In this document: positions 1-64,000 of the stretch, in pieces
Position numbering within the stretch: the stretch's first letter is position 1
Layout: the number at the start of each line of letters is the position of its first letter
NCBI RefSeq assembly: GCF_000526215.1
Contig: NZ_JAFQ01000004.1
Span: 3,844,001-3,908,000, forward strand
Source of the DNA: Nocardia sp. BMG51109
Lineage (GTDB): Bacteria > Actinomycetota > Actinomycetes > Mycobacteriales > Mycobacteriaceae
Direction: 5' to 3'
DNA length: 64,000 nucleotides
Notes under the pieces: model-generated
What the model was told of the DNA's origin: nothing
Seen by the model: only the letters and a program-made list of their open reading frames with translations
Database searches by the model: none
Translations under genes and position numbers: made by a program

Positions 1-1
1 G

Positions 2-511
2 CAGGCGAACGAGGCCGGCCGGGACGAAGTGTTCTTCCGGGTCAACTGTCTGGGGCCGCTGGGACTGGTTCGAGAGTTGGTGCCCGGCATGGTGAACCGC
101 GGTTGGGGCAAGGTCGTCCTGGTATCGAGCGTCGGGGGCGGTGTTGCCGCTTTTCCCGGGTTCGATTACGCCGACGGAATGAGTAAGGCAGCGATCGCCT
201 ACCTCACCCGCCATCTGGCGGCCGAGCTGGCACACGACCCGGTGGACGTCTTCTGTGCCTGTCCGGGAGCCACCGACACTCCGATGCTGCGTGCGAGCAC
301 ACTCGATCATCTCGACGACTCGGGACGCCGCGGTCTGATCCGGCGACTGCCGGACGGCCGGCTCGTCCACCCCGACGAGATCGGGGAGCTCATCGCCTGG
401 CTGTGTGGCGACAGCGCCCGGGTGTTGCGCGGTGCGGTCCTCGACGCATCGCTCGGGCTGGGCGTTCACCCCGGCCTGCTCACGGCGACGGACCCGGCGG
501 CACGGCGGTGA
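2..511 (+). CDS. Short-chain dehydrogenase/reductase, 5'-truncated by window edge
   Basis: The reading frame is already open at base 2, so the N-terminal Rossmann glycine motif lies outside the window. What remains is the C-terminal two thirds of an SDR: the NCLGPL segment of helix alpha-4, the VSSVGG strand with the active-site Ser, the PGATDTPM loop after the catalytic helix, and a C-terminal substrate-loop region. The usual Y-x3-K pair is altered. Lys (185-187) is present in GMSKAA, but the residue four before it is Asp (173-175), and the only Tyr (167-169) is two residues too early. It is the first gene of a coupled operon: its TGA overlaps the GTG start of the decarboxylase by 4 bp. The family is clear. 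The substrate is unknown, and classical SDR chemistry is doubtful with the altered Tyr. Confidence 0.85.
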   Translation, partial: QANEAGRDEVFFRVNCLGPLGLVRELVPGMVNRGWGKVVLVSSVGGGVAAFPGFDYADGMSKAAIAYLTRHLAAELAHDPVDVFCACPGATDTPMLRASTLDHLDDSGRRGLIRRLPDGRLVHPDEIGELIAWLCGDSARVLRGAVLDASLGLGVHPGLLTATDPAARR

Positions 512-1938
512 GAAATGGCAACGGCCCGAACCGATCCGGGTGCGCGGGGTGGGATGGCGACGAGTTCATCGATGCGGCGGACAGAACCGCTCGAACCCTC
601 AACCGGTACGTGGAAGAGAGCCGAGCCGGACGCACGCCCGTGATCCGGCGCCGGCCGCCCCGTGACGTGGCCGCGCGCCTGCAACTGGCCGACTGGATTC
701 GCAGCGGCGGAATGACGCCCGAGACCTTCGACGAATTCCTCGCCGCCTACCTCGACGAGGGCACCCGCCTGCATCACCCGGGGTATCTCGCGCACCAATG
801 CGCCGTACCCGATGTCCCGTCGTCGCTCGGTGATCTCGTGCACGGGGTCGCCAACAACGCCATGTCGTTGTATGAGATGGGCGCCGCCGCGGCGACAGTC
901 GAACTCGCCGTGATCGATTGGATGCTGACCATGCTCGGATGGTCGCCCGCCGCCGGTGAAGGCGTCCTCGTTCACGGCGGTTCCCTCGCGAATCTCACGG
1001 CGCTGCTCGCCGCCCGCGCCGTCGCGCTGCCCGACGCCTGGGAGGACGGCGTCTCGCGGCGCGCGGTGATCGTCGCGCCCGGCACCAGCCACGTCTCCAT
1101 CGCCCGGGCGGTCCGGATCATGGGTATGGGACGTCGCGGCCTGGTGGCCGCACCGACCGATGACCGGGGCCGCATCGACATCGGCCGGTTGCCCGCCGTC
1201 CTCGACGGCCTGCACCGTGACGGGGCAACCGTCGTGGCCGTGGTCGCCAATGCCTGCGCCCCGGCCACGGGCCTCTACGACGACCTCGGCGCTCTCGCCG
1301 AAGTGTGTACGGCCCACCGGATTTGGCTACACGTCGATGGTGCTCACGGATGCTCCGCACTGTTGTCTCCCGGCCTGCGTCACCATCTCGCCGGAATCGA
1401 ATGGGCGGACTCGGTTGTCTGGGACGCGCACAAGATGTTGCGGACGTCCACGCTCGCGGCCGCGGTCCTCGTCCGCCGCCCCGCGGCGCTCGGGCAGGCA
1501 TTCGGGCAGCCCGCGGACTATCTGTTCTTCGACGACCAGCGCACGGGAATCGACCTCATGCTGCGCACCGTGGAGGGAGCCAAGGCCGAACTCGGCCTCA
1601 AGCTCTTTCTCAACCTCGCCTGGCGTGGACAGGAAGGGCTCGGCGAATACATCACCGCGACCCACCGGATGGCGCAGCGGCTCTGGGAACTGGTCCGCGA
1701 CCATCCGAACTTCGAGACCCCGTTTCCGCCGGAGAGCAATATCGTCTGCTTCCGCCACGGTACCGATGACACCCACCAGATCCGCGTGCGCGACAGGCTC
1801 ATTGCCGGTGGCACCCACCACTTGGCGTCCTCCCTCGTCAACGGTCGCCGCTATCTGCGTGCCACCGTCATGAGCCCCGCCACGGATGAATCCGTACTGC
1901 GCGATCTGCTCGCGGAGATCGAACGCTGCGAGACATGA
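508..1938 (+). CDS. PLP-dependent group II amino-acid decarboxylase
   Basis: A 476-aa protein of the aromatic-amino-acid/glutamate decarboxylase superfamily (PF00282, fold type I PLP enzymes). Visible landmarks are the HPGYLAHQ substrate-loop segment near residue 90, VHGGSLANLTAL (PLP phosphate region), HVDGAHG (Asp that pairs with the pyridine nitrogen) and DAHKMLRTS, whose Lys (about residue 309) should form the internal aldimine. GTG 508 is chosen because it forms a GTGA overlap with the SDR stop, and no in-frame ATG fits. Its own stop overlaps the next gene by ATGA, so SDR, decarboxylase and hydrolase are translationally coupled. With a formamidase and a tryptophan dioxygenase beside it, kynurenine or another Trp-derived amino acid is the likely substrate, giving an amine. 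This is inference; diaminobutyrate-type substrates cannot be excluded. Confidence 0.9.
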   Translation: MRNGNGPNRSGCAGWDGDEFIDAADRTARTLNRYVEESRAGRTPVIRRRPPRDVAARLQLADWIRSGGMTPETFDEFLAAYLDEGTRLHHPGYLAHQCAVPDVPSSLGDLVHGVANNAMSLYEMGAAAATVELAVIDWMLTMLGWSPAAGEGVLVHGGSLANLTALLAARAVALPDAWEDGVSRRAVIVAPGTSHVSIARAVRIMGMGRRGLVAAPTDDRGRIDIGRLPAVLDGLHRDGATVVAVVANACAPATGLYDDLGALAEVCTAHRIWLHVDGAHGCSALLSPGLRHHLAGIEWADSVVWDAHKMLRTSTLAAAVLVRRPAALGQAFGQPADYLFFDDQRTGIDLMLRTVEGAKAELGLKLFLNLAWRGQEGLGEYITATHRMAQRLWELVRDHPNFETPFPPESNIVCFRHGTDDTHQIRVRDRLIAGGTHHLASSLVNGRRYLRATVMSPATDESVLRDLLAEIERCET

Positions 1939-2834
1939 CCGATACGCCGCGGCCGCGTCGCGCGCATTCGGTCGCCGCCGACTATTGGCGCCGATGGACC
2001 TGTGCGCAACGCGATCAGGAGTACTCGCCGAGCCTGCTCGTCGCCGACTTCCCGGGCCTGCTCGACGAATACGCTACCCGCAGTGCCCGTACGCGCCAGG
2101 AGATTCCGCCCACGGTCGTGCGATACGGTCGCCGCCGTCGCGACACGATCGACTTCTTCCCGGCCCGCTATCCCGACGCACCTCTACTCGTCTTCGTCCA
2201 CGGCGGCTACTGGCAGCAACTGGGCAAAAGGGACGCGAGTTTTCCCGCTGCGGGCCTGACCCGCGCCGGTTGTGCGTACGCCGCACTCGACCACGGGCTC
2301 GCACCCGACCTCGACCTGCCGGCAATCATCGACAGTGTGCGCACCGCGATCGCATATCTGACGACACACGCCGCCACCTGGCGTATTCAACCCGCACGCA
2401 TCATTCTCGCCGGCAGTTCGGCAGGGGCGTACCTGGCACTGACCGGCCTGCTCGACGAGTGGAGCATCGACGGCACCCGACCGCGCGAGCGGATCGCCGG
2501 AGCCGTTCTGCTCGATGGCATTTACGATCTCGAGCCGCTCGTGGGCACCTATATCAACGACGCGCTCGGCCTCGATGCGCCGACGGCGCGACGGCTGAGC
2601 CCGCTCGACCGTCTGCCCGGCCGGCTGCCGCCGACGATCGTCGCCCGCGGCGAGCACGAGACCGACGCCTTCGCATGGCAACACGCTCGCGCGGCCGCCG
2701 CTCTCGCGCCACGCACCAGCGTGACGGATCTCGTCGTCGCCGGGCGCAATCACTTCGATCTCGTTTTCGACCTCGATCGGCCCGATACCGTCCTCGGTCA
2801 CGCCGTCTTCGATCTGCTTGGCCTACGCACGTAA
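1935..2834 (+). CDS. Alpha/beta hydrolase resembling kynurenine formamidase
   Basis: A 299-aa alpha/beta hydrolase. The oxyanion-hole motif HGGYWQ (residues 89-94) is the signature of the arylformamidase/kynurenine formamidase branch. The nucleophile elbow is GSSAG with Ser at about 162; a late Asp (in the GEHETDAF segment) and the His in GRNHFDLV complete a triad. Arylformamidases hydrolyse N-formyl-L-kynurenine to kynurenine and formate. The neighbour downstream encodes a tryptophan 2,3-dioxygenase-type enzyme, whose product is exactly that substrate, so the assignment is supported by both motif and context. ATG 1935 overlaps the decarboxylase stop (ATGA). Members of this branch also act on other formamides or esters, so specificity is inferred. 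Confidence 0.85.
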   Translation: MTDTPRPRRAHSVAADYWRRWTCAQRDQEYSPSLLVADFPGLLDEYATRSARTRQEIPPTVVRYGRRRRDTIDFFPARYPDAPLLVFVHGGYWQQLGKRDASFPAAGLTRAGCAYAALDHGLAPDLDLPAIIDSVRTAIAYLTTHAATWRIQPARIILAGSSAGAYLALTGLLDEWSIDGTRPRERIAGAVLLDGIYDLEPLVGTYINDALGLDAPTARRLSPLDRLPGRLPPTIVARGEHETDAFAWQHARAAAALAPRTSVTDLVVAGRNHFDLVFDLDRPDTVLGHAVFDLLGLRT

Positions 2835-3191
2835 CCGGTTGCGCAGCAGCGGGATCCCATATTTCGGCCGGCCGTCGATCTTGTGTGATACCGGTCGTCG
2901 ACCCGCCGGGCGCCGCCGCACGTCGGCCCGCCTCGGTTCGGTCCGGGTGATGACCGTATGCGGCAAACGAATTGCGGCTATGTACGCGGGGGACTCCCCA
3001 GCAGCCCATCGGCGACCGATGATGAAGTCGTGGTCATGCCAGGCCGCGGCCTACCGATTTCGGGTGCGTCGGAGGTACGGATCAACTACCGGGCCCGGCC
3101 TTCGTCCTTCGAATGCTCAACGCGCGTCACGCATTATGCCGAGCACCTGCCGCGTGGACGGAATTCTCGATCTGCCCGGAGGGAGCGATAG
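2835..3191 (+). other. Intergenic stretch without a recognisable gene
   Basis: This 357-bp gap separates the formamidase-like gene from the dioxygenase fusion. All frames are open only as GC-rich noise, with Arg/Pro/Ala-rich translations and no domain. It ends in a good ribosome-binding site, GGAGGGAG at 3178-3185, for ATG 3192. A promoter for the dioxygenase may lie here, but I cannot point to convincing -35/-10 boxes. Confidence 0.5.
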
Positions 3192-4592
3192 ATGGGGCGT
3201 GTCATGCAGTTGTGCACCATGCCGGCCGATGTCGCCGAGGCCGTCGCGGAGTGGATGGCCGGTCTCACTCGGGCGCATGACGAACTGGGGCGGAAGGGGC
3301 CGGTGTGCCCGTTCGTGCGGCCCGCCGACGAAGCCGGAGCGATCCGAACGGAATGCTTGCGTGCCGAATCTGGAGACGGCATAGAAGAATTGGTCGCGGC
3401 CCTCCGTCGTCAGGTGCACCGTTTCGGCGAGTTTCCGGCGTCCGGTGGTAGGGAGCCGCTCGACAGCCTCGTGACGGTGATGGACGGGCTGCCGAGGCAC
3501 CGCTGGCGGCTCCTCGACGCCGCGCAGCGCCGGATTCGTCGCGAGGTGGTGGCGGCCGGCCTCATGGTGGGCCAGTTCCATCCGGAATGCCCCGAGCCCG
3601 GGTACTGGAATCCGTCCTTCATGGTCTCGCGGTCACCGGTGCCGCTGATCGTCCTGCGCCGGATGGCTTTTCACGACATCCTGTTCCTGCATTCCGACCC
3701 CGCCTTGTTCGCCGAATATGACAGGAGGTTCGGTCGGTGGTACCAGGAGGGAAAGGTTCCGGCCGAGTTCCGCGCCCTGTACGACAACGCGCCCCGGCTG
3801 CCCGCCGCGACCGGCCGACCGTACCTGGACTACCAGAGCATCCCCCTGCTGCATGCTCTGCATCAGCCGCGCACCGAGCATCAGCCGGAATCGTCGTTCT
3901 ATCTCGCCGGTCAGTCCATGGAGTTGCTGTTCTCCCTGGTCCTGGGTGAGGTGCGGGCCGCCCAGGAGGGCATGGTCGTCGACGATCTCGGTCGCTGTGG
4001 CTGGCATCTGCGCCGGGCCACTGCCGGGATGCGGTTGCTGTGCGGGTTCTGGGATCTGCTGTCGACGCTGTCGCCGGCGGAGTTCAACTCGTTCCGGGAT
4101 GCGCTCGGCGAGGCCTCCGGCCTGGGCTCCTACAAATACCGCACCCTGGAGTTCGCCCTCGGGGCGAAATCGCCGGCCATGGCGGCGCGGCACGACGGCG
4201 TGCCGGCCGTCGCTGCGGAGGTGTACCGCGCCCTGCACGACGCCAGCGCCTACGACGACGCCCTGGGAGTGCTGGTCCGCCGGGGGCTGCTCGCCGACGA
4301 TGACGCCGGGCACGATCGCGATCCGGTCGCGGTGCGGTCGGCGTGGGCCAGGATCTATCGGGAGGAGACCGTTTCCGGTGACCTGGTGCGCTGGGCCGAG
4401 GCGTTGATGGACCTCGCCGAAACCGTCGGCAGATGGCGCCGACTCCACCTGCTCACCGTCGAGCGGATCATCGGCTACAAGCCGGGAACCGGCGGCACCG
4501 CCGGCGTCGAATGGCTGCGCGACGTCGCCACCCACCACGTGTTCCCCGAACTGTGGGAGGCGCGCTTACAATTGTCCGGAGGCCCGGCCTGA
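3192..4592 (+). CDS. DUF6875 - tryptophan 2,3-dioxygenase fusion protein
   Basis: A 466-aa two-domain protein. Residues 1-205 match the actinobacterial DUF6875 family from memory: CPFV near residue 39, GLMVGQFHP, PEPGYWNP, and RSPVPLIVLR-x-M followed by FLHSD. Residues about 215-466 are a tryptophan 2,3-dioxygenase, a heme enzyme opening the indole ring to N-formylkynurenine. Landmarks are SMELLF, a WDLLSTLSPAEFNSFR-type helix, SGLGSYKYR, and HLLTVERIIGYKPGTGG with the presumed proximal heme ligand His at about 419. Standard bacterial TDO is about 280 aa without the N-terminal domain. Oddity: the normally conserved distal HQ-x3-E-L motif reads GQSMEL, so the indole-NH-binding His is Gly240. 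Start ATG 3192 has a strong RBS. It lies downstream of the formamidase in the same direction. The dioxygenase fold is sure; the substrate could be a modified Trp. Confidence 0.9.
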   Translation: MGRVMQLCTMPADVAEAVAEWMAGLTRAHDELGRKGPVCPFVRPADEAGAIRTECLRAESGDGIEELVAALRRQVHRFGEFPASGGREPLDSLVTVMDGLPRHRWRLLDAAQRRIRREVVAAGLMVGQFHPECPEPGYWNPSFMVSRSPVPLIVLRRMAFHDILFLHSDPALFAEYDRRFGRWYQEGKVPAEFRALYDNAPRLPAATGRPYLDYQSIPLLHALHQPRTEHQPESSFYLAGQSMELLFSLVLGEVRAAQEGMVVDDLGRCGWHLRRATAGMRLLCGFWDLLSTLSPAEFNSFRDALGEASGLGSYKYRTLEFALGAKSPAMAARHDGVPAVAAEVYRALHDASAYDDALGVLVRRGLLADDDAGHDRDPVAVRSAWARIYREETVSGDLVRWAEALMDLAETVGRWRRLHLLTVERIIGYKPGTGGTAGVEWLRDVATHHVFPELWEARLQLSGGPA

Positions 4593-4726
4593 GTCGGATC
4601 CGTTGTCGCCGTTCAGCATTCCGGTGCGGGGGCGAAGCGTTTCCGCTCATCGGTGCGGGCGGGTTGTCGCCGGATCCGGTGGTGCAGGTGTCCGAATGCC
4701 AGCAGCGCGAAGATATCCGTTCCGGG

Positions 4727-6202
4727 CTATCGCCCGGCCGCGGATTCCGGTCGCCGTGGTGCCCCAGGCCCGGCCGGTGCGGGAAATCGGTTGCGCGTCA
4801 ATATGATCGCAGGCACCGCGGCGAGGACGAAGAGAACTCCTGCCATCGTGACGTAGAGGTACACGCCGGTTGCCGTGCTCGCCGGGTCGCCGTCGGCGAA
4901 GGTGCCGGGAACCTGGGTCGCTTTGAGTATCTCGCCTCCGGCGATGGTGAAGACGACCGAGCCGAGGGCGAGCACGACCGACACCAGGCCGGCGGTCGTG
5001 CCCTGACGCTCGGGCGCTTCGAGGCTGGTCGCCAGGTTGTAGCCGGAGGCGCCGATCGCGCCGGCGGCCATGCCGATCACGGCGCCGCAGGCGATCGCCG
5101 GTGGGAGCGCCGATACGCCCGCCAGCATCGCGAAGGTAGCCACCGCCCCGACGGCGATGCCGCCGAGGAGGGGCAGCGCGGGACCGAACCGGCCGGCGAG
5201 CCATCCGGCGCAGACACCACCGATGACGATGCCGATATTGGGCGTGGCGAGCAGGACCGCGATCGCCTCTCCGTCGCCCAGCCCGTAGCCGAGGCCCAGG
5301 TCGGGGGACACCTGGGCGATGATGCTCGTCAGTTGCAGCATGCTCCGGAAGGAGCCGGCCGCCAGTACCAGGGCCAGCAGAGTCAGCAGGATCGGGCCGC
5401 TCAGTGCCCGGATGTCGATGAGGGGTTCGTCGACCCGCAGCGCGCGCAACGCCCAGCCGGCCGACGCCGCGGCGCCGGCCGTCAGCAGCGCGATCATGCC
5501 CCCGGACGACCATCCGAGGTCGCTCCCGAGGCTGATGTAGCCGAGTATCGCGCCGAGTCCGCCGCCGAGCAGGAGCGCACCGGCCACGTCGATCCGGCCG
5601 GTGCCGCGGATAGGCGACTCCGGGAGGAACGAACGCACGCAGAGTGCGGCCGCGGCGGCGAGCAGCGCCGCCACGATGAACACGCTGCGGTAGCCGAACA
5701 CATCGATGATCGGCTTCATCAGGAACGGCTCGATGATTCCGACGAGAGACGAGCCGGATGTCACGACCCCGACCACGGCCATCGCCACTCGCGGGGTGCA
5801 GATCTGGCGCGCGAGAGTCACCGTGAGGAAGACCGCGGCGAAGGCGGCACCTTGAAAGAAGCGGCCCACCAGGAAGATCCAGACGTTGGGGGCGGCGAGG
5901 CAGACCAGCGCTCCCGCGCAGGCGAGCAGCAGCGTGCCGATGAGTATCCGGCGCTTGCCGAAGAGGTCGGAACTCTTCGCGAGCAGCGGCGACCAGATCG
6001 CCCCGGCCAGCATCGCGCTCGCATTCAGCCACGCGGCCTGGTCGGTGTCGAAATGCTCCAGCAGCTGGGGCAGGACCATCATGGGCGAGCCGATGACCAC
6101 GTCGGCCAGGACGTTGGCGAGGGTGAGAACGGCCGCCCAGAGGATGAGGCGTCCACGCCAGCGGTGTTCTCGGACGGCGGGGTTTTCCAACGTGTCCGTC
6201 AT
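4727..6202 (-). CDS. MFS drug/metabolite exporter (14-helix type)
   Basis: A 491-aa major facilitator. The N-terminal half shows LAKSSDLFGKRRI, the loop 2-3 motif A of drug:H+ antiporters (here D-x2-GKR), and GRFFQGAAFA in helix 4. Hydrophobic segments continue to near the C-terminus, consistent with a DHA2-like 14-helix protein of normal length. The C-terminal tail is short and basic. Its ATG overlaps the stop of the upstream FAD monooxygenase by one base (TAATG at 6200-6204), so the two are co-translated. Context suggests export of the product of this metabolite cluster, or self-resistance. It converges with the dioxygenase gene across 134 bp. The exported substrate is unknown. Confidence 0.9.
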   Translation of the reverse strand: MTDTLENPAVREHRWRGRLILWAAVLTLANVLADVVIGSPMMVLPQLLEHFDTDQAAWLNASAMLAGAIWSPLLAKSSDLFGKRRILIGTLLLACAGALVCLAAPNVWIFLVGRFFQGAAFAAVFLTVTLARQICTPRVAMAVVGVVTSGSSLVGIIEPFLMKPIIDVFGYRSVFIVAALLAAAAALCVRSFLPESPIRGTGRIDVAGALLLGGGLGAILGYISLGSDLGWSSGGMIALLTAGAAASAGWALRALRVDEPLIDIRALSGPILLTLLALVLAAGSFRSMLQLTSIIAQVSPDLGLGYGLGDGEAIAVLLATPNIGIVIGGVCAGWLAGRFGPALPLLGGIAVGAVATFAMLAGVSALPPAIACGAVIGMAAGAIGASGYNLATSLEAPERQGTTAGLVSVVLALGSVVFTIAGGEILKATQVPGTFADGDPASTATGVYLYVTMAGVLFVLAAVPAIILTRNRFPAPAGPGAPRRPESAAGR

Positions 6203-7335
6203 TATGGATTCTCTTCGGCGCGTTGGGTTTCGGCGATGCCGGTGTCGAGTGCTCGCAGCGCCCGGTTACGGGCGGCGATGTCGGCCCAGGTGGCCGGCAC
6301 TATGCGGTCGCGGCCGCCCTCGACGCGGTCCTGGGCGAAGGCGACGTAGGGCCGCAGCCGGGCCTCGTACCGCGCGAACGCGGTTGTGTGGTCGTTGCCG
6401 CACCGTTCGAGTTCCTCGGCGAGAAAGCGAGCGCCGGTGAGCGCCAGCGAGGTGCCCCGGCCCGACAGGTAGGCCGGGCAGTACCCGGCGTCCCCGACGA
6501 GGACGACGCGGCCGCGGTGCCAGGAGGGCAGGTGGATCCGGCTCGCGGAGGTGAAGAAGAAGCCGGGATCGGCGCGGGCCGCCTCGAGCAGCTCCGGGAT
6601 CCGCCATGACCGGTGGCCGGCGAAGGCGTCGAGGAGGATCTTCTTCTGTGCGTTCAGGTCGCGGTGGTCGTAATCGATGGGCGCCGAACGGAACTGGAAG
6701 TTCGCCACGGCCTTGCCTCGGTACCGGAAGACGCCTGCCATCCGGCCGGGGACGTTGTATATAGAGTTCGCGCCCCCGGAATGCGCCTCGCCGGGGAGAT
6801 CGGCGAGAGCGAAGTAGACACCGAGATGCCGTAGGTAGTCCTCCTCGGGCCCGAACACCAGCCCGCGTACCGCGGAGTGCTGGCCGTCGGCACCGACCAC
6901 CAAGTCGTACCGCCCGATGTCGCCGGAGGCGAAACGCACGTCGCCGCTGTCGGTCAGCGTCTCGATCGAGTCGCCGAAGCGGATCACCGCGGTATCCGGA
7001 AGCGCATCGGCGAGGATGCGCACGAGGTCCTCGCGGAGCAGCTCGATGTCGTCGTCGGAGTCGCTGATCTCCGCCATCGGGATCCGGGCCACCGGCTCGC
7101 CCCGGCTGTCGACGAACCGGGTCAGCTCGGACACCCGGACTCGTTGCTTCCGGATCTTCGCGAGCAGTCCCATCCTGTCCACGGCCTCGATCGCGGCGCC
7201 GCGAATGTCGATGGGTGTGCCGGTGAGCCGGAGCCGGCGGGCGTACTCGACAACGGTGACGTCGTGGCCGCGGGCGCCGAACTCGAGTGCGCAGGCGAGC
7301 CCGGCGATACCGGCTCCGGAGACGAGGATGTTCAC
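6202..7335 (-). CDS. FAD-dependent aromatic monooxygenase (PHBH/TetX-like)
   Basis: A 377-aa class A flavoprotein monooxygenase. It has the N-terminal GAGIAGLACAL dinucleotide motif, VVGADGQHSAVR (the DG motif binding FAD and NADPH) and GDAGYCPAYLSGRGTSLAL (the GD motif binding the FAD ribityl chain). Length and motif order match single-component hydroxylases of phenols and anthranilate- or tetracycline-like aromatics. It is first in a two-gene operon with the MFS exporter and is divergent from a TetR gene, across an intergenic region with two palindromes. An aryl-amine or kynurenine-type substrate would fit the neighbouring genes; antibiotic inactivation is the alternative. Confidence 0.9.
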   Translation of the reverse strand: MNILVSGAGIAGLACALEFGARGHDVTVVEYARRLRLTGTPIDIRGAAIEAVDRMGLLAKIRKQRVRVSELTRFVDSRGEPVARIPMAEISDSDDDIELLREDLVRILADALPDTAVIRFGDSIETLTDSGDVRFASGDIGRYDLVVGADGQHSAVRGLVFGPEEDYLRHLGVYFALADLPGEAHSGGANSIYNVPGRMAGVFRYRGKAVANFQFRSAPIDYDHRDLNAQKKILLDAFAGHRSWRIPELLEAARADPGFFFTSASRIHLPSWHRGRVVLVGDAGYCPAYLSGRGTSLALTGARFLAEELERCGNDHTTAFARYEARLRPYVAFAQDRVEGGRDRIVPATWADIAARNRALRALDTGIAETQRAEENP

Positions 7336-7376
7336 GTGTGCGCTCCAGTTTCGCTGAGAGGGATGCGCGACCGATA

Positions 7377-7405
7377 ACTAAAAGAAACAATATGTCGCTT
7401 TTAGT
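7377..7405. promoter_or_regulatory. Inverted repeat, candidate TetR operator
   Basis: ACTAAAAG at 7377-7384 and CTTTTAGT at 7398-7405 are perfect 8-bp arms around a 13-bp spacer. The region is unusually A/T rich against this genome and lies between the divergent monooxygenase and TetR genes, the classic place for a TetR autoregulatory operator. Confidence 0.6.
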
Positions 7406-7407
7406 GA

Positions 7408-7419
7408 GCATACGTATGC
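7408..7419. promoter_or_regulatory. Perfect 12-bp palindrome GCATACGTATGC
   Basis: A gap-free palindrome that begins 2 bp after the longer inverted repeat, in the same divergent promoter region. It could be a second operator or the core of a compound site. Confidence 0.45.
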
Positions 7420-7490
7420 CCGGCTTGCACCGCAACGCCGCGGCTGGCGACAATCGGCACCCGAACACGAAACAGGAGGTGAGCGCGGCG

Positions 7491-8099
7491 ATGGTCGACG
7501 GGACCGCGGACCGGCCGCCCGCGCGGCGCCCCGGTGGCCGCAACGCGCGGGTGCGGGCGCAGATCCTCGCCGCGACCGCCGAACTCGTGGCGCGCGACGG
7601 CATCGCGGGCTTCCGCTACGAGGAGGTCGCCGAGGTCGCCGGCGTGCACAAGACCAGCGTCTACCGCAACTGGCCCGACCGGGAGGAACTGGTCGCCGAG
7701 GCCCTGCTGCAATACGCCGAGGATCTCGCGTCCATCGCCGACACCGGCGACATCCAGCGCGACCTGGTCGACTACCTGGTGGCTCTCGCCGGCGGCCTGA
7801 ACACGCCGTTCGGCCGGGCCCTCGAACTGGCCACCCAGCCCACCCGCGAGAACCCCGCCGTCCGGCAGACGGTGGCCAGGATCCTCGAGCAGCGCGGAGC
7901 CGCCATCCGGCGGCGAGTGGACCTCGCCGTCGGCCGCGGCGAGCTCCCCCCGGTCGACAGCTCCTTCCTCGGCGAAATGATCTCCGGCCCGGTGCGTCTC
8001 ATCGTCAACCGCGGCGTGCGCCAGTTCACCCGCCCGGACGCGGAGCGCATCGTCGGCGTGGTACTGGCCGGCATCCGGGCCACGGCACCGCACCCTTGA
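7491..8099 (+). CDS. TetR/AcrR-family regulator
   Basis: A 202-aa regulator. The N-terminal helix-turn-helix spans about residues 17-63, ending in the typical HKTSVYRNWPDREEL recognition helix and linker. The C-terminal ligand domain looks like TetR_C members that control efflux or oxygenase genes. ATG 7491 is chosen because AGGAGGTGA (7474-7482) sits 8 bp upstream; the longer open frame upstream runs through the operator region and is not conserved-looking. It is divergent from the FAD monooxygenase-MFS pair, so it probably represses that pair and itself through the 7377-7419 palindromes. Confidence 0.9.
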   Translation: MVDGTADRPPARRPGGRNARVRAQILAATAELVARDGIAGFRYEEVAEVAGVHKTSVYRNWPDREELVAEALLQYAEDLASIADTGDIQRDLVDYLVALAGGLNTPFGRALELATQPTRENPAVRQTVARILEQRGAAIRRRVDLAVGRGELPPVDSSFLGEMISGPVRLIVNRGVRQFTRPDAERIVGVVLAGIRATAPHP

Positions 8100-8262
8100 G
8101 CAGTCGCCTCGGCCGCGCTGTCGGGCCGACGACGGAGCGCCGCCACGTGTGCGTTCAGCGCGGTAAGTCGAAGTGCCGCATCAACTTTCGGTGTACAGGG
8201 CCAGGGGAGCGCCGCGTGTTCGACCGCACCGACCGAGCTGTCGGCGTCCGTGATCAGTACGC

Positions 8263-9612
8263 TCAGCGGGCCATCACGGTGACCGGTAGCTCGGGGAATC
8301 GGGAAATTGCCCCTTTGTACAGTGGTGAGCGGTCGATCAGCGGATCCTCGACCAGCCGCCAGCGGGCGCACGCCGTCGCGACGAACACGAGCATCACCGT
8401 CTGTGCGAAGGATGCGGCGATGCACATCCGGCGACCGTTTCCGAACGGGACGAAGGCTCCCTTGGGGAGACTGTGTGGCGGCCGATCGACCCAGCGGTCG
8501 GGGTCGAAGGCCGAGGGATCGGGGTACACGGCCGGATCTCGGTGCAGGGCGGGTGGAGCGAACAGCAGTTCCGTGCCGACCGGAATATCGATCCCGCCCA
8601 GCCGCATCTCATCGGTCGTCCTGCGCATGAGGAACCAGGTCGGTGCGTGTAGTCGCAACGTTTCGGTAATCACGTTGCGTGTGTATGTCAGGTGCGGAAA
8701 GTCTTCCTCGGAGACCTGTCTTCCGCCCAACGCATCCTCGAGTTCGTGATGCAGCCGTCCTTCCACGTTCGGATGGCGGTTGAGCTGGTAGAACAGGGCA
8801 GCCAGGGTGCTGGTGGCGGTGACGAAGCCGGTGATCATGAATGTGATCAGCTCGTCCCGGGCCTGGATATCCGACATACCTTCCCCATCTTCGGGGTCCC
8901 GGGTGGTCAGGATCGTCGATAACAGGCCGGAATGCTCGGGGTCGGGTTCCGACAGCCGGTAGCTGGCTATGATTTCATCGATAACCGATCGAATTCTCCC
9001 GCTCAGCTCGCGGAACCGCCGGTTTCTGGAAGTGGGGAGTCTCGTCCAGAATCGGGGCACGAACGTGTTTGCCGCCACGCTTTGTAGCACCGTCGGCAGC
9101 AGGCGGGTCACCTCCTCGGCACCGCGCGGGTTCAGTTCCGCGGAGAAAATTGTGTTCATCACGGTCTTCAAGGTGAATTGGTCCAACACGTCCACTAATT
9201 CCACCCGTTGCCCCGGCCGCCAGGATTCGGTGGCTCGGCGGGCGTTTTCCCCGATCCCGGGCACGTAACTGGATAGTGCCGCGGGTTTGAAGGCGTGTTG
9301 CGAAATTCTGCGCTGATGCATGTGTAATGGCTCCGACGAGGTGACCAATCCGTTCCCCAGAAGCGTCCGAAGATTATCGAACAGGCGACCTTTCTCGCAC
9401 GCCGCGCCCTGGGGCACCAGTATTTCGTGGACCAGCGCCGGATCGGTTACGAGGTAGACCTCCTCCGTGCCCAGCCGTATCTTGACAAGCCCCCGGAGTG
9501 CGCTCATCTCCCGGATGAATTCCACTGGTCGGCGGGTCATCGGGATCAGGTGACCCAGCACGGGGATGCGGCCGGGTGCGGCGGGAACGGCTACCGGAAT
9601 CTCCGCACGCAT
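8263..9612 (-). CDS. Cytochrome P450
   Basis: A 449-aa P450 with EtLRLHAPTWFLMR (ExxR, K helix), a PERF-type DPDRW segment, and the heme loop FVPFGNGRRMCIA with axial Cys at about 397. Oddity: the I-helix reads TGFVTATS where most P450s have (A/G)Gx(D/E)T(T/S), so the acid of the proton-relay pair is Val. Such changes are seen in some bacterial P450s of natural-product pathways. ATG 9612 overlaps the TGA of a 34-codon ORF upstream (TGATG), which fixes the start better than the in-frame TTG at 9684. The C-terminal half (YKGAISRFPELPVTV) is normal. Probable role: oxidation within the Trp-derived pathway or the decayed polyketide pathway beside it. No redox partner is adjacent. Confidence 0.9.
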   Translation of the reverse strand: MRAEIPVAVPAAPGRIPVLGHLIPMTRRPVEFIREMSALRGLVKIRLGTEEVYLVTDPALVHEILVPQGAACEKGRLFDNLRTLLGNGLVTSSEPLHMHQRRISQHAFKPAALSSYVPGIGENARRATESWRPGQRVELVDVLDQFTLKTVMNTIFSAELNPRGAEEVTRLLPTVLQSVAANTFVPRFWTRLPTSRNRRFRELSGRIRSVIDEIIASYRLSEPDPEHSGLLSTILTTRDPEDGEGMSDIQARDELITFMITGFVTATSTLAALFYQLNRHPNVEGRLHHELEDALGGRQVSEEDFPHLTYTRNVITETLRLHAPTWFLMRRTTDEMRLGGIDIPVGTELLFAPPALHRDPAVYPDPSAFDPDRWVDRPPHSLPKGAFVPFGNGRRMCIAASFAQTVMLVFVATACARWRLVEDPLIDRSPLYKGAISRFPELPVTVMAR

Positions 9613-9716
9613 CACAGTGATCCGATCGGCGGGGTAATCGCCCGCTCTCCCACGTCGGCGTAGATTGTGCGCAGAATGTCGCAATGATGGTGGATGGGAG
9701 CGTTGCCGGTGGTCAT
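9612..9716 (-). CDS. Small 34-aa protein translationally coupled to the P450
   Basis: A 35-codon ORF with ATG at 9716, preceded at about 8 bp by an AGAGAGG-like Shine-Dalgarno and ending in a TGA that shares one base with the P450 ATG. The peptide starts MTTGNAPIHHHCD and ends ITPPIGSL. It has a His3-Cys patch, no signal peptide and no family I recognise. The coupling and RBS argue that it is translated. It may be a leader that tunes P450 translation, a small partner protein or, more speculatively, a precursor peptide. It is too short to tell these apart by inspection. Confidence 0.55.
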   Translation of the reverse strand: MTTGNAPIHHHCDILRTIYADVGERAITPPIGSL

Positions 9717-9860
9717 GGCTGCTGCCTCTCTGCTGTTCGGTCGAGGTGATCGGCAGGGACGGGTGCGGTGATCACGCGAGGCCGATTTGTGCTGCGGCGG
9801 CGATGGCGGTCCGGTGAACGGACTCGAAAGAACTGCGTGCTGTCAGTACGTCGGAATTAT

Positions 9861-9877
9861 GTAGTTATCCGAACTAC
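9861..9877. promoter_or_regulatory. 17-bp inverted repeat upstream of the P450 operon
   Basis: GTAGTT (9861-9866) and AACTAC (9872-9877) form 6-bp arms around ATCCG. Read on the - strand, the repeat overlaps an A/T-rich TACATAAT-like -10 region about 145 bp ahead of the small ORF. It is a plausible operator/promoter for the small ORF-P450 transcript. Confidence 0.45.
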
Positions 9878-9968
9878 GCGCGAGGCGGTCGGATATCGTA
9901 TGCGACATCCGCGATAAGATGCAGAATTGTCTGATTTCCACCGTTGAACTGCGATTCTGTATGTGATG

Positions 9969-10382
9969 CTACCGGATTGCTACTTCGCAAGTCCAGGCTT
10001 CTCCTGCGTCCCGCGCAGCGTGATCCGGCCTGAAGTGCCGCAGAGAGGCGAGCTGTCCGGCCACACGCGGTCCTCGGCGGGTCCGTCGGTCCGGACGATC
10101 GGCGGTGTATGCCCGCCCGTGCCAGGAGCAGCGGCAAACGATGACGGTGAGACCGGGGCCGACGGCGAGCAGTATTCCTTCGGCGGGGTCGGGCGGCGGA
10201 GCGGCGAGGAAGCGGGCGGTGACGTCGAGGACGGAGACGGAACCGGCGTTACCCAGTTCCTGGAGGCTGCGGCGCGATGGCTCGAGCAGGCACGGGTCGA
10301 GATCGAGGGTATGTGTGATGGTCTAGAGGATGCGGGGACCGCCAGGGTGGCCGGTGTCGGAGGGATGGATGTAGGGGAAAAT
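9969..10382 (-). pseudogene. Type III polyketide synthase, C-terminal remnant (RppA-like)
   Basis: Reading down from 10382 on the - strand, the frame encodes SDTGHPGGPRIL, the catalytic-His signature of chalcone/stilbene-type synthases. An in-frame TAG follows at 10325-10323, then the rest of the C-terminal lobe: SRRSLQELGNAGSVSVLDV with the catalytic Asn, and ILLAVGPGLT. The pattern matches bacterial tetrahydroxynaphthalene synthase (RppA) C-termini. Recognisable homology ends near 10090, and the open frame runs to TAG 9971-9969. The N-terminal two thirds with the active-site Cys is missing. It is in the same frame as the monooxygenase fragment at 10383-10619, so one deletion appears to have fused two neighbouring genes. 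Confidence 0.7.
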
Positions 10383-10619
10383 TCAGATCCGGTGCGTCAC
10401 AGAATGTATCGGCATCGTCGCGTCCAGATACCCGGCATCGGCCAGGGTGTCGCGCATGCTGTGCGGCATACCGATACCGAACCCACGGTCGTGCAAACGG
10501 GCGCTGCTGCGCTCGGATACGACGACGGCACCGCCCGACCGCGTGATCGCGAGGGCGGCGGCACACCCGGCGATGCTCCCACCGACCACCGCGACCCTGA
10601 ATCGATCGCGCCGTCTCAT
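10383..10619 (-). pseudogene. FAD monooxygenase N-terminal remnant (MomA-like)
   Basis: 78 codons encoding VAVVGGSIAGCAAALA (FAD Rossmann motif), an acidic strand end and DRGFGIGMPHSMRDTLADAGYLDA, which matches the N-terminus of FAD monooxygenases of the kind found next to rppA. It then stops at TGA 10385-10383, and all later motifs (DG and GD) are absent. It reads directly in frame into the type III PKS remnant. It cannot be a functional hydroxylase. Confidence 0.75.
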
Positions 10620-10824
10620 CGTTGCCCCATCCGGCCGACCTGAACTTTCGGGATACCAGCCACCGAAGACACCGACCTTTCGTTACCGATGCCGAATTCT
10701 CCCACCCATCGGCCGGCGGAATGAATGGACCGCGCCGCATGAAATATATTCTTTCAGCGCATTCTCACCGATCCTCTCAACAATGCGTGTGCCTCATGAA
10801 GTCGGCTGTGGCGGCGCTACCCGG

Positions 10825-12201
10825 TCAGCGAGCCGAGGTTCGGCGGAGTTTGGTGTTGACAAATTCGCCCATGCCCCAGCGCGCCAGTTCGCGTCCGTAA
10901 CCGGAGCGTTTGACGCCGCCGAACGGTAAGCCGGGCAACGTCGTTCCGTGTTCGTTGATGTAGGCCATTCCGACTTCGAGGCGGTCGGCGACCAGTGCGG
11001 CTCGGGTGAGGTCTGTGCTCCACACCGATCCGCTCAGGCCGAAGCCGACGTCGTTGGCGAGCCGCACCGCGTCGTCGATGGAGGAGGCCCGATAAACCAT
11101 CGCGGCGGGGCCGAAGATCTCCTCGGAGTAGGCGTCCATTTCCGGGGTGATGCCGGTGAGGACCGCGGGTTCGAGGAACGCTCCGTCACCCTCGACGGGC
11201 GAGCCGCCCGTGTGCAGCGTCGCACCCTGCCGCACGGCGGTGCGGATCTGGTCGGCGACATTGTCCCGCGCGGACACCGAGGACAAGGGGCCCACCTCGG
11301 TTTCGGGGTCCGCAGGATCCCCGACGACCGCGCGATCGAACTGATCCACCAGCGCCTGGACGAAGTCGTCGTAGAGTTCGCCGACGACGATGAAGCGTTT
11401 CGGCGAATTGCACGCCTGCCCCGCATTCGACAGTCGCGCCCGCGCGGCGATCCGGGCGGTCCTGGCCATGTCGTCGGTATCCAGCAGGATGAACGGGTCG
11501 GAACCGCCGAGTTCGAGGACCGATTTCTTCAGGTTCTTCGCGGCCTCCGCGGCGACCGCGGCGCCGGCTTTCTCACTGCCGGTCAGCGATACTCCGCGGA
11601 TCGCCGGATGCGCCAGCAGTTCGGCGACCTGGCCGGCGCTCGCATACACGTTGATGTACACGTCGTCGGGAATCCCCGCTTCGTGCAATACATCGGCGAT
11701 GAGTTGTGCGGAGGCCGCGCAGATAGAGGCGTGCTTGAGCACGACCGTATTGCCCAGTAACAGATTCGGCGCGGCGAAGCGCGCGACCTGATAGTAGGGG
11801 TAGTTCCACGGCATCACCCCGACGAGCGGCCCGATCGGTAGCGTCCGAACCACCGACTCCTCGGCGCCCTGGGGATCGAGCCGCTCGGTGGTCAGCAGGT
11901 CGGGGCCGTGCTCGGCGTACCAGCGATAGATATCCGCGGACAGCTGCACCTCCTCGGCCGCCTGCTTCGCCGGTTTGCCCATTTCCCTCGTGATGGTCGC
12001 CGCCAGCTCGGCCGACCGCTTCTCGTACAGATCCGCGGTCCGCGCCAGCGCGGCGGCCCGTTCGGCCACGGGCGTGTGCCGCCATGTCTCGAATCCCGCG
12101 CCGGAACGTTCGGCGACCTCCGAAATCTGGTCGTCGGCCAGCCCCGGGAACTCGCGCTCGGTGGTACCGGTGGTCGGATTGGTCGTCACATAAGTACTCA
12201 C
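10825..12201 (-). CDS. NAD(P)-dependent aldehyde (succinate-semialdehyde type) dehydrogenase
   Basis: A 458-aa aldehyde dehydrogenase. Motifs: MPWNYPYYQ, the Rossmann SLTGSEKAG, LELGGSDPF with the general-base Glu, NAGQACNSPKRF with the catalytic Cys, EEIFGPAA, and the PFGGVKRSGYGRE C-terminal strand. NAGQACNSPKR is typical of GabD2-like succinate-semialdehyde dehydrogenases, which favour short-chain semialdehydes. GTG 12201 is chosen because GGAGGAG lies 6 bp upstream; the longer frame adds a low-complexity basic tail. It stands alone, with decayed genes downstream. The residue set is intact, so it should be active. The physiological substrate is not fixed by the neighbours. Confidence 0.9.
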   Translation of the reverse strand: MSTYVTTNPTTGTTEREFPGLADDQISEVAERSGAGFETWRHTPVAERAAALARTADLYEKRSAELAATITREMGKPAKQAAEEVQLSADIYRWYAEHGPDLLTTERLDPQGAEESVVRTLPIGPLVGVMPWNYPYYQVARFAAPNLLLGNTVVLKHASICAASAQLIADVLHEAGIPDDVYINVYASAGQVAELLAHPAIRGVSLTGSEKAGAAVAAEAAKNLKKSVLELGGSDPFILLDTDDMARTARIAARARLSNAGQACNSPKRFIVVGELYDDFVQALVDQFDRAVVGDPADPETEVGPLSSVSARDNVADQIRTAVRQGATLHTGGSPVEGDGAFLEPAVLTGITPEMDAYSEEIFGPAAMVYRASSIDDAVRLANDVGFGLSGSVWSTDLTRAALVADRLEVGMAYINEHGTTLPGLPFGGVKRSGYGRELARWGMGEFVNTKLRRTSAR

Positions 12202-12446
12202 AACGCACTCCTCCGTATCAGCGGCCGTATGCTCTGCTCGCCTCGGCGGCCGGGCGCGCACCTTCCGCTCGGCCACCTCGCGTCATATCGGCGCACTACC
12301 CCGCGCACTCGGCACTATGCACTCGAAAGTTCGCGGGCGGGTCGGTCCGACCGCGGAGTGGTCAGTCGGTCGGGGGCGCTTGCGCTCTCACTCTGAGCGC
12401 CCCGGCCACCCCTGGCCCGGATCGGATCGACGGCTGTCGCCGCGGG

Positions 12447-13154
12447 TCAGGTGATGTCGAAGTGGCGCCAGTGGCCGTGCAGTCCTTGGCCGCGTAGGGA
12501 GGTGGAGTGGCCGTCGGCGATCGGGTGGAGGGTGATGATTCCGAATCCGATGCGTACCGAACCGGGCAGGGTTGCCGGGTGTGCGGTGTAGACGGGGGTG
12601 TCGTCGATGCGCCAGGTGACGGTGTGGCGGGCGGGGTCGAGGGTGATGGCGTAGCGGTGGTGATGGCCGGGGCGGGGGGAGATGCCGGCGAGGGGTGCGT
12701 GGACGACGTGGGTGAACGCGTCGGCCGGGTCGATGACGCCGGGGACGTAGAGGCGTTCGTGGATGGCGTAGGCGTGGCGGCTGGTGACGATGAGGTCGAA
12801 GATGTCGGCGGTGGCCATGTCGAGGACGTTGAAGGCGGCGAAGCCGTCGCGATAGTCCTCGCCGGTGGAGCCGATGTTCTCGGCGGTCATGTCGACGGCG
12901 AAGGTGCGTGGCCCGGTGGTGAGGTCGAATTCCTCGGTGGAGACGAGCAGGTGTTTGGGGTTGTCGAGGAGCTGGACCTGGGGATGGGAGCGGGTGAACT
13001 CGTCGATACGGACCGAGACGGCGCCGTCGCCGACATCGGTCTTGGCGTCGGGTTCGGCGTAGGTCCAGGTCTCGTCGTCGCCGATGGGGAATTGCAGGTA
13101 TTGCCAGCGGTCATCGCGCAAGGTGGGGCCGGACAGGTCGTCGTAGGAGGTCAT
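12447..13154 (-). CDS. DUF6081-like hypothetical protein
   Basis: A 235-aa protein without signal peptide or membrane segment. It is rich in beta-strand-like alternation (QVQLLDNPKHLLVS, YRDGFAAFNVLDM, HHHRYAITLDPARHTVTW), which suggests a jelly-roll/concanavalin-type fold. From memory it resembles the actinobacterial DUF6081 family, for which I know no defined function. It starts at ATG 13154, 31 bp downstream of the methyltransferase stop, so the two may form one transcription unit. Confidence 0.7.
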   Translation of the reverse strand: MTSYDDLSGPTLRDDRWQYLQFPIGDDETWTYAEPDAKTDVGDGAVSVRIDEFTRSHPQVQLLDNPKHLLVSTEEFDLTTGPRTFAVDMTAENIGSTGEDYRDGFAAFNVLDMATADIFDLIVTSRHAYAIHERLYVPGVIDPADAFTHVVHAPLAGISPRPGHHHRYAITLDPARHTVTWRIDDTPVYTAHPATLPGSVRIGFGIITLHPIADGHSTSLRGQGLHGHWRHFDIT

Positions 13155-13185
13155 CGTTTGTCGTCTCTCGGCGAGCGGGGCACGG

Positions 13186-14100
13186 TTATCGGTCGGTGCG
13201 GCGGCGCAGGGGCGTCACGACCGGATTCGATGGTCCGGTCTTGCGGCCGACTCCGCCGAGGAGCAGGCGTTTTTCGGTGCAGCGGGGTTCGAGTTCGGGG
13301 CCCATCGGCCACCAGTCGTCGAGTTCGGCGAGGTCGGGTCCGAGGTGAGGGCCGGGTGGGAGCAGTTCGAGATCGCCGAAGTAGGAGGCGATCTGGTCGT
13401 GGGTGCGGTACCAGCCCGATCCGAGTCCGGCGTTGATGAACCGGTTCTGCAGCTCGATGGCCATCTCGTGGGCCTCGGTGCCGTCGTCGGGATCGGCGAA
13501 GTGGGTGATCGCGACGTAGGAGCCGGTGGGGATGGCGTCGATGTAGTGGCGCATGATGCCGGCGGGGTCGAGGTGGTCGTCGACGTGGTGGAGGATGCCG
13601 CACAGGATCAGCGCCAGCGGGCGGGTGAGGTCGAGGTGGGCGACGACCTCGGGGTGGGCGAGCAGGGTGTTGGGTTCGGTGAGGTCGGCGGGCACGAAAT
13701 GGGTGTAGTCGTTGCTTTCCAGCAGGACCCGGCCGTGGATGTTGCAGACGGGGTCGTTGTCGACGTAGACGACGGCCGCGGCCGGGTTCTGCTGCTGCGC
13801 GATTTCGTGGGTGTTGCCGACGGTCGGCAGGCCGGCGCCGATGTCGAGGAACTGGTCGATACCGGCCGGGCCGGACAGGTAGCGGACCACGCGGTGCAGC
13901 CATTGCCGGTTCATGCGCGCGACATCGCTTTGCTGGGGCGCGATTTCGGCGACCTTGTCCCGTACGTTGCGGTCGACGTCGTAGTTGTCCTTGCCGCCCA
14001 GGGTGGCGTCGTAGACGCGGGCGATGCTGGCTCGGCTGGTGTCCACACCGACCGGTATGCGGACCCCCGTGACGAGGGTGGGTTCGGACACCTCGGGCAT
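13186..14100 (-). CDS. SAM-dependent methyltransferase, PF04672 family
   Basis: A 304-aa member of the actinobacterial S-adenosyl methyltransferase family PF04672. The family hallmark YDATLGGKDNY is near residue 30, followed by QFLDIGAGLPT (SAM motif I) and AAVVYVDNDPV (acidic loop binding the ribose). These genes are abundant in Nocardia and Streptomyces, often near XRE/DUF5753 regulators as here, but their substrates are mostly unknown. ATG 14100 gives the usual family length. Confidence 0.88.
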   Translation of the reverse strand: MPEVSEPTLVTGVRIPVGVDTSRASIARVYDATLGGKDNYDVDRNVRDKVAEIAPQQSDVARMNRQWLHRVVRYLSGPAGIDQFLDIGAGLPTVGNTHEIAQQQNPAAAVVYVDNDPVCNIHGRVLLESNDYTHFVPADLTEPNTLLAHPEVVAHLDLTRPLALILCGILHHVDDHLDPAGIMRHYIDAIPTGSYVAITHFADPDDGTEAHEMAIELQNRFINAGLGSGWYRTHDQIASYFGDLELLPPGPHLGPDLAELDDWWPMGPELEPRCTEKRLLLGGVGRKTGPSNPVVTPLRRRTDR

Positions 14101-14285
14101 GACAACCTCTCTGTACTGGGATGACTCGGCTCATCAGCGTAGAACCGCGCGTCGGGTGCGGCAACGGGACCGGCAGAGTCAGGGGCTCGCCGTTGCCCTC
14201 TCTGTGGGGCAGGACGAGTATTGCTGCAACCTAACAGGTTTCGGTGTGCACGGCGGCTCCGCGGGGCCGGTTGGTCATGGTTCGG

Positions 14286-14759
14286 TCACGGTGTGCCGGC
14301 GGGCGTGGTGCGGGTGAGGACCCGCCCGGGCAGCCAGCCGCCCTCGACGTGGGTGACGCGCCACCACTCGATGGTGATCACCACGGGGTCGACCGGTGCG
14401 GCGAGGAACGGTTCGATCTGAGGTTCCTTGCGGCGCAAGGCTTCGAACGTCTCGTCGCGGCCTGCGGCGTCGCGCACCGCGGCGGTGCCGAGCCCCTGTG
14501 CGAAGGGCTGCAGGAAACCGGAGGGGACGATCTTGACGCCGACGTTCGGATTCGACCGCAGGCCCTCCAGGGTCCGGCCGGCGGACTCGAGGACGAGGGT
14601 CAGCCGGAACGGATCGTCGTCCAGTACGGCGAAAAACGCGTTGGAACACCAGTTTACGCCGTTGCTGGAGGTCGCCAGGTCGATGCTGGGGCTGGTCAGG
14701 ATGTCCGACAGCTTGGTGCGGATGTCCTGCTCGGTGATCGTGGGCCCGGGTGTTGCCAT
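14286..14759 (-). CDS. Pyridoxamine 5'-phosphate oxidase-like split-barrel protein
   Basis: A 157-aa protein with a likely FMN- or F420-binding split-barrel fold. An N-terminal helix is followed by NAFFAVLDDDPFRLTLVLE and a NPNVGVKIVP strand pair, the pattern of small stress-type flavoproteins. ATG 14759 is chosen for the GGGAGA ribosome-binding site just upstream; the longer open frame is Arg-rich noise. It ends 185 bp before the methyltransferase start, and no terminator is obvious between them. Reaction unknown. Confidence 0.75.
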   Translation of the reverse strand: MATPGPTITEQDIRTKLSDILTSPSIDLATSSNGVNWCSNAFFAVLDDDPFRLTLVLESAGRTLEGLRSNPNVGVKIVPSGFLQPFAQGLGTAAVRDAAGRDETFEALRRKEPQIEPFLAAPVDPVVITIEWWRVTHVEGGWLPGRVLTRTTPAGTP

Positions 14760-15242
14760 GTCAGTCTCCCAGAATGGTGTGGTCGTCGGGGCGTGCGCGC
14801 AACGCCGCCGACGAGGTGTCCGTCGCCACTCGGCGCACAGCCGTAGGCATGGGCGATGCTCGGCGCGACGGCATCGATGTCCCCGGCACGAGCCCCCTGG
14901 TGGCGCCCCCACGACTACCCCGTCCCGAGCGGGCTGCTTGCGACGGCGCCGAGTCTACGGCCGGTCACCACCGGTGTGCCGGGAAACCGAGGGAAGTGAC
15001 ATTCATTGCCGCCCTGGCGATACGGGGAACCTACGGGTCTGTTTATCCGTGACGGTAAGTGCCACAAAGGATTCGCTCGCCGTTCCGGGGCGGGGGACCT
15101 CGTCGTCGGCCGCCGGACCTGGCCCGACGCCGGTGCGCCGCTGCAGGATTCGAGAGTTGCACAGTCAGCGGATACGATCGGTGAATGGGGCGCGCAGTAC
15201 CCCTGACGAAGGTCCCACCCCTACCGTGGCCGGAGGCGGCAC
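14760..15242. other. Divergent promoter region between split-barrel protein and XRE regulator
   Basis: 483 bp without a credible gene; the open frames are GC-rich Arg/Pro/Gly noise. The right end has a TACGAT -10-like hexamer at 15173-15178 ahead of the XRE regulator. I see no long palindrome. Confidence 0.4.
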
Positions 15243-16145
15243 ATGACCGATGAGCACGACGAGGATGCGGAGCTGCTGACCGCCGACCGTGGGCCGATGG
15301 TGCTGCGTATCGCACTGGGCAGCCGGCTACGCGGCCTGCGGGAGGATCGCGGGATCTCCCGCGAGCAGGCCGGTTACACCATCCGCGGATCGCACGCCAA
15401 GATCAGCCGTCTGGAGCTGGGGCGCACCGGGTTCAAGGAGCGCGACGTCCGCGACCTGCTCACCTTCTACGGTGTAGACGATTCCGAGCGGCGGGAGCTG
15501 TATCTGGACATGGCCCGGCGGGCGAACCAGCCGGGCTGGTGGCAGCACTACAACGACCTGCTGCCGTCGTGGTTCGAAACCTACCTCGGGCTCGAACAGG
15601 CCGCCACGACCATCCGGTCCTACGAACCCCAATTCGTTCCGGGCCTTCTACAGACCGCCGACTACGCCCGGGCCGTCGTCTCCGCGGGGGACGGCGAACA
15701 GACCGACCGCCGCGTCGACCTCCGGCTCCGGCGCCAGCAGATCCTTGCCCGGCGCAGCGGGCCGCTGGTGTGGGCGATCATCGACGAGAGTGCCTTCCGC
15801 CGTCCGGTCGGCGGCGTTCACATCCTGCGCGACCAGATCGATCACCTTCTCGACACGACCGCGGCACTGCCCAACGTGCGAATTCAAGTGCTGCCCTTCG
15901 CTGCCGGAGGTTCCGCCTCTCCGGGCTGCCCGTTCAGCATCCTGCGCTTCCCCGAACCGGAACTGCCCGACATCGTCTACACCGAACAGCTCACCAGCTC
16001 GGTCTATCTGGACAGGCAACGCGACGTGCAGGCGTACAAGTCGGTGATGGACCGGCTCAGCGTCCAGGCACTACCCCCGAAATCCAGTACGGAATTCCTC
16101 GCCACACTGCGCACCGAACTCTGCGACCGAGCCGCCACCGCCTAA
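15243..16145 (+). CDS. XRE-family regulator with DUF5753 domain
   Basis: A 300-aa regulator. The Cro/C1-type helix-turn-helix at about residues 20-75 (LRGLREDRGISREQAGYTIRG, then SKISRLE-like HAKISRLELG) is followed by a DUF5753 domain (YEPQFVPGLLQTADYARAV, LWAIIDESAFRRPVGG-like, and a beta-rich C-terminus). Such proteins in Streptomyces and Nocardia are commonly paired with a small DUF397 protein; none is visible here. ATG 15243 is preceded by GGAGGCGGCAC. It likely acts on nearby accessory genes. Confidence 0.9.
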   Translation: MTDEHDEDAELLTADRGPMVLRIALGSRLRGLREDRGISREQAGYTIRGSHAKISRLELGRTGFKERDVRDLLTFYGVDDSERRELYLDMARRANQPGWWQHYNDLLPSWFETYLGLEQAATTIRSYEPQFVPGLLQTADYARAVVSAGDGEQTDRRVDLRLRRQQILARRSGPLVWAIIDESAFRRPVGGVHILRDQIDHLLDTTAALPNVRIQVLPFAAGGSASPGCPFSILRFPEPELPDIVYTEQLTSSVYLDRQRDVQAYKSVMDRLSVQALPPKSSTEFLATLRTELCDRAATA

Positions 16146-16218
16146 CAACGTAAAGCGCAAGGCGCGGAAGGACTTTCGCGGCGAGACTCGGCGCCCCGTT
16201 CCGCTGGTCCGAGAATGC

Positions 16219-16704
16219 TCAGCCGGGACGGTCCCCGGCCGGGTGTTCGGCAAGCAGCGGCGTGGTGATGGCGGATGCGGCGGCGGCCCGCTCGATCAGT
16301 GCCTGTCTGCCGACATGTGCGGGCCGTGCGACCGCGATGCGGAGGGCGACGTGCAGCGTCATTCCCATGCCGAGGTAGAGGATTTCGTCTGCCTCCGTAT
16401 TCGGCGGCAGATCGTTGATCACCGCGGTCAGCATGGTGCGTGTCCTCATGGCGACCGGCAGCGCCGCCGGTAGCGCGAATACCGGCAGCGCATTCCTGTT
16501 CGGCTGACGAAAGCGCCGGACCAACGCCGCTGCGCGCTCCCATTCTTCTCGCCCGTTGGTGAGGAACTGGAACGTCGCGCTCGGCACGCCGTAGCGGAAG
16601 TACTCCGCCCATCCCCGCGCAGCGTCGAGTTGACCTGTCGCAGCACAGAGACCAGTGTCCGATTGATGTTCTTGCGCGGGCAGTGGCGTGGAAACTCCCG
16701 ACAC
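16219..16704 (-). pseudogene. Possible TetR-type ligand-domain fragment lacking its DNA-binding domain
   Basis: A 161-codon frame with helix-like content (WAEYFRYGVPSATFQFLTNGREEWERAAALVRRF, and so on) that could be the C-terminal ligand domain of a TetR regulator. No helix-turn-helix is found upstream in any frame. It abuts a pair of operator-like repeats and the divergent oxidoreductase gene, which is where the repressor of that gene would be expected. A non-TetR hypothetical protein is possible. I treat it as a truncated gene. Confidence 0.35.
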
Positions 16705-16713
16705 CGGACTTGA

Positions 16714-16768
16714 CCGGATGCTGCCTCCGTTTTATGCTGTTCAAATACGGATGCTGCCTCCGTTTTGC
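16714..16768. repeat. Two direct copies of a 19-bp operator-like sequence
   Basis: CGGATGCTGCCTCCGTTTT occurs at 16715-16733 and 16748-16766, exactly 33 bp (about three helical turns) apart. Each contains an imperfect inverted repeat (CGGA, 7 bp, TCCG). Both lie upstream of the F420/NADP oxidoreductase gene. A third, diverged copy lies just after that gene. Confidence 0.6.
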
Positions 16769-16913
16769 TTCTCGGGCGTGGTGCAGTCGGGAGGCCATGC
16801 GGGTGGAGCAGGTCGGCCCGAGCGCAGGCTGCGCGTGGATGTCCAGTGTGACCGGACGGGCAGAACGAGCGTCCTGCGTGGAATGAAATGGTGAGAACAG
16901 AAGGAGTTTCTGC

Positions 16914-17654
16914 ATGAAGATAGGTGTCATCGGTACCGGGTTCATCGGCAAGACCCTGACTCTGAAGTTGAGTGCGGCCGGGCACGACGTGAAGGCGGCC
17001 AACTCACGAGGCCCGGAAACGATCGGCGCCGATATGCTGGTCTCGGGTGCGCGCGCGGTTGCCGCGGCCGACGCGGTGCGGGATGTGGACGCTGTGATCT
17101 TGTCCATCCCGTTGAACCGGCTTCCGGACATCGCGCCGTTGATCGCCACCGTGCCCGCCGAGACGGTCGTCATCGACACATCGAACTATTACCCGTCACG
17201 CGACTCCGCCATCGAGGCCATCGAAGCCGGTCAGGTCGAAAGCCTCTGGGTCGCCGAACAGCTCGGCCGCCCGATCGTCAAGGCATGGAACGCGATCGGG
17301 TCCAACTCGTTCGCCCGGAAGGGTATGCCCGCGGGTATCGAGGGCCGCATCGCCATCCCGGTCGCGGCCGATGACGAGAGAGATCGCGCGGTGGGGATGG
17401 CGTTGGTCGACGACACCGGATTCGACGGATTCGACGCCGGACCCCTGGCGCAATCGTGGCGCCAGCAGCCCGGCGCCCCCTGCTACTGCACCGACCTCAC
17501 CAGCGGCGAGATGCCGACCGCGCTGGCGGCGGCCGAGGCCGCGAGATTGCCGAAGCGCCGCGACCTGGCGGCGGCCGTCATATTCGAGCGAATCGAGGAA
17601 TTGAGGTCGACCCCCGAACACGCCGTCGTCGTGAACCGTGCGGTATTCATGTGA
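16914..17654 (+). CDS. NADPH-dependent F420 reductase / NADP oxidoreductase
   Basis: A 246-aa protein of the PF03807 type: GVIGTGFIGKTL (dinucleotide motif, residues 4-15), NSRGPETIG after the second strand, VILSIPLNRLPDI, VIDTSNYYPSRD and KAWNAIGS. The family reduces F420 or ketones with NADP(H). ATG 16914 follows GAAGGAG at good distance. Operator-like repeats lie before (16714-16768) and after (17686-17707) the gene, which suggests tight repression. A possible truncated TetR gene is divergent. Confidence 0.85.
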   Translation: MKIGVIGTGFIGKTLTLKLSAAGHDVKAANSRGPETIGADMLVSGARAVAAADAVRDVDAVILSIPLNRLPDIAPLIATVPAETVVIDTSNYYPSRDSAIEAIEAGQVESLWVAEQLGRPIVKAWNAIGSNSFARKGMPAGIEGRIAIPVAADDERDRAVGMALVDDTGFDGFDAGPLAQSWRQQPGAPCYCTDLTSGEMPTALAAAEAARLPKRRDLAAAVIFERIEELRSTPEHAVVVNRAVFM

Positions 17655-17685
17655 ATCTCCCGGCCCGTGCGCCCGCTTGATTTGA

Positions 17686-17707
17686 TCGGATACCGCCTCC
17701 GTTTTAC
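17686..17707. repeat. Third copy of the operator-like repeat
   Basis: TCGGATACCGCCTCCGTTTTAC differs from the two copies at 16715-16766 at a few central positions but keeps the CGGA...CTCCGTTTT frame. It lies 31 bp after the oxidoreductase stop, at the edge of the decayed region. Confidence 0.5.
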
Positions 17708-17739
17708 GGTCGACTCGGTACGGAGGAGCCGGACAACCC

Positions 17740-17965
17740 GCTCACCCCTCCCCTGCCATACCCTCATCGCCGCCACCGACCAGTATCTGCGGGCCGCGCA
17801 ACTCGCCGGCACCGTACGGGACTCGGGGCGGGGAGTGACCTGTTCCTCGCGGCCGTCTCGATCGCTTGGATCAGGGGCACCGCCGCCACCGACGCGGGAA
17901 CGGTGGACCGGCTCCGCGCACTCGTCGCAAGCGGCTACCGAACTCCGGATCCCTGGGCCTGATCC
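17740..17965 (+). pseudogene. Possible PIN-domain (VapC-like) remnant with frameshift
   Basis: The frame of 17667 reads YLRAAQLAGTVRDSGRGV. A -1 shift near 17836 continues as DLFLAAVSIAWIRG and ends YRTPDPWA-stop. The order YL-AA, then D-LFLAA, then a C-terminal PW is like the end of VapC PIN toxins. The match is short and by eye, so it is tentative. Confidence 0.3.
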
Positions 17966-18069
17966 CCCTCGGACGCCCCGGCCATCATATCGAGTCGCCC
18001 GCCGCCCCGGCGGCACCCGTGAATCATCCGATGCTTGGGTCCGGGCCGCCATTCGGGACTCGGGCGTCG

Positions 18070-18260
18070 GGTCGCCCTTGGCGGACGAGAAGGCTGTCAC
18101 GGCAATCGGTTTCGTGTTCCGGGCGCGGGCATTCTTCGCCGCGTACGGCATCGGAAGGATCGAGCGCATCGTCACCGGCAATGCCGCCTGCGGCACAGCA
18201 CGCGACTTCGCGAAGGTTCTGCTCGGTGCCCGGCATCAGCGGATCACTCACTGTCGGCTC
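18070..18260 (+). mobile_element. IS481-family transposase fragment
   Basis: The frame encodes LADEKAVTAIGFVFRARAFF and IERIVTGNAACGTARDF, matching the middle of IS481-type integrases (usually DEKA-x5-FL-x-RA-x2-FF, then RVLTDN-x2-CY). The catalytic Asp of TDN is replaced (TGN), and both ends are missing. Dead remnant. Confidence 0.65.
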
Positions 18261-18555
18261 TGTCCCGAATTCCGTGGTTACGCTGTGGTGGCGGCAGGAT
18301 GTTGCGGTGTGCGGGGTGAATATGCCTGCCGCTGTAGTATTTTCAGGTTTATCGCCGCTGGAGATCAGGCAGTCCCGTTCACGGCGAAGCGTAGGCCGCG
18401 GTGGTACGTGACTATGGCGGGGAAGCGCCGGGCACGTGCGATCCGGCCCGATCTGTCGGTGCCTAGGCATGATTTGTCAGTGTGGTGTTGCCGAAGTTGT
18501 GATAGGCGGCTGGATTTCGGCGCCGTTCCGGCGAGCCCGGTGCGAGAATCATCCG

Positions 18556-19530
18556 GTGGGTGGCACCCCGGTGAACACTGTGGTCGACATACGGTCGACG
18601 CTCGAGTTCGAGCCCGAGCGGGCGCTCGAGCAGTGGGAGGGTGTGCTCTCCGAATCCTATTACCCGATGGGGATCAGTAGCCCGCAGGGGGAGAGGTTCC
18701 ACGGCCGGATCAGGGCCGTGACCTACGGTGACGTGAGCGTCTCGTTGGTCGAAGGCACGCCGATCAGTGTGTACCGGTCGCGGCGGCATATGGATCGGCC
18801 GGACGAGCCGGTCCTGTCGGCGTTCTTTACGACCGCCGGCCGCGGCGTCCTGGAAGGGGCCGGCCGGACGAGCGCGTTCGAGCCGGGTGGGCTGCTCCTC
18901 TACGACAGCGTCCAGCCGTCGGCTACGCACTTCAGCAGTACGTGGGGAATAGTGTTCCCGCAGGCGCCGCTGTCCAGCATTGTGGAGCGGACCGGGGTGT
19001 CGATCGGTCGGCTGCCGATCAATGTCCGGATACCCACCAGCGGTGCGATCGGTGTGATCGAGCGGTTCTTCCGGGATCTGCTGGAGGTGCAGCAGAGCGA
19101 TCCGGCGGCCGCGGCGGTGCTGGGCGAGCACGCGGTCGACTTGATGGCTTCGGCGGTTCTGCTGGCGTGCGGGGGCCGGCTCACCGAGCGGTCGGCGCAG
19201 GCGCTGGTCCGGCAGCAGGTGCTGGCGTTCGTGCGGAGTCATTACACCGAACCGGATCTCACCACGGATCGGATCGCGCGGGCGTGCGCGGTGTCGCGGC
19301 GCACCCTGTATCGATTGTTCGAGCACGTCGAGGGGGGTGTCGGCGCGATGGTGCGACGCCGTCGCATCGGTACCGCCCAGGTGTTGCTCCGCGCGGGCCG
19401 TGTCCGGTCGCTCGAATCGATCGCCGCGGCGTGCGGTTTCGCCTCGGATCGGCATTTCTATCGTGTCTTCAAGCAGGAGACGGGAATGACGCCCGGCGAG
19501 TATCGGGCGCTGCAAAATCCGGTGCGGTGA
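18556..19530 (+). CDS. AraC-family transcriptional regulator
   Basis: A regulator of about 324 aa. The N-terminal half is an AraC-binding-like cupin domain (PF14525 type; LSAFFTTAGRGVLEG and FEPGGLLLYDS). The C-terminal 100 residues hold two helix-turn-helix motifs: LTTDRIARACAVSRRTLYRLF and SLESIAAACGFASDRHFYRVFKQETGMTPGEYR. GTG 18556 is a working choice and GTG 18571 is equally possible; there is no clear RBS, and the frame upstream runs into remnant DNA. It sits next to a carboxylic acid reductase relic that it may once have controlled. Confidence 0.85.
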   Translation: MGGTPVNTVVDIRSTLEFEPERALEQWEGVLSESYYPMGISSPQGERFHGRIRAVTYGDVSVSLVEGTPISVYRSRRHMDRPDEPVLSAFFTTAGRGVLEGAGRTSAFEPGGLLLYDSVQPSATHFSSTWGIVFPQAPLSSIVERTGVSIGRLPINVRIPTSGAIGVIERFFRDLLEVQQSDPAAAAVLGEHAVDLMASAVLLACGGRLTERSAQALVRQQVLAFVRSHYTEPDLTTDRIARACAVSRRTLYRLFEHVEGGVGAMVRRRRIGTAQVLLRAGRVRSLESIAAACGFASDRHFYRVFKQETGMTPGEYRALQNPVR

Positions 19531-19689
19531 CCGCCTGTCGCCCGACAGCTGCACCACTCGCGGTCCCGACGACGTTGTCCGCACCGGCACGCTTACCCCG
19601 ATCCGATCGCCGTGTTCGGCGATGACGGTGCTGCATCAGGAGAGGTCGTCAGGGCGGTGCTGCCCAGATTCGGTCGCGCGCAACCGGTG

Positions 19690-20156
19690 TCGATCGCGGC
19701 GGCCAGCGAGTCGCCCGGCGCCTCGAAGTGCTGCCCGCCGATTTCACCGCCGAGGCCGTCACCACCCTCGGGCTACACGGCACCCACGGGCATCGCTCCT
19801 ACAACGTGGTCAATCCACACGACGACGGCATCTCGTTGGACGAGTTCGTCGACTGGCTGATCGAGGCGGGCCATCCGATCCAGCGAATCGACGACTACGA
19901 CGACTGGTCGAGCCGATTCCACACGGCCCTGCAAGCGCTGCCCGATGCGTACAAACAGCATTCGCTGCTCCCGCTGCTACATGCCTACCGCCGTCCCGGA
20001 ACCCCGGTCCGCGGTTCGGCCCTGCCCACCGACAACTTCCGGAAAGCGGTGCGAGCCGCCGACATCGGCCCCACCGGAGATATTCCGCATCTGTCGGCAC
20101 AGCTCATCAACAAGTACGTCAGCGATCTACGCGAAAGGAAACTGTTCGAGGAGTAG
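19690..20156 (+). pseudogene. Carboxylic acid reductase, C-terminal remnant
   Basis: The open frame ending at 20156 encodes about 145 residues: [62 protein letters not shown] and DIPHLS. This is the end of the NADPH reductase domain of actinobacterial carboxylic acid reductases, normally about 1170 aa (adenylation-carrier-reductase). The adenylation and carrier domains and the Rossmann start are gone; upstream is non-coding or other-frame DNA. It is not functional on its own. This enzyme type was characterised from Nocardia, which fits the host. Confidence 0.8.
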
Positions 20157-20220
20157 CACAGTTGGCCAAGGCGCCGACGCCCCGGGCCCCTTATCGACAC
20201 GGCGCGCCAGCGATGAATTG

Positions 20221-20256
20221 AGGGCGTGCTCCGAATTCGCACAGGGAGCACGCCCT
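20221..20256. terminator. Strong 12-bp hairpin
   Basis: AGGGCGTGCTCC (20221-20232) and GGAGCACGCCCT (20245-20256) pair perfectly over a 12-nt loop. It lies between the reductase relic (+) and the aldehyde dehydrogenase relic (-) and probably once ended one or both transcripts. Confidence 0.6.
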
Positions 20257-20329
20257 CGTTCCGGCTGGCAGAGTCTCAGCCGGAGATCGTGACGGTGCCT
20301 TCGCCTCGGTCGGCAAGCACCTCGACACG

Positions 20330-20493
20330 ACTGCCGCTCCGGAAGAGACCGCGGGCAGAATCTTCCACGCCGCCATCTGCAACGGGTAGTTCCAGGGGGC
20401 GATGGACCCGATCACTCCGATGGGTTCGCGCCGAATCGTCGACGTGTGCTCCGGTGAGTAGTGAACACGGACGCGGCCAGTCCGTACAGGCAC
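20330..20493 (-). pseudogene. Aldehyde dehydrogenase internal fragment
   Basis: The - frame reads [20 protein letters not shown] then [15 protein letters not shown], the segment before the NAD site of aldehyde dehydrogenases. No Rossmann, Glu or Cys motif follows. A different frame continues to a stop just before the hairpin. The upstream side is cut by IS3-like sequence at about 20490. Confidence 0.7.
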
Positions 20494-20850
20494 TCAGGCC
20501 TGCGGCGACCACGCTCGTCGGGCTCGTAACAGCCGGCGAGCACCTCGGTGACCGTGGTGTCCCACAGACTGCGTTTCGACGGCGCCCTGCTAACCCACGC
20601 GTGGTAGGTGCGCGGGGCGATCTCGATGCCCAGCCGCGGCAGTGCCCGGCAGATCGCCGTGATCGAGAACCGGACACGGTGCTCGGCGATGAACTCACAC
20701 ACTAACGGTGTCGCGGGTGCTTGTCCCGCGCGAAAAAGATGTTGCGGCAGAAAGGATTTCGATCGTCTGCTCCAGCTCGGCGATCTTGCGTTTCTGCTCG
20801 CGGATGATCCTGGCCGACTCCGTGGAAACCCCGTCGGCGTCACCGTCGAT
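20494..20850 (-). mobile_element. IS3-family insertion sequence remnant (orfA end, orfB start)
   Basis: The - strand carries the end of an orfA coiled-coil (SARIIREQKRKIAELEQTIE) and then the start of an orfB helper domain ([51 protein letters not shown]). The DDE catalytic half is missing: the element is cut after LYG, at the boundary with the aldehyde dehydrogenase fragment. Dead copy. Confidence 0.75.
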
Positions 20851-21163
20851 GGCATATCGTGCCCAGCGAGACCGCTATCGACATCGTCCTCACCGCTTCA
20901 CTCGTCGAATTGGTGCTGCTTCCAATCTGTTTCGATGACGCGCGCACTCCGGACGCGGACTTCTGTTGCCGTCGCGTCCTTGGGTCCCGCATCCCGAAGT
21001 TAATCCACAACCGTAGGTTGATCTGGCCAGTAGTAGTCGTCTCCGGGGCAGGACGGCGTGCCCGTGCGTTGCTGGCTCTCCTCGCGCCGAACACCGACGG
21101 CGAAAACACCGTGGCACAGACACCGGACTCATCGGGCCGGCCAGTAGGGGAGAGGAACCCACC
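20851..21163. other. Gap without recognisable gene
   Basis: About 310 bp between the IS3 remnant and the small ORF at 21164. Short frames exist on both strands, but none resembles a protein family, and I see no repeat or hairpin of note. Confidence 0.35.
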
Positions 21164-21322
21164 ATGAGCGCATTCACTGTCTCGAGCGCACACATCGCCG
21201 TACTCGTCCACGCCGGACTGTGGACCCCGTTCCGGCCGCTGACCTGGGATCTGCCGATCCCGGCCGAACAACTGCCCTCGATCCGGCCACGTTTTGTTTC
21301 CCGCAGCGATGGACAGATGTAA
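21164..21322 (+). CDS. Small 52-aa hypothetical protein, probably truncated
   Basis: ATG 21164 follows GGGGAGAGG at a sensible distance. The start MSAFTVSSAHIAVLVHAGLW resembles N-termini of accessory proteins of actinobacterial mobile elements and plasmids that begin MSAF-V---HI--LV. The homologous part ends quickly, and the tail to TAA 21322 looks unrelated. Probably the 5' end of a broken gene. Confidence 0.45.
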   Translation: MSAFTVSSAHIAVLVHAGLWTPFRPLTWDLPIPAEQLPSIRPRFVSRSDGQM

Positions 21323-21457
21323 GGTACAGATGTACCTTAACCTGAGACATGGGTCACCGCGAACCGGATGTCATGGAGGTAAACCATGCTGTCGATTGCC
21401 AGAGTCCGTACCTATCTAGGCTGCTCGCGGCTGACAGCGCAATACTCAACGTCGAGA

Positions 21458-22066
21458 TCAGGGCGACGGCGGCAATTCGGGCTGCCCATAATCTCCGAAT
21501 TCTTCGGCGGGAAGCAGTTTTTCGATCTGCTGATGCAACTCTTCTGCGCTGAAGTTCCTTGCGGCCATTCGCTTATGGATCCCATAGCCCTCAGTGAGCG
21601 CGTTGATGGCTCGCGCTGTTGCCGGCGTCATCCTGGTGCGGAGGACGGCTTCGATTCCCCTGATCCAGTAATCGGCAAGCGGCTTGAAGGCCGGCTTGCT
21701 GATAGTGATGGAGTAAAGCTCGACCGCCAAAGCAGTAGACTCGTTGTCTATCGATTCGACCAGCAATTCGGTCAGAGTCGCAAGCAGATCGTCTCGGCTT
21801 GCGGTCGCCGCGATGCTCAGCTTGTACCGTTCAATGTGGTTGGTTGCGTAACGCTTAAAAGCCTCGAAGATGAGATCGTCGAGCGAGGAGAAGTAGTAAG
21901 TGGTCGAAGCGAGCGGCACGTCTGCGGCCTTCGCCACCAGGCGATGAGTGGTACCTGCTGCACCCTCTTCGGCAATAACGCTGATAGTGACATCGATGAT
22001 CCGGCTACGTCTCCCCGGCTCCAGACGGCGCCGTTTAGGCATCGCGGTTGCACGGTCACTGTTCAT
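21458..22066 (-). CDS. TetR-family regulator of the EutH operon
   Basis: A 202-aa regulator. Residues about 15-62 form the helix-turn-helix (RSRIIDVTISVIAEEGAAGTTHRLVAKAADVPLASTTYYFSSLDDLI), and the C-terminal domain is of the TetR_C_31-like type. Start ATG 22066 is preceded by GAGAGGATGG. It is divergent from the cupin gene at 22248 across 181 bp and belongs by base composition to the same, less GC-rich segment, so it very likely controls that operon. Confidence 0.88.
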   Translation of the reverse strand: MNSDRATAMPKRRRLEPGRRSRIIDVTISVIAEEGAAGTTHRLVAKAADVPLASTTYYFSSLDDLIFEAFKRYATNHIERYKLSIAATASRDDLLATLTELLVESIDNESTALAVELYSITISKPAFKPLADYWIRGIEAVLRTRMTPATARAINALTEGYGIHKRMAARNFSAEELHQQIEKLLPAEEFGDYGQPELPPSP

Positions 22067-22247
22067 GCCGACAATCCATCCTCTCGGCGGTATGGCTCAC
22101 CTTTGAAAACTCTTTGCAACCAACGTCGATCCCACTACGGACAACTGGTAGGCCAGCCCTGCTGAACCTCTTTGCGAACAAATGTACCGCATCAGCGTGC
22201 CGGGACTCGCCCCGGCCCACCACCACAACGGGAAGTGAGAGATCCAG

Positions 22248-22652
22248 ATGAATGATGTCGACGAAACGTCTGCTGACGATGTTGCGGTGCAGTTGATCCG
22301 GCGAACGTCGATGACGGTGGACTCCCCCGACATGCCGAAGATGACGAGCCGCTGGATCATTGAACCCGACGCGGCCGGCTGGCCCGACTCGATTGCCCTC
22401 GGCGAATGGCAGTTGGACAGCGCCGGTTGGGAGGACGTACACCCTAACGATGAGATCAACGTCATCATCGAGGGCGAATTGCACGTCGAGTCGCGCGGGA
22501 TCGTTGTCGTAGCGACTGTGGGTGACACGGTGCGTGTCGCCAAGGGGTCGTCCGCCAAATATTGGGCACCCCGGCACGCGCGAATGATTGTAATCCAGTC
22601 CCCTAACCCGTCGGGGAAAGGATCAGAAATCAACCGCTATTTCGAGCTCTGA
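22248..22652 (+). CDS. EutQ-like cupin protein
   Basis: A 134-aa single-domain cupin. The core reads EDVHPNDEINVIIEGELHVESRG, then GDTVRVAKGSSAKYWAPRHARMIVI, the two cupin boxes with few metal-binding His, as in EutQ-type proteins of ethanolamine loci. First gene of a five-gene operon ending in an EutH-like permease, which makes the EutQ resemblance meaningful. The start is ATG 22248. EutQ has been linked to acetate kinase activity in Salmonella; whether this protein shares it is unknown. Confidence 0.75.
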   Translation: MNDVDETSADDVAVQLIRRTSMTVDSPDMPKMTSRWIIEPDAAGWPDSIALGEWQLDSAGWEDVHPNDEINVIIEGELHVESRGIVVVATVGDTVRVAKGSSAKYWAPRHARMIVIQSPNPSGKGSEINRYFEL

Positions 22653-22691
22653 AGAATCCGAATCGCTCAGCACCTCAATTCTGGAAAAGAA

Positions 22692-24062
22692 ATGGAAAAT
22701 CAACACCTTGTAATCATCGGTGCCAGCATCAGCGGCTTGGCCGCGGCGGCCGCAGCCAGTGAACACTTTGCCCGTATCACGCTGATCGAACGCGATAGAT
22801 TGGTCGAAACAGCCGAGCCCAGGGCCGGCGTCCCGCAGGGCACCCAGATCCACGCGCTGCTGCCTGTCGGTCTGGAGCGCCTCGAAGACTTGCTACCCGG
22901 AGTCACCGACGACTTGCTCGCGGCCGGATGCGACACCTTCGACGAGCAGGCAGACTGCCCTCTGCTTTCCTCGGTGGGTTGGCGCATGCGTGTGAAGTCG
23001 TTGCCCACGATCGCATTCCGCAGGCCGTTGCTGGAACTCGTTATTCGCCGCCGAGTGCTATCGCTCGGAAACGTGACCGTCGTCTACGGTTCGGCACGTG
23101 GTCTCGTCCTGTCCGACGACCAACGCCGCGTAGAGGGTGTTCGCCTGCGGGACGGATCAGTCATCGCTGCCGACTTGGTCATCGACTCCTCCGGCCGTCG
23201 GACCCGCTCTCCTGATTGGCTCACCGAGCATGGCTACGACAAGCCTACTGAGGTGCGTGCTGAGGCTTACATGGGTTACGCCACGCAATTCGTCCGCATT
23301 CCCGAGGACGTGCTCGGCGATATCAGGGGCATCGTCGCACTGCCGATTCCCGGGCACCTCAAGGGCGGCGTTCTGCTACCTGCGGACAATGGTGTCCACT
23401 CGCTATCGGCCGTGGGCATGATGCGCGATTACCCCCCACGAGAGCAGGGCGCATTCCTGGAATTTCTCGATCAGGCGCCGACGCCATTGCTGGGTGCCAT
23501 TGCCCGCCGCTCGGAACCCGTCAGCGACATTCGAATTTATCACCAGGCCGGGAACCTCCGCCGAAAATGGGAGGCCGTAGTCGGACCCGACCGCTTCCTC
23601 GCTGTGGGCGACGCCGTGGCGTCATTCAACCCGGTGTACGGACAGGGCATCACCTTGGCTGCCAGCGCCGGCACCCTGCTCCGCGAGGCCCTCGCAGCAG
23701 GACCGACCCTCGATGGGCTGGGGCGGCGGGTGCAGGACATGCTGGCGAACATCGTGGACGATGCGTTTTCGATGTCGGCCGCGGTTGACGCAACTTTTCC
23801 CGGGGTGCAGTTGGTCAATTTCACCGCTCCAACCGACGAAGAGATCAGAATTGCCACTGCCCTCGAAGAGCTAGCCACCGTTGACGCCAAGATCTCGTAC
23901 GCGTTGGGCGAGGCCACTTGGTACATCCGCCCCGAAGTCCTCGAGACACCGGAGGTGCATGCCAGCGTCGAACGGTGGCTGGCCGCTGGGCGGACCGCCG
24001 CGCAGATAGACCCCGCGCGTTACCCGCAAGAGGTCATCGAGCTGGATGGCGTCCTGCAATAA
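22692..24062 (+). CDS. FAD-dependent oxidoreductase (LasC-like epoxidase/hydroxylase family)
   Basis: A 456-aa flavoprotein. GASISGLAAAAAA binds the ADP of FAD, GVPQGTQIHALL near residue 49 is the hallmark of the actinobacterial flavin epoxidase/hydroxylase branch (polyether epoxidase-like), LVIDSSGRRT corresponds to the DG motif, and GDAVASFNPVYGQGITLAA is the GD motif. It starts 39 bp after the cupin with GGAAAAG upstream. The next genes encode ferredoxin and ferredoxin reductase, unusual for a flavin monooxygenase that normally takes electrons from NADPH directly. Substrate unknown; an amine or amino-alcohol derivative would suit the permease in the operon. Confidence 0.85.
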   Translation: MENQHLVIIGASISGLAAAAAASEHFARITLIERDRLVETAEPRAGVPQGTQIHALLPVGLERLEDLLPGVTDDLLAAGCDTFDEQADCPLLSSVGWRMRVKSLPTIAFRRPLLELVIRRRVLSLGNVTVVYGSARGLVLSDDQRRVEGVRLRDGSVIAADLVIDSSGRRTRSPDWLTEHGYDKPTEVRAEAYMGYATQFVRIPEDVLGDIRGIVALPIPGHLKGGVLLPADNGVHSLSAVGMMRDYPPREQGAFLEFLDQAPTPLLGAIARRSEPVSDIRIYHQAGNLRRKWEAVVGPDRFLAVGDAVASFNPVYGQGITLAASAGTLLREALAAGPTLDGLGRRVQDMLANIVDDAFSMSAAVDATFPGVQLVNFTAPTDEEIRIATALEELATVDAKISYALGEATWYIRPEVLETPEVHASVERWLAAGRTAAQIDPARYPQEVIELDGVLQ

Positions 24063-24098
24063 ACCGGTCGGCCAAAGTATCAATAGCGAAGGATCATC

Positions 24099-24422
24099 AT
24101 GACTACAATTTTTGTCAAAGCCCAGGATGGCAGCGTCCACGAGCTCGATGCAGACATCGGCGTGTCGGTGATGGAGGCCGCCGTGCAGGAGGGCGTCCCC
24201 GGCATCATCGGTGAATGTGGTGGAGCAGGTGCTTGTGCTACCTGTCATATCTATGTCGACAGTGCAGATTTCGACCGAGTGGGCCCGCCTACCGACCTCG
24301 AAGACGACATGCTCGACTGCACGATGGCCGAGCGTCGGCAGACCAGTCGGCTCGCATGTCAGATAGAGCTGACTCGAGTTCTTGCCGGCCTCAAGATCGA
24401 AGTTCCTGAGGTTCAGCAATGA
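24099..24422 (+). CDS. [2Fe-2S] ferredoxin, putidaredoxin/adrenodoxin type
   Basis: 107 aa. The cluster ligands Cys40, Cys46, Cys49 and Cys87 keep the C-x5-C-x2-C-x37-C spacing of putidaredoxin-type ferredoxins that feed electrons to P450s or oxygenases. RBS GAAGGATC precedes ATG 24099. It is coupled to the reductase gene by an ATGA overlap at 24419-24422. No P450 is present in this operon; the one at 8263-9612 is 15 kb away, outside the segment. Confidence 0.92.
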   Translation: MTTIFVKAQDGSVHELDADIGVSVMEAAVQEGVPGIIGECGGAGACATCHIYVDSADFDRVGPPTDLEDDMLDCTMAERRQTSRLACQIELTRVLAGLKIEVPEVQQ

Positions 24423-25624
24423 CCGGAACGCTGATCGTTGGAGCAGGACAGGGCGGTGCTCAGGCAGCGCTGTCATTACGCGATCTAGGATACGAGGCCG
24501 ACATCACCATCGTCGGCTCCGAACCGTACATGCCCTATCAGCGCCCCCCGCTGTCGAAGGCGTTCTTGACCGGCTCTAAGGATATTGCAGACCTGCAGCT
24601 GCGTAAAGCGCAGGCTTACCAGAAACTCGGCATCACCGTGTTGACCAACTCCCGCATCGTCGATATCGAGCTACCAGAAGATCCAACGGGTGTCGGGCGA
24701 GCAACGTCCTCCGATGGCCGGACACACAACTTCGAATACGTGGTCCTGTCCGTCGGTGGGCGCCCGCGTCGGCTGACCATCCCTGGCGCCGACGCGGCAG
24801 GTCTGCACTATCTGCGCACGATCGACGACGCCACGGCGCTGTCCAGTGAGCTCGACACCGCCGAGAATATCGTGATCATCGGGGGTGGATTCGTCGGTCT
24901 CGAGGTCGCGTCCCTCGCAGGTGGGCTGGGCAAGTCGGTGACCCTGATCGAAGCCGCTCCCCACCTACTGGGACGCGCCGCGGCGCCCGAGCTGTCGGAC
25001 TTCCTGCTGAGAGCGCACCGAGCAACCGGCACGACGGTCAACCTCAACGTCTCGGCGCAACGCATCGTCACCAAGGGAGGTCGCGTCTCAGCAGTTCAGC
25101 TCGACGACGGCACCTGTGTGCCCGCTCAACTTGTCGTAGTGGGTATCGGTATGGAACCGCGCGTAGAGCTCGCCCAGCAACTCGGATTGTCGGTTGCCAA
25201 CGGCATCGTAGTGGACAAGCAAGGTCGGACCAGTCACCACCGAGTATTTGCAGTCGGTGACTGCACAATTCAGCCGCATCCTGTGCCGGATCAGGCGCCG
25301 TTGCGACTCGAATCGGTGCACAACTCGATCACTCAAGCCAAGGCTGCAGCGGCAGGGATCATGGGCTGCCAGCCAGAATGGCCTCCCGTGCCCTGGTTTT
25401 GGTCGACCCAGGGCCATCTAGCGCTCCAGATGGTCGGTCTGATCGACGGCTACGATCGCTGTCAGATATCGTCAACACCCGCCGCGGACAAACTCGTGAT
25501 CGAATACTACCGCGGCGACCAACTTCTCAGTGTGCACGCCGTCAATGAACCCGGGGCATTCGCCCGCGGGCGGAAACGGCTCACACTGCAGAGTCGGGAA
25601 TTCAAGCCAACAACTGCCGCCTGA
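24419..25624 (+). CDS. NADH-dependent ferredoxin reductase (putidaredoxin reductase-like)
   Basis: A 401-aa FAD/NAD(P) pyridine nucleotide-disulfide-type reductase. It shows LIVGAGQGGAQAALSLR (FAD), PPLSKAFLTG, a TIPGAD-like loop, VIIGGGFVGLEVAS (NAD site) and VFAVGDC (FAD ribityl), and ends with a reductase C-domain (LVIEYYRGDQLLSVHAVN). It is the partner of the preceding ferredoxin, whose stop it overlaps. The pair should deliver NADH electrons to an oxygenase, possibly the FAD protein of this operon or a P450 elsewhere. Confidence 0.92.
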   Translation: MTGTLIVGAGQGGAQAALSLRDLGYEADITIVGSEPYMPYQRPPLSKAFLTGSKDIADLQLRKAQAYQKLGITVLTNSRIVDIELPEDPTGVGRATSSDGRTHNFEYVVLSVGGRPRRLTIPGADAAGLHYLRTIDDATALSSELDTAENIVIIGGGFVGLEVASLAGGLGKSVTLIEAAPHLLGRAAAPELSDFLLRAHRATGTTVNLNVSAQRIVTKGGRVSAVQLDDGTCVPAQLVVVGIGMEPRVELAQQLGLSVANGIVVDKQGRTSHHRVFAVGDCTIQPHPVPDQAPLRLESVHNSITQAKAAAAGIMGCQPEWPPVPWFWSTQGHLALQMVGLIDGYDRCQISSTPAADKLVIEYYRGDQLLSVHAVNEPGAFARGRKRLTLQSREFKPTTAA

Positions 25625-25692
25625 CATCAGGCACAACCACGGCTGTGCAATCTGCCGATCGCGCAGCCAACCTTCCGGGAGAAGGGCTCGCC

Positions 25693-26904
25693 GTGGCTCA
25701 AATCGGTTCCATCATCATGTACATCATTATGGCCTTCGTCGTTGTGGGGGTTATCGGAGCAATCGTCCGTCCAGAGCGTGGAGTTGGGAAGGCATTTCTA
25801 GACGGTGTCTATTCCATCGGTCCCATTTTCATCCCGGTTGCGGGCATCATGGCGGCACTGCCCTATATTGCGAACCTTATCGAGCATTACGTCGCCCCGG
25901 GCCTACGCGTCATGGGGGCCGACCCTGCGATCGCCGCCTCGCTGATCGCGGTCGACATGGGCGGATACCAGCTTGCCGAAACTACCGCCGACAGCCTAGG
26001 CGGGTGGATACTCGCCTCGCTGCTCGCATTCACGCTCGGCGCGACACTGGTGTTCTACATTCCCGTGGGCATGGCCATGATTCCGCGCGCGGACCACCGC
26101 TACCTGGGATTGGGCATCATGTCGGGCATCCTCACCGTCCCGCTGAGCGCGCTGCTGAGCATACTCGCGCTCAAAACTGGTGCAATGCTGCGACCGGACG
26201 TCAGCACAGATGCGGAATCGAGCTGGCGATTCGATATTGGTTGGGGCTCGTTATTTTTAGGGTTGGCGCCGGTAACTGTGTTGGTGATCGCGATTGCCGC
26301 GGGGCTTCGTTTTGCTCCTGAAGCGACACTCAGGACGTTCATGTGGTTCGGCCGCGGCGTCGACTGGTTCGCCAAGATCGTCTTCGCACTTGTCATCGTC
26401 GAGTACTTCACCGGCTTTTTCAGCAAACTGCTGGGCGGCTGGGGACTCGATCCCATCATTGCCGACGAGGTCGATCAGTTCCGCGCGCTGGAAGTCGCAG
26501 GCTACGTAAGCCTCATCCTGGCCGGGGTCTTCCCCATGGTTTATGTGCTGTGCACCTATTGCACCAAGCCGCTGGGCGTGATCGGTCGTCGACTAGGGCT
26601 CAGCGCTGACGGCACGGCTGCGCTCGTCGCGGCTCTCGCGAATGTGCTGGCCTTGTTCCGGTTGGTACCCACACTTCGCCCGAGGGACAAGGTGATCGCT
26701 ATTGCATTCATGGTTTGCGCAACGGACGCCCTCGGCGGCCACCTGGCGTATGCCGCGAACGTGCAACCCAATCTTTTGGTACCGCTGATCATCGGCAAGG
26801 TTGTCGCAGGTGCAGTCGCAATTCTCTTCGCACGCTGGCTGGCCTTCCCGATCGTCGACAAATTGGAGAAGTCGGGAATTCGGAAAGAATCGGCGCCGAG
26901 CTGA
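25693..26904 (+). CDS. EutH-like ethanolamine permease
   Basis: A 403-aa polytopic membrane protein of PF04346. After GTG 25693 the start reads VAQIGSIIMYIIMAF, aligning with the EutH N-terminus (MSINEIIMYIMMFF). Later come VDMGGYQLAE (CDMGGF in EutH), MGADPAIAAS, FYIPVGMAMIP, HRYLGLGIMSGI and FMVCATDALGGHLAY. RBS GGGAGAAGG lies about 7 bp upstream, so I prefer this start to GTG 25645. EutH imports or facilitates ethanolamine. There are no eutBC or microcompartment genes here, so the amine would have to be handled by the oxidative enzymes of the same operon or elsewhere. Confidence 0.85.
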   Translation: MAQIGSIIMYIIMAFVVVGVIGAIVRPERGVGKAFLDGVYSIGPIFIPVAGIMAALPYIANLIEHYVAPGLRVMGADPAIAASLIAVDMGGYQLAETTADSLGGWILASLLAFTLGATLVFYIPVGMAMIPRADHRYLGLGIMSGILTVPLSALLSILALKTGAMLRPDVSTDAESSWRFDIGWGSLFLGLAPVTVLVIAIAAGLRFAPEATLRTFMWFGRGVDWFAKIVFALVIVEYFTGFFSKLLGGWGLDPIIADEVDQFRALEVAGYVSLILAGVFPMVYVLCTYCTKPLGVIGRRLGLSADGTAALVAALANVLALFRLVPTLRPRDKVIAIAFMVCATDALGGHLAYAANVQPNLLVPLIIGKVVAGAVAILFARWLAFPIVDKLEKSGIRKESAPS

Positions 26905-26949
26905 CACCGACATCAACGGACTGATCGACTCGTCGAGACGACCAGCATT

Positions 26950-27300
26950 GCCGCCGTCTGATAGTGGACGCCATCTTGTACATCGTCCGCGGTGGTATCG
27001 CGTGGCGGCGACTGCCGATGGAGTTCCCGCCAGCCGGGACGGTGTGCGCAGTCTTCGCCCGCTGGTCCCACAGCGGGGCGTGGCAGCGCATCGTCGACGC
27101 ACTGCGCGACCGCCCGCGGGTGCGTGAACGGACTGCTGCTCGCCGTCGTCACCGCTGCCTCGACCCAGGACCGCGACGCCGCGCACCGACTCCTGACCGC
27201 ACTGCGCGGCAGGTTCTCCACCATCCGGCTGGTCCGGGCCGACGGCGGTTATCCCGGACAGCTGCCCGTCTGGGCGAAAGACGTTCTCGCCCTGCCTATT
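26950..27300 (+). mobile_element. IS5-family transposase remnant
   Basis: One frame gives VDAILYIVRGGIAWRRLPME and FARWSHSGAWQRIVDALR. After a frameshift near 27115 another gives LLAVVTAASTQDRDAAHRLL and [13 protein letters not shown] with the DGGY catalytic region. This is the N-terminal and middle part of an IS5-type transposase with a large internal deletion. It closes the right side of the EutH segment and is fused to an fdhD fragment at about 27300. Confidence 0.75.
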
Positions 27301-27560
27301 TCGCGCAGTGCCCAGCCGATTACCTTGTCTACCGCGTCGTGCCGTCCGACGTCCTCGCGGACTACGAGAGGGGTGCCGTCGATGGTGAACAGGCCGGCGG
27401 CGGGTAGCCCTCCTGTAGTGGTGAACCCCGATTGCCGCAACGGAGCTTGTCCGGCAGCTGGATCAGAGTGTCGGTTTCGATCGTCGTTGAGTGCTGTTCT
27501 GCCGCAGAATCCGCAGGCGCTGTTGGTGATGAGGTTTTCGGCGAACAGGAGCATGGTGAC
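27295..27560 (-). pseudogene. fdhD remnant (formate dehydrogenase sulfurtransferase)
   Basis: The - frame encodes [16 protein letters not shown] with the CxxC redox pair of FdhD, then after an internal deletion [32 protein letters not shown], its C-terminal domain signature. The N-terminal half is missing upstream, and the 3' side is lost at the IS5 boundary. No formate dehydrogenase gene is nearby. Confidence 0.8.
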
Positions 27561-27684
27561 GGTCAGCGCGGCGGTGTGTTCGAGTTACGTACGGGTCGGA
27601 CCGGTCGCGTGTTCGACGGTGGTGAGGTCGGCCGCGCGTATGCGTTCCGAGCATGGTTTGGACGGTACGTTCGTAGGGAGCCGG

Positions 27685-28317
27685 TCAGTAGCCGCGCGCG
27701 ATCCATTCGGCCAGGTGGGGCGCTTCGGTGCCGATGGTGGTGCCGTCGCCGTGGCCGGTGTAGACGCGGGTGTGCTCGGGGAGGGTGAGCAGGCGGTCGC
27801 GGATGGACCCGATGATGGTGGGGAAATCGGAGAACGAGCGGCCCGTGGCTCCCGGGCCTCCGGCGAACAGGGTGTCGCCGGAGAACAGGGCGGCGGCTTC
27901 GGGGAAGTAGAGGCACACCGATCCCGGTGAATGCCCGGGTGCGTGGATGATGCGCAGCTCGGTGCCGGCCACCGCGATGCGCTGGGCATCGGTGAGTGAC
28001 CAGTACTTCTGGCTCGGATGGGTCTGCTGCCACAGGGGATCGTCTCCGGGGTGGACCAGGACGGGTGCGCAGGTGTCCTCGGCCAGCTGGGGGGCGAAGG
28101 TGATGTGGTCGTTGTGGGCATGCGTGCAGACGATGGCGACGACATTGCGGTCGCCGATGGCTTCGATGACGGGTCCGGCCTCGTGTGCGGCGTCGACCAC
28201 GACGACCTCGTCGTCGTTGCCGACGACCCAGACGTTGTTGTCGACGTTCCATGTGCCGCCGTCGAGTTCGAAGACTCCGGAGGTCACCACCTGCTCGATG
28301 CGGAGCCGCCCGGTCAC
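27685..28317 (-). CDS. MBL-fold metallo-hydrolase coupled to mycothiol dehydrogenase
   Basis: 210 aa. THAHNDHI is the HxHxDH zinc motif, [28 protein letters not shown] and [11 protein letters not shown] supply the other ligands, as in glyoxalase II-like thiol-ester hydrolases. GTG 28317 forms a GTGA overlap with the dehydrogenase stop. In actinomycetes this pair is common: the dehydrogenase makes S-formylmycothiol and the hydrolase probably releases formate and mycothiol (inference from context). Confidence 0.88.
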
Positions 28318-29399
28318 AGCACGACCACCGATCGCAGCACGTTGCCCTGGTGCATGGTGTGGAATGCCTGCTCCACCTCGTCGAGGCCGATCCGTTCGGT
28401 GACGAACTTGTCCAGCGGCAGTCGTCCCTGCTGGTACAGGTCGATCAGCATCGGGAAATCGCGTTCGGGCAGGCAGTCGCCGTACCAGGAGGATTTCAGC
28501 GCCCCGCCGCGGGAGAAGAAGTCGATCAGCGGCATGTCGAGCCGCATATCGGGGGTGGGCACGCCGACCAGGACCACGGTGCCGGCGAGGTCGCGGGCGT
28601 AGAAAGCCTGCCGCCAGGTTTCGGGTCGGCCGACGGCGTCGATGACGACGTCGGCGCCGAACCCGCCGGTCAGTTCTTGCACGGCGGCGACGGTGTCGGC
28701 GGTGGTGGCGTCGACGGTGTGAGTGGCGCCCAGTTCGCGGGCCCAAGTGAGTTTCTTTTCGTCGCGGTCCACGGCGATGATCGTCGACGCTCCGGCCAGC
28801 CGGGCACCCACGATGGCGGCATCGCCGACACCGCCGCAGCCGATCACCGCGACCGAATCGCCCCGGCCGACGTTGCCGGTGTTCACCGCGGCACCGAGCC
28901 CGGCCATCACCCCGCAGCCGATCAGACCGGCCACGGCCGGATCGGCCGCGGGGTCGACCTTTGTGCACTGGCCGGCGTGGACAAGGGTCTTGTCGGCGAA
29001 AGCGCCGATACCGAGTGCCGGTGTGAGTTCCGTGCCGTCTGTCAGCGTCATCTTCTGTGTCGCGTTGAAAGTGTCGAAACAGTACTGCGGCCGGCCGCGC
29101 TTGCAGGCCCGGCAGTTACCGCAGACTGCTCGCCAGTTCAGCACTACGAAATCGCCGACCGCGACGGAGTCGACCCCCTCGCCGACGCTCTCGATGGTGC
29201 CGGCCGCTTCGTGGCCCAGCAGGAACGGGAACTCGTCGTTGATGCCACCTTCACGGTAGGTGAGGTCGGTATGGCACACCCCGCACGCGGCCACCGACAC
29301 CACGACCTCCCCCGGGCCGGGGTCGGGAATGACGATATCGGTCAGTTCGACCGGCGCACCGGGCTTCCGGGCGATGACTCCGCGGACCTGCTGTGGCAT
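28314..29399 (-). CDS. mscR: S-(hydroxymethyl)mycothiol dehydrogenase / nitrosomycothiol reductase
   Basis: A 361-aa class III zinc alcohol dehydrogenase. It has ACGVCHTD and GHEAAG catalytic zinc ligands, the structural zinc knot [33 protein letters not shown] (NAD site), and a [22 protein letters not shown] segment typical of the mycothiol enzyme. It detoxifies formaldehyde as the mycothiol adduct and can reduce S-nitrosomycothiol. ATG 29399 has GGAGGATC 7 bp upstream. It forms an operon with the MBL hydrolase and is divergent from a LuxR-type regulator. Confidence 0.9.
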
Positions 29400-29577
29400 T
29401 CGGGTTGATCCTCCGATGACGTCGAACGAGGGCAACCATGCGTCGTATCGCATGGCTGGATCGACGGTATCGGCAGGCGACTGTGTGCGGACCTGACCGA
29501 AGGGACGGGAAAACCTATCCTGTTGGATGGCTCCGTGCGCGGCCCCCGCCCGAGCCTCAGGTGGTTCTACATTCGGG

Positions 29578-30888
29578 ATGGTGAGTGATGTGGCGATAGT
29601 GCAGCCGGACGTGGGAGCGTCCGTATTGCCGGGACTGCGAGAGGTGGTGGATGGCTCCCTGGTGGGGATCGCGTCTCGGCTGTCACGCTTTCTGGCCGGT
29701 GATTGGCCGCATCGGGCGTTGGTGATCTTCACCCGGGAATGTACCGGCCGGCCGCGCAAGGTGGCCGGTGCCGAGGAAATCGTCGACCGGATCACCATCG
29801 CGGAGCTCGAGGAACTCAAATCAGCTGTCGAGCCGGCCGGCTGCTACGCCGGCGAGGCAGCGTTGACCGGGGGCCGGCGGTGGGTCTGGGCAGTACGGGA
29901 CCGCGTGGACACCCTCCTGGTCCTCGTTCCGCCGCATCCCCGGCAGCTGCCGTGTCCGGCCCAACTCATGGCCGTATTCGGGATGGTGGCGACCTCGATC
30001 CGGCAGCAGGTGGTACAGGCCAGCCCGGACTACCTGGCGGAGTCACGGGCAGCGTCGACCGCGCGGGCCCGCGCGGTGGCCGAACTGACCGCCGCCCACG
30101 AAGCCGTGCTCGGCAGTCTGCTCCTGACACTGCGCTCGCCCGGACTGGACGACCAGCGGGCGCGCACCACAGCGGCATCGGCCGCCTCGGATGCGTTGAT
30201 CGAGCTGCGCTCGGCGCGCGAGACCGATCAGGCGCTTACCGAAGAGGCACCGGTCTCCGCTTTCGAACGGTTGCGGCGAGACCTGGGACCACTGCTGCAC
30301 CATCGGCAGATAACCGCCGAATTCGTCGCGCCGCCGCTCGACGGCCGGCGCCTGCCGGGCGAGGTCGCCCACGGCGCCCGCGCGATGACACAATCCGTCG
30401 TGCTCGCCTTCGCGGCGCAACCCGACCTCGAACGCCTGCGCATCGCCTGGAGCTGTGCCGCGGATCGGCTCATCGTCGACATCCGCGACGACGCAGCGGG
30501 CCGCCTGGATTCGGCCACCGTACGACACAGCCTCGAAGGCAGAGTCCAAACCCTGCACGCCGAATGGAATATCGAAGTACTACCGGGCTGGGGCAGCAGG
30601 GTGACCATCAGCCTCCCGCTCGACCCGCCCGCCGCCCCTGCCCAGCGGCACGAGCTGACGAGTTTGAACCGCCGCGAACGAGAAGTTCTGGCGCTCATCG
30701 CGGCGGGCAGGCGCAACAAGGCCATCGCGGCCGAACTGGGTGTCGCCGAGAGCACGGTCAAGTTCCATGTTGCCGGATTGCTGAAAAAGCTCGACGTGTC
30801 CTCGCGTGGAGAGGCCGCCGTGATCGGAATGCGGGCAGGAATGGCAGACCGACCCGGCGCCGCCGCCACAGACCCGACCGCGAAGTAG
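29578..30888 (+). CDS. LuxR-type transcriptional regulator
   Basis: A protein of about 436 aa. The N-terminal 300 residues carry no receiver domain. They contain an Ala/Arg-rich helical stretch (about residues 150-210) and a histidine-kinase-ATPase-like stretch ([20 protein letters not shown] ... [18 protein letters not shown]), as in regulators that retain a degenerate sensor. The C-terminus is a GerE helix-turn-helix: [45 protein letters not shown] 29578 is preferred; ATG 29527 is upstream in frame without RBS. It is divergent from mscR and may regulate it. Confidence 0.85.
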
Positions 30889-31015
30889 GCCGCCTCCGAT
30901 TCCGAGTCGGAAGGTATCCAGAAACTGCGCGGAACACGCGCAAACGGGTCGTGACGAGGTGATTGCGGTCGCTGGGCCACCGAGTCACCGTCACACGTCG
31001 AAGTAGCCGAAACCG

Positions 31016-31303
31016 CTACCGGAGATATGAATCCGGGTAGGCGGCCGAGATCTCGTCCGGGGTCTTACCGGCGGCGAGGTAGCGGCGGACAGTGTCGACG
31101 GGGATGCGGGTGCCGGCGAACACTGGTTTGCTGCCCAGGGCCTTGCGCCGTTTCTCGATCCGCCCGGCCTCTGAGCGGCTGCGCGTGGCGGAGCGGATGA
31201 TGCGCTCGCGCAACGGTGTGAGGGCGAGAACCTTGCTGATGACGGTCTGGTCCGGGTGCAGCCCGCTTTCCCATTCCCCGTCCGGATGCTGGAAGTACAC
31301 CAT
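31016..31303 (-). pseudogene. DUF433 antitoxin-like fragment
   Basis: 95 codons reading FQHPDGEWESGLHPDQTVISK, RRKALGSKPVFAGTRIPVDT and RRYLAAGKTPDEISAAYPD, the C-terminal DUF433 domain of VapB45-like antitoxins. The N-terminal DNA-binding half is absent, and the tail ends abruptly as SYLR. No toxin gene lies beside it. It looks like debris of an element inserted behind tRNA-Leu. Confidence 0.65.
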
Positions 31304-31324
31304 GTTTCCGACGTGGGGGAGACC

Positions 31325-31655
31325 GGCTGCCAGCGGTCGGTGGATGGATGAGAAGCGTTCCGCGGCTACGACGGCCGGTCAGCAGGACGCGGTGGCCGAT
31401 GAGGAGGCCGACTCGGCGTCGTTGGCGGAAGGGGATGCGGAAATAGCTGTCGGCGGTGACGCGGACCGGACCGTCCGGAGCAGGACCGACGAGCAGGACG
31501 TCGTCCAGCGGCTGGATCTGCAAGTGCGTTCCCGGTGGCCGATCGAGTGCCGCCATCACATATCGGTCGAGGACTCTGCCTGCTTCGCCGAGTGTCGATA
31601 CGCCGTACAGAAGGTCGTCATCCGGTTCCGGTGCGGGTTCCGGCGGACCGGGCAC
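31325..31655 (-). pseudogene. AbrB/SpoVT-like DNA-binding protein fragment
   Basis: From about 31655 (GTG) the - frame reads LLYGVSTLGEAGRVLDRYVMA, TADSYFRIPFRQRRRVGL and HRVLLTGRRSRGTLLIHPP, like actinobacterial AbrB-type proteins of integrative elements. The normal end is lost: the frame runs on as noise through the DUF433 fragment. There is no good start codon either; the open frame extends up into tRNA-Leu. Likely decayed. Confidence 0.45.
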
Positions 31656-31865
31656 GGGGCCGAGAATCAGCTGTTCCAGCGGCGCCTGCGGGGGGATGAG
31701 CGGCGGGGCCCCGTTCGCATCCGGTGTGGGGGCCGTCGATCGCCGATCCTGGCGGATCTGTCGGAAATCGTCGCAGGTGGGTGCGCATTTTCCCAGGTCA
31801 CCTCCGTGTGTTCGAGTGCGCTCGAACACACGGCGCGCATATCCGGCGGATCTGCCGGGAATCTG

Positions 31866-31947
<82 letters not shown>

Positions 31948-32062
31948 GTGATGGTACGACCGTCCAAACTCTACCGGGCTTGACCGGCAACGCGAAGTTC
32001 CCTTCGGGTGTTTCGTACCCATGAGTAACCCCACCTGCAATTATAACAATGCGGTAACGGGC

Positions 32063-32138
32063 AATATGAGGGACCCTCAACTTTCCTACGGCGGTGTAAC
32101 CGGGTGGACCAGCGGGTTCAAATATGAGGGAGGGTCAT
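32063..32138. promoter_or_regulatory. Paired regulatory-looking repeats upstream of fas
   Basis: AATATGAGGGA occurs at 32063-32073 and again at 32121-32131, 58 bp apart. The first is part of the palindrome TGAGGGACCCTCA (32067-32079), and the second reads ATGAGGGAGGGTCAT. They lie in the 385-bp gap between tRNA-Leu and fas, which otherwise holds no gene, 195-270 bp before the fas start. They are candidate sites for a fas regulator. Confidence 0.55.
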
Positions 32139-32332
32139 GTTTCGGGGTGTTCTTGTACGGACGTACCGAAATACTCCGGGGTAACGGTCGGGGGCGGTGG
32201 CAAACGTGAGGATTTCCTCATGATTCTGTGTCATCCTCGGGTTTCATCAGGTCCTCAGGGGCGAGGGACACCTGCGCATGGACAGCGGCCCCCACGAGGG
32301 ACCAGCCGCCACGAGTTAGGAAGTCGAACGTC

Positions 32333-35300
32333 TTGACGATCAACGAGAGCACCGGAACCGGATCGGACGCCAAGATGGTTGGGGGAACTTCGGATACGGC
32401 GATCAAGTCGTCACTGCTGGACCGGCTGCTGGCCGGGGAGACGTATGCGCTGGCCTTCGGCGGGCAGGGCGCGCAGTGGCTGGGGGAGCTGGAGCAGATC
32501 GGGCGTGACAGCGCACTCGAGCCCGAGCTGACCGCACTCGTGAACGAGGCGGCCGCGATGTTGCAGCCGGTGGCGGACCAACTGCTGGTGGTGCGGCCGG
32601 TCGGCTTCGATCCGGTCGCTTGGATGCTGGAGGACGACCTCGCCGATCCCGACCAGGGAGAGGTGTCGGCGGCGCCGCCGGAGCAGGTGCTGCGCTCGGC
32701 CGCGATCTCCGTGCCGGGGGTGTGCCTGGCGCAGGTGGCGGCGCTGCGGGCGCTGCGGCTGCAGGGGCTGGACCCGGCCGAGCATGCGCCCGTCGCGGTC
32801 GTCGGTCACTCCCAGGGCCTGCTGGCGGTGGAGGCGGTCGAGGCGCGCGGCGCGCGGGATGCCGAGCTGCTGGCGCTGGCCCAATTGATCGGCGCGGCGG
32901 CGACTCTGGTGGGCCGGCGGCGCGGTTCGATTCCGGTGGGCGAGAAGTCACCGATGATGGCGGTGTCCAACGTCGATCCCGAGCAGTTGCAGGCCGTGGT
33001 GGACGAGGTCGCACAGGGGGTGGATCCGAATGCCGCCGCCGCCGTGTCGATTCGCAACGGGCGCCGCCGAGTCGTGCTGTCGGGCACCGTGACTCAGCTG
33101 GAGCGGGTGCGGCAGCGGTGTGCGGAGATCCACGACGCACAGACCCGCGACCGGGAGGCGAAGAAGCGCGGCGGGTCGGTGTTCGCGCCGGTCTTCGAGT
33201 ATGTCGGCGTCGAGATCGGGTTCCACCACCCCGCGCTGACCGACACCGTGGATCTGGTGACGGCGTGGGCGGGTCAGTGCGGCATCGACACCGAGTCCGC
33301 CGAGCGGCTGGCCCGCCGGATCCTGGTCGAACCGGTGGACTGGGTGGGCACCGTCGACGAGGTGGCGGCCACCGGTGCGCACTGGATCCTGGATCTGGGG
33401 CCCGGTGACCTGCTGACCCGGCTCACCCACGGCTCCCTGAAGGGCACCGGCGTCGGTGCGGTTGCGGTAGCGACCCGTGCCGGTCAGCGTGCCCTGTTCA
33501 CCCCCGGCGCCGCGCCCGAGGTGGCGTCCGCGTGGACGGCGTTCGCGCCCAAGCCGGTGCGGCTGCCGAACGGCCGCGTCGTGGTCGAGACCGCCTTCAC
33601 CCGGCTCACCGGGCGTTCGCCGATCCTGCTGGCCGGCATGACGCCCACCACCGTCGACGCGAAAATCGTTGCCGCCGCGGCGAATGCGGGCCACTGGGCG
33701 GAACTCGCGGGTGGCGGCCAGGTCACCGAGCAGATCTTCGCCGATCGCGTCGAGGAACTGAAGACGCTGCTGCGGCCGGGCCGTGCGGTGCAGTTCAATT
33801 CGCTGTTCCTCGACCCCTACCTGTGGAAGTTGCAGCTGGGCGGCAAGCGGCTGGTGCAGCGGGCCCGCTCGGCGGGCGCTCCGTTCGACGGCGTGATCGT
33901 CACCGCCGGCATTCCGGAACTCGACGAGGCGGTGGCGCTGATCGAGGAGCTCACCGAGGTCGGCATCACCCACGTCGCGTTCAAGCCCGGCACGGTCGCG
34001 CAGATCCGGGCCGTGCTGCGGATCGCCGACGCGGTGCCGGACTACCCGGTGATCATGCACGTCGAGGGCGGCCGGGCCGGCGGGCACCATTCCTGGGAAG
34101 ACCTGGACGACCTGCTGCTGGAGACCTACGCCGAACTGCGCAACCGCGCCAACGTCGTGGTGTGCGTCGGCGGCGGCATCGGCACCCCCGAACGTTCCAC
34201 CGAGTACCTGACCGGCGAATGGGCTGTGGCACACGGCTATCCGGCCATGCCGCTGGACGGTGTGCTGGTCGGCACCGCCGCCATGGCGGCGCTGGAGTCG
34301 ACCACCGCGCCCGAGGTCAAGCAGTTGCTGGTCGACACCCCCGGCACCCCCGACTGGGTCGGTGCGGGCACGGCCTCCGGCGGAATGGCTTCCGGCCGTA
34401 GCCAATTGGGCGCCGACATCCACGAGATCGACAACTCCGCCTCGCGCACCGGCCGGCTGCTCGACGAGGTGGCGGGCGACGGTGCGGCGGTCGCCGAGCG
34501 GCGCGCGGAGATCATCGAGGCGCTGGACCGCACGGCCAAGCCGTATTTCGGGGACGTCGCCGGCATGACCTACCTGGAATGGCTGCAGCGCTACGTCGAA
34601 CTCGCCGCGGACACTCCGCAGGCTCGCCCCGCACTCGACCGCCGCAAGGATTTCGACTGCGGCACCGACCTCGGCGACGCCATCGCCGACGCCACCCGCT
34701 CGGTGTGGGTGGACATCACCTGGCGCGACCGGTTCGCGGAGATGATGCGCCGCACCGAATCCCGGCTGCATCCGGCCGACCGCGGCGAGATCCCGACGCT
34801 GTTCGCCGACGACACCGCGTTCGAGCGGCCGGTGGAGGCGATCCGCGCACTGCGGGAACGGTACTCGGCCATCGACAGCACCGTGCTGCATCCGGCCGAT
34901 GTGCCGTTCTTCGTCTCGCTGTGCAAGACCCCCGGCAAGCCGGTGAACTTCGTGCCGGTCGTGGACGCCGACGTGCGCCGCTGGTGGCGCTCGGATTCGC
35001 TGTGGCAGGCACACGATCCGCGCTACTCCGCCGACCAGGTGTGCGTCATTCCGGGCACCGTCTCGGTCGCCGGCATCACCCGCGCCGACGAGCCCGTCGG
35101 CGAGCTGCTGGACCGGTTCGAGCAGAACACCGCCTACTCGCTGATGCGTGGCGGCGTCACCCCGCAGGCCGTCGACGGCCGCCGCCGCGTCGAGGTGGCG
35201 GCCGGAGCGATCGACATCGTGCTCGCCGCACCGGACGTGCAGTGGGCCGGGCGCACCACGGTCAACCCGATCCACCGGCTCGGCGATCTGCACGAGTGGA

Positions 35301-38300
35301 CCGTCAACGGCCGGGGCGCCGTGCACCGCCCGACCGGCGCCACGCTGAGCGCCACCGAGGGGCCCGACACCGACCACGCCTACGTGGAACTGACGGTGCC
35401 GCTGGCGCTTTCGGGCGGCCCGGATTCGGGTCAGGCGGTGCGGATCCGGATGACGGTCCCCGCCTCGGTCTACAACGGCGGTGCCCCGGTGATCACGGAG
35501 GCCGACGCCGAGCAGGCCATGTCGGCGCTGCTGGCCGTCGCGGCCGGACAGTCGCTGCCGGAGGTCAAGTCCGTCACCGGCGGCGCGGGCGAGGCCGAAA
35601 GCCATGTCGCGCACGTGAATCTGGCGTGGACCCCGGACCTGATCGCCGACCACTCCGGTGTCACCGGCTCCGGCCTGCCGCCGACCCTGAGCACCATCGG
35701 CCGCACCGTGCCGGACGTGCTCGTGGGCGCCTGCTGGCCGGCGGTGTTCGCCGTGCTGGGCGCGGCCCGCACCGGGGGCGAGACCGCCATCGGCGTCATC
35801 GAGGGCATGCTCGACCTGGTGCACCTCGACCACCGGATCGAGCTGGTGCGCGAACTGCCCGACAGCGCCGCGGTTCTCACCGTGCGCGCCGAATCGGGCG
35901 AGGTGCTCGACACGAACCTGGGCCGCGTCGTCGAGGTGACCGTGACCGTCGGCGTCATGCGCGATCACGGCCTCGAGACCCCGGCCGTGGCGAAGCTGGT
36001 GGAGCGGTTCGCGATTCGCGGCCGCAACGGAGCCGGCGAGCTGACCGATCCGCCGCGGGCGGCGGGCACGGTCTCCGGCGACGCCGTCGACACGCCGCGC
36101 CGCCGCCGTCGCGACCTCACCATGGTCGCCCCGCGCGCCATGGCCGCGTTCGCGTCGGTGTCCGGTGACCACAACCCGATCCACACCAGCGACAATGCCG
36201 CCAAGCTGGCCGGGCTGGGCAGCCCGATCGTGCACGGCATGTGGCTGTCTGCCGCCGCGCAGCACGCCGTGTCGGCCGTGGATCCCGAATCTCCGGTCCC
36301 CGCACGGTCTCTGACCGCGTGGACCACCCGGTTCCTCGGCATGGTGCGCCCGGGCGCGGAGATCGACGTGCGCGTCGAGCGGATCGCCCTCGACCGGGGC
36401 GGCGAGATCGTCGAGGTGTCCTGCCGCGCCGGTGGCGACCTCGTGATGACGGCGACGGGCCGGCTGGCCGCGCCGAAGACCGTCTACGCCTTCCCCGGCC
36501 AGGGCATCCAGAGCAAGGGGATGGGCCTGGACGCGCGGTCCCGCTCCAAGGCCGCCAAGGAGATCTGGGATCGCGCGGACAAGCACACCCGCGAGGCGCT
36601 GGGCTTCTCCATCCTGGCCGTGGTGCGCGACAACCCGACCTACCTCAAGGCCCGCGGCGTGGAATACCGCCACCCGCAGGGTGTTCTGCACCTGACCCAG
36701 TTCACCCAGGTCGCGATGGCGACCCTCGGTGTCGCCCAGGTGGCCGAGCTGCGCGAGTCCGGGGCCTTCGTCGAGGGTGCGATGCTGGCCGGGCATTCGG
36801 TCGGCGAGTACAACGCGCTGGCCGCCGTGGCCGGGGTGCTGCCGCTGGAGGCGGTGCTGGAGGTGGTGTTCCAGCGCGGGTCGGCGATGCACGAGCTGGT
36901 GCCCCGGGATGCGCAGGGCCGCAGCGATTATCGGATGGCTGCCATCCGGCCGTCGCAGATCGGGCTGCCCGACGCCGAGGTGATCGGCTTCATCGGCGAA
37001 ATCGGAGCTCGTGCTGGAGAGTTCCTGGAGGTGGTCAACCTCAACCTGCGCGGTTCGCAGTACGCGATCGCGGGCACGGTCAGGGGCCTCGAGGAGCTGG
37101 AGACCGAAATCGAGCGCCGCCGCGCCGAGTTCGGCGGCAAGCGGGCCTTCGTGCTGGTGCCCGGCATCGACGTGCCGTTCCATTCCACCGTGCTGCGCGA
37201 GGGTGTGCCGGAGTTCCGGAACAGGCTGGCGGATTTGCTGCCGGCGAACGTGGATCCGGAAATCCTTGCCGGGCGCTACGTTCCGAACCTGGTGCCGCGG
37301 CCGTTCTCGCTGGAGCACGACTTCATCGCCGAGATCGCCGGGTACGTGCCGTCCGAGCCGCTCGCACAGGTGCTGGCGAACTGGGACGACTGGTCGGCGC
37401 GCCCGGCCGAGCTGTGCCGGCTGGTCCTGATCGAGCTGCTGGCCTGGCAGTTCGCCAGCCCGGTGCGCTGGATCGAGACCCAGGATCTGCTGTTCGCCGA
37501 TCCGGCGGAGGGCGGTCTCGGGGTCGAGCGGTTCGTCGAGATCGGCTTGGCCGCAACGCCGACCGTGGCGAACATGGCCACCAACACGCTCAAGCAGCCG
37601 CAGTTCTCCACCGCCAAGGTGGAGGTGCTCAACATCGAGCGCGAGTCCGGCGTCGTGTACGCCACCGACACCGATCCGGCGCCGGTGGAGGAGCCGGAAG
37701 AGGCTGTGGCCGAGCAGGTCTCGGAGACACCCGCGACCCCGGCGCCCGCGGCCGCCCCGGCCCCGGTGCCCGCCGGAGGCCCGCGGCCGGACGACATCCC
37801 GTTCACCGCCGCGGATGCCACCCGGGTCCTGATCGCGCTGTGGACCAAGCTGCGCCTGGACCAGATCGGCCCGGTGGACACCATCGAGGCCCTGTGCGAC
37901 GGCGTGTCCTCGCGGCGCAACCAGCTGCTGGTCGACCTCGGGTCGGAGCTGTCGCTGGGTGCCATCGACGGCGCCGCCGATGCCGATATGGGCGCGCTGT
38001 CGGCCACCGTGGAGCGGCTGGCCCGCACCTACAAGCCGTTCGGCTCGGTGCTGTCCGACGCCGTCGGCGACCATCTGCGCAAGGTGTTCGGCCCCTCCGG
38101 TAAGCGGCCGGCGTCCATCGCCGACCGCGTCAAGAAGGTCTGGGAGCTCGGCGACGGCTGGGCCCATCACGTCACCGCCGAGGTGTCGCTCGGCACCCGC
38201 GAGGGCGCCAGCGTTCGCGGTGGCGACCTGGGTGGCCTCGTCGCCGGTGCGCTCGGCGACGGTGCCGCGGTGGATGCCGCGATCGACGCCGCCGTGCAGT

Positions 38301-41300
38301 CGGTGGCGGCGCGGCGCGGGATCAGCGTCTCGCTGCCCTCGGCCGGTGGCGGCGGCGGTGCGACCGTCGACGCGGCGGCGCTGGGCGAGTTCACCGAGCA
38401 GATCACCGGCCGCCACGGCGTACTGGCCACGGCGGCCCGGGTGGTGCTCGAGCAGTTGGGGCTCGACGAGAAGGTGTCGGCCCCGGAGGCGTCCGACGAG
38501 GCGCTGGTGGATCTGGTGTCGGCCGAACTCGGGTCGGACTGGCCGCGGCTGGTCGCGCCCGCGTTCGACGGCCGCAAGGCGGTGCTGATCGACGACCGCT
38601 GGGCGAGCGCCCGCGAGGATCTGGCGCGGCTGTGGCTCGCCGACGATGCCGCCGTGGGCGCTGCCGACCTGTCCGTCGAGGGCTACCGCGGGTCCGGCGA
38701 AGCCGTTGCGGCGCAGGCGAACTGGTGGCGGCAGCGGGCGATGTCGGAGGCTCGCTCGGTACTCGCCGGCGCCTACCGGGCGATCGCCGAGGCGGCGCTG
38801 GACGCCGAGCAGGTGGGGGCCTGGACGTCGGATATCGCCGTGATCACCGGCGCCAGTAAGGGATCCATCGCGGCCGCCAGCGCCGGTCGGCTGCTGGCCG
38901 GCGGTGCGACCGTCATCGTCACCACCTCGAGGCTCGACGACGATCGGCTGTCGTTCTACAAGCGGCTCTACCGCGACAACGCGCGGCACGGCGCCGCCCT
39001 CTGGGTGGTGCCCGCCAATATGGCGTCCTACTCCGATGTCGACGCGCTGATCGACTGGGTGGGCAACGAGCAGACCGACAACGCCGGTGGCGCAAAGGTT
39101 CTCGTCAAGCCGGCGATGACCCCGACGCTGCTGCTGCCGTTCGCGGCGCCGCGCGTGGCGGGCGACCTGTCCGACGCGGGTGCCCGCGCCGAGATGGAGA
39201 TGCGGGTGCTGCTGTGGTCGGTGGAGCGGCTCATCGGCGGTCTGTCGAAGCTGGGCGCCGATCACGACGTGGACGCGAAACTGCATGTGGTGCTGCCGGG
39301 TTCGCCGAACCGCGGCATCTTCGGCGGTGACGGTGCCTACGGTGAGGCGAAGGCGGCGCTGGACGCCGTGGTGGCCAAGTGGCGTGTGGAGAAGTCGTGG
39401 TCGCAGCGGGTCACCCTGGTGCACGCGCTGATCGGCTGGGTGCGCGGCACCGGGCTGATGGGGCACAACGATCCCCTGGTCGCCGCGGTCGAGAAGGCCG
39501 GTGTGCACACCTGGTCCACGGTGGAGATCGCCGACGAGCTGCTCAAGTGGTGCACCAACCGGGCCCGCGTCGTGACCGCGTCCGGGCCGCAGCAGATCGA
39601 CCTGACCGGTGGCCTGGCGCGCGCCAAGCTGGATCTGCCCGCGCTGGCCAGGGAGGCCGAGGAGGCCGGGCAGGCCGAGCAGGCCGAGTTCGGGGCCGCC
39701 GCAACCGGATCCGAGGCCGAGCGCACGATTCCCGCGCTGCCGGCCCCGCCCACGCTGACCTCGGCGCTGCCGGTACCCGAATGGGGTTCGGTGACGGCCG
39801 ATCTCACCGACATGGTGGTCATCGTCGGTGCGGGTGAACTCGGCCCGTACGGTTCCGCGCGGACCCGTTTCGAGATGGAGGTCTCCGACGAGCTGTCCGC
39901 GGCCGGAGTGCTCGAGCTGGCCTGGACGACCGGCCTGGTCACCTGGGAGAACGATCCCGAGCCGGGCTGGTACGACGCCGAGTCCGGGGAGTACGTCGAG
40001 GAGTCCGAGCTGGCCGACCGCTACCACGACACGGTCGTGGAGCGCTGCGGCGTGCGCCGCTACGGCGACGACGGTGCCATGGTCGACAACGCCGCGCCGC
40101 TGCTGACCTCGGTGTTCCTGGACAAGGACCTGTCGTTCGTGGTCACCAGCGAGGCCGAGGCGCGGACCTTCCACGCCGCCGACCCGGAGCACACGGTGAT
40201 CACGCCGGTGCCCGACTCGGGCGACTGGCAGGTGACCCGCCAGGCGGGCACCGAGATTCGGGTGCCGCGCAAGGCGAAGCTGTCCCGCACGGTCGGCGGC
40301 CAGATCCCCGCGGGCTGGGATCCGACCAAGTGGGGCATCTCGCCGGATATGGCGGGCTCGGTGGACCGGGTCGCGCTGTGGAACATCGTCTGCACCGTCG
40401 ACGCGTTCCTGTCCGCCGGCTTCGGCCCGGCCGAACTGATGCGCTGGATCCACCCGTCGCTGGTGGCCAACACCCAGGGCACCGGCATGGGCGGCATGTC
40501 CTCGATGCGCTCGCTGTACATCGACAACCTGCTCGGCGAGCCGCACGCGAACGACATCCTGCAGGAGGCGCTGCCGAATGTCGCTCTGGCACATGTGGTT
40601 CAGTCCTACATCGGCAGCTACGGCGGGATGGTGCATCCGGTCGCGGCCTGTGCGACGGCCGCGGTGTCGGTCGAGGAGGGCGCCGACAAGATCCGGCTCG
40701 GCAAGGCCGACGTCGTGGTCGCGGGCGGTTTCGACGATCTCGGTATCGAGGGCATCGTCGGCTTCGGCAACATGTCGGCCACCGCGGATTCGGCGGCGAT
40801 GAGCGCCAAGGGCATCAGCGACCGCTACTTCTCCCGGGCCAACGACCGCCGCCGCGGCGGATTCGTCGAATCCCAGGGCGGCGGAACGGTTCTGCTGGCC
40901 CGCGGTGACGTCGCACTGGAGCTGGGTCTGCCGGTGCTGGGCGTGGTGGCCTACGCGCAGTCCTTCGCCGACGGCGTGCACACCTCGATCCCGGCGCCGG
41001 GGCTGGGCGCGCTGAGCGCCGGGCGCGGCGGTGCGCGGTCGCGGCTGGCGTCCGAGCTGCGCAAGCTGGGTGTGACACCCGACGACATCGCCGTGCTCTC
41101 CAAGCACGACACCTCCACGGCGGCAAACGATCCCAACGAGTCCGAGCTGCACGAGCGGCTGGCCGGTGCGCTGGGCCGCTCGGACGGCGCGCCGCTGTTC
41201 GTGGTCTCGCAGAAGTCGCTGACCGGGCACGCGAAGGGCGGTGCGGCGGCCTTCCAGCTGATCGGCCTGTGCCAGGTGCTGGAACAGGGCGTGGTGCCGC

Positions 41301-41734
41301 CGAACCGCAGCCTCGACTGTGTCGACGACAAGATGCGGGAGTACCCGCACCTGGTGTGGGCGCGGGAGCCGCTGCGGTTCGGAGATCGGTTCGCGCTCAA
41401 GGCCGGTCTGGTCACCTCGCTCGGCTTCGGGCACGTGTCCGGGCTGCTGGCGATCGTGCATCCGCAGGCGTTCGTCCAGGCCGTCGACCCGCAGCGGCGC
41501 GAGGAGTATCTGCGCCGGGCCGAGCGGCGGCAGCTGGCCGGTCGGCAGCGGTTCACCGAGGCCATGTGCGGCGGGGCACCGCTGTACGAGCGGCCCGTCG
41601 ACCGCCGGCTGGGCGCGGACGGTACTCCGGCCGACCGGATCCGGGGCCTGGAGGCGGACATGCTGCTGTCGGATCAGGCCCGGCTGGCCGAGGACGGCAT
41701 CTACGTCGTCGACGGGGATCCGGCCGACCGGTAG
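32333..41734 (+). CDS. fas: Type I fatty acid synthase
   Basis: A 3133-aa multidomain FAS I that makes C16-C26 acyl-CoA, the start of mycolic acid synthesis. Domains in order: acetyltransferase (GHSQG, about 158-162), enoyl reductase (LLAGMTPTTVD through GGRAGGHHSW, about 430-900), hot-dog dehydratase (GDHNPIHT, about 1277), malonyl/palmitoyl transferase (GHSVGEYNALAA, about 1487), a Pro/Ala/Glu linker (about 1785-1820), ACP (GVSSRRNQLL, phosphopantetheine Ser about 1858), ketoreductase (ITGASKGSIAA, about 2170), ketosynthase (ACATAAV Cys about 2773; His in KHDTSTAAND and LTGHAKGG). It lacks its own phosphopantetheinyl transferase, supplied by acpS downstream. TTG 32333 is chosen because it gives MTINE, like the mycobacterial MTIHE start, with AGGA upstream. 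Confidence 0.97.
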   Translation: MTINESTGTGSDAKMVGGTSDTAIKSSLLDRLLAGETYALAFGGQGAQWLGELEQIGRDSALEPELTALVNEAAAMLQPVADQLLVVRPVGFDPVAWMLEDDLADPDQGEVSAAPPEQVLRSAAISVPGVCLAQVAALRALRLQGLDPAEHAPVAVVGHSQGLLAVEAVEARGARDAELLALAQLIGAAATLVGRRRGSIPVGEKSPMMAVSNVDPEQLQAVVDEVAQGVDPNAAAAVSIRNGRRRVVLSGTVTQLERVRQRCAEIHDAQTRDREAKKRGGSVFAPVFEYVGVEIGFHHPALTDTVDLVTAWAGQCGIDTESAERLARRILVEPVDWVGTVDEVAATGAHWILDLGPGDLLTRLTHGSLKGTGVGAVAVATRAGQRALFTPGAAPEVASAWTAFAPKPVRLPNGRVVVETAFTRLTGRSPILLAGMTPTTVDAKIVAAAANAGHWAELAGGGQVTEQIFADRVEELKTLLRPGRAVQFNSLFLDPYLWKLQLGGKRLVQRARSAGAPFDGVIVTAGIPELDEAVALIEELTEVGITHVAFKPGTVAQIRAVLRIADAVPDYPVIMHVEGGRAGGHHSWEDLDDLLLETYAELRNRANVVVCVGGGIGTPERSTEYLTGEWAVAHGYPAMPLDGVLVGTAAMAALESTTAPEVKQLLVDTPGTPDWVGAGTASGGMASGRSQLGADIHEIDNSASRTGRLLDEVAGDGAAVAERRAEIIEALDRTAKPYFGDVAGMTYLEWLQRYVELAADTPQARPALDRRKDFDCGTDLGDAIADATRSVWVDITWRDRFAEMMRRTESRLHPADRGEIPTLFADDTAFERPVEAIRALRERYSAIDSTVLHPADVPFFVSLCKTPGKPVNFVPVVDADVRRWWRSDSLWQAHDPRYSADQVCVIPGTVSVAGITRADEPVGELLDRFEQNTAYSLMRGGVTPQAVDGRRRVEVAAGAIDIVLAAPDVQWAGRTTVNPIHRLGDLHEWTVNGRGAVHRPTGATLSATEGPDTDHAYVELTVPLALSGGPDSGQAVRIRMTVPASVYNGGAPVITEADAEQAMSALLAVAAGQSLPEVKSVTGGAGEAESHVAHVNLAWTPDLIADHSGVTGSGLPPTLSTIGRTVPDVLVGACWPAVFAVLGAARTGGETAIGVIEGMLDLVHLDHRIELVRELPDSAAVLTVRAESGEVLDTNLGRVVEVTVTVGVMRDHGLETPAVAKLVERFAIRGRNGAGELTDPPRAAGTVSGDAVDTPRRRRRDLTMVAPRAMAAFASVSGDHNPIHTSDNAAKLAGLGSPIVHGMWLSAAAQHAVSAVDPESPVPARSLTAWTTRFLGMVRPGAEIDVRVERIALDRGGEIVEVSCRAGGDLVMTATGRLAAPKTVYAFPGQGIQSKGMGLDARSRSKAAKEIWDRADKHTREALGFSILAVVRDNPTYLKARGVEYRHPQGVLHLTQFTQVAMATLGVAQVAELRESGAFVEGAMLAGHSVGEYNALAAVAGVLPLEAVLEVVFQRGSAMHELVPRDAQGRSDYRMAAIRPSQIGLPDAEVIGFIGEIGARAGEFLEVVNLNLRGSQYAIAGTVRGLEELETEIERRRAEFGGKRAFVLVPGIDVPFHSTVLREGVPEFRNRLADLLPANVDPEILAGRYVPNLVPRPFSLEHDFIAEIAGYVPSEPLAQVLANWDDWSARPAELCRLVLIELLAWQFASPVRWIETQDLLFADPAEGGLGVERFVEIGLAATPTVANMATNTLKQPQFSTAKVEVLNIERESGVVYATDTDPAPVEEPEEAVAEQVSETPATPAPAAAPAPVPAGGPRPDDIPFTAADATRVLIALWTKLRLDQIGPVDTIEALCDGVSSRRNQLLVDLGSELSLGAIDGAADADMGALSATVERLARTYKPFGSVLSDAVGDHLRKVFGPSGKRPASIADRVKKVWELGDGWAHHVTAEVSLGTREGASVRGGDLGGLVAGALGDGAAVDAAIDAAVQSVAARRGISVSLPSAGGGGGATVDAAALGEFTEQITGRHGVLATAARVVLEQLGLDEKVSAPEASDEALVDLVSAELGSDWPRLVAPAFDGRKAVLIDDRWASAREDLARLWLADDAAVGAADLSVEGYRGSGEAVAAQANWWRQRAMSEARSVLAGAYRAIAEAALDAEQVGAWTSDIAVITGASKGSIAAASAGRLLAGGATVIVTTSRLDDDRLSFYKRLYRDNARHGAALWVVPANMASYSDVDALIDWVGNEQTDNAGGAKVLVKPAMTPTLLLPFAAPRVAGDLSDAGARAEMEMRVLLWSVERLIGGLSKLGADHDVDAKLHVVLPGSPNRGIFGGDGAYGEAKAALDAVVAKWRVEKSWSQRVTLVHALIGWVRGTGLMGHNDPLVAAVEKAGVHTWSTVEIADELLKWCTNRARVVTASGPQQIDLTGGLARAKLDLPALAREAEEAGQAEQAEFGAAATGSEAERTIPALPAPPTLTSALPVPEWGSVTADLTDMVVIVGAGELGPYGSARTRFEMEVSDELSAAGVLELAWTTGLVTWENDPEPGWYDAESGEYVEESELADRYHDTVVERCGVRRYGDDGAMVDNAAPLLTSVFLDKDLSFVVTSEAEARTFHAADPEHTVITPVPDSGDWQVTRQAGTEIRVPRKAKLSRTVGGQIPAGWDPTKWGISPDMAGSVDRVALWNIVCTVDAFLSAGFGPAELMRWIHPSLVANTQGTGMGGMSSMRSLYIDNLLGEPHANDILQEALPNVALAHVVQSYIGSYGGMVHPVAACATAAVSVEEGADKIRLGKADVVVAGGFDDLGIEGIVGFGNMSATADSAAMSAKGISDRYFSRANDRRRGGFVESQGGGTVLLARGDVALELGLPVLGVVAYAQSFADGVHTSIPAPGLGALSAGRGGARSRLASELRKLGVTPDDIAVLSKHDTSTAANDPNESELHERLAGALGRSDGAPLFVVSQKSLTGHAKGGAAAFQLIGLCQVLEQGVVPPNRSLDCVDDKMREYPHLVWAREPLRFGDRFALKAGLVTSLGFGHVSGLLAIVHPQAFVQAVDPQRREEYLRRAERRQLAGRQRFTEAMCGGAPLYERPVDRRLGADGTPADRIRGLEADMLLSDQARLAEDGIYVVDGDPADR

Positions 41735-41745
41735 TCACGAGCGAC

Positions 41746-41787
41746 GGGAACCGTTGCCGCACAGCAGGATCTGTGGCAGCGGTTCCC
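41746..41787. terminator. Hairpin after fas
   Basis: GGGAACCG-TTGCC-GCACAG pairs with CTGTGGCA-GCGGTTCCC with one mismatch and a small bulge, over a 6-nt loop, 12 bp after the fas stop. No U-tract follows, so it may be a factor-dependent terminator, an attenuator or a processing site between fas and acpS. The rest of the 381-bp fas-acpS gap shows no gene. Confidence 0.5.
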
Positions 41788-42115
41788 GCGCCGTCTCGTC
41801 CGAGTCGGTCGTGACGAGCGGTGAACCCTCTCGGCGCCCTCCGAGTCTCGTTGCGGACGGGCGGTTGCGTTGCCGGCCAACCGGTCTCGCCGCCGTGCGC
41901 ACTGCTCCCGGATGTCCGGTGGTGCGCATGGTTGTTCGGGGCCGGTGCGGTCGGGGACGGTGCCACGTGGGCTCCGGGAGTGGATGCGCCACTGGTATGT
42001 TGCTGCCGGGTCGGTGACCGCCGTCACTCGCGGTGGTCACCGTGTTCGAGTTTTGCCGACGGGCGGCGGCCGACCATGCCGCCGTGTACCGACAGTACTG
42101 AGGAGCTGCGACGCT

Positions 42116-42547
42116 GTGACCATCTTGGGGATCGGGCTGGACCTGGTGACCATCACCGACTTCGCCGAACAGATGAAGCGAGCCGGAACCACCATGCTCC
42201 GGGAGAGCTTCACCCCGGGGGAGCGGCGCTACTGCGAGAGCAAGGGCACCGAGCCGGCCCGCAGCTACGCGGCGCGGTGGGCGGCCAAGGAGGCGGTGCT
42301 CAAGGCATGGGCCTCGTCCCGCTTCGCCCGCAGCCCGCAGATCGGCGACAACCCGTACCCGCTGATCGAGGTGGTCAACGACGCCTGGGGCCGCCCCAGC
42401 ATCAAACTGCACGGCCTCGCCGCGGACTTCCTGCCCCGCGTCCGCGTCCACCTCTCGCTGACCCACGACGGCGACACCGCCGCGGCGATGGTGGTCCTGG
42501 AAGATCCGGGCGAGCTAGCCGACCTGATCGAATCCCGCGAGCGCTGA
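42116..42547 (+). CDS. acpS: Holo-[acyl-carrier-protein] synthase
   Basis: A 143-aa AcpS-type phosphopantetheinyl transferase. GIGLDLVTITDF near the N-terminus holds the Mg-binding Asp, and RWAAKEAVLKAW holds the catalytic Glu/Lys. LSLTHDGDTAAAMVV closes the active site. It transfers phosphopantetheine from CoA to the ACP Ser of the FAS encoded upstream; the fas-acpS pairing is conserved in mycobacteria and Nocardia. GTG 42116 follows GAGGAG. The unusually long 381-bp spacer with a hairpin suggests a separate promoter. Confidence 0.95.
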   Translation: MTILGIGLDLVTITDFAEQMKRAGTTMLRESFTPGERRYCESKGTEPARSYAARWAAKEAVLKAWASSRFARSPQIGDNPYPLIEVVNDAWGRPSIKLHGLAADFLPRVRVHLSLTHDGDTAAAMVVLEDPGELADLIESRER

Positions 42548-42607
42548 CACGATCGCACTCCGCGCCGAGCCGCACATCGACCGAGGTGTGCGACTTCCGG
42601 CGCCGAC

Positions 42608-43276
42608 TCAGTAGGCGAGGTCGGCCCAGGGAATCTTGATCGAGAACGGGTGAATGGTTTCTACGCTGTCGTGGTCGCCGGGAATCCATTCGTCGACCTG
42701 AATATAGTTGGCGCGGTGCAGAGGGGTCACACCCGGTGGCAATGGGAAGTGACCGACTGCGAGGGCGTACGCGCGGACCGTATCGACGCGCCGAGGATTG
42801 CGGGCCAGTGTGACCTCCCAGTACCAGGGGACTCCTCCCTCGGCGTACCGAATCTTCTTCTCCTCGACCTTGCTGGGGGTATTTGCTGGCGAGAGAATCT
42901 CGCCGGCGAGCACGACGTCTTGGGCGTAGACCCAGTCGAACTCGTCGTCCAGGCAGCGGAAGACCATGAAATCCGGCGTCACAAAGCTCGATCTATCGGC
43001 GGTGAAGAAGACGTTCGTTTCCATGCCGGATCGCCAGCAAGGACCCAGGGATTCGGCCGTGATCCTTCGCGTTATGCCTTCGAGCGCGTTGGTGAACCTC
43101 CGTGAGTAGACCTGATGTTCGTCCGGCCCATGTCGAGCAATGACCTCGTCGGCTATCCACACAGGCCGACCATCGTGCAGCTCGATAAATTGAGCGACCT
43201 CCTCGGGTAGCGCTTCGAGTTCATCCCATGTCATGGTCTCGGGAAGATTCGGAGGCTCCACATGCGGGATCGACAT
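42608..43276 (-). CDS. Uma2-family (DUF820) putative endonuclease
   Basis: A 222-aa protein with the PD-(D/E)xK-like Uma2 pattern: MTWDELEALPEEVAQFIELHDG at the start, SFVTPDFMVFR (catalytic Asp), VVLAGEILSPANTPSKVEEKK (Glu and Lys) and YAEGGVPWYWEV. The family is common in actinobacteria, cyanobacteria and Deinococcus, with unknown biological role. It converges with acpS; a weak CGCACA/TGTGCG hairpin at 42571-42592 lies between them. Slightly lower GC than fas suggests later arrival. Confidence 0.88.
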   Translation of the reverse strand: MSIPHVEPPNLPETMTWDELEALPEEVAQFIELHDGRPVWIADEVIARHGPDEHQVYSRRFTNALEGITRRITAESLGPCWRSGMETNVFFTADRSSFVTPDFMVFRCLDDEFDWVYAQDVVLAGEILSPANTPSKVEEKKIRYAEGGVPWYWEVTLARNPRRVDTVRAYALAVGHFPLPPGVTPLHRANYIQVDEWIPGDHDSVETIHPFSIKIPWADLAY

Positions 43277-43322
43277 GGACCCATAGTAGCGAGCAGGTCC
43301 GACAGCAAGTCGTCGATCCGAC

Positions 43323-44030
43323 CTACCCCTCGCGCTGGCCGCCCAGGCGCGAGTCCTTCTCCGCGACCAGCAGATACGCGACCATCAGGCGCTTGAGTTC
43401 GGCTACCGCGGCCTCGTGGCTGAGGCCGTCCTGGACCGAGAAGTTCATCATCGAATAGACCACGTGCACCAGCACCTGGGCCATCATCGAGCGGCGGGCG
43501 CGCGGGGTGCGGGGCATCAGCGGGCGCAGCATCTGCTGCACGACCTCGGCGAATTCCTTCTCGTGAATGGCGCCGGTGGCCCGCGTGGACGGGGTGGACT
43601 GCATGGCCAGCCAGACCTCGCGCCGGGACGGGTCGGTCATCCACAGGTCGGCCAGGTGGTCGACGAGCTTGTTCATGTGCCGCAGCCAGTCCATCGACGG
43701 GACCTCGCCGTGGAAATCGGCCAGCTCCTGCGACACCGCCACCAGGTCCTGCCGGTTCAGCTCGCACACGATGACGTACTTGTTGGCGAAGAACTGGTAC
43801 AGCGTGCCGATCGGCACCTCGGCGCGGGTCGCGACCTCCTCGCAGGTGAACGATTCGAAGCCGACCTCGACGAGCAGCTCCCGGGACGCCTGCAACAACG
43901 CGTCGAACTTGCGTTTGCTGCGTTCCTGGGTGGGCCGGCGCCGCGGCATCAGCTCCTGCGGGTCGTCCTGCAACTCCAATGCGGGGTCAGCACGTCGGTC
44001 CGTTCCCGCTGCCGTGCGCGCATCCACCAC
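43323..44030 (-). CDS. TetR-family regulator near fas
   Basis: A 235-aa regulator. The helix-turn-helix spans about residues 38-85 (LLVEVGFESFTCEEVATRAEVPIGTLYQFFANKYVIV), and the ligand domain is helical. GTG 44030 gives a 30-residue N-terminal extension; ATG 43949 (MPRRRPTQERSK) is an alternative start. Mycobacterial fas-acpS is controlled by the TetR protein FasR, but this sequence does not look like Rv3208, so its link to fas is positional only. Confidence 0.85.
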   Translation of the reverse strand: MVDARTAAGTDRRADPALELQDDPQELMPRRRPTQERSKRKFDALLQASRELLVEVGFESFTCEEVATRAEVPIGTLYQFFANKYVIVCELNRQDLVAVSQELADFHGEVPSMDWLRHMNKLVDHLADLWMTDPSRREVWLAMQSTPSTRATGAIHEKEFAEVVQQMLRPLMPRTPRARRSMMAQVLVHVVYSMMNFSVQDGLSHEAAVAELKRLMVAYLLVAEKDSRLGGQREG

Positions 44031-44177
44031 CTCACCAGGCTAACGGTAGCGACACGCGGAGGACATGCGGCGGTGCCGACTGTGTCCGATTTGGTTGTCG
44101 GTCATAACCCATCCGCATCCGGTGCGGTGACGAACTCATAACCGAGTGCGTACCTCGACACGGCGGAAGGCTGATCA

Positions 44178-45503
44178 GTGGTGGCTCGTTCAGCGGCGGC
44201 AGCTCATTCACCGGCGGCAGTTCGTTCACCGGTGACATTCGGTGTGTCCACCGAACGCGGTGCCGTGCAGGCGGTGGCGCTGGGCGGCGGCGCGGGCGGG
44301 CTGCCCGAGCGGATACTGCACCATCGCACCCGGCAGTTCTCCGGCGACGACACCCACGGTCTCGTGCGGGCGGTCGGCGCGGTCCTGGATGATCTCGCCG
44401 CCGAGCTGGGCCCCGACGACGAGGCGGTCGGCGCGGCCGTCACCTACCGCGATGCGGCCGAGCGCCGCGCGATCGTCACCGGTCTCGCGTCCGGGCCGTG
44501 GCGCGCGGCGTCCCTGGTGTCGGCCAAATCCGCCCATCTGGCCCTGGCCCGCGCGATGACCTGGGTCGACGAGTTCGGGCACCTGGTGATCTGCGAGGTC
44601 GTGCCCGGCTACCAGGGCTTCTCGCTGATCTCACCCGAGCGAGACCGGGTGGTCGCGGGCCTGACCGCGGCCGGCGGCACGGTCACGCGGGAGAGCATGC
44701 GCCCGTCGGTCACGGCCGCGTGGGACCAGTTCGAGGCGGCCGGCGTCCGTCCCGACGCGGTCGTGCTGGTCGGTTCCGCCGCCGGTGATCCCGCGGTCGC
44801 GTCGGCGCTCGGGACGGGGTTCGGCGCGTCGATCGTCCCCTGCAAGGTGGCGCAGGCCGGCTCCGCGATCGGCGCGGCGCTGGTGGCCCGGCCGGAGGCC
44901 GCGGGCGCCGCCGAGGCGGGTGGCCGCGCCCGGTTATCCCGCCGCACCACGGCCGTATTCGCGGCGGCCGGTGTGCTCGCGGGCGGGCTGGCCGTCGTCG
45001 GCGTCCACCAGATGACCGGCAAGACGCGGACGGATGCGGCCGTGGCATTGACCGATTCCCGGGTCGCGGCCCAGGCGCACCGCGGCCGTCCGGCCGGAAA
45101 TCCGGTCCCGCATCCGATCCTGTGGCCCGAGCCCGACCAGCAACAGAGCGCGAATCCCGGTGCGGCGCCGGGCGACTCGGGCTCCGAGGTGTTCACCGTC
45201 GATCCGGCGGCCGGCAGCGAGGATGCGCAGGACTCCGATCGCCTCGGGGTGCGCGGGTTCGACTCCGAGCCCTCGGATGACGGCGGGCCCCTCGTCCGGG
45301 AGTCCGATCCGCATCCCGCACCGGCGGCCTCGCCGTCGGTGCCCTCGGCCCCGAACGGCCCGGTCGGCGCGCCCAACGGCTCGCTGCTGTTCCCCGGCGA
45401 GCCGACGCCGCCGCAGATCGGCACGGCCGAGTTCGGCCGGTGGTGGGACAACCACTGGCGGATGATGACGCAGTGGGCGGCGCAGATGATGCCCCGCACC
45501 TGA
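44178..45503 (+). CDS. Single-span membrane protein of mycobacterial/nocardial type
   Basis: 441 aa. Residues about 15-240 look like an actin/Hsp70-like or DUF7159-type domain (TFGVSTERGAVQAVALGG; GHLVICEVVPGYQGFSLI; PDAVVLVGSAAGDPAVASAL). One transmembrane helix follows (TTAVFAAAGVLAGGLAVVGV, about 256-276), then a Pro/Asp/Ser-rich extracytoplasmic tail ending in a Trp-rich segment (RWWDNHWRMMTQWAAQMM). GTG 44178 is preceded by GGAAGG. The first codons contain an 18-bp tandem repeat (from TTCAGCGGCGGCAGCTCA at about 44190) in two to three copies. Function unknown; a cell-envelope role is suggested by topology. Confidence 0.75.
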   Translation: MVARSAAAAHSPAAVRSPVTFGVSTERGAVQAVALGGGAGGLPERILHHRTRQFSGDDTHGLVRAVGAVLDDLAAELGPDDEAVGAAVTYRDAAERRAIVTGLASGPWRAASLVSAKSAHLALARAMTWVDEFGHLVICEVVPGYQGFSLISPERDRVVAGLTAAGGTVTRESMRPSVTAAWDQFEAAGVRPDAVVLVGSAAGDPAVASALGTGFGASIVPCKVAQAGSAIGAALVARPEAAGAAEAGGRARLSRRTTAVFAAAGVLAGGLAVVGVHQMTGKTRTDAAVALTDSRVAAQAHRGRPAGNPVPHPILWPEPDQQQSANPGAAPGDSGSEVFTVDPAAGSEDAQDSDRLGVRGFDSEPSDDGGPLVRESDPHPAPAASPSVPSAPNGPVGAPNGSLLFPGEPTPPQIGTAEFGRWWDNHWRMMTQWAAQMMPRT

Positions 45504-45513
45504 CCCGGCACCC

Positions 45514-45545
45514 GCAGCCAGGCTCGTGCGCGCGAGCCTGGCTGC
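45514..45545 (+). terminator. Terminator hairpin after the membrane protein gene
   Basis: GCAGCCAGGCTCG (45514-45526) pairs perfectly with CGAGCCTGGCTGC (45533-45545) over TGCGCG, 11 bp after the stop at 45503. It is followed by CGCACAAAAG rather than a U-run. Confidence 0.7.
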
Positions 45546-45556
45546 CGCACAAAAGA

Positions 45557-45583
45557 TGGCCCGGGACGTGGTGTCCCGGGCCA
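45557..45583 (-). terminator. Intrinsic terminator of bcp
   Basis: TGGCCCGGGAC (45557-45567) pairs with GTCCCGGGCCA (45573-45583). Read on the - strand, the hairpin is followed by TCTTTTG, a U-rich tail, about 60 bp past the bcp stop. Confidence 0.75.
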
Positions 45584-45600
45584 TTGCTCGTTCTGTGCCC

Positions 45601-45655
45601 ACTACGGCGACAGTGCCCCCGCTACGGCGACAGTGCCCCCGCTACAGCGACAGGT
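45601..45655. repeat. 20-bp tandem repeat that includes the bcp stop codon
   Basis: Copies of a unit like (A/G)CTACGGCGACAGTGCCCCC begin at about 45601 and 45621, followed by a partial third copy GCTACAGCGACAG at about 45641. The third copy contains the last codons and stop of bcp. The two downstream copies therefore duplicate the gene end, each with an in-frame-looking CTGTCGC-x-GTAG. Confidence 0.65.
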
Positions 45656-46145
45656 CGCGGCGCAGCTTGGCCACGTGGCCCGTGGCGCGCACGTTGTACT
45701 GGGCCAGCTCGATCGTGCCCTGCTCGTCGACGAGGAAGGTGGAGCGGATCACGCCGGTGATCTTCTTGCCGTACATCATCTTCTCGCCGTAGGCGCCCCA
45801 TGCGGAGAGCACCTCGCGATCGGGGTCGGACAGCAGCGGGAAGGTGAGCTTCTCGTTGTCGCGGAACTTGGCCAGCTTGGCCGGCTTGTCGGGGGAGATG
45901 CCGACGACGTCGATGCCGGCTCCGCTCAGTTCACCGAGGTTGTCGCGGAAATCGCAGGCCTGCTTGGTGCACCCCGGCGTGCTCGCGGCGGGATAGAAGT
46001 ACACGATCACCTTCCGGCCGCGGTAGTCGGCGAGGGACACCGTCTTGCCGTCGGCATCGGGGAGGCTGAACTCCGGCGCGGTATCGCCGGGGCGGAGCCG
46101 TTCGGCGGTGGCGCTGCCGCCCGCCGCGTCTCGATTCTCGGTCAT
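45642..46145 (-). CDS. bcp: Thioredoxin-dependent thiol peroxidase (BCP family)
   Basis: A 167-aa atypical 2-Cys/1-Cys peroxiredoxin. FYPAASTPGCTKQACDFRDN holds the peroxidatic Cys in (T/S)PGCTxxA and a possible resolving Cys five residues later. The C-terminal TFLVDEQGTIELAQYNVRATGHV strand is typical. It reduces organic and hydrogen peroxide. ATG 46145 gives the family's usual length. It neighbours the DUF3618 gene in divergent orientation, as in mycobacteria. Confidence 0.93.
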   Translation of the reverse strand: MTENRDAAGGSATAERLRPGDTAPEFSLPDADGKTVSLADYRGRKVIVYFYPAASTPGCTKQACDFRDNLGELSGAGIDVVGISPDKPAKLAKFRDNEKLTFPLLSDPDREVLSAWGAYGEKMMYGKKITGVIRSTFLVDEQGTIELAQYNVRATGHVAKLRRDLSL

Positions 46146-46255
46146 ATCCAAGCACGGTAATCGACGGCTGTGACAACGGCGACGACATTCGGTCGGCGGA
46201 TAGACTCGGTCCCTAGCGACGCACGCCGACCGACGACAGAACTTCAGGAGACACT

Positions 46256-46480
46256 GTGGCGAAGGAAACCGAGAGCATCGAGCGGGAGATCGAAGCCGCG
46301 CGCAACCGGCTCGCGAACACACTCGACGAACTCGCGGTGCGGGCCGATCCGCAGCGGATCGCCGGCAATACCAAACAGGCCGTTGTCGCAAAGGTGAACC
46401 AGCCCAAGGTGAAGTACAGCCTGGCCGGTGCCGGCATCCTGGTCGTGCTCCTGTTGCTGCTCCGGATCTTCCGCCGCTAG
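46256..46480 (+). CDS. DUF3618 membrane-anchored small protein
   Basis: 74 aa. An amphipathic N-terminal helix (ESIEREIEAARNRLANTLDELAVRADPQ) carries the DUF3618 signature, then AKVNQPKVKYSLAGAG and one C-terminal transmembrane helix ending in RIFRR (positive inside). GTG 46256 follows CAGGAG. Homologues sit beside bcp in mycobacteria. Function unknown; ends just before a strong terminator. Confidence 0.88.
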   Translation: MAKETESIEREIEAARNRLANTLDELAVRADPQRIAGNTKQAVVAKVNQPKVKYSLAGAGILVVLLLLLRIFRR

Positions 46481-46512
46481 CGGTCCCGGGAAATAGCGGT
46501 CCCGACAAAATA

Positions 46513-46549
46513 CGACACCCGGTGTGGCGCAGTGCCACACCGGGTGTCG
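46513..46549. terminator. Bidirectional terminator
   Basis: CGACACCCGGTGTGGC (46513-46528) and GCCACACCGGGTGTCG (46534-46549) are perfect 16-bp arms over GCAGT. It lies between the convergent DUF3618 and excalibur genes. AAAATA precedes it and a T-containing CGCTTTCG follows, so it can serve both strands. Confidence 0.85.
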
Positions 46550-46576
46550 TCGCTTTCGGGGAGCCGCCGAGGCCGG

Positions 46577-46888
46577 TCAGACGGTCGGGCAGGCCATTCC
46601 GGTGCCGTCGGGGTCCAGGTGGGGGGAGTAGCCGGGCTCGCCGCGGAACAGCGGCGCCCGGCCCGCGGCGCGAGCCTCGTCACAATTCTTGAAGGTGCCC
46701 CCCGCCGAACCGGTCTGGGCGAGTCCGGCCGATCCGGTGGCGCCGATGGCATCGTCGATGCCCGACGAACCGGTGCCGGCGGAGCCGGAGGGGACGTAAT
46801 CGGCGAAGGCCGGGGCGGACAGGGTGATCGGGGCCGCGAGGGTGATCAGTCCCGCGCCCGCGGTCGCGATGAGCCTGCGAACGTTCAT
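46577..46888 (-). CDS. Secreted excalibur calcium-binding-domain protein
   Basis: 103 aa. A Sec signal peptide (NVRRLIATAGAGLITLAAPI, cleavage likely after SAPAFA) is followed by a Gly/Ser/Thr-rich linker and a C-terminal excalibur domain: FKNCDEARAAG, PLFRGEPGYSPHLDPDG, then GMAC. The paired Cys and the D-x-D-G loop are the family marks (EF-hand-like calcium site). ATG 46888. Cell-surface or secreted; role unknown. Confidence 0.88.
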   Translation of the reverse strand: MNVRRLIATAGAGLITLAAPITLSAPAFADYVPSGSAGTGSSGIDDAIGATGSAGLAQTGSAGGTFKNCDEARAAGRAPLFRGEPGYSPHLDPDGTGMACPTV

Positions 46889-47059
46889 GTATTCCTCGAT
46901 GTCTAAGGGGTCGACTACGACGGGCCGGTCGGCACTCCCCGCGGTAGCTGAACCGGGAACCGCCGGGTCTACTGTTCTTATGCGTAGCCCTGTTGTCAAC
47001 CGGGCGACGAAGAGTCGCCGATGCGGGGCGCGTGTCAGGGGTTCGCTCGCGGGGCGTGC

Positions 47060-48037
47060 CTACTGGCCGAGGCGTTTGCCGGTCATATCTTCGGCCGGAA
47101 TCCGGCCCATCCGGCCGGCCTCGAAATCCTCGACGGCTTCGATGATTTCGTGCCGGTAGTTCATCACGAACGGCCCGTACTGCATGACCGGTTCCCGGAT
47201 CGGCTCGCCGCCCAGCAGCAGCACCTCCAGCTCGCCGGAGGGCGTGTGCTGCCGGTCGTCGGCGGTCAGGGTGAGCGCATCGCCCGGCCCGAACGTCGCG
47301 AGTTGCCCCTCGGCGAGCGGGCGGCCCTCGACGCCGGCGCGGCCGCTGCCGGACAGCACGTAGGCCATCGCCGAGAAGCGTTGCGGCCACGGTGTTTCCA
47401 GCCGACCGCCGGGGCCGATCGACGCGTGCGCATAGGCGATCGGCGTGCGGGTGGAGCCGGGGCCGGTGAATCCGCCGATCTCACCCGCGATGATGCGCAC
47501 CAGCGCGCCACCGTCGTGCGAGCTCACCAGCGTCAGTTCGCTCGCGCGCAGGTCCTGGTAGCGCGGGGGCGTCCGCTTCTGCGCGCGCGGCAGGTTCACC
47601 CATAGCTGGATGCCGTGGAACAGCCCGCCGGAGATCACCAGGTCCTCGGCGGGGAGTTCGTCGTGCAGGATTCCGGATCCGGCCGTCATCCACTGGGTGT
47701 CGCCCTCGCCGATCACACCGCCGCCGCCGTTCGAGTCGTGGTGCACCATCGTGCCGTCGAGCATGTAGGTGACGGTCTCGAAGCCGCGATGCGGATGCCA
47801 CGGCGCGCCCTTGGCCTCGTACGGCTGGTAGGCGACCGGGCCCATCTGGTCGAGCAGGATGAACGGGTCGGCGAAGCGCAGCTCCGGGCTCGGGAACGGG
47901 CGGCGCACCTCGAATCCGGCGCCCTCCCGCTGCCGGTGGGCGGTGCCGACGCCGCGCACCGGGCGCTGCCGCAGGGTGCCGTCGGGGCGGGGCAGCCGCG
48001 GCAGGACCAGAATGTCGTCGACGGTGACGGCGGGCAT
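47060..48037 (-). CDS. Pirin family protein
   Basis: A 325-aa bicupin. The N-terminal cupin has HPHRGFETVTYMLDG, with its metal-binding His residues, and GEGDTQWMTAGSGILHDE; the C-terminal cupin ends in MNYRHEIIEAVEDFEAGRMG. Bacterial pirins have been linked to quercetinase activity or metabolic regulation. It is divergent from a MarR gene with an inverted repeat in the shared promoter; the TTGACA on the - strand at 48121-48116 is a plausible -35. Confidence 0.9.
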   Translation of the reverse strand: MPAVTVDDILVLPRLPRPDGTLRQRPVRGVGTAHRQREGAGFEVRRPFPSPELRFADPFILLDQMGPVAYQPYEAKGAPWHPHRGFETVTYMLDGTMVHHDSNGGGGVIGEGDTQWMTAGSGILHDELPAEDLVISGGLFHGIQLWVNLPRAQKRTPPRYQDLRASELTLVSSHDGGALVRIIAGEIGGFTGPGSTRTPIAYAHASIGPGGRLETPWPQRFSAMAYVLSGSGRAGVEGRPLAEGQLATFGPGDALTLTADDRQHTPSGELEVLLLGGEPIREPVMQYGPFVMNYRHEIIEAVEDFEAGRMGRIPAEDMTGKRLGQ

Positions 48038-48106
48038 CGGAACCTCCCGGTGGTCGGTGGCAGGGTCGTGGTGGTGGCTCTGCCGTGGTTGGTGGCTCTA
48101 CTGTGC

Positions 48107-48126
48107 TTGGTGTCCGTGTCAACCAA
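48107..48126. promoter_or_regulatory. Inverted repeat between pirin and MarR genes
   Basis: TTGGT (48107-48111) and ACCAA (48122-48126) flank a 10-bp spacer that contains the - strand TTGACA of the pirin promoter. A TAGGAT -10-like hexamer for marR follows at 48135-48140, only 8 bp before its ATG, implying a nearly leaderless message. It is a probable MarR operator. Confidence 0.55.
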
Positions 48127-48147
48127 CTTCTCGCTAGGATCATTCCC

Positions 48148-48615
48148 ATGGTGCGATGGCTCGACGACGAGGAACAGGCGACGTGGTCGGCGTACATCCG
48201 GATGCGGCAGCGGCTGGAGGCGGCGATGGCCGCCGGGCTGGCCCGGGACGGGCTGTCGATGTCGGACTACGAGATCCTGGTCGCGCTGTCGGCGGCGCCG
48301 GGCGACCTGCTGCGGGCCAAGGATCTGGCCGCCGAGATCTGCTGGGACAAGAGCCGGCTGTCGAAGCATCTGGCGCGGATGGATCGGCGCGGGCTGGTGC
48401 GGCGGACGCAGGCGGCCGACGATGCGCGGGGCATCTCGGTGCGGCTGACCGCGGCGGGCCGGGAGGCGCTGGAGCAGGCCGCGCCGAACCACGTGGAACT
48501 GGTGCGCCGGTTGTTCATCGACGATATGAGCGGGGACGAGGCGAAGGCGGTGCGCTCACTGGCGGACAAGGTCGCCACGGAGGTGGAGCGCACCGCGGCC
48601 GTCGACATCGGGTGA
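48148..48615 (+). CDS. MarR-family regulator
   Basis: A 155-aa winged-helix regulator: SDYEILVALSAAPGDLLRAKDLAAEICWDKSRLSKHLARMDRRGLVRR (HTH) and DDARGISVRLTAAGREAL (wing with the conserved DxR). ATG 48148 is chosen over the longer frame because of the promoter position and family length. It probably represses the divergent pirin gene and itself. Confidence 0.9.
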   Translation: MVRWLDDEEQATWSAYIRMRQRLEAAMAAGLARDGLSMSDYEILVALSAAPGDLLRAKDLAAEICWDKSRLSKHLARMDRRGLVRRTQAADDARGISVRLTAAGREALEQAAPNHVELVRRLFIDDMSGDEAKAVRSLADKVATEVERTAAVDIG

Positions 48616-48623
48616 GTGAGGGC

Positions 48624-49697
48624 TTATTCGCTTGTCCCCGAGGCGTTTGTCTCCGAGGTATTGTCGCCCCCCGCTCGCTTCCAGTCGCCGAACGGCTCGT
48701 CCCGTTCGCGCACGGCCTGCCGGAACCCCGCTGTGGTCGAGCGCGACTGGAAGGCATAGCCCTCGCGGGTGTGCCGCGAGATACCGTCGAATACGGTGCC
48801 GACCATGCCCGAGTTCGCCACGCCCTGGTTGAGCAGGGCGCTGTTGAGTGCCAGCTTGGTCATGATCAGCTGGTTGATCGGCACTCGCGCAATGCGATTC
48901 AGCAACTGCTCGGTGCGTTCGTCGAGTTCTTCGGCGGGGCACGATTCCACCGCCAGGCCCCAGTCGGCGGCCTGCCTGCCGGTCAGGCAGTCGCCGGTGA
49001 ACAGCAGCCGCTTGGCGCGCTGATCGCCGAGGCGGTGTGCCCACATGCCCGCGGCCGGAATGCCCCAGACCCGCGTCGGCGGGTAGCCGATCTTGGTGTC
49101 GTCGGCGCAGATGATCTGATCGGCGAACAGCGCGATATCGGATCCGCCGGCGACAGCGAAACCGTGCAGCTTGGCCACGACCGGCTTGTTCGCGTGCAGC
49201 AGGCTGGCGAAACCGCGGTTGAACCGGCTCATCATCTGGTAGTCGATCATGGGGTCCCAGGTGCCGGCCGGGTCGTGGTTGCGGGCCTGCACGGTGGGGT
49301 CGAGCACTGTGCCGGCCGTGGATTGCGCGGAGGAGGTGGGGGACAGGCCGTCCTCGGCGAAGATCGACAGGTCGTAGCCGCCGCAGAAGCCCTTGCCGCG
49401 CCCGGACAGCACCGTCACGTGCACGCGCGGATCCAGATCCGCACGCTCCACCGCATGTGCCAGCTCGATCGGGGTGTCCGCGGTGATCGCGTTGCCGCGC
49501 TCGGGCCGGTCGAAGGTGATTCGCGCGATGCGGCCGGTCACCTCGTAAGTCAGTGTGCGATAGGCGATATCGGCGTCGGGCGCGGGGCGGCCGGCGTAGG
49601 GGGAGTCGCCGCCGGTCGCATCGTCGCGCCAGGCCGCGGGGCGGGTGCCGGGGTGCTCGTCGTCGGGTGCCACACCAAGAAGTGAACATCGGTTCAT
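48624..49697 (-). CDS. Enoyl-CoA hydratase/isomerase (crotonase) family protein
   Basis: A 357-aa crotonase. ITFDRPERGNAI is the N-terminal signature, GRGKGFCGGYDLS supplies the first oxyanion-hole NH, and HGFAVAGGSDIALFAD supplies the second. The N-terminal 40 residues and an insertion (about residues 115-150) make it longer than the typical 260 aa, as in some actinobacterial steroid/terpenoid-type hydratases. ATG 49697 lies in an inverted repeat TGAAC-ATCG-GTTCA (49683-49696) and lacks a clear Shine-Dalgarno. Converges with marR. Confidence 0.85.
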   Translation of the reverse strand: MNRCSLLGVAPDDEHPGTRPAAWRDDATGGDSPYAGRPAPDADIAYRTLTYEVTGRIARITFDRPERGNAITADTPIELAHAVERADLDPRVHVTVLSGRGKGFCGGYDLSIFAEDGLSPTSSAQSTAGTVLDPTVQARNHDPAGTWDPMIDYQMMSRFNRGFASLLHANKPVVAKLHGFAVAGGSDIALFADQIICADDTKIGYPPTRVWGIPAAGMWAHRLGDQRAKRLLFTGDCLTGRQAADWGLAVESCPAEELDERTEQLLNRIARVPINQLIMTKLALNSALLNQGVANSGMVGTVFDGISRHTREGYAFQSRSTTAGFRQAVRERDEPFGDWKRAGGDNTSETNASGTSE

Positions 49698-49762
49698 TTC
49701 TTGAGTCAAGTGCGGCCTGTCGCGGGAGCTGCGCACGCCGGAACGTCGAGAGGTCTTGCCGT

Positions 49763-50113
49763 TCAGCTCGGGTGTCGGTCGGGTGTCGCGGTGCCGCCGG
49801 TGGTCCACGGCCGTACCGGCGGCTTCACCCAGAGGATCTTCTCGTCGGGGCACTCGCGTTGTGCGGCAGGGTGGTCCGGGTGCCGGGCGGCCCAGGCGTC
49901 CTTCTCGTCGAGCAGCCGGGCGACCAGCGTCCAGGTCTCGTCGGTGCCGGGCGGGTTGGTGCCGGCGGCGCGGGCGAGCTTGCGGCGGGCCGGTGCGGGC
50001 AGCGCGAGCAGTTCGGCGCCGGAGATGCCGCGGTGCCAGACGTAGGCCGCCAAGCGCCGGGCCTTGTCGGCGCGGCCCTTCGAGGCGTGGTCGGTATGTG
50101 CGTAATCGGGCAT
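49763..50113 (-). CDS. Hypothetical protein
   Basis: 116 aa, hydrophilic and basic, no signal or membrane segment. The C-terminal part (TWTLVARLLDEKDAWAARHPDHPAAQRE, then KILWVKPPVRPW) looks like a real soluble helical protein, and the codon third positions are GC-rich as in neighbours. I know no family. ATG 50113; it lies 61 bp downstream of the MarR gene end and could be its operon partner. Confidence 0.6.
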   Translation of the reverse strand: MPDYAHTDHASKGRADKARRLAAYVWHRGISGAELLALPAPARRKLARAAGTNPPGTDETWTLVARLLDEKDAWAARHPDHPAAQRECPDEKILWVKPPVRPWTTGGTATPDRHPS

Positions 50114-50174
50114 GGTGGACTCGAATCGCAGGGGCGGCGTCGAGCGTGGTCGCTCGTCCCCCGACCGTAGTCGC

Positions 50175-50627
50175 TCATCGCATCGACGGGCGCGTCCTCC
50201 CGGGCGTGACCACGCTGGCGAGGGCATCGCGCAGGTCGGCGGCCCGCTCCGTGCCCAGACCGGCCGCCCAGCGCGCCGCGAACTCGGTCGCGGCGGCGTC
50301 GGCGGCACGGGTGGCGGCCCGGCCGCGGCCGGTGAGGGTGACCAGCCGGGCCCGCGCGTCGTCCGGGTGCGGATTGCGCTGTGCGTAGCCCTTGTTCACG
50401 AGGTCGTCGACCAGTTGACTGGCCGCCTGCTTCGTGACCCCCAGATGCCCGGCGATCTCGCCGACCGTCGCACCGTCGGGCGTCATGCGCCCGAACGCGA
50501 AACCGTGCGCGGGCCGCACATCGGCGAATCCGGCCGCCGTGACTCCCTCGCGGATGGCATCGGTGACGTTCGCGGCGGCGGCCAGCAACAGCATCGGCAG
50601 GTCCTGGGCGGCGGTGCGGCTCGGCAT
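50175..50627 (-). CDS. MarR-family regulator
   Basis: 150 aa: helix-turn-helix ATVGEIAGHLGVTKQAASQLVDDLVNKGYAQR and wing PHPDDARARLVTLTGRGR. ATG 50627 (MPSRTAAQ) is preferred to GTG or ATG codons further up. Followed by a hypothetical gene in the same direction. Target unknown. Confidence 0.88.
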   Translation of the reverse strand: MPSRTAAQDLPMLLLAAAANVTDAIREGVTAAGFADVRPAHGFAFGRMTPDGATVGEIAGHLGVTKQAASQLVDDLVNKGYAQRNPHPDDARARLVTLTGRGRAATRAADAAATEFAARWAAGLGTERAADLRDALASVVTPGRTRPSMR

Positions 50628-50902
50628 GGATGCATCATGGCAAAGACCCACTCGCGGGGCAGCATTCACACGCGGTGCCGGGTACCGCCGCGATCGGCGA
50701 CGTCGACGACGGGGCGAACGACCTGACCATCCTGGTCTGGGAACTGCTACTCGGCAGCGTCTTCGCGAGTGCGGTCGTCCGTCGCCGACCCGGGCGCACC
50801 GGCACGGGTGCTAGTACTCCCGACGAGTAGCAACCTCGGTGATGTGCGGTGACCGGGGGCCGGGTTCGTAGGGGGATGGCGAAACCCCTGCGGTGCAACG
50901 GT

Positions 50903-51682
50903 TTATGGGTTCGGAGGGGTCTGGGCCATGGCTCGGACCCGGCCGAGGACGTCCGGGTAGCGGCGGAGATGGGCGCCGCCGTTGAGGTCTATCGTCGCGC
51001 CGGTCATCCAGCCGGAACGGTCGGAGGCCAGGAAGGCTGCGGCTTCGGCGATTTCCTCCGGGCGGCCGCTGCGGCCGAGTGGGGTGTTCTCCACGTATTC
51101 TTCGCGGAGGCCGGGTACCAGTGCGACTCCGGCGACCAACGGCGTGTCGACCAGGCCAGGGGAGAGGGCGTTCACCCGGATGCCGCGTTCGGCCAGTTCC
51201 AGGGCGGCCACCTCGACCAGCATGAGTACGCCGGCCTTCGCGGCGCAGTAGGACGCCATTCCCGTGCCCGGTTGCCGGCCGTTGAGGGAGGCCAGGCAGA
51301 TGATGCTCGCGTTGTCGGCCACGTGTCGTCCGGCGTGCTCGAGCACCAGGAATGTCCCGGTCAGGCAGACGTCCAGGGTGGCTTGCCACTGTGCCAGCTC
51401 GAGTTCGGTGAGGGCGCCGGGTATCGAGGAGCCCGCGCAGTGCACGACGACGTGTGCACCGGCCGCCGTGCGGAATCCCGCGGCGACCGAGTCCTCATCG
51501 GTGACGTCCATCCGGACGGCCGTGACCGCGTCGCCCAGTTCGCGGGCGAGGTCCCGGGCGGCGGACTCATCGATATCGGCGACGACGACCCGATAGCCCT
51601 CGGTGGCCAGGGCTCGCACCGTGGCGGCGCCGATTCCCGACGCGCCGCCCGTCACCACGGCCGTCCGGCCGGCCGCCGTCAT
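50903..51682 (-). CDS. Short-chain dehydrogenase/reductase, third gene of FMO operon
   Basis: A 259-aa classical SDR: TGGASGIGAA (NAD(P) motif), CAGSS, the ICLASL strand, SYCAAKAG with the Y-x3-K pair, and SPGLVDTP. Asp in VVADID after strand 2 suggests NAD preference. ATG 51682 overlaps the hydrolase stop by ATGA. As the last gene of an FMO-hydrolase-SDR operon it would oxidise an alcohol to the ketone used by the flavin enzyme, a common catabolic trio (inference). Confidence 0.92.
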   Translation of the reverse strand: MTAAGRTAVVTGGASGIGAATVRALATEGYRVVVADIDESAARDLARELGDAVTAVRMDVTDEDSVAAGFRTAAGAHVVVHCAGSSIPGALTELELAQWQATLDVCLTGTFLVLEHAGRHVADNASIICLASLNGRQPGTGMASYCAAKAGVLMLVEVAALELAERGIRVNALSPGLVDTPLVAGVALVPGLREEYVENTPLGRSGRPEEIAEAAAFLASDRSGWMTGATIDLNGGAHLRRYPDVLGRVRAMAQTPPNP

Positions 51683-52626
51683 GCCGGACGCCCCGAACGC
51701 ACATCTCCCGGCGCCGAAGCGAGATGCCTTCGCAGGAAACGTAATTGGTGGTCGACCGCGGCGTCGAACCAGGGCCGGCCCGGGAACAGGTCGAAGTGGT
51801 CGCACGGGTAGTGGCGGACCTCGGCGCGTGCCTTGAAGGCGGTCCGCGCCGCCGCGTGCGGTGGTGCCGCACGGTCGAAATCGGCGATCTGCATCAGGAT
51901 CGGCGCGGTGATCCGGTCGGCGTGCCGGCCGGCGCGGTAACCGCCGAGTTCCATGCCGACCGCGGCATCCACCTCGTTGCGCCAGGTCGGACCGGCGAGC
52001 TCGAGGTAGCTGTCGTAATAGCCGCCGCCGGTCAAAGCGGCGCGTTCGCCCGGCTGCCCGACGAGCGGGATCGTCAGCGGCGCGCGCCCCAGCCGGGTGG
52101 CCAACCGGCTGCGCACGGCGGCGGACGTCGATCGGGCCACCGTCCGGGCTCCCGCCTGCCGCAGCACGAGGTTCCCGGCCGCGGGGCCGGAGACCAGCGG
52201 AACCACCGCGATCACCGCGGCGACGTCGGCCCGGCCGGCGGACACGATCAGCGTGTGCCCGCCCGACATCGAGACTCCCCACAGCACCACCGCTTCGGGG
52301 TCCACGCCGGGCTGCCGCGCCGCCGCGGCGACGGCGGCCCGGTAGTCCGCCGTCTGCGCCGCGACCGAAACCCGTTGCCGCGGTTCGCCGGCCGAGGCGC
52401 CGAAACCCCGGTAGTCGAAGGCGAGCACGGCCAGGCCCGCATCGCGGAACGCCCGTGCGAACGGCGCCAGCCCGGAATCCTTCGTGCCGCCGAATCCGTG
52501 CGCCATCACCACCACCGGACGGCCGCCGGACCGCTCGTACGCGCCGCCCGGAGCGGGATCGAAAAACCATGCGTCGCAGAGCGTTCCGTTCGAGTCGAAC
52601 TCGATCCGCCGGTAATCCGCCGTCAC
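51679..52626 (-). CDS. Alpha/beta hydrolase, second gene of FMO operon
   Basis: A 315-aa alpha/beta hydrolase of the DUF1100/dienelactone-like type: VVMAHGFGGTKDSG (oxyanion), FDYRGFGASAGEPR, LWGVSMSGGHT with Ser in GxSxSG form, IADFDRAAPP (acid region) and CDHFDLFPG with the His. GTG 52626 overlaps the FMO stop (GTGA), and its own stop overlaps the SDR start (ATGA). Opening of an ester or lactone made by the FMO is the obvious guess. Confidence 0.9.
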   Translation of the reverse strand: MTADYRRIEFDSNGTLCDAWFFDPAPGGAYERSGGRPVVVMAHGFGGTKDSGLAPFARAFRDAGLAVLAFDYRGFGASAGEPRQRVSVAAQTADYRAAVAAAARQPGVDPEAVVLWGVSMSGGHTLIVSAGRADVAAVIAVVPLVSGPAAGNLVLRQAGARTVARSTSAAVRSRLATRLGRAPLTIPLVGQPGERAALTGGGYYDSYLELAGPTWRNEVDAAVGMELGGYRAGRHADRITAPILMQIADFDRAAPPHAAARTAFKARAEVRHYPCDHFDLFPGRPWFDAAVDHQLRFLRRHLASAPGDVRSGRPA

Positions 52627-53996
52627 CGCAGCACCTCCCGCGTCACGTCCTCGCCCGCTCGTGACCAGGGCGGCGGCCCGGCGTCGGCCGCCCTGCGCGC
52701 ACCGGCCGGCAGTTCGTGCACGCGCATGTCGTGCTCGTAGAGGAAGTAGTCCACCTGCTGGGTGTGCCGTGGGCGATCGAGCATATGCCCGGAGTGGTGC
52801 TGCTGGTCGGCCACGATCACGCGGCGCATCTCGGCCTCGTCCGGCAGCCGGTACCGGCCCACGGCGTAGGCGCCGACGAGCCGGGCCTGACATTCCACGA
52901 ACGGAAACAGCGTCGGCGTGGCCTGCGCGAACCCGGCGAACACCAGATCCTCGATGCCGGGCAGGAACATTCGCTTGTACAGGTCGATCCGGTTGTCCGG
53001 GGCGCCGACGAACTCGGGATCGAAGAACGGAAAGGTGATGTTGTAGCCGGTGGCATAGATGATGACGTCGAACTCGTCGCTGCTGCCGTCCTGGAAGTGC
53101 ACGGTGCGGCCGTCGAGCCGGACGATATCGGGTTTGGCGATCACGTCGCCGGAGCCGAGGCGCAGCGGCAGTTCCACCGACTGCGTCGGATGTGCCTCGA
53201 ACAGTTTGTGATTCGGGGTGGGCAGCCCGTAGTTCTCCGGCCTCCCCGAGGTCAGCACGTGGCCCCACTGAATGACCTTGCGCTGCCACGACAGCGGCAG
53301 ATACGGGGTGGTGCGGAAATACTTGTCGCCCGGGCGGCCGAACAGGTACTTCGGCACGACCCAGGCGCTCGAGCGTGTCGAGAGGGTCAGCCGGTTGTCC
53401 AGCGCCTTCGACGACAGCTCGACCGCGATGTCGGCCGCGCTGTTGCCCAGGCCGACCACCAGAATCCGCTGTTCGCGGAAGTCCAGCGGGGTGCGCGGGT
53501 CGATGTAGTGGTGCGCGTGCAGGGTCTCGCCGGTGAACTCGCCCGGAAAGTCCGGGAGGCGCGGATCCCAGTGATGTCCGTTGGCCACCACGAGCAGATC
53601 GAACCGCCGCACCTCCCCGCGCTCGGTCTCGAGTTCCCATCCGCCCCCGGGCAGCCGCCGGGCATGCCGGACGCCGTTGCGGAACTCGATGGCCGCCGCG
53701 AGATCGAATGCCGCGCAATAGTCGTCGAGGTACTGCTTGATCTGCGTGTGGTGCGGGAAGTCGGGATAGCCGGCGGGCATCGGGAAGTCGCGGAACGACA
53801 GCTGATGCTTCGACGTGTCGATGTGCAGCGACCGGTAGGCGCTGCTGTGTCCGTTGGGATTGCCGAATGCCCAGTTGCCGCCGATCCGGTCGGAGGATTC
53901 GAAACACACGTACGGCACGCCGTAGTCGTTGAGCATCTTGCCCGCGGTCAGTCCGCTGATGCCCGCACCGATGACGGCGGTCCGCGGTAGATCCAT
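52623..53996 (-). CDS. Flavin-containing (Baeyer-Villiger-like) monooxygenase
   Basis: 457 aa. VIGAGISGLTA binds FAD, FTGETLHAHHY fits the FMO/BVMO identifying pattern FxGxxxHxxxY, VVGLGNSAADIAVEL binds NADPH, and IIYATGYNITFPFF is the C-terminal ATG motif of class B monooxygenases. ATG 53996 follows GGAAGGGATT. First gene of the operon. Divergent TetR gene with an 8-bp-arm palindrome in the shared promoter. It probably oxygenates a ketone or a heteroatom. Confidence 0.92.
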   Translation of the reverse strand: MDLPRTAVIGAGISGLTAGKMLNDYGVPYVCFESSDRIGGNWAFGNPNGHSSAYRSLHIDTSKHQLSFRDFPMPAGYPDFPHHTQIKQYLDDYCAAFDLAAAIEFRNGVRHARRLPGGGWELETERGEVRRFDLLVVANGHHWDPRLPDFPGEFTGETLHAHHYIDPRTPLDFREQRILVVGLGNSAADIAVELSSKALDNRLTLSTRSSAWVVPKYLFGRPGDKYFRTTPYLPLSWQRKVIQWGHVLTSGRPENYGLPTPNHKLFEAHPTQSVELPLRLGSGDVIAKPDIVRLDGRTVHFQDGSSDEFDVIIYATGYNITFPFFDPEFVGAPDNRIDLYKRMFLPGIEDLVFAGFAQATPTLFPFVECQARLVGAYAVGRYRLPDEAEMRRVIVADQQHHSGHMLDRPRHTQQVDYFLYEHDMRVHELPAGARRAADAGPPPWSRAGEDVTREVLR

Positions 53997-54015
53997 GTCG
54001 AATCCCTTCCGAGCC

Positions 54016-54041
54016 GTAGACAGATGCAAAGTTCTGTCTAC
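54016..54041. promoter_or_regulatory. Palindromic operator between FMO operon and TetR gene
   Basis: GTAGACAG (54016-54023) and CTGTCTAC (54034-54041) are perfect 8-bp arms with a 10-bp spacer, 20 bp ahead of the FMO start. A further half-site-like GGACAG follows at about 54046. This is strong for a TetR operator. Confidence 0.7.
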
Positions 54042-54139
54042 TGATGGACAGAATCTCAGATATGTCCACTGCTTGCTATCGTTTTCGCGGAACCGGTGGT
54101 GATCCGCCGCGTGCGGACCTTCGAGCGAAAGCGGGGCGC

Positions 54140-54748
54140 GTGACCGAGGCACCGACGACCCAGGTGCGGGACCGGCTGCTCGACGCCGCCCAGACGTTGC
54201 TGGCGCGCAAGGGGATTCGCGCGACCACCGTGATCGAGGTCGCCGAGGAGGCGGGGGTGTCGCGCGCCTGGCTCTATCGGCACTTCCCGGACAAGTCGGC
54301 GCTGCTGGGCGCCGCGATCGTCCGGCTGACCGATTCGTTCTGGTCCGATGCGCGCGCCGAACTCGATACCGTCGACACCTTCGCCGAGCGGCTGGTGGCG
54401 GGCGTGCGGATCGGCCGCCGCGCCTATGACGATCCGGGTGCGCTGCCGCTGCGGTTGCGTGTGGCCGAACCGGAGGAGTTCGCGGCCTGCGCGGGTGCCG
54501 GCGTCTCGGGGCTGGTCCCGGATCTGGCGGCGTTCTGGCTGCCCTACGTCGAGGCGGCGGCCGGCCGGGGCGAGGTCCACCGCGACCACGACCTGCGCGA
54601 GGCGTCGGAGTGGGTGGCGCGGGTGCTGATCAGCCTGTGCACGATGCCCGGCGAGACGATCGATGCCGATGATCCGGCCGCGGTGCGACACCAGCTCCAC
54701 CGCTTCGTGCTGCCGGGCCTGCGCGCGAACTCGGTGCCCGAGCGGTAG
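54140..54748 (+). CDS. TetR-family regulator of the FMO operon
   Basis: A 202-aa regulator: RDRLLDAAQTLLARKGIRATTVIEVAEEAGVSRAWLYRHFPDKSALL is the helix-turn-helix, and the C-terminal half is a helical ligand domain. GTG 54140 puts the HTH at the usual distance from the N-terminus; ATG 54044 and 54062 lie in the operator region. Likely repressor of the FMO-hydrolase-SDR genes. Confidence 0.88.
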   Translation: MTEAPTTQVRDRLLDAAQTLLARKGIRATTVIEVAEEAGVSRAWLYRHFPDKSALLGAAIVRLTDSFWSDARAELDTVDTFAERLVAGVRIGRRAYDDPGALPLRLRVAEPEEFAACAGAGVSGLVPDLAAFWLPYVEAAAGRGEVHRDHDLREASEWVARVLISLCTMPGETIDADDPAAVRHQLHRFVLPGLRANSVPER

Positions 54749-54798
54749 CACGGCTCCTGGTGCCGTCGGCGCGGTTTCGGCCGGATGCCTGGCGTCGC

Positions 54799-55854
54799 CT
54801 ATCGCAGCGCCCCCGGTACGAGATCGTCGATCGCGGCCGCGGCGCGGGAGAGCATGGTGTGGAACATCAGGTCGCCACGTTCGGTGGGTTGTGCTGCGCC
54901 GCTGCCGAATACGATGATCAGCGGGGCCTGTATCAGCCCGGTGGCATAGTCGCGCCGGCACTGCTCCAGGGAATAGTTCTCGACGCCGTGGCGTAGGAGG
55001 GCGCCGTGATACTCCGCCAGGATCGCTCGTTCGTGGGTGCGGCGGTCGTCGACGGTCAGGCTGGTGCCCAGGAGAAAGGCGATGTCGCGCAACGGGTTCC
55101 CTGGAGTGATCGCCTGCCAGTCGATGATGGTCACGGTGCCGTCGGAGGCGAACATCACGTTGTCCACGCGCAGGTCGCCGTGCAGCAGGGCGAAGTGCTG
55201 GAGCGGTGTGACCAGCCAGTCGCCCGCGGTCGCGACCAGCCAGTCGAGCGCCGCGGACTCGAGCCCGGTCAGCCGGTCGGCGAACCGTTCCCTGAAGGTG
55301 GTGGTCATCGGGGCCAGCACCGAGTCCATCAGTTCCCGGTCCGCGGCGGTCGGCAGGGTCATCCCGGGCTCGCCGAGCAGTGTCTCGTCGCACCAGCGCG
55401 GTCCGTGCAGTCCCGCCACGGCGACGGCGATGGCCCGTGCTTGTCCGGCGCTGCATCCGGTGATCTGGTCGCCCTGGGTGGCGGGCGCGAGATCGTCGAG
55501 CAGCAGCACGAATTCGCTGCCGGTCTCCGACAGCGCCGAGGCGTAGCACCGCGCCAGCGGCACCCGCACCGTGGCGGCCAGGGTGCGGTAGAAGCACACC
55601 TCGTTGCGGAACGCGCCGCTGCCGAAACTGCGCTGCTCCTCCGGGCCGGTAGCGAGCTTGGCGACCATTCGGTCCGGCAGCGCGCACTCGCCCCGATAGC
55701 GCAGGTCGAGCCGATAGCTTCCGGCCATCTGACCCGATCCGACCGGCGTGGCCGCGACCTCCTCGACGGTCGCTTCGTGACCTCCCGACCGCAGCAGCCG
55801 GGTGAGCCACTCGGCGGTGAGATCCTCTGCGCGCGTGGGGATATCGGTCGACAT
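54799..55854 (-). CDS. Aminoglycoside phosphotransferase/choline-kinase-like protein
   Basis: 351 aa with a kinase-like fold: KLATGP (Lys region), EVCFYRTLAA, LLLDDLAPA (hinge), HGDLRVDNVMF (catalytic loop, Brenner motif) and IIDWQAITPGNPLRDIAFLLG (Mg-binding Asp). Such proteins with an N-terminal GSGQMAGSYR loop are common beside acyl-CoA and LLM enzymes in actinobacteria, where they may phosphorylate small molecules. ATG 55854 has GAGG 6 bp upstream. It starts 10 bp after the LLM gene, so they form an operon. Confidence 0.85.
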   Translation of the reverse strand: MSTDIPTRAEDLTAEWLTRLLRSGGHEATVEEVAATPVGSGQMAGSYRLDLRYRGECALPDRMVAKLATGPEEQRSFGSGAFRNEVCFYRTLAATVRVPLARCYASALSETGSEFVLLLDDLAPATQGDQITGCSAGQARAIAVAVAGLHGPRWCDETLLGEPGMTLPTAADRELMDSVLAPMTTTFRERFADRLTGLESAALDWLVATAGDWLVTPLQHFALLHGDLRVDNVMFASDGTVTIIDWQAITPGNPLRDIAFLLGTSLTVDDRRTHERAILAEYHGALLRHGVENYSLEQCRRDYATGLIQAPLIIVFGSGAAQPTERGDLMFHTMLSRAAAAIDDLVPGALR

Positions 55855-55864
55855 GGTTACCTCG

Positions 55865-56953
55865 CTAACTCGCACCCGGATTCACGGGCAGATCACGGTC
55901 GACCGGGCGGACCGCCCGGTAGGCGTCCACCACCGGCGCGAGCTCGGTGGGCGTGGCGCCGTGCAGGATCACCGAATCGACACCGAGCGTGAACTGGCGG
56001 GCCACGGCCTTCGCGCAGGCGGCGGCGGACCCGGTTGCGCAATCACGCACCCACGCTTCGGGAATCGTCGCGGCCAGCTCGCGCAGTTCGGCCGGTGTCG
56101 CGGTGGCATCGATCGCTCCCCGCGCGCCGGTGAACGCCGTGCTCGCCCGCACGCGGTCCAGATCCGCTGTGTGCCAACCGTTCGCGCGCATCACAGAGTC
56201 CGGGTAGCCCTGCAGGTAGGTGGCCAGCCGGCCGTACAACCGGCGGAGCCGCTCCTCCTCGGGGTGCTGATCGTCGACCGTGGCCAGCACCGACCAGATC
56301 CGCACCGCGGCCGGGTCGCGTCCGGCGCGTTCGGCCGCGGTGCGCACCGTGCCGACCGCGGCGGTGACCGCCTCGTCGCTCAGGAAGGTGTGCAGCACGA
56401 CCGCGTCGGCACTGCGGCCGGCCAGCTCCAGCGTGCGAGAACCCATGGTGGTCAACAGGATCGGCGGCGGGGCCGCCAGGTCGACACCCAGGTGCAGCAC
56501 CGGGTACGCGCCGATCGCACCGTCGTGCCCGACGATGGTCTCACCGCGCCACAACCGGCGCAGGACGTCGACGAACTCGTCGAGTTGCGCGCCGGTGACG
56601 GTGGGCAGCCCGAGGACCTGCCACTGAGCGGTGATGCCGCGCCCCAGCCCCAGCGCGAACCGCCCCTCGCTCAACTCGCTGAGCGTGGCTCCCATCGTGG
56701 CCGTGACCAGCGGATGCCGGGTGTGATGATTGGTCGCCGCCGTCGCCACCCCCAGCCGGGGCGCGGCCGCCGCGAGGGCGCCCGACAACACCGCGGCATC
56801 CTTGACATTGAACCGCTCCGACACGAACGCGGCCCCCAGCCCGGCCCGATCCGCCACGCCCGCCTCCGCGACGAGTTCGGCCGGCCGCACCGGATGCCGG
56901 GACAGCGCGTAGTAACCAAGCTCGGGGAGCAGCGCGGTCACGGTATCGCCCAT
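55865..56953 (-). CDS. LLM-class F420-dependent oxidoreductase
   Basis: A 362-aa luciferase-like TIM barrel: GLGAAFVSERFNVKDAA, TAATNHHTRHPLVTATMGATL and RFALGLGRGITAQW are the flavin/F420 monooxygenase strands, and PILLTTMGSRTLELAGRSADAVVL is the C-terminal signature. F420 use fits the actinobacterial host. First gene of the LLM-kinase pair. Upstream, GTTGCAGCAAC (56972-56982) is an 11-bp palindrome in its promoter. Confidence 0.9.
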   Translation of the reverse strand: MGDTVTALLPELGYYALSRHPVRPAELVAEAGVADRAGLGAAFVSERFNVKDAAVLSGALAAAAPRLGVATAATNHHTRHPLVTATMGATLSELSEGRFALGLGRGITAQWQVLGLPTVTGAQLDEFVDVLRRLWRGETIVGHDGAIGAYPVLHLGVDLAAPPPILLTTMGSRTLELAGRSADAVVLHTFLSDEAVTAAVGTVRTAAERAGRDPAAVRIWSVLATVDDQHPEEERLRRLYGRLATYLQGYPDSVMRANGWHTADLDRVRASTAFTGARGAIDATATPAELRELAATIPEAWVRDCATGSAAACAKAVARQFTLGVDSVILHGATPTELAPVVDAYRAVRPVDRDLPVNPGAS

Positions 56954-57055
56954 GGGCCAAATCTAGAACCAGTTGCAGCAACCTGTGTACAGATTCGGGA
57001 AAATGTCTACTGCGGTCCTGGGCAACCGATCTCGAAGCGCTGCGAGAGAGGCGTG

Positions 57056-57481
57056 TCAGTTCCCCTCGAGGATGTGCGCGTAGGGGTCATCCTCGGCGCT
57101 GATGTGCTCGGGCATCGGATAGTACGTCTTGATCAGTAGATTGCCTTCGGTGTCCCACGCGAAGGTCTCGATGCTGTGGACCGTCACCGTGTCATCGCCG
57201 GTGCCGAATCGGTTCTCGCACACCCATGCCATCTCGTCGCCGTTGACCTGCACGGTCAGCATCGTGATCCGCAGGAGTTGCTGAAACAGGTCCCAGGCGT
57301 GGGTGGTGGCCGCGGCGAAGCCCGTCTTCTCCTCCGTGCCGACCGGATCGAACAGGCGGACATCGGCCGGGATGATGGTGCGCCAGGAGTCGACCCACTC
57401 TTCTTTCCGGCCGGCGTTCCATAGTTCGGCGTGTTTGGCGGCGTGTGCCAGTCGAGCTTTCCGGGTGGGAACCTTCGTCAC
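57056..57481 (-). CDS. SnoaL/NTF2-like protein
   Basis: 141 aa with the pattern of nuclear-transport-factor-2-fold proteins: an N-terminal helix (AAKHAELWNAGRKEEWVDSWRTI), an ADVRLFDPVGTEEKTG strand and a C-terminal beta-sheet (TVHSIETFAWDTEGNLLIKTYY). GTG 57481 follows GAGGAGG at 7 bp. It is 89 bp downstream of the MerR gene in the same direction. It may be an isomerase, cyclase or binding protein. Confidence 0.8.
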   Translation of the reverse strand: MTKVPTRKARLAHAAKHAELWNAGRKEEWVDSWRTIIPADVRLFDPVGTEEKTGFAAATTHAWDLFQQLLRITMLTVQVNGDEMAWVCENRFGTGDDTVTVHSIETFAWDTEGNLLIKTYYPMPEHISAEDDPYAHILEGN

Positions 57482-57570
57482 GGTGGGCCTCCTCTGTCCG
57501 GGACGGCGCCCGATCCTCAGTTGGCGAAAGGGTGTTCCGGACAACAGGATAGACAGGTGTCCATTTCGGA

Positions 57571-57993
57571 TCAACCGTGCGATATGGTCAGTTGCTCGAC
57601 GGGCGTTCCCGCGAGGAGCTGGTCGAGGCCGGCCATCATCGTCGGGCATTCCTGGGCCGGATGTTCGGTGGGGCAGCCGCGGGCGTGGGACAGGAAGTGC
57701 TGGGCCGTCTTCGCCCGGGAAATGACCTCGTCGAGCGCGATGATCTGCTGGTCGATGCGGGCGCGCCACTCCGGTCCGGGTGCGTCCAGGACGGCCGCGG
57801 CGGTGTCGAGGGGAAGTCCCAGGCTCTGCGCGAGTTTGATGAAGGCCAGCCGGCGGAGCTGTTCGGAGTCGTACATTCGCTTGCCGCCGCTGCGGGTGCT
57901 GGGGCGCACCAGGCCGCGCTCGTCGTAGTACCGCAGTGCCGACGCGGACATGCCCAGCGTGGCGGCGGCCCGGCCGATCGGGATGAGGTCCAT
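57571..57993 (-). CDS. MerR-family regulator
   Basis: 140 aa: IPIGRAAATLGMSASALRYYDERGLVRP (winged HTH), GGKRMYDSEQLRRLAFIKLAQSLGLPL and a dimer helix, then a C-terminal tail with two Cys (GCPTEHPAQECPTM) that could sense metal or redox. ATG 57993. Divergent from the methyltransferase gene, with a MerR-like inverted repeat between them. Confidence 0.88.
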   Translation of the reverse strand: MDLIPIGRAAATLGMSASALRYYDERGLVRPSTRSGGKRMYDSEQLRRLAFIKLAQSLGLPLDTAAAVLDAPGPEWRARIDQQIIALDEVISRAKTAQHFLSHARGCPTEHPAQECPTMMAGLDQLLAGTPVEQLTISHG

Positions 57994-58006
57994 GCTGCTA
58001 TTTGAC

Positions 58007-58022
58007 TTCAAGTCGGCTTGAA
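58007..58022. promoter_or_regulatory. MerR-type operator in divergent promoter
   Basis: TTCAAG (58007-58012), TCGG, CTTGAA (58017-58022). It adjoins a TTGACT -35-like hexamer (58002-58007). It lies between the MerR and methyltransferase genes and fits promoter-spacer binding by MerR proteins. Confidence 0.55.
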
Positions 58023-58069
58023 CCAGCAAGGTGTGTCGAGGAAATCATTTGCCGAGGAGGGCATTCGAC

Positions 58070-58681
58070 ATGACGCAGTCCGCTCCCGTAGTCAACCACC
58101 ACGCCGGGCAGGCCGGTTTCGCCGGACCGATCGGATCGGCGGTGGGGCTGGTCATGCTGGTCGCCGGCCGCCGGCGCGATCGCATGGTGGCCGATCTCGC
58201 CGCGGTGACGCCGTCCGACCATGTGGTCGACATCGGTTGCGGGCCGGGCGGAGCGGCCGGGGCGGCGGCGCGTCGCGGCGCTCGGGTCACCGGCGTGGAT
58301 CCGGCGCCGGCGATGTTGCGACTGGCCCGTATCTTCGTGCGCGAGAGGGCAATCCGGTGGGTCGAGGGCGCCTCGGAGGAGTTGCCGCTGCCCGACGGCA
58401 CGGCCACGGTGGCGTGGGCCACGGCGACGGTCCATCACTGGCCCGATGTCACCACCGCGTTGACGGAGATCCATCGCGTACTGACCCCCGGGGGCCGTTT
58501 CGTGACGATGGAGCGAGACGTGGCCGTGGACGCAACCGGCCTGGCCAGCCACGGCTGGACCGAGGCCCAGGCCCGGACGTTCGCCGATCTGTGCCGCGCC
58601 GCGAACTTCACCGACGTGCGGGTCGACCGCCACGCGGCCGGTAGGCGCTCGTTCTGGGCGGTCCGGGCTGTCCGGCCCTGA
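58070..58681 (+). CDS. Class I SAM-dependent methyltransferase
   Basis: 203 aa: VVDIGCGPGGAAGAAA (SAM motif I), VTGVDPAPAMLRLA (motif II acid), WATATVHHWPDVTTAL and RVLTPGGRFV (motif IV/V). A UbiE-type small-molecule methyltransferase. ATG 58070 is preceded by GAGGAGG. Divergent from and probably controlled by the MerR regulator. Confidence 0.9.
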   Translation: MTQSAPVVNHHAGQAGFAGPIGSAVGLVMLVAGRRRDRMVADLAAVTPSDHVVDIGCGPGGAAGAAARRGARVTGVDPAPAMLRLARIFVRERAIRWVEGASEELPLPDGTATVAWATATVHHWPDVTTALTEIHRVLTPGGRFVTMERDVAVDATGLASHGWTEAQARTFADLCRAANFTDVRVDRHAAGRRSFWAVRAVRP

Positions 58682-58876
58682 GTCGCTACCGCGCTCGCCA
58701 CGAGGGAGCCTGAATCCGGCTGGGAAGGAAGGTCTTCGCGCCGCCTCCTCGGGGAGTGCAACCATGTTCGACGAGGCGGCGCGGTTCGGCGGCTTCTTCG
58801 CCGAGCGGCTTCGCTCTCGGTCGGGCCCGGACTCGCGGCACGCGCATGGTGCGGTGGCGCGTGCCGCGGTGCGGGG

Positions 58877-59068
58877 TCACCGGCAGGCACACTTCAGCAG
58901 CTCGGATGCGGGGTCGACGTGGGTGCCGAATGCCGTCCACAGCGAACCGTCCGAAAGTCGTTGCAGGGTAAAGCGATACCGGCCGTAGCAGGCGCGGGAT
59001 ACCGCCGCGAGCCGAGCCTTTCCGACAACCCGGTAGGGGTGTCCACCGATGTGCACCATCTGGTTCAT
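58877..59068 (-). CDS. Small 63-aa hypothetical protein
   Basis: The frame from ATG 59068 encodes MVHIGGHPYRVVGKARLAAV, YGRYRFTLQRLSDGSLWTAFGTHVD and LLKCACR, a compact beta-rich small protein that looks genuinely coding. AAAGGGG lies upstream. No known family. It is divergent from the response regulator, whose target it could be. Confidence 0.55.
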   Translation of the reverse strand: MNQMVHIGGHPYRVVGKARLAAVSRACYGRYRFTLQRLSDGSLWTAFGTHVDPASELLKCACR

Positions 59069-59144
59069 GACCTGATCGCCCCTTTCGTCGTCCAGCTTTG
59101 ATCTCGAACACTGCCGACACCGTGGCAGGCGGTAGCTGAGGACG

Positions 59145-59173
59145 ACCTGAAGTGACCTGAAATCCTCTTCAGG
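59145..59173. promoter_or_regulatory. Response-regulator box upstream of the two-component operon
   Basis: ACCTGAA at 59145-59151 and 59155-59161 are direct repeats 10 bp apart, followed by the inverted half TTCAGG (59168-59173). Tandem half-sites with helical spacing, 23 bp before the start, are typical for OmpR-type autoregulation. Confidence 0.5.
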
Positions 59174-59195
59174 GTCGATCTGACAGTCTGTGTGG

Positions 59196-59873
59196 ATGCG
59201 CCTGCTGATCGTGGAGGACGAAAAGCACCTGGCCGACGCGCTGGCCAAGGGGCTGGCGGCCGAGGGGTTCGCGGTGGATGTCGTCCACAACGGCACCGAC
59301 GGCCTGCACCGGGCCACCACCGACGACTACGACCTGATCATCCTGGACATCATGTTGCCGGGCATGAACGGCTACCGGGTGTGCGGTGCGCTGCGCGCGG
59401 CCGGTGACGACACGCCGGTGCTGATGCTGACCGCCAAGGACGGCGAATACGACGAGGCGGAGGGCCTCGACACCGGGGCGGACGACTACCTCAGCAAACC
59501 GTTCTCCTACGTGGTGTTGCTGGCCCGCATTCGTGCGTTGCTGCGCCGCCGCACGCGGGGCGGCGCGCCGACGCTGTGCGTCGGCGACCTGACCATCGAC
59601 CCGAACACCCGTGCGTGCCGGCGGGCCGGGCAGGACGTGGCGCTCACCGCCAAGGAGTTCTCGGTGCTCGAGTACCTCGCGACCCGGGGCGGTGAAGTCG
59701 TGTCGAAAGCCGATGTGCTGGAACATGTCTGGGATTTCGCCTACGAGGGCGATCCGAACATCGTGGAGGTGTACATCAGCGTGCTGCGCCGGAAGGTCGA
59801 CGCGCCGTTCGGGCGGCGGTCGATCCGCACCGTGCGCGGGGCCGGCTATCGATTGGTAGCCGACGGTGGCTGA
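59196..59873 (+). CDS. OmpR-family response regulator
   Basis: 225 aa: receiver domain with VEDE acid pocket, DLIILDIMLPG (phosphoacceptor Asp about 51), MLTA and LSKPF (Lys); the C-terminal winged helix has LTAKEFSVLEYLATRGGEVVSKADVLEHVWD and VYISVLRRKVD, RTVRGAGYRL. ATG 59196 is used; GTG 59190 is 2 codons upstream. The last codons overlap the sensor kinase start by 8 bp, so the two are co-translated. Confidence 0.95.
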   Translation: MRLLIVEDEKHLADALAKGLAAEGFAVDVVHNGTDGLHRATTDDYDLIILDIMLPGMNGYRVCGALRAAGDDTPVLMLTAKDGEYDEAEGLDTGADDYLSKPFSYVVLLARIRALLRRRTRGGAPTLCVGDLTIDPNTRACRRAGQDVALTAKEFSVLEYLATRGGEVVSKADVLEHVWDFAYEGDPNIVEVYISVLRRKVDAPFGRRSIRTVRGAGYRLVADGG

Positions 59874-61464
59874 GCGGGCGCACCGGAGGTGCTGGGGTTC
59901 GGTGCGGGCGCGCACCACGGTGGCCTCTACCGCGGTGGTTGCGGTGGCGCTGGTGGCGGCCGGTCTCGCGCTGCTCGGGGTGTTGCGGGACAACCTCGTC
60001 GACAGCGCGAGCATGCAGGCCGAGATGACCGCGCGGGAGGTGGCGACCCGGGTCGAGAGCGGGGCGGATCTGCCGACGTTGAACTTGCCCGATCCGGATA
60101 CTCAACCGGTGCAGGTGGTTTCGGCCGATGGGCGGGTTCTGGCGGCCGACCACGACCTGCCGCTCCACGGCCCCATGGCCGACTTCGCGCCGCTTGCTGC
60201 TACCCCGACCGCGTTCGGCGGCAACGGTTCCGGCGCTCGGAGCGGCTCCGGTACCCCCAACGGATCCGGCGCCCACCAAGACTCCGATAACGACGAAGAA
60301 GACGAAGAAGACGATGAGGACGAGCACGACGCCGACGAGCACGACGCCGATCACAAGCAGGACGGTAACGACAAGAACGGCGGCGAACCGGTAGCCGGCA
60401 GTACCGTCAGCCCGTCCACGGCAGACGTGACGTTCCGCGACATGCAACTCCCCGTGGACGACGACGGCCCGCAACCGTTCCAGGTGGCCGCGCTCGTATC
60501 CCACACCCCGGACGGCCGCCCGGTCGCGATCTACGCCGGAACATCGCTGGAGACGGCGGACAACGCCGTGTCCGGGGTGCGCGGCGCCATGCTGATCGGC
60601 CTGCCGCTGCTGCTCGCCCTGATCGCCGCCATGACCTGGCTGGTGACCCGCCGCGCCCTGCGCCCGGTCGAGGGGATCCGCTCCGAACTCGTCGAGATCA
60701 TGCACGGCGACCTGTCCCGCCGCGTCCCGGTGCCGTCCTCACGGGACGAAATCGCCCGTCTCGCAAGCACAACCAACGACACGCTGACCGCCCTGGAGGA
60801 ATCGTCCGAGCGGCAGCGCCGTTTCGTCGCCGACGCCGCCCACGAACTGCGCAGCCCCATCGCCAGCCTGCGCACCCAGCTGGAGGTCGCCCGCGCGCAC
60901 CCGCAGCTGCTGGAACTGGACAGCCTGATCGACGACACCGTGCGCCTGGAACATCTCGCGGCGGACCTGTTGTTGCTGGCCCGCATCGACGCGGGCGAGC
61001 AACCGCGGCGCGATCCGGTCGATCTCGCGGCGCTGATCCGCGACCAGGTCGCCTCCCGCGCGGGCGATCGTCATCGGGTCGAGGTCCGGGCACCCGCCGA
61101 CCCCGTCGTCGTCCTCGGTAGCCGCATGCAATTGGGCCGCGTCCTGGCCAACCTGATCGACAATGCGCAGCGGCACGCCGTCACGACGGTGCGAGTCGAA
61201 TTGTCACAGACCATCGACACCGCCGTCGTCGACGTGACCGACGACGGTTCCGGTGTGCCGCAGGCGGATCGCGACCGCATCTTCCAGCGCTTCGTCCGCC
61301 TGGACGACGCCCGCAGCCGCGACGAGGGCGGCGCGGGCCTGGGCCTGGCCATCGTCCGCGACGTCGTCGAGCGCCATCAGGGCCGGATCGAGGTCGGCGA
61401 CGGCCCGCAAGCCGGCGCCCGCTTCACCATCACGCTGCCCCTGGCCGCGCCGGCGCCCGTGTAG
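59866..61464 (+). CDS. Sensor histidine kinase with acidic His/Asp-rich sensor loop
   Basis: 532 aa. Transmembrane helix at about 20-42, an extracytoplasmic domain of about 200 residues, a second helix (GAMLIGLPLLLALIAAMTWLV, about 242-262), HAMP, HisKA (VADAAHELRSPIASLRTQLE) and HATPase (NLIDNAQRHAV, DDGSGVPQADRDRIF, GAGLGLAIV). The sensor domain contains a highly acidic stretch at about residues 137-172 (DNDEEDEEDDEDEHDADEHD and more) with the repeat DEHDA, suited to bind metal cations or cationic peptides. GTG 59866 overlaps the response regulator. Confidence 0.93.
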   Translation: MAERAHRRCWGSVRARTTVASTAVVAVALVAAGLALLGVLRDNLVDSASMQAEMTAREVATRVESGADLPTLNLPDPDTQPVQVVSADGRVLAADHDLPLHGPMADFAPLAATPTAFGGNGSGARSGSGTPNGSGAHQDSDNDEEDEEDDEDEHDADEHDADHKQDGNDKNGGEPVAGSTVSPSTADVTFRDMQLPVDDDGPQPFQVAALVSHTPDGRPVAIYAGTSLETADNAVSGVRGAMLIGLPLLLALIAAMTWLVTRRALRPVEGIRSELVEIMHGDLSRRVPVPSSRDEIARLASTTNDTLTALEESSERQRRFVADAAHELRSPIASLRTQLEVARAHPQLLELDSLIDDTVRLEHLAADLLLLARIDAGEQPRRDPVDLAALIRDQVASRAGDRHRVEVRAPADPVVVLGSRMQLGRVLANLIDNAQRHAVTTVRVELSQTIDTAVVDVTDDGSGVPQADRDRIFQRFVRLDDARSRDEGGAGLGLAIVRDVVERHQGRIEVGDGPQAGARFTITLPLAAPAPV

Positions 61465-61924
61465 GTACGGCGCTCTCGAACCTAGTCGCGCACAAGGGCT
61501 TACGTGATGTTCCCGATGGCCCGCGCTCGCCAGAGCAGAGCGCGGGCCTCCCGGGTGCCGAGGTTGCGCAGGCCACGACCGCCCAGTCGCGGAGCGCTTC
61601 GTCCATCAATCCCTGTCGAACCGGTCGTGGCGTGATGGCAGCCGCTCGGTGAACCGCCGGCGTTCTGTCAGGCATCGGTCAGGAAACCTTCCGGAAGTAA
61701 TACCGACAATGGGAGGTGCCCGGCACCAAGAGATTTCGCTGTCGACCTCGGAACGGGGCCGGTGCACCCGGAATTGCGAAGGCGTCGGCTCGGTGTTCGG
61801 TGCCGGTTCAACCATTGCCGTTGATGCCTATGCGCCGCGACCACTGGGGTGCGTGGTCGGTTGGCCGGAATATTGTCTCCCCGTTTGCTTGCCGGAGTTG
61901 TGCGGGCGGCGCAGGATATGGCGC
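61465..61924. other. Intergenic region after the histidine kinase
   Basis: 460 bp without a credible gene. Apart from the hairpin at 61518-61548 I see no repeat. The right part (61660-61920) has somewhat more A/T and may hold the promoter of the next gene. Confidence 0.4.
61518..61548 (+). terminator. Hairpin after the two-component operon
   Basis: GGCCCGCGCTC (61518-61528) and GAGCGCGGGCC (61538-61548) pair perfectly over a 9-nt loop, 54 bp past the kinase stop. No U-run, typical of actinobacterial terminators. Confidence 0.6.
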
Positions 61925-62656
61925 ATGAAACCGGGGATGCGGGTGCTGGTGGCCTCGCCGCTGGGCAGGGTGGTTGCCCCGTCGCTGGAGCGGGAGTTGA
62001 TCGATCCGGTCATCACTGTGGCCGCGGACAAGCGGCAGGTGCGGGAGGCGGTCACCGGTGGGTATCGGTTCGACGTGGTCATCGCCGATCTGGTGTGGAA
62101 CGATCCGGAGCTCGAATTCTCCTTCGACGGTCTCGATGTGGTGGACATGCTGGCCGACGCCGATCGGATGGCGCCGGTGCTGCTGGCGACGCAGGGGCAC
62201 AGCATGGAGAACGATCTGCTGGACGAGGCGCGGCTGCGGCCGGAGGTCGTCGGCGTATTCGTGAAGGCGTCGGGCGTGAATCCGCTGTTGAACGCGTTGC
62301 AGACGGCGGCGGTCGGGGAGCGTCAGCAGGGCGATGTGCGATACCGCGTGCCGCCGCTGTATGTGCTGTTCGACGGGCAGAAGGGATCCACCTCCGGTCG
62401 GCTCGCGGGTGCCATCGCGGCGGGCCGGGCCTCGGACGCCCCGACCCTGGCGCGCGCAGCGAGCGTAGGCCTGAACACCGCCAACAAGGTGACCAGCCAC
62501 TACCTGGGCCCGATCATCGTGCAGCGGCACGAGCACGACCCGAGGCTGCCGATGACCCTCGGCGCCGTCTACCGCTGGTGCGGGCTGCATGCCCGCTACC
62601 TGACCAGCTGGTGCCGCCGCAACGGCCACGCCGACGTCCTCCGGCCGGTTGACTGA
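61925..62656 (+). CDS. Response-regulator-like protein with divergent receiver
   Basis: 243 aa. The first 120 residues resemble a receiver (VLVASPLGRVVAPSLERELI; FDVVIADLVWNDPEL; VLLATQGHSMENDLLDEARL; GVFVKASG for the usual KP). The second half has a helix-turn-helix-like LARAASVGLNTANKVTSHYL followed by a conserved-looking tail (YRWCGLHARYLTSWCRRNGH). The Asp in IADL could be phosphorylated, but the acid pocket is absent. ATG 61925. It converges with the ThiF gene, with which it may be functionally linked. Confidence 0.65.
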   Translation: MKPGMRVLVASPLGRVVAPSLERELIDPVITVAADKRQVREAVTGGYRFDVVIADLVWNDPELEFSFDGLDVVDMLADADRMAPVLLATQGHSMENDLLDEARLRPEVVGVFVKASGVNPLLNALQTAAVGERQQGDVRYRVPPLYVLFDGQKGSTSGRLAGAIAAGRASDAPTLARAASVGLNTANKVTSHYLGPIIVQRHEHDPRLPMTLGAVYRWCGLHARYLTSWCRRNGHADVLRPVD

Positions 62657-62693
62657 GGGCGCCGAGCGCGGCCGAAAGCCGTGAACCACACGA

Positions 62694-63767
62694 CTACCCG
62701 TCAGCGCCGCGCAGGATGTCGTCGACGTCGACGCGGTATCGGCCGGACGGAAGCGTTCCGCCACAGGCGATGTAGCGAGCGGCGAGGGCGGCGAGGACAC
62801 CCGCGAGGCTCGCCGCGGTCCCCAGCTGCGGCCAGGACGGCAGGGTCCGCCCGATCTGCGCGAGCGAATCCCTTGTGCGCGTGGTGATATCGCCACCGAC
62901 GATCGCGGCCGCGAACTCCTGCCGACGCCGCCGATCCCGCAGGTCCGCCGACGGCACGTGCGCCAGATGCGCGGCCTTCCCGTGCCACAGCGGGTATTCC
63001 GGATCCAGATCGAACCGTTCCACGTCGAGAAAGGCGTTGTCGCCGTGGTCGGTGGCCATGACGACGGGGATGCCGCGGGAGCGGGCGCGCAGGCGGATGT
63101 CCACCTTCATCGCGAAATCGTCCATTTCCTCGATCAGCACGGTCAGCCGGTCGGTCCGGCCGAAGAACTCGTCGGCCGAGCGCGGCGTGTAACCGCCTGG
63201 GAAACCGGCGATCTCGCTGTACGGGTCCAGCTCCAGCACCCGCCGATGTGCCAGGGTCAGCTTCGGCTCGCCGAGATCGCACACGGAGGCGACGAGCCGG
63301 TTCAGGTTGGTGCACCCGAGGACGTCCGCGTCGGCGATCCGGAACCGGCTCGCACCGGTCAGCGCACAGGTCGTCAACGCCGCGGCGCCGACGCTGAGCC
63401 CGGCCACGCCGATCAGCGCCGTCGACCACCGCTGCTGTTCCTCCGAGGTCACCAGGACCCGGTTGCGTGCGGTCCGCAGCCGCCGGAAATGTTCGGGATC
63501 CGGCAGCCGCACGACCGTGCGACGCCAGGGATAGACGACGTAACGGGTCACTCGGTCGAGCGCCCGGCCGTCGGCGTGGGCATCCGCGACGTAGGCGGCG
63601 AGCCGCCGATCGGCCTCCGGGGTGCCCGCGGCCAGCGCCGGCCGATCCATGACGGCCAACTCCGGCAACGCGATCGGCCACGCATCGACCAGCCGGTATC
63701 CCGATTCCGGCCGCAGCAGCGCCGCGATCCGGTTCGCATCGGTGTCCGGGTGCAGGATCTCGATCAT
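62694..63767 (-). CDS. ThiF/MoeB-type adenylyltransferase (E1-like)
   Basis: 357 aa. After a 120-residue N-terminal domain ending in VYPWRRTVVRLPDPEHFRRLR comes an E1-like core: VGVAG-like IGVAGLSVGAAAL (ATP site), RIADADVLGCTNLNR (the Asp and Arg of MoeB/ThiF) and LIEEMDDFAMKVDIR. The zinc CxxC pairs of MoeB are missing, so it is a shortened E1 such as those that modify peptides or small molecules. ATG 63767 overlaps the upstream gene's stop (ATGA), so the two are coupled. Confidence 0.85.
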   Translation of the reverse strand: MIEILHPDTDANRIAALLRPESGYRLVDAWPIALPELAVMDRPALAAGTPEADRRLAAYVADAHADGRALDRVTRYVVYPWRRTVVRLPDPEHFRRLRTARNRVLVTSEEQQRWSTALIGVAGLSVGAAALTTCALTGASRFRIADADVLGCTNLNRLVASVCDLGEPKLTLAHRRVLELDPYSEIAGFPGGYTPRSADEFFGRTDRLTVLIEEMDDFAMKVDIRLRARSRGIPVVMATDHGDNAFLDVERFDLDPEYPLWHGKAAHLAHVPSADLRDRRRRQEFAAAIVGGDITTRTRDSLAQIGRTLPSWPQLGTAASLAGVLAALAARYIACGGTLPSGRYRVDVDDILRGADG

Positions 63768-64000
63768 GCGCGTGCTCCCGTCCACCGATGCTTGACCCCG
63801 AGGGGAAATTCGTTGCTGCCGAAGCGGTGCACGGTGACCACCGGCTCCGCGGCCGCCCCGAGCGTCCGGTGCAGGCGCCGGTACTCGATATTGGTGCCGA
63901 GCAGCGAGCCGACCACCGCGCGCCGCAGCACGGCCGGGAATCCGGACGACGGGCACGCCCCCGCCCGCAGCTCGACCCGCAGATGCAGGATCGGGTCGAG
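63764..64000 (-). CDS. C-terminal part of an unidentified protein, cut by window edge
   Basis: Open on the - strand from base 64000 to TGA 63766-63764, 78 codons. LDPILHLRVELRAG, AVVGSLLGTNIEYRRLHRTL and TVHRFGSNEFPLGVKHRW resemble the C-terminal lobe of PaaK-like adenylate-forming ligases, but too little is present to be sure. It overlaps the ThiF gene by 4 bp, so an adenylating enzyme pair is possible. Confidence 0.5.
   Translation of the reverse strand, partial: LDPILHLRVELRAGACPSSGFPAVLRRAVVGSLLGTNIEYRRLHRTLGAAAEPVVTVHRFGSNEFPLGVKHRWTGARA

What the first reader, a model, noticed from the sequence alone, without database searches (positions are those of the whole stretch)
2..9716. Candidate kynurenine/kynuramine-type natural product cluster
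TDO, kynurenine-formamidase-like hydrolase and PLP decarboxylase sit together with an SDR, an FAD hydroxylase, a P450, an MFS exporter and TetR control. No kynureninase or anthranilate catabolic gene is present, so the set looks biosynthetic, not degradative: Trp to kynurenine to a decarboxylated amine, then oxidised and perhaps cyclised to a quinoline-like product.
Basis: inference. Interest (0 to 1): 0.75.

Follow-up and report, generated by a model that had tools for sequence, protein, structure and literature searches.

The report
Tryptophan oxidase–dioxygenase fusion in Nocardia
A Nocardia gene read as an ordinary tryptophan-cutting enzyme is really two enzyme domains joined in one protein, probably both heme enzymes, apparently built to make 3-hydroxykynurenine from tryptophan without the usual flavin enzyme, and its relatives may supply an unexplained hydroxylation step in antibiotic pathways such as actinomycin.

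Summary
The named genes exist, but the key one was misread. The 'TDO' (3192-4592) is a fusion: an N-terminal DUF6875 domain (heme-binding 'cytochrome P422' tryptophan oxidases, some of them Trp C-7 hydroxylases according to PMC13307353) plus a C-terminal TDO. C-7 of tryptophan becomes C-3 of kynurenine, so the likely product is N-formyl-3-hydroxykynurenine, made without kynurenine monooxygenase. Of 79 related loci, 12 carry the fusion and 20 more carry DUF6875 as a separate gene near TDO. P422 and a KMO-like FAD gene share 0 of 77 TDO loci. Actinomycin's acnF (211 aa, essential; no KMO in its cluster) is probably this hydroxylase. In the window an SDR-decarboxylase-formamidase operon precedes the fusion, so decarboxylation to 3-hydroxykynuramine is plausible but unproven: the SDR-decarboxylase pair seems to occur elsewhere on its own, and 11 of the 12 other fusions carry an aminotransferase and amidase instead. 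MFS, FAD hydroxylase and TetR are a separate Nocardia cassette (9 of 9 fetched loci). New variant of a known kind.

The parts
1..511 (+). SDR (3' part; whole gene L004:3705-4511, 268 aa, begins 296 bases left of the window)
   Evidence: adh_short_C2/adh_short on the 3' part; extended by fetching the left flank; homologues share contig lengths with homologues of the decarboxylase
508..1938 (+). group-II PLP decarboxylase, 476 aa, GTG start overlapping the SDR stop by 4 bases; K309 (PLP lysine), H195, D277 and catalytic-loop Y338 present
   Evidence: PF00282 180.7 bits on the longer frame 403-1938; PDB relatives 5o5c, 4rit, 4obu, aromatic amino acid decarboxylases; residues located, their roles recalled
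1935..2834 (+). alpha/beta hydrolase, probable kynurenine formamidase (HGGYW at 89, GSSAG at 160), ATGA overlap with the decarboxylase stop
   Evidence: BD-FAE/Abhydrolase_3; 65.6 bits to kynurenine formamidase 4e11, 100.5 to 'Lipase 1' 9n8r; 33-57% homologues next to TDO in many other loci
3192..3806 (+). DUF6875 / cytochrome-P422-type domain (aa 1-205), probable tryptophan C-7 hydroxylase
   Evidence: PF21780 151.9 bits; R34, C39, P40, R156, H161, D162 among the columns invariant in both alignments; model pLDDT 95.2; closest folds AglA, then nitric oxide synthase heme domains, weak
3807..4592 (+). TDO domain (aa 206-466) of the same ORF; proximal His H419 kept, distal His replaced by G240
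   Evidence: PF03301 134.6 bits, over cut-off; TIGR03036 224.9 bits, under its 390.7 cut-off; 2nox, 7p46, 2nw7 by sequence and 2nox, 7p46, 2nw8 by fold; residue table
4727..6202 (-). MFS transporter; judged NOT part of the pathway
   Evidence: with FAD and TetR in 9 of 9 fetched Nocardia loci without the + strand operon
6202..7335 (-). FAD monooxygenase (PRK05868/tetracycline-destructase-like, under all curated cut-offs shown); judged NOT part of the pathway
   Evidence: 74-85% homologues in 11 other genomes of the 148 searched, own included
7491..8099 (+). TetR regulator divergent from the FAD-MFS pair; judged NOT part of the pathway
8263..9684 (-). cytochrome P450 (pentalenene-oxygenase-like, under cut-off); membership undecided
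   Evidence: no match at E<=1e-110 in the 147 other genus genomes searched

Best explanation
The locus holds an operon-like row SDR - PLP decarboxylase - kynurenine formamidase - P422·TDO fusion. The fused protein acts in sequence: its DUF6875/P422 heme domain hydroxylates L-tryptophan at C-7 (ortho to the indole nitrogen), and its TDO domain opens the pyrrole ring of 7-hydroxytryptophan to N-formyl-3-hydroxykynurenine, so that no FAD kynurenine 3-monooxygenase is needed. The hydrolase removes the formyl group; the decarboxylase then most likely converts 3-hydroxykynurenine to 3-hydroxykynuramine, which the SDR may reduce or which may cyclise after amine oxidation to a 4,8-dihydroxyquinoline-type product. 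Shown here: the fusion, its conservation, the repeated pairing of the two domains, and the gene layout. Inferred: heme binding and C-7 regiochemistry (from what is published on the P422 family), order of steps, formamidase assignment, the decarboxylase and SDR substrates, and the end product.
For: DUF6875 and TDO in one 466-aa ORF, and both domains in 37 other proteins of the 120 listed (535 found) from Streptomyces, Actinomadura, Saccharothrix, Nocardiopsis, Nonomuraea, Rhodococcus, Actinopolyspora, Paraburkholderia and unnamed sources. DUF6875 proteins are described as heme-binding tryptophan oxidases that include Trp C-7 hydroxylases (PMC13307353). Of 79 genome loci, 12 hold the fusion and 20 more hold P422 as a separate gene in the locus; both domain trees give the same fused clade of 12 rows, the window and 11 of those loci (SH-aLRT 99 and 98); the fused label needs 3 changes (gains or losses) on the TDO tree, at least 2 forced by well-supported branches. 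P422 and KMO-like FAD genes do not share a locus: P422 only 34, both 0, FAD only 20, neither 23 of 77 TDO loci; among loci with the methyltransferase of the actinomycin/mycemycin loci 11 have P422 and 5 the FAD gene. Actinomycin D: no KMO gene in the cluster, and a 211-aa hypothetical (acnF) beside formamidase, TDO, kynureninase and methyltransferase is indispensable (PMC6521150); in S. iakyrus, a species with a reported actinomycin G cluster, the gene beside TDO is DUF6875. SDR/decarboxylase and decarboxylase/hydrolase frames overlap by 4 bases each.
Confidence: 0.55

Rival explanations
1. Two unrelated modules side by side: the P422·TDO fusion plus formamidase makes 3-hydroxykynurenine for some use, while the SDR-decarboxylase pair works on another substrate (for example a diaminobutyrate-like or other amino acid).
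For: Decarboxylase and SDR homologues are listed with identical longest-contig lengths (38,668; 1,252,863; 367,586; 515,420; 4,976), for Myxococcaceae, Myxococcus fulvus, Serratia quinivorans, Rahnella and an unnamed source (indirect, adjacency not seen); best NCBIfam match of the decarboxylase is the diaminobutyrate decarboxylase model at 151 of 900 bits; no decarboxylase in 79 related loci.
Against: In the window the decarboxylase stop overlaps the formamidase start (ATGA) and the SDR stop overlaps the decarboxylase start, which suggests translational coupling of the three; hydrolases of this kind stand near TDO in many other loci.
Confidence: 0.25
2. One reading: ordinary TDO makes kynurenine, which is decarboxylated to kynuramine and then oxidised by the neighbouring FAD hydroxylase and P450, exported by the MFS and controlled by TetR.
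For: Gene types and coordinates are right; the P450 has no close match in the 147 other genus genomes searched, so it could belong to a strain-specific unit.
Against: The TDO is fused to DUF6875; FAD, MFS and TetR form a conserved cassette without the rest in 9 of 9 fetched loci.
Confidence: 0.08
3. The DUF6875 domain in the fusion does not hydroxylate free tryptophan at C-7: it is inactive, oxidises another position, or acts on kynurenine after ring opening.
For: Only part of the family is described as C-7 hydroxylases; DUF6875 genes also occur in 4 of the 79 loci where no TDO was seen (L104, L111, L114, L115).
Against: 20 columns are invariant over 37 DUF6875 rows, the window being one of them, so the domain does not look decayed; the methyltransferase of P422-TDO loci is homologous to the one next to TDO in S. 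iakyrus and S. olivaceus (56% and 63% to the L083 enzyme), and the actinomycin enzyme is said to methylate 3-hydroxykynurenine, which needs the oxygen at exactly this position.
Confidence: 0.12

Closest known systems
Cytochrome P422 / DUF6875 tryptophan C-7 hydroxylases (ZigI of zigralone biosynthesis, PMC13307353)
   Same: Same Pfam domain, tryptophan-derived substrate, natural-product setting
   Different: ZigI is a separate gene proposed to act on a prenylated indole intermediate; here the domain is fused to TDO
Bacterial tryptophan 2,3-dioxygenase (2nox, 2nw8, 7p46)
   Same: Fold and proximal His
   Different: N-terminal oxidase domain; distal His replaced by Gly; scores below the curated TDO equivalog cut-off
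4-methyl-3-hydroxyanthranilate modules of actinomycin (acnF-G-H-L-M) and mycemycin (mymH) clusters
   Same: Very probably a DUF6875 gene with TDO (plus formamidase, kynureninase, methyltransferase in several loci)
   Different: Kynureninase and methyltransferase follow there; in the window a decarboxylase stands in their place and the two oxygenases are fused
AglA, YqcI/YcgG thiolate-heme hydroxylase (PMC12866846)
   Same: Best structural match of the DUF6875 model; both have a conserved Cys near the N-terminus
Fused P422·TDO - class-III aminotransferase - amidase - (N-acetyltransferase) loci of Streptomyces californicus, Nocardiopsis terrae and others
   Same: Same fused enzyme, sister sequences (70% best-segment identity to L039)
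   Different: Downstream genes fully different; no decarboxylase or BD-FAE hydrolase found in the stretches held

Membership tests
Tryptophan 2,3-dioxygenase | Pfam Trp_dioxygenase over its cut-off | tested here: met
   134.6 bits against 34.9
Tryptophan 2,3-dioxygenase | NCBIfam TIGR03036 equivalog cut-off | tested here: not met
   224.9 bits against 390.7
Tryptophan 2,3-dioxygenase | Proximal heme His (H240 in Xanthomonas, recalled) | tested here: met
   H419, His in every TDO hit that covers the column
Tryptophan 2,3-dioxygenase | Distal His (H55 in Xanthomonas, recalled; entries 3e08 and 3bk9 are H55S and H55A mutants) | tested here: not met
   G240; also absent in many TDOs without P422, so not specific to the pairing
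DUF6875 / cytochrome P422 | Pfam DUF6875 over its cut-off | tested here: met
   151.9 bits against 24.5
DUF6875 / cytochrome P422 | Residues invariant across a family sample | tested here: met
   20 invariant columns in 37 rows, the window being a row of that alignment
DUF6875 / cytochrome P422 | Heme binding and the C-7 hydroxylase motif of the paper's Figure S17 | not testable with these tools
   Supplementary figure and the bioRxiv paper were not available; no wet assay
YqcI/YcgG heme N-hydroxylases | AglA-like sandwich fold with Cys-ligated heme | tested here: inconclusive
Kynurenine formamidase | HGGYW and GxSxG motifs (recalled) and linkage to TDO | tested here: met
   activity not testable
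Diaminobutyrate decarboxylase | NCBIfam NF052646 cut-off | tested here: not met
   151.2 of 900 bits
Group-II PLP amino acid decarboxylase | Pfam cut-off, PLP lysine, catalytic-loop Tyr (roles recalled) | tested here: met
   180.7 bits against 27; K309, Y338
Ordinary kynurenine pathway | Kynureninase in the genome | tested here: not met
   best 31.3 bits against 246.4

The most novel reading that the evidence does not exclude
A two-heme 'KMO-free' kynurenine machine: a tryptophan 7-hydroxylase and a tryptophan dioxygenase that appear to have fused more than once, handing 7-hydroxytryptophan from one domain to the other and giving N-formyl-3-hydroxykynurenine directly; in this Nocardia it feeds a decarboxylase and so starts an undescribed 3-hydroxykynuramine / 8-hydroxyquinoline-type pathway. 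The same unfused pair is the missing 3-hydroxylation step of actinomycin, mycemycin and related 3-hydroxyanthranilate antibiotics.
Probability: 0.45. Interest if true: 0.78.

Novelty: new variant of a known kind. Interest (0 to 1): 0.6.

Why it matters
It would show a second, flavin-free way to 3-hydroxykynurenine in which hydroxylation comes before ring opening, explain actinomycin clusters that lack a kynurenine monooxygenase gene (stated for S. costaricanus in PMC6521150) and give the indispensable but unassigned acnF a job, and offer a single-polypeptide cascade joining two oxygenases of unlike fold. It also warns that proteins annotated simply as 'tryptophan 2,3-dioxygenase' may make a different product.

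Tried and rejected
Rejected: the one-cluster reading of all genes. Tried: the aminotransferase of sister fusions elsewhere in the own genome; best match 39%, 195 bits, not a clear orthologue. Tried: distal-His loss as a marker of P422 pairing; it is also lost in TDOs without P422, so dropped. Tried: neighbours of the closest decarboxylases; at E<=1e-130 only the own genome of 396 phylum genomes matches, and the one plasmid hit at E<=1e-60 (Azospirillum, 50%) has no SDR or TDO annotated within 8 kb. No PLSDB plasmid record covers 80% of the fused protein (93 records match part). PHROGs and PADLOC: nothing. Own genome has 3 PF04199 (cyclase-type) loci, so another formamidase is not excluded. Promoter and terminator scan of 1-10000: 1 and 2 sites against 0.6 and 3.4 expected. 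Profile search of DUF6875 against PDB sequences: one hit at E 0.78, discarded; folds below the AglA rows are not used as evidence of homology. Literature: 10 answered searches; DUF6875 in one paper, no paper with kynuramine, Streptomyces, decarboxylase and biosynthesis together, no paper in the list whose title or abstract start names the actinomycin hydroxylase (those papers were not opened). This speaks only for the open-access library; the P422 bioRxiv paper (doi 10.64898/2025.12.11.692455) was seen only as a reference and may already cover the fusion or actinomycin.
Full report
What is there. The window is G000:C4:3844001-3908000 of an 8.79 Mb genome. Its genus includes Nocardia wallacei: contig G146:C245 (29,598 bases) has the length of, and the same DUF6875-TDO pair as, record NZ_JARWOP010000245.1. 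On the + strand lie SDR (L004:3705-4511, ending at window 511), PLP decarboxylase (508-1938), alpha/beta hydrolase (1935-2834) and a 466-aa ORF (3192-4592, preceded by GGAGGGAG); the first three overlap by 4 bases at each junction, the last follows after 357 bases. On the - strand follow MFS (4727-6202) and FAD monooxygenase (6202-7335), divergent from a TetR gene, and a P450 (8263-9684).

The 'TDO' is a fusion. Residues 16-185 match DUF6875 (151.9 bits, cut-off 24.5), residues 210-461 match TDO. The own genome has one TDO locus and two DUF6875 genes. The fused model has pLDDT 85.9 and pTM 0.85 with a low-confidence stretch at 209-217 between the domains; the TDO half matches 2nox best. DUF6875 alone models at pLDDT 95.2. 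Its best structural matches are AglA, a thiolate-heme arginine hydroxylase (abstract start and passages of PMC12866846), then, among other unrelated rows, many nitric oxide synthase heme domains, all at weak scores. Cys39 is invariant in the DUF6875 rows aligned, and AglA is ligated by a Cys near its N-terminus; H161 is invariant too, so the axial ligand is undecided.

What DUF6875 does. The only paper found (PMC13307353; parts 1 and 2 of 3 of the text, and passages) says that such proteins are heme-binding and oxidise L-tryptophan, that the heme motif of Trp C-7 hydroxylases is known, and cites a bioRxiv paper naming a cytochrome P422 family, which I could not read. C-7 of tryptophan becomes C-3 of kynurenine, hence 7-hydroxytryptophan plus TDO gives N-formyl-3-hydroxykynurenine (established chemistry).

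Comparative evidence. A protein search gave 535 homologues (7,995 candidates scored), 120 listed, of which 38 including the window carry both domains. A scan of the species-genome collection kept 79 loci out of 166 candidates; because the query was the fusion, this set is enriched for DUF6875. Twelve loci are fused (L039-L049, L065; the script marks L046 as split, apparently because its hit runs past the stop; its ORF is 463 aa). Of these twelve, 11 carry a class-III aminotransferase and an amidase directly downstream, the same 11 a class-I/II aminotransferase in the locus, 8 an N-acetyltransferase, and 1 (L049) a kynureninase (families). None shows the window's decarboxylase or hydrolase in the stretch held. 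Twenty further loci have DUF6875 and TDO as separate genes, four have DUF6875 and no TDO. In 77 loci with TDO (81 examined: the 79 plus L166 and L167; L166 duplicates L113) 34 have P422 only, 20 only a FAD monooxygenase of the three kinds tested, 0 both and 23 neither (one of the 20, L051, is a weak match 8 kb away). With the methyltransferase of the actinomycin/mycemycin loci the split is 11 to 5 (10 to 5 without the duplicate). Relatedness weakens this: the five form one clade nested among P422 loci, so they are one exchange. The FAD gene of those five resembles salicylyl-CoA 5-hydroxylase, under its cut-off, rather than a proven kynurenine monooxygenase (three of the five scanned), and L116 has a further Tet(X)-like FAD gene not counted.

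Trees. The TDO domain of the window sits in a 12-row clade of fused genes, itself and 11 loci (SH-aLRT 99), sister to the Streptomyces pair L039/L040 (100); the DUF6875 domain gives the same 12 rows (98) and the same sisters; L049 lies outside in both. With ten further fused proteins added, the fused state needs three changes on the TDO tree, at least two of them forced by well-supported branches; the fused rows are the aminotransferase clade, S. inhibens, and a group of proteins P0032-P0038. The count does not tell gain from loss, and these are quick trees without bootstrap. In the 22 unfused P422 loci (L166 and L167 included) P422 precedes TDO on the same strand, with 102-4741 bases between the hits; other genes lie between in the wider ones.

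Link to a gap in the literature. Passages of PMC6521150 state that the actinomycin D cluster of S. costaricanus lacks a kynurenine 3-monooxygenase gene and that acnF, a 211/212-aa hypothetical next to formamidase, TDO, kynureninase and methyltransferase, is indispensable; its authors proposed a role in dimerisation. Streptomyces iakyrus, for which the same paper mentions an actinomycin G cluster, has DUF6875 (183.7 bits) directly before TDO and the methyltransferase, beside a siderophore-interacting protein and an NRPS with two methyltransferase stretches and a thioesterase. The order P422-formamidase-TDO-kynureninase-methyltransferase, as in acnF-G-H-L-M, is found in L089, L098 and L100, which by the look of their other ORFs are not actinomycin clusters. 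Mycemycin mymH (220 aa, 'hypothetical', homologue in S. viridochromogenes DSM 40736; passages of PMC5867642) probably corresponds to the DUF6875 gene of L106, another strain of S. olivaceus. I did not have the acnF or mymH sequences, so these are strong inferences, not tests.

The decarboxylase and SDR. The decarboxylase is a complete group-II enzyme. Its nearest homologues (62%) are from a Myxococcaceae genome, Actinomadura sp. KC216 and Corallococcus terminator, and SDR homologues are listed with the same longest-contig length in five cases among the 120 rows shown in each search. So SDR-decarboxylase looks like a conserved pair, apparently without TDO, though its neighbours elsewhere could not be read. 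In 148 genus genomes ten others have a 44-46% decarboxylase homologue. The substrate is therefore open; overlap with the formamidase gene is the main argument for 3-hydroxykynurenine.

The - strand genes. FAD homologues of 74-85% occur in 11 other genomes of 148; I fetched nine of these eleven loci, and in 9 of 9 TetR, FAD and MFS stand together (73-86% identity) without decarboxylase, hydrolase, DUF6875, TDO or P450 hits; two have a distant SDR (31-34%) some kilobases away. They look like a self-contained TetR-controlled cassette of the genus. The P450 has no close match in the 147 other genus genomes and cannot be assigned.

Verdict. The real finding is the P422·TDO fusion: a new variant of a recently described enzyme family, with a probable hydroxylate-then-cleave logic; the kynuramine branch is plausible but rests mainly on gene layout.

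Noticed in passing
G000:C4:290888-291400 (L173:8889-9401 -): A second DUF6875 gene of the same genome (188.6 bits) lies beside a 1406-aa ORF that by eye looks like an NRPS, and megabases from the only TDO; it is a long branch in the DUF6875 tree.
   Followed up: partly
proteins P0062 and P0064: TDO fused to an alpha/beta hydrolase (BD-FAE) in 590- and 506-aa proteins: a different fusion, possibly joining ring opening to deformylation.
   Followed up: no
L052, L053, L056: Three Streptomyces loci hold two TDO-kynureninase sets back to back, one with P422 and one without: a natural side-by-side comparison of the two routes.
   Followed up: no
window 4727-8099: MFS-FAD-TetR cassette with 73-86% identity in nine fetched Nocardia loci, FAD of the PRK05868/tetracycline-destructase kind.
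   Followed up: partly
PMC7024260 (BE-13793C; one passage seen): The authors found no tryptophan hydroxylase gene for the proposed 7-hydroxytryptophan; a DUF6875 gene elsewhere in that genome would be a candidate.
   Followed up: no
L003:16847-18067 (-), left of the window: An ORF that looks like a type-III polyketide synthase with an aldo/keto-reductase-like ORF beside it (L003:15893-16828), named by eye from the sequence, no family search.
   Followed up: no
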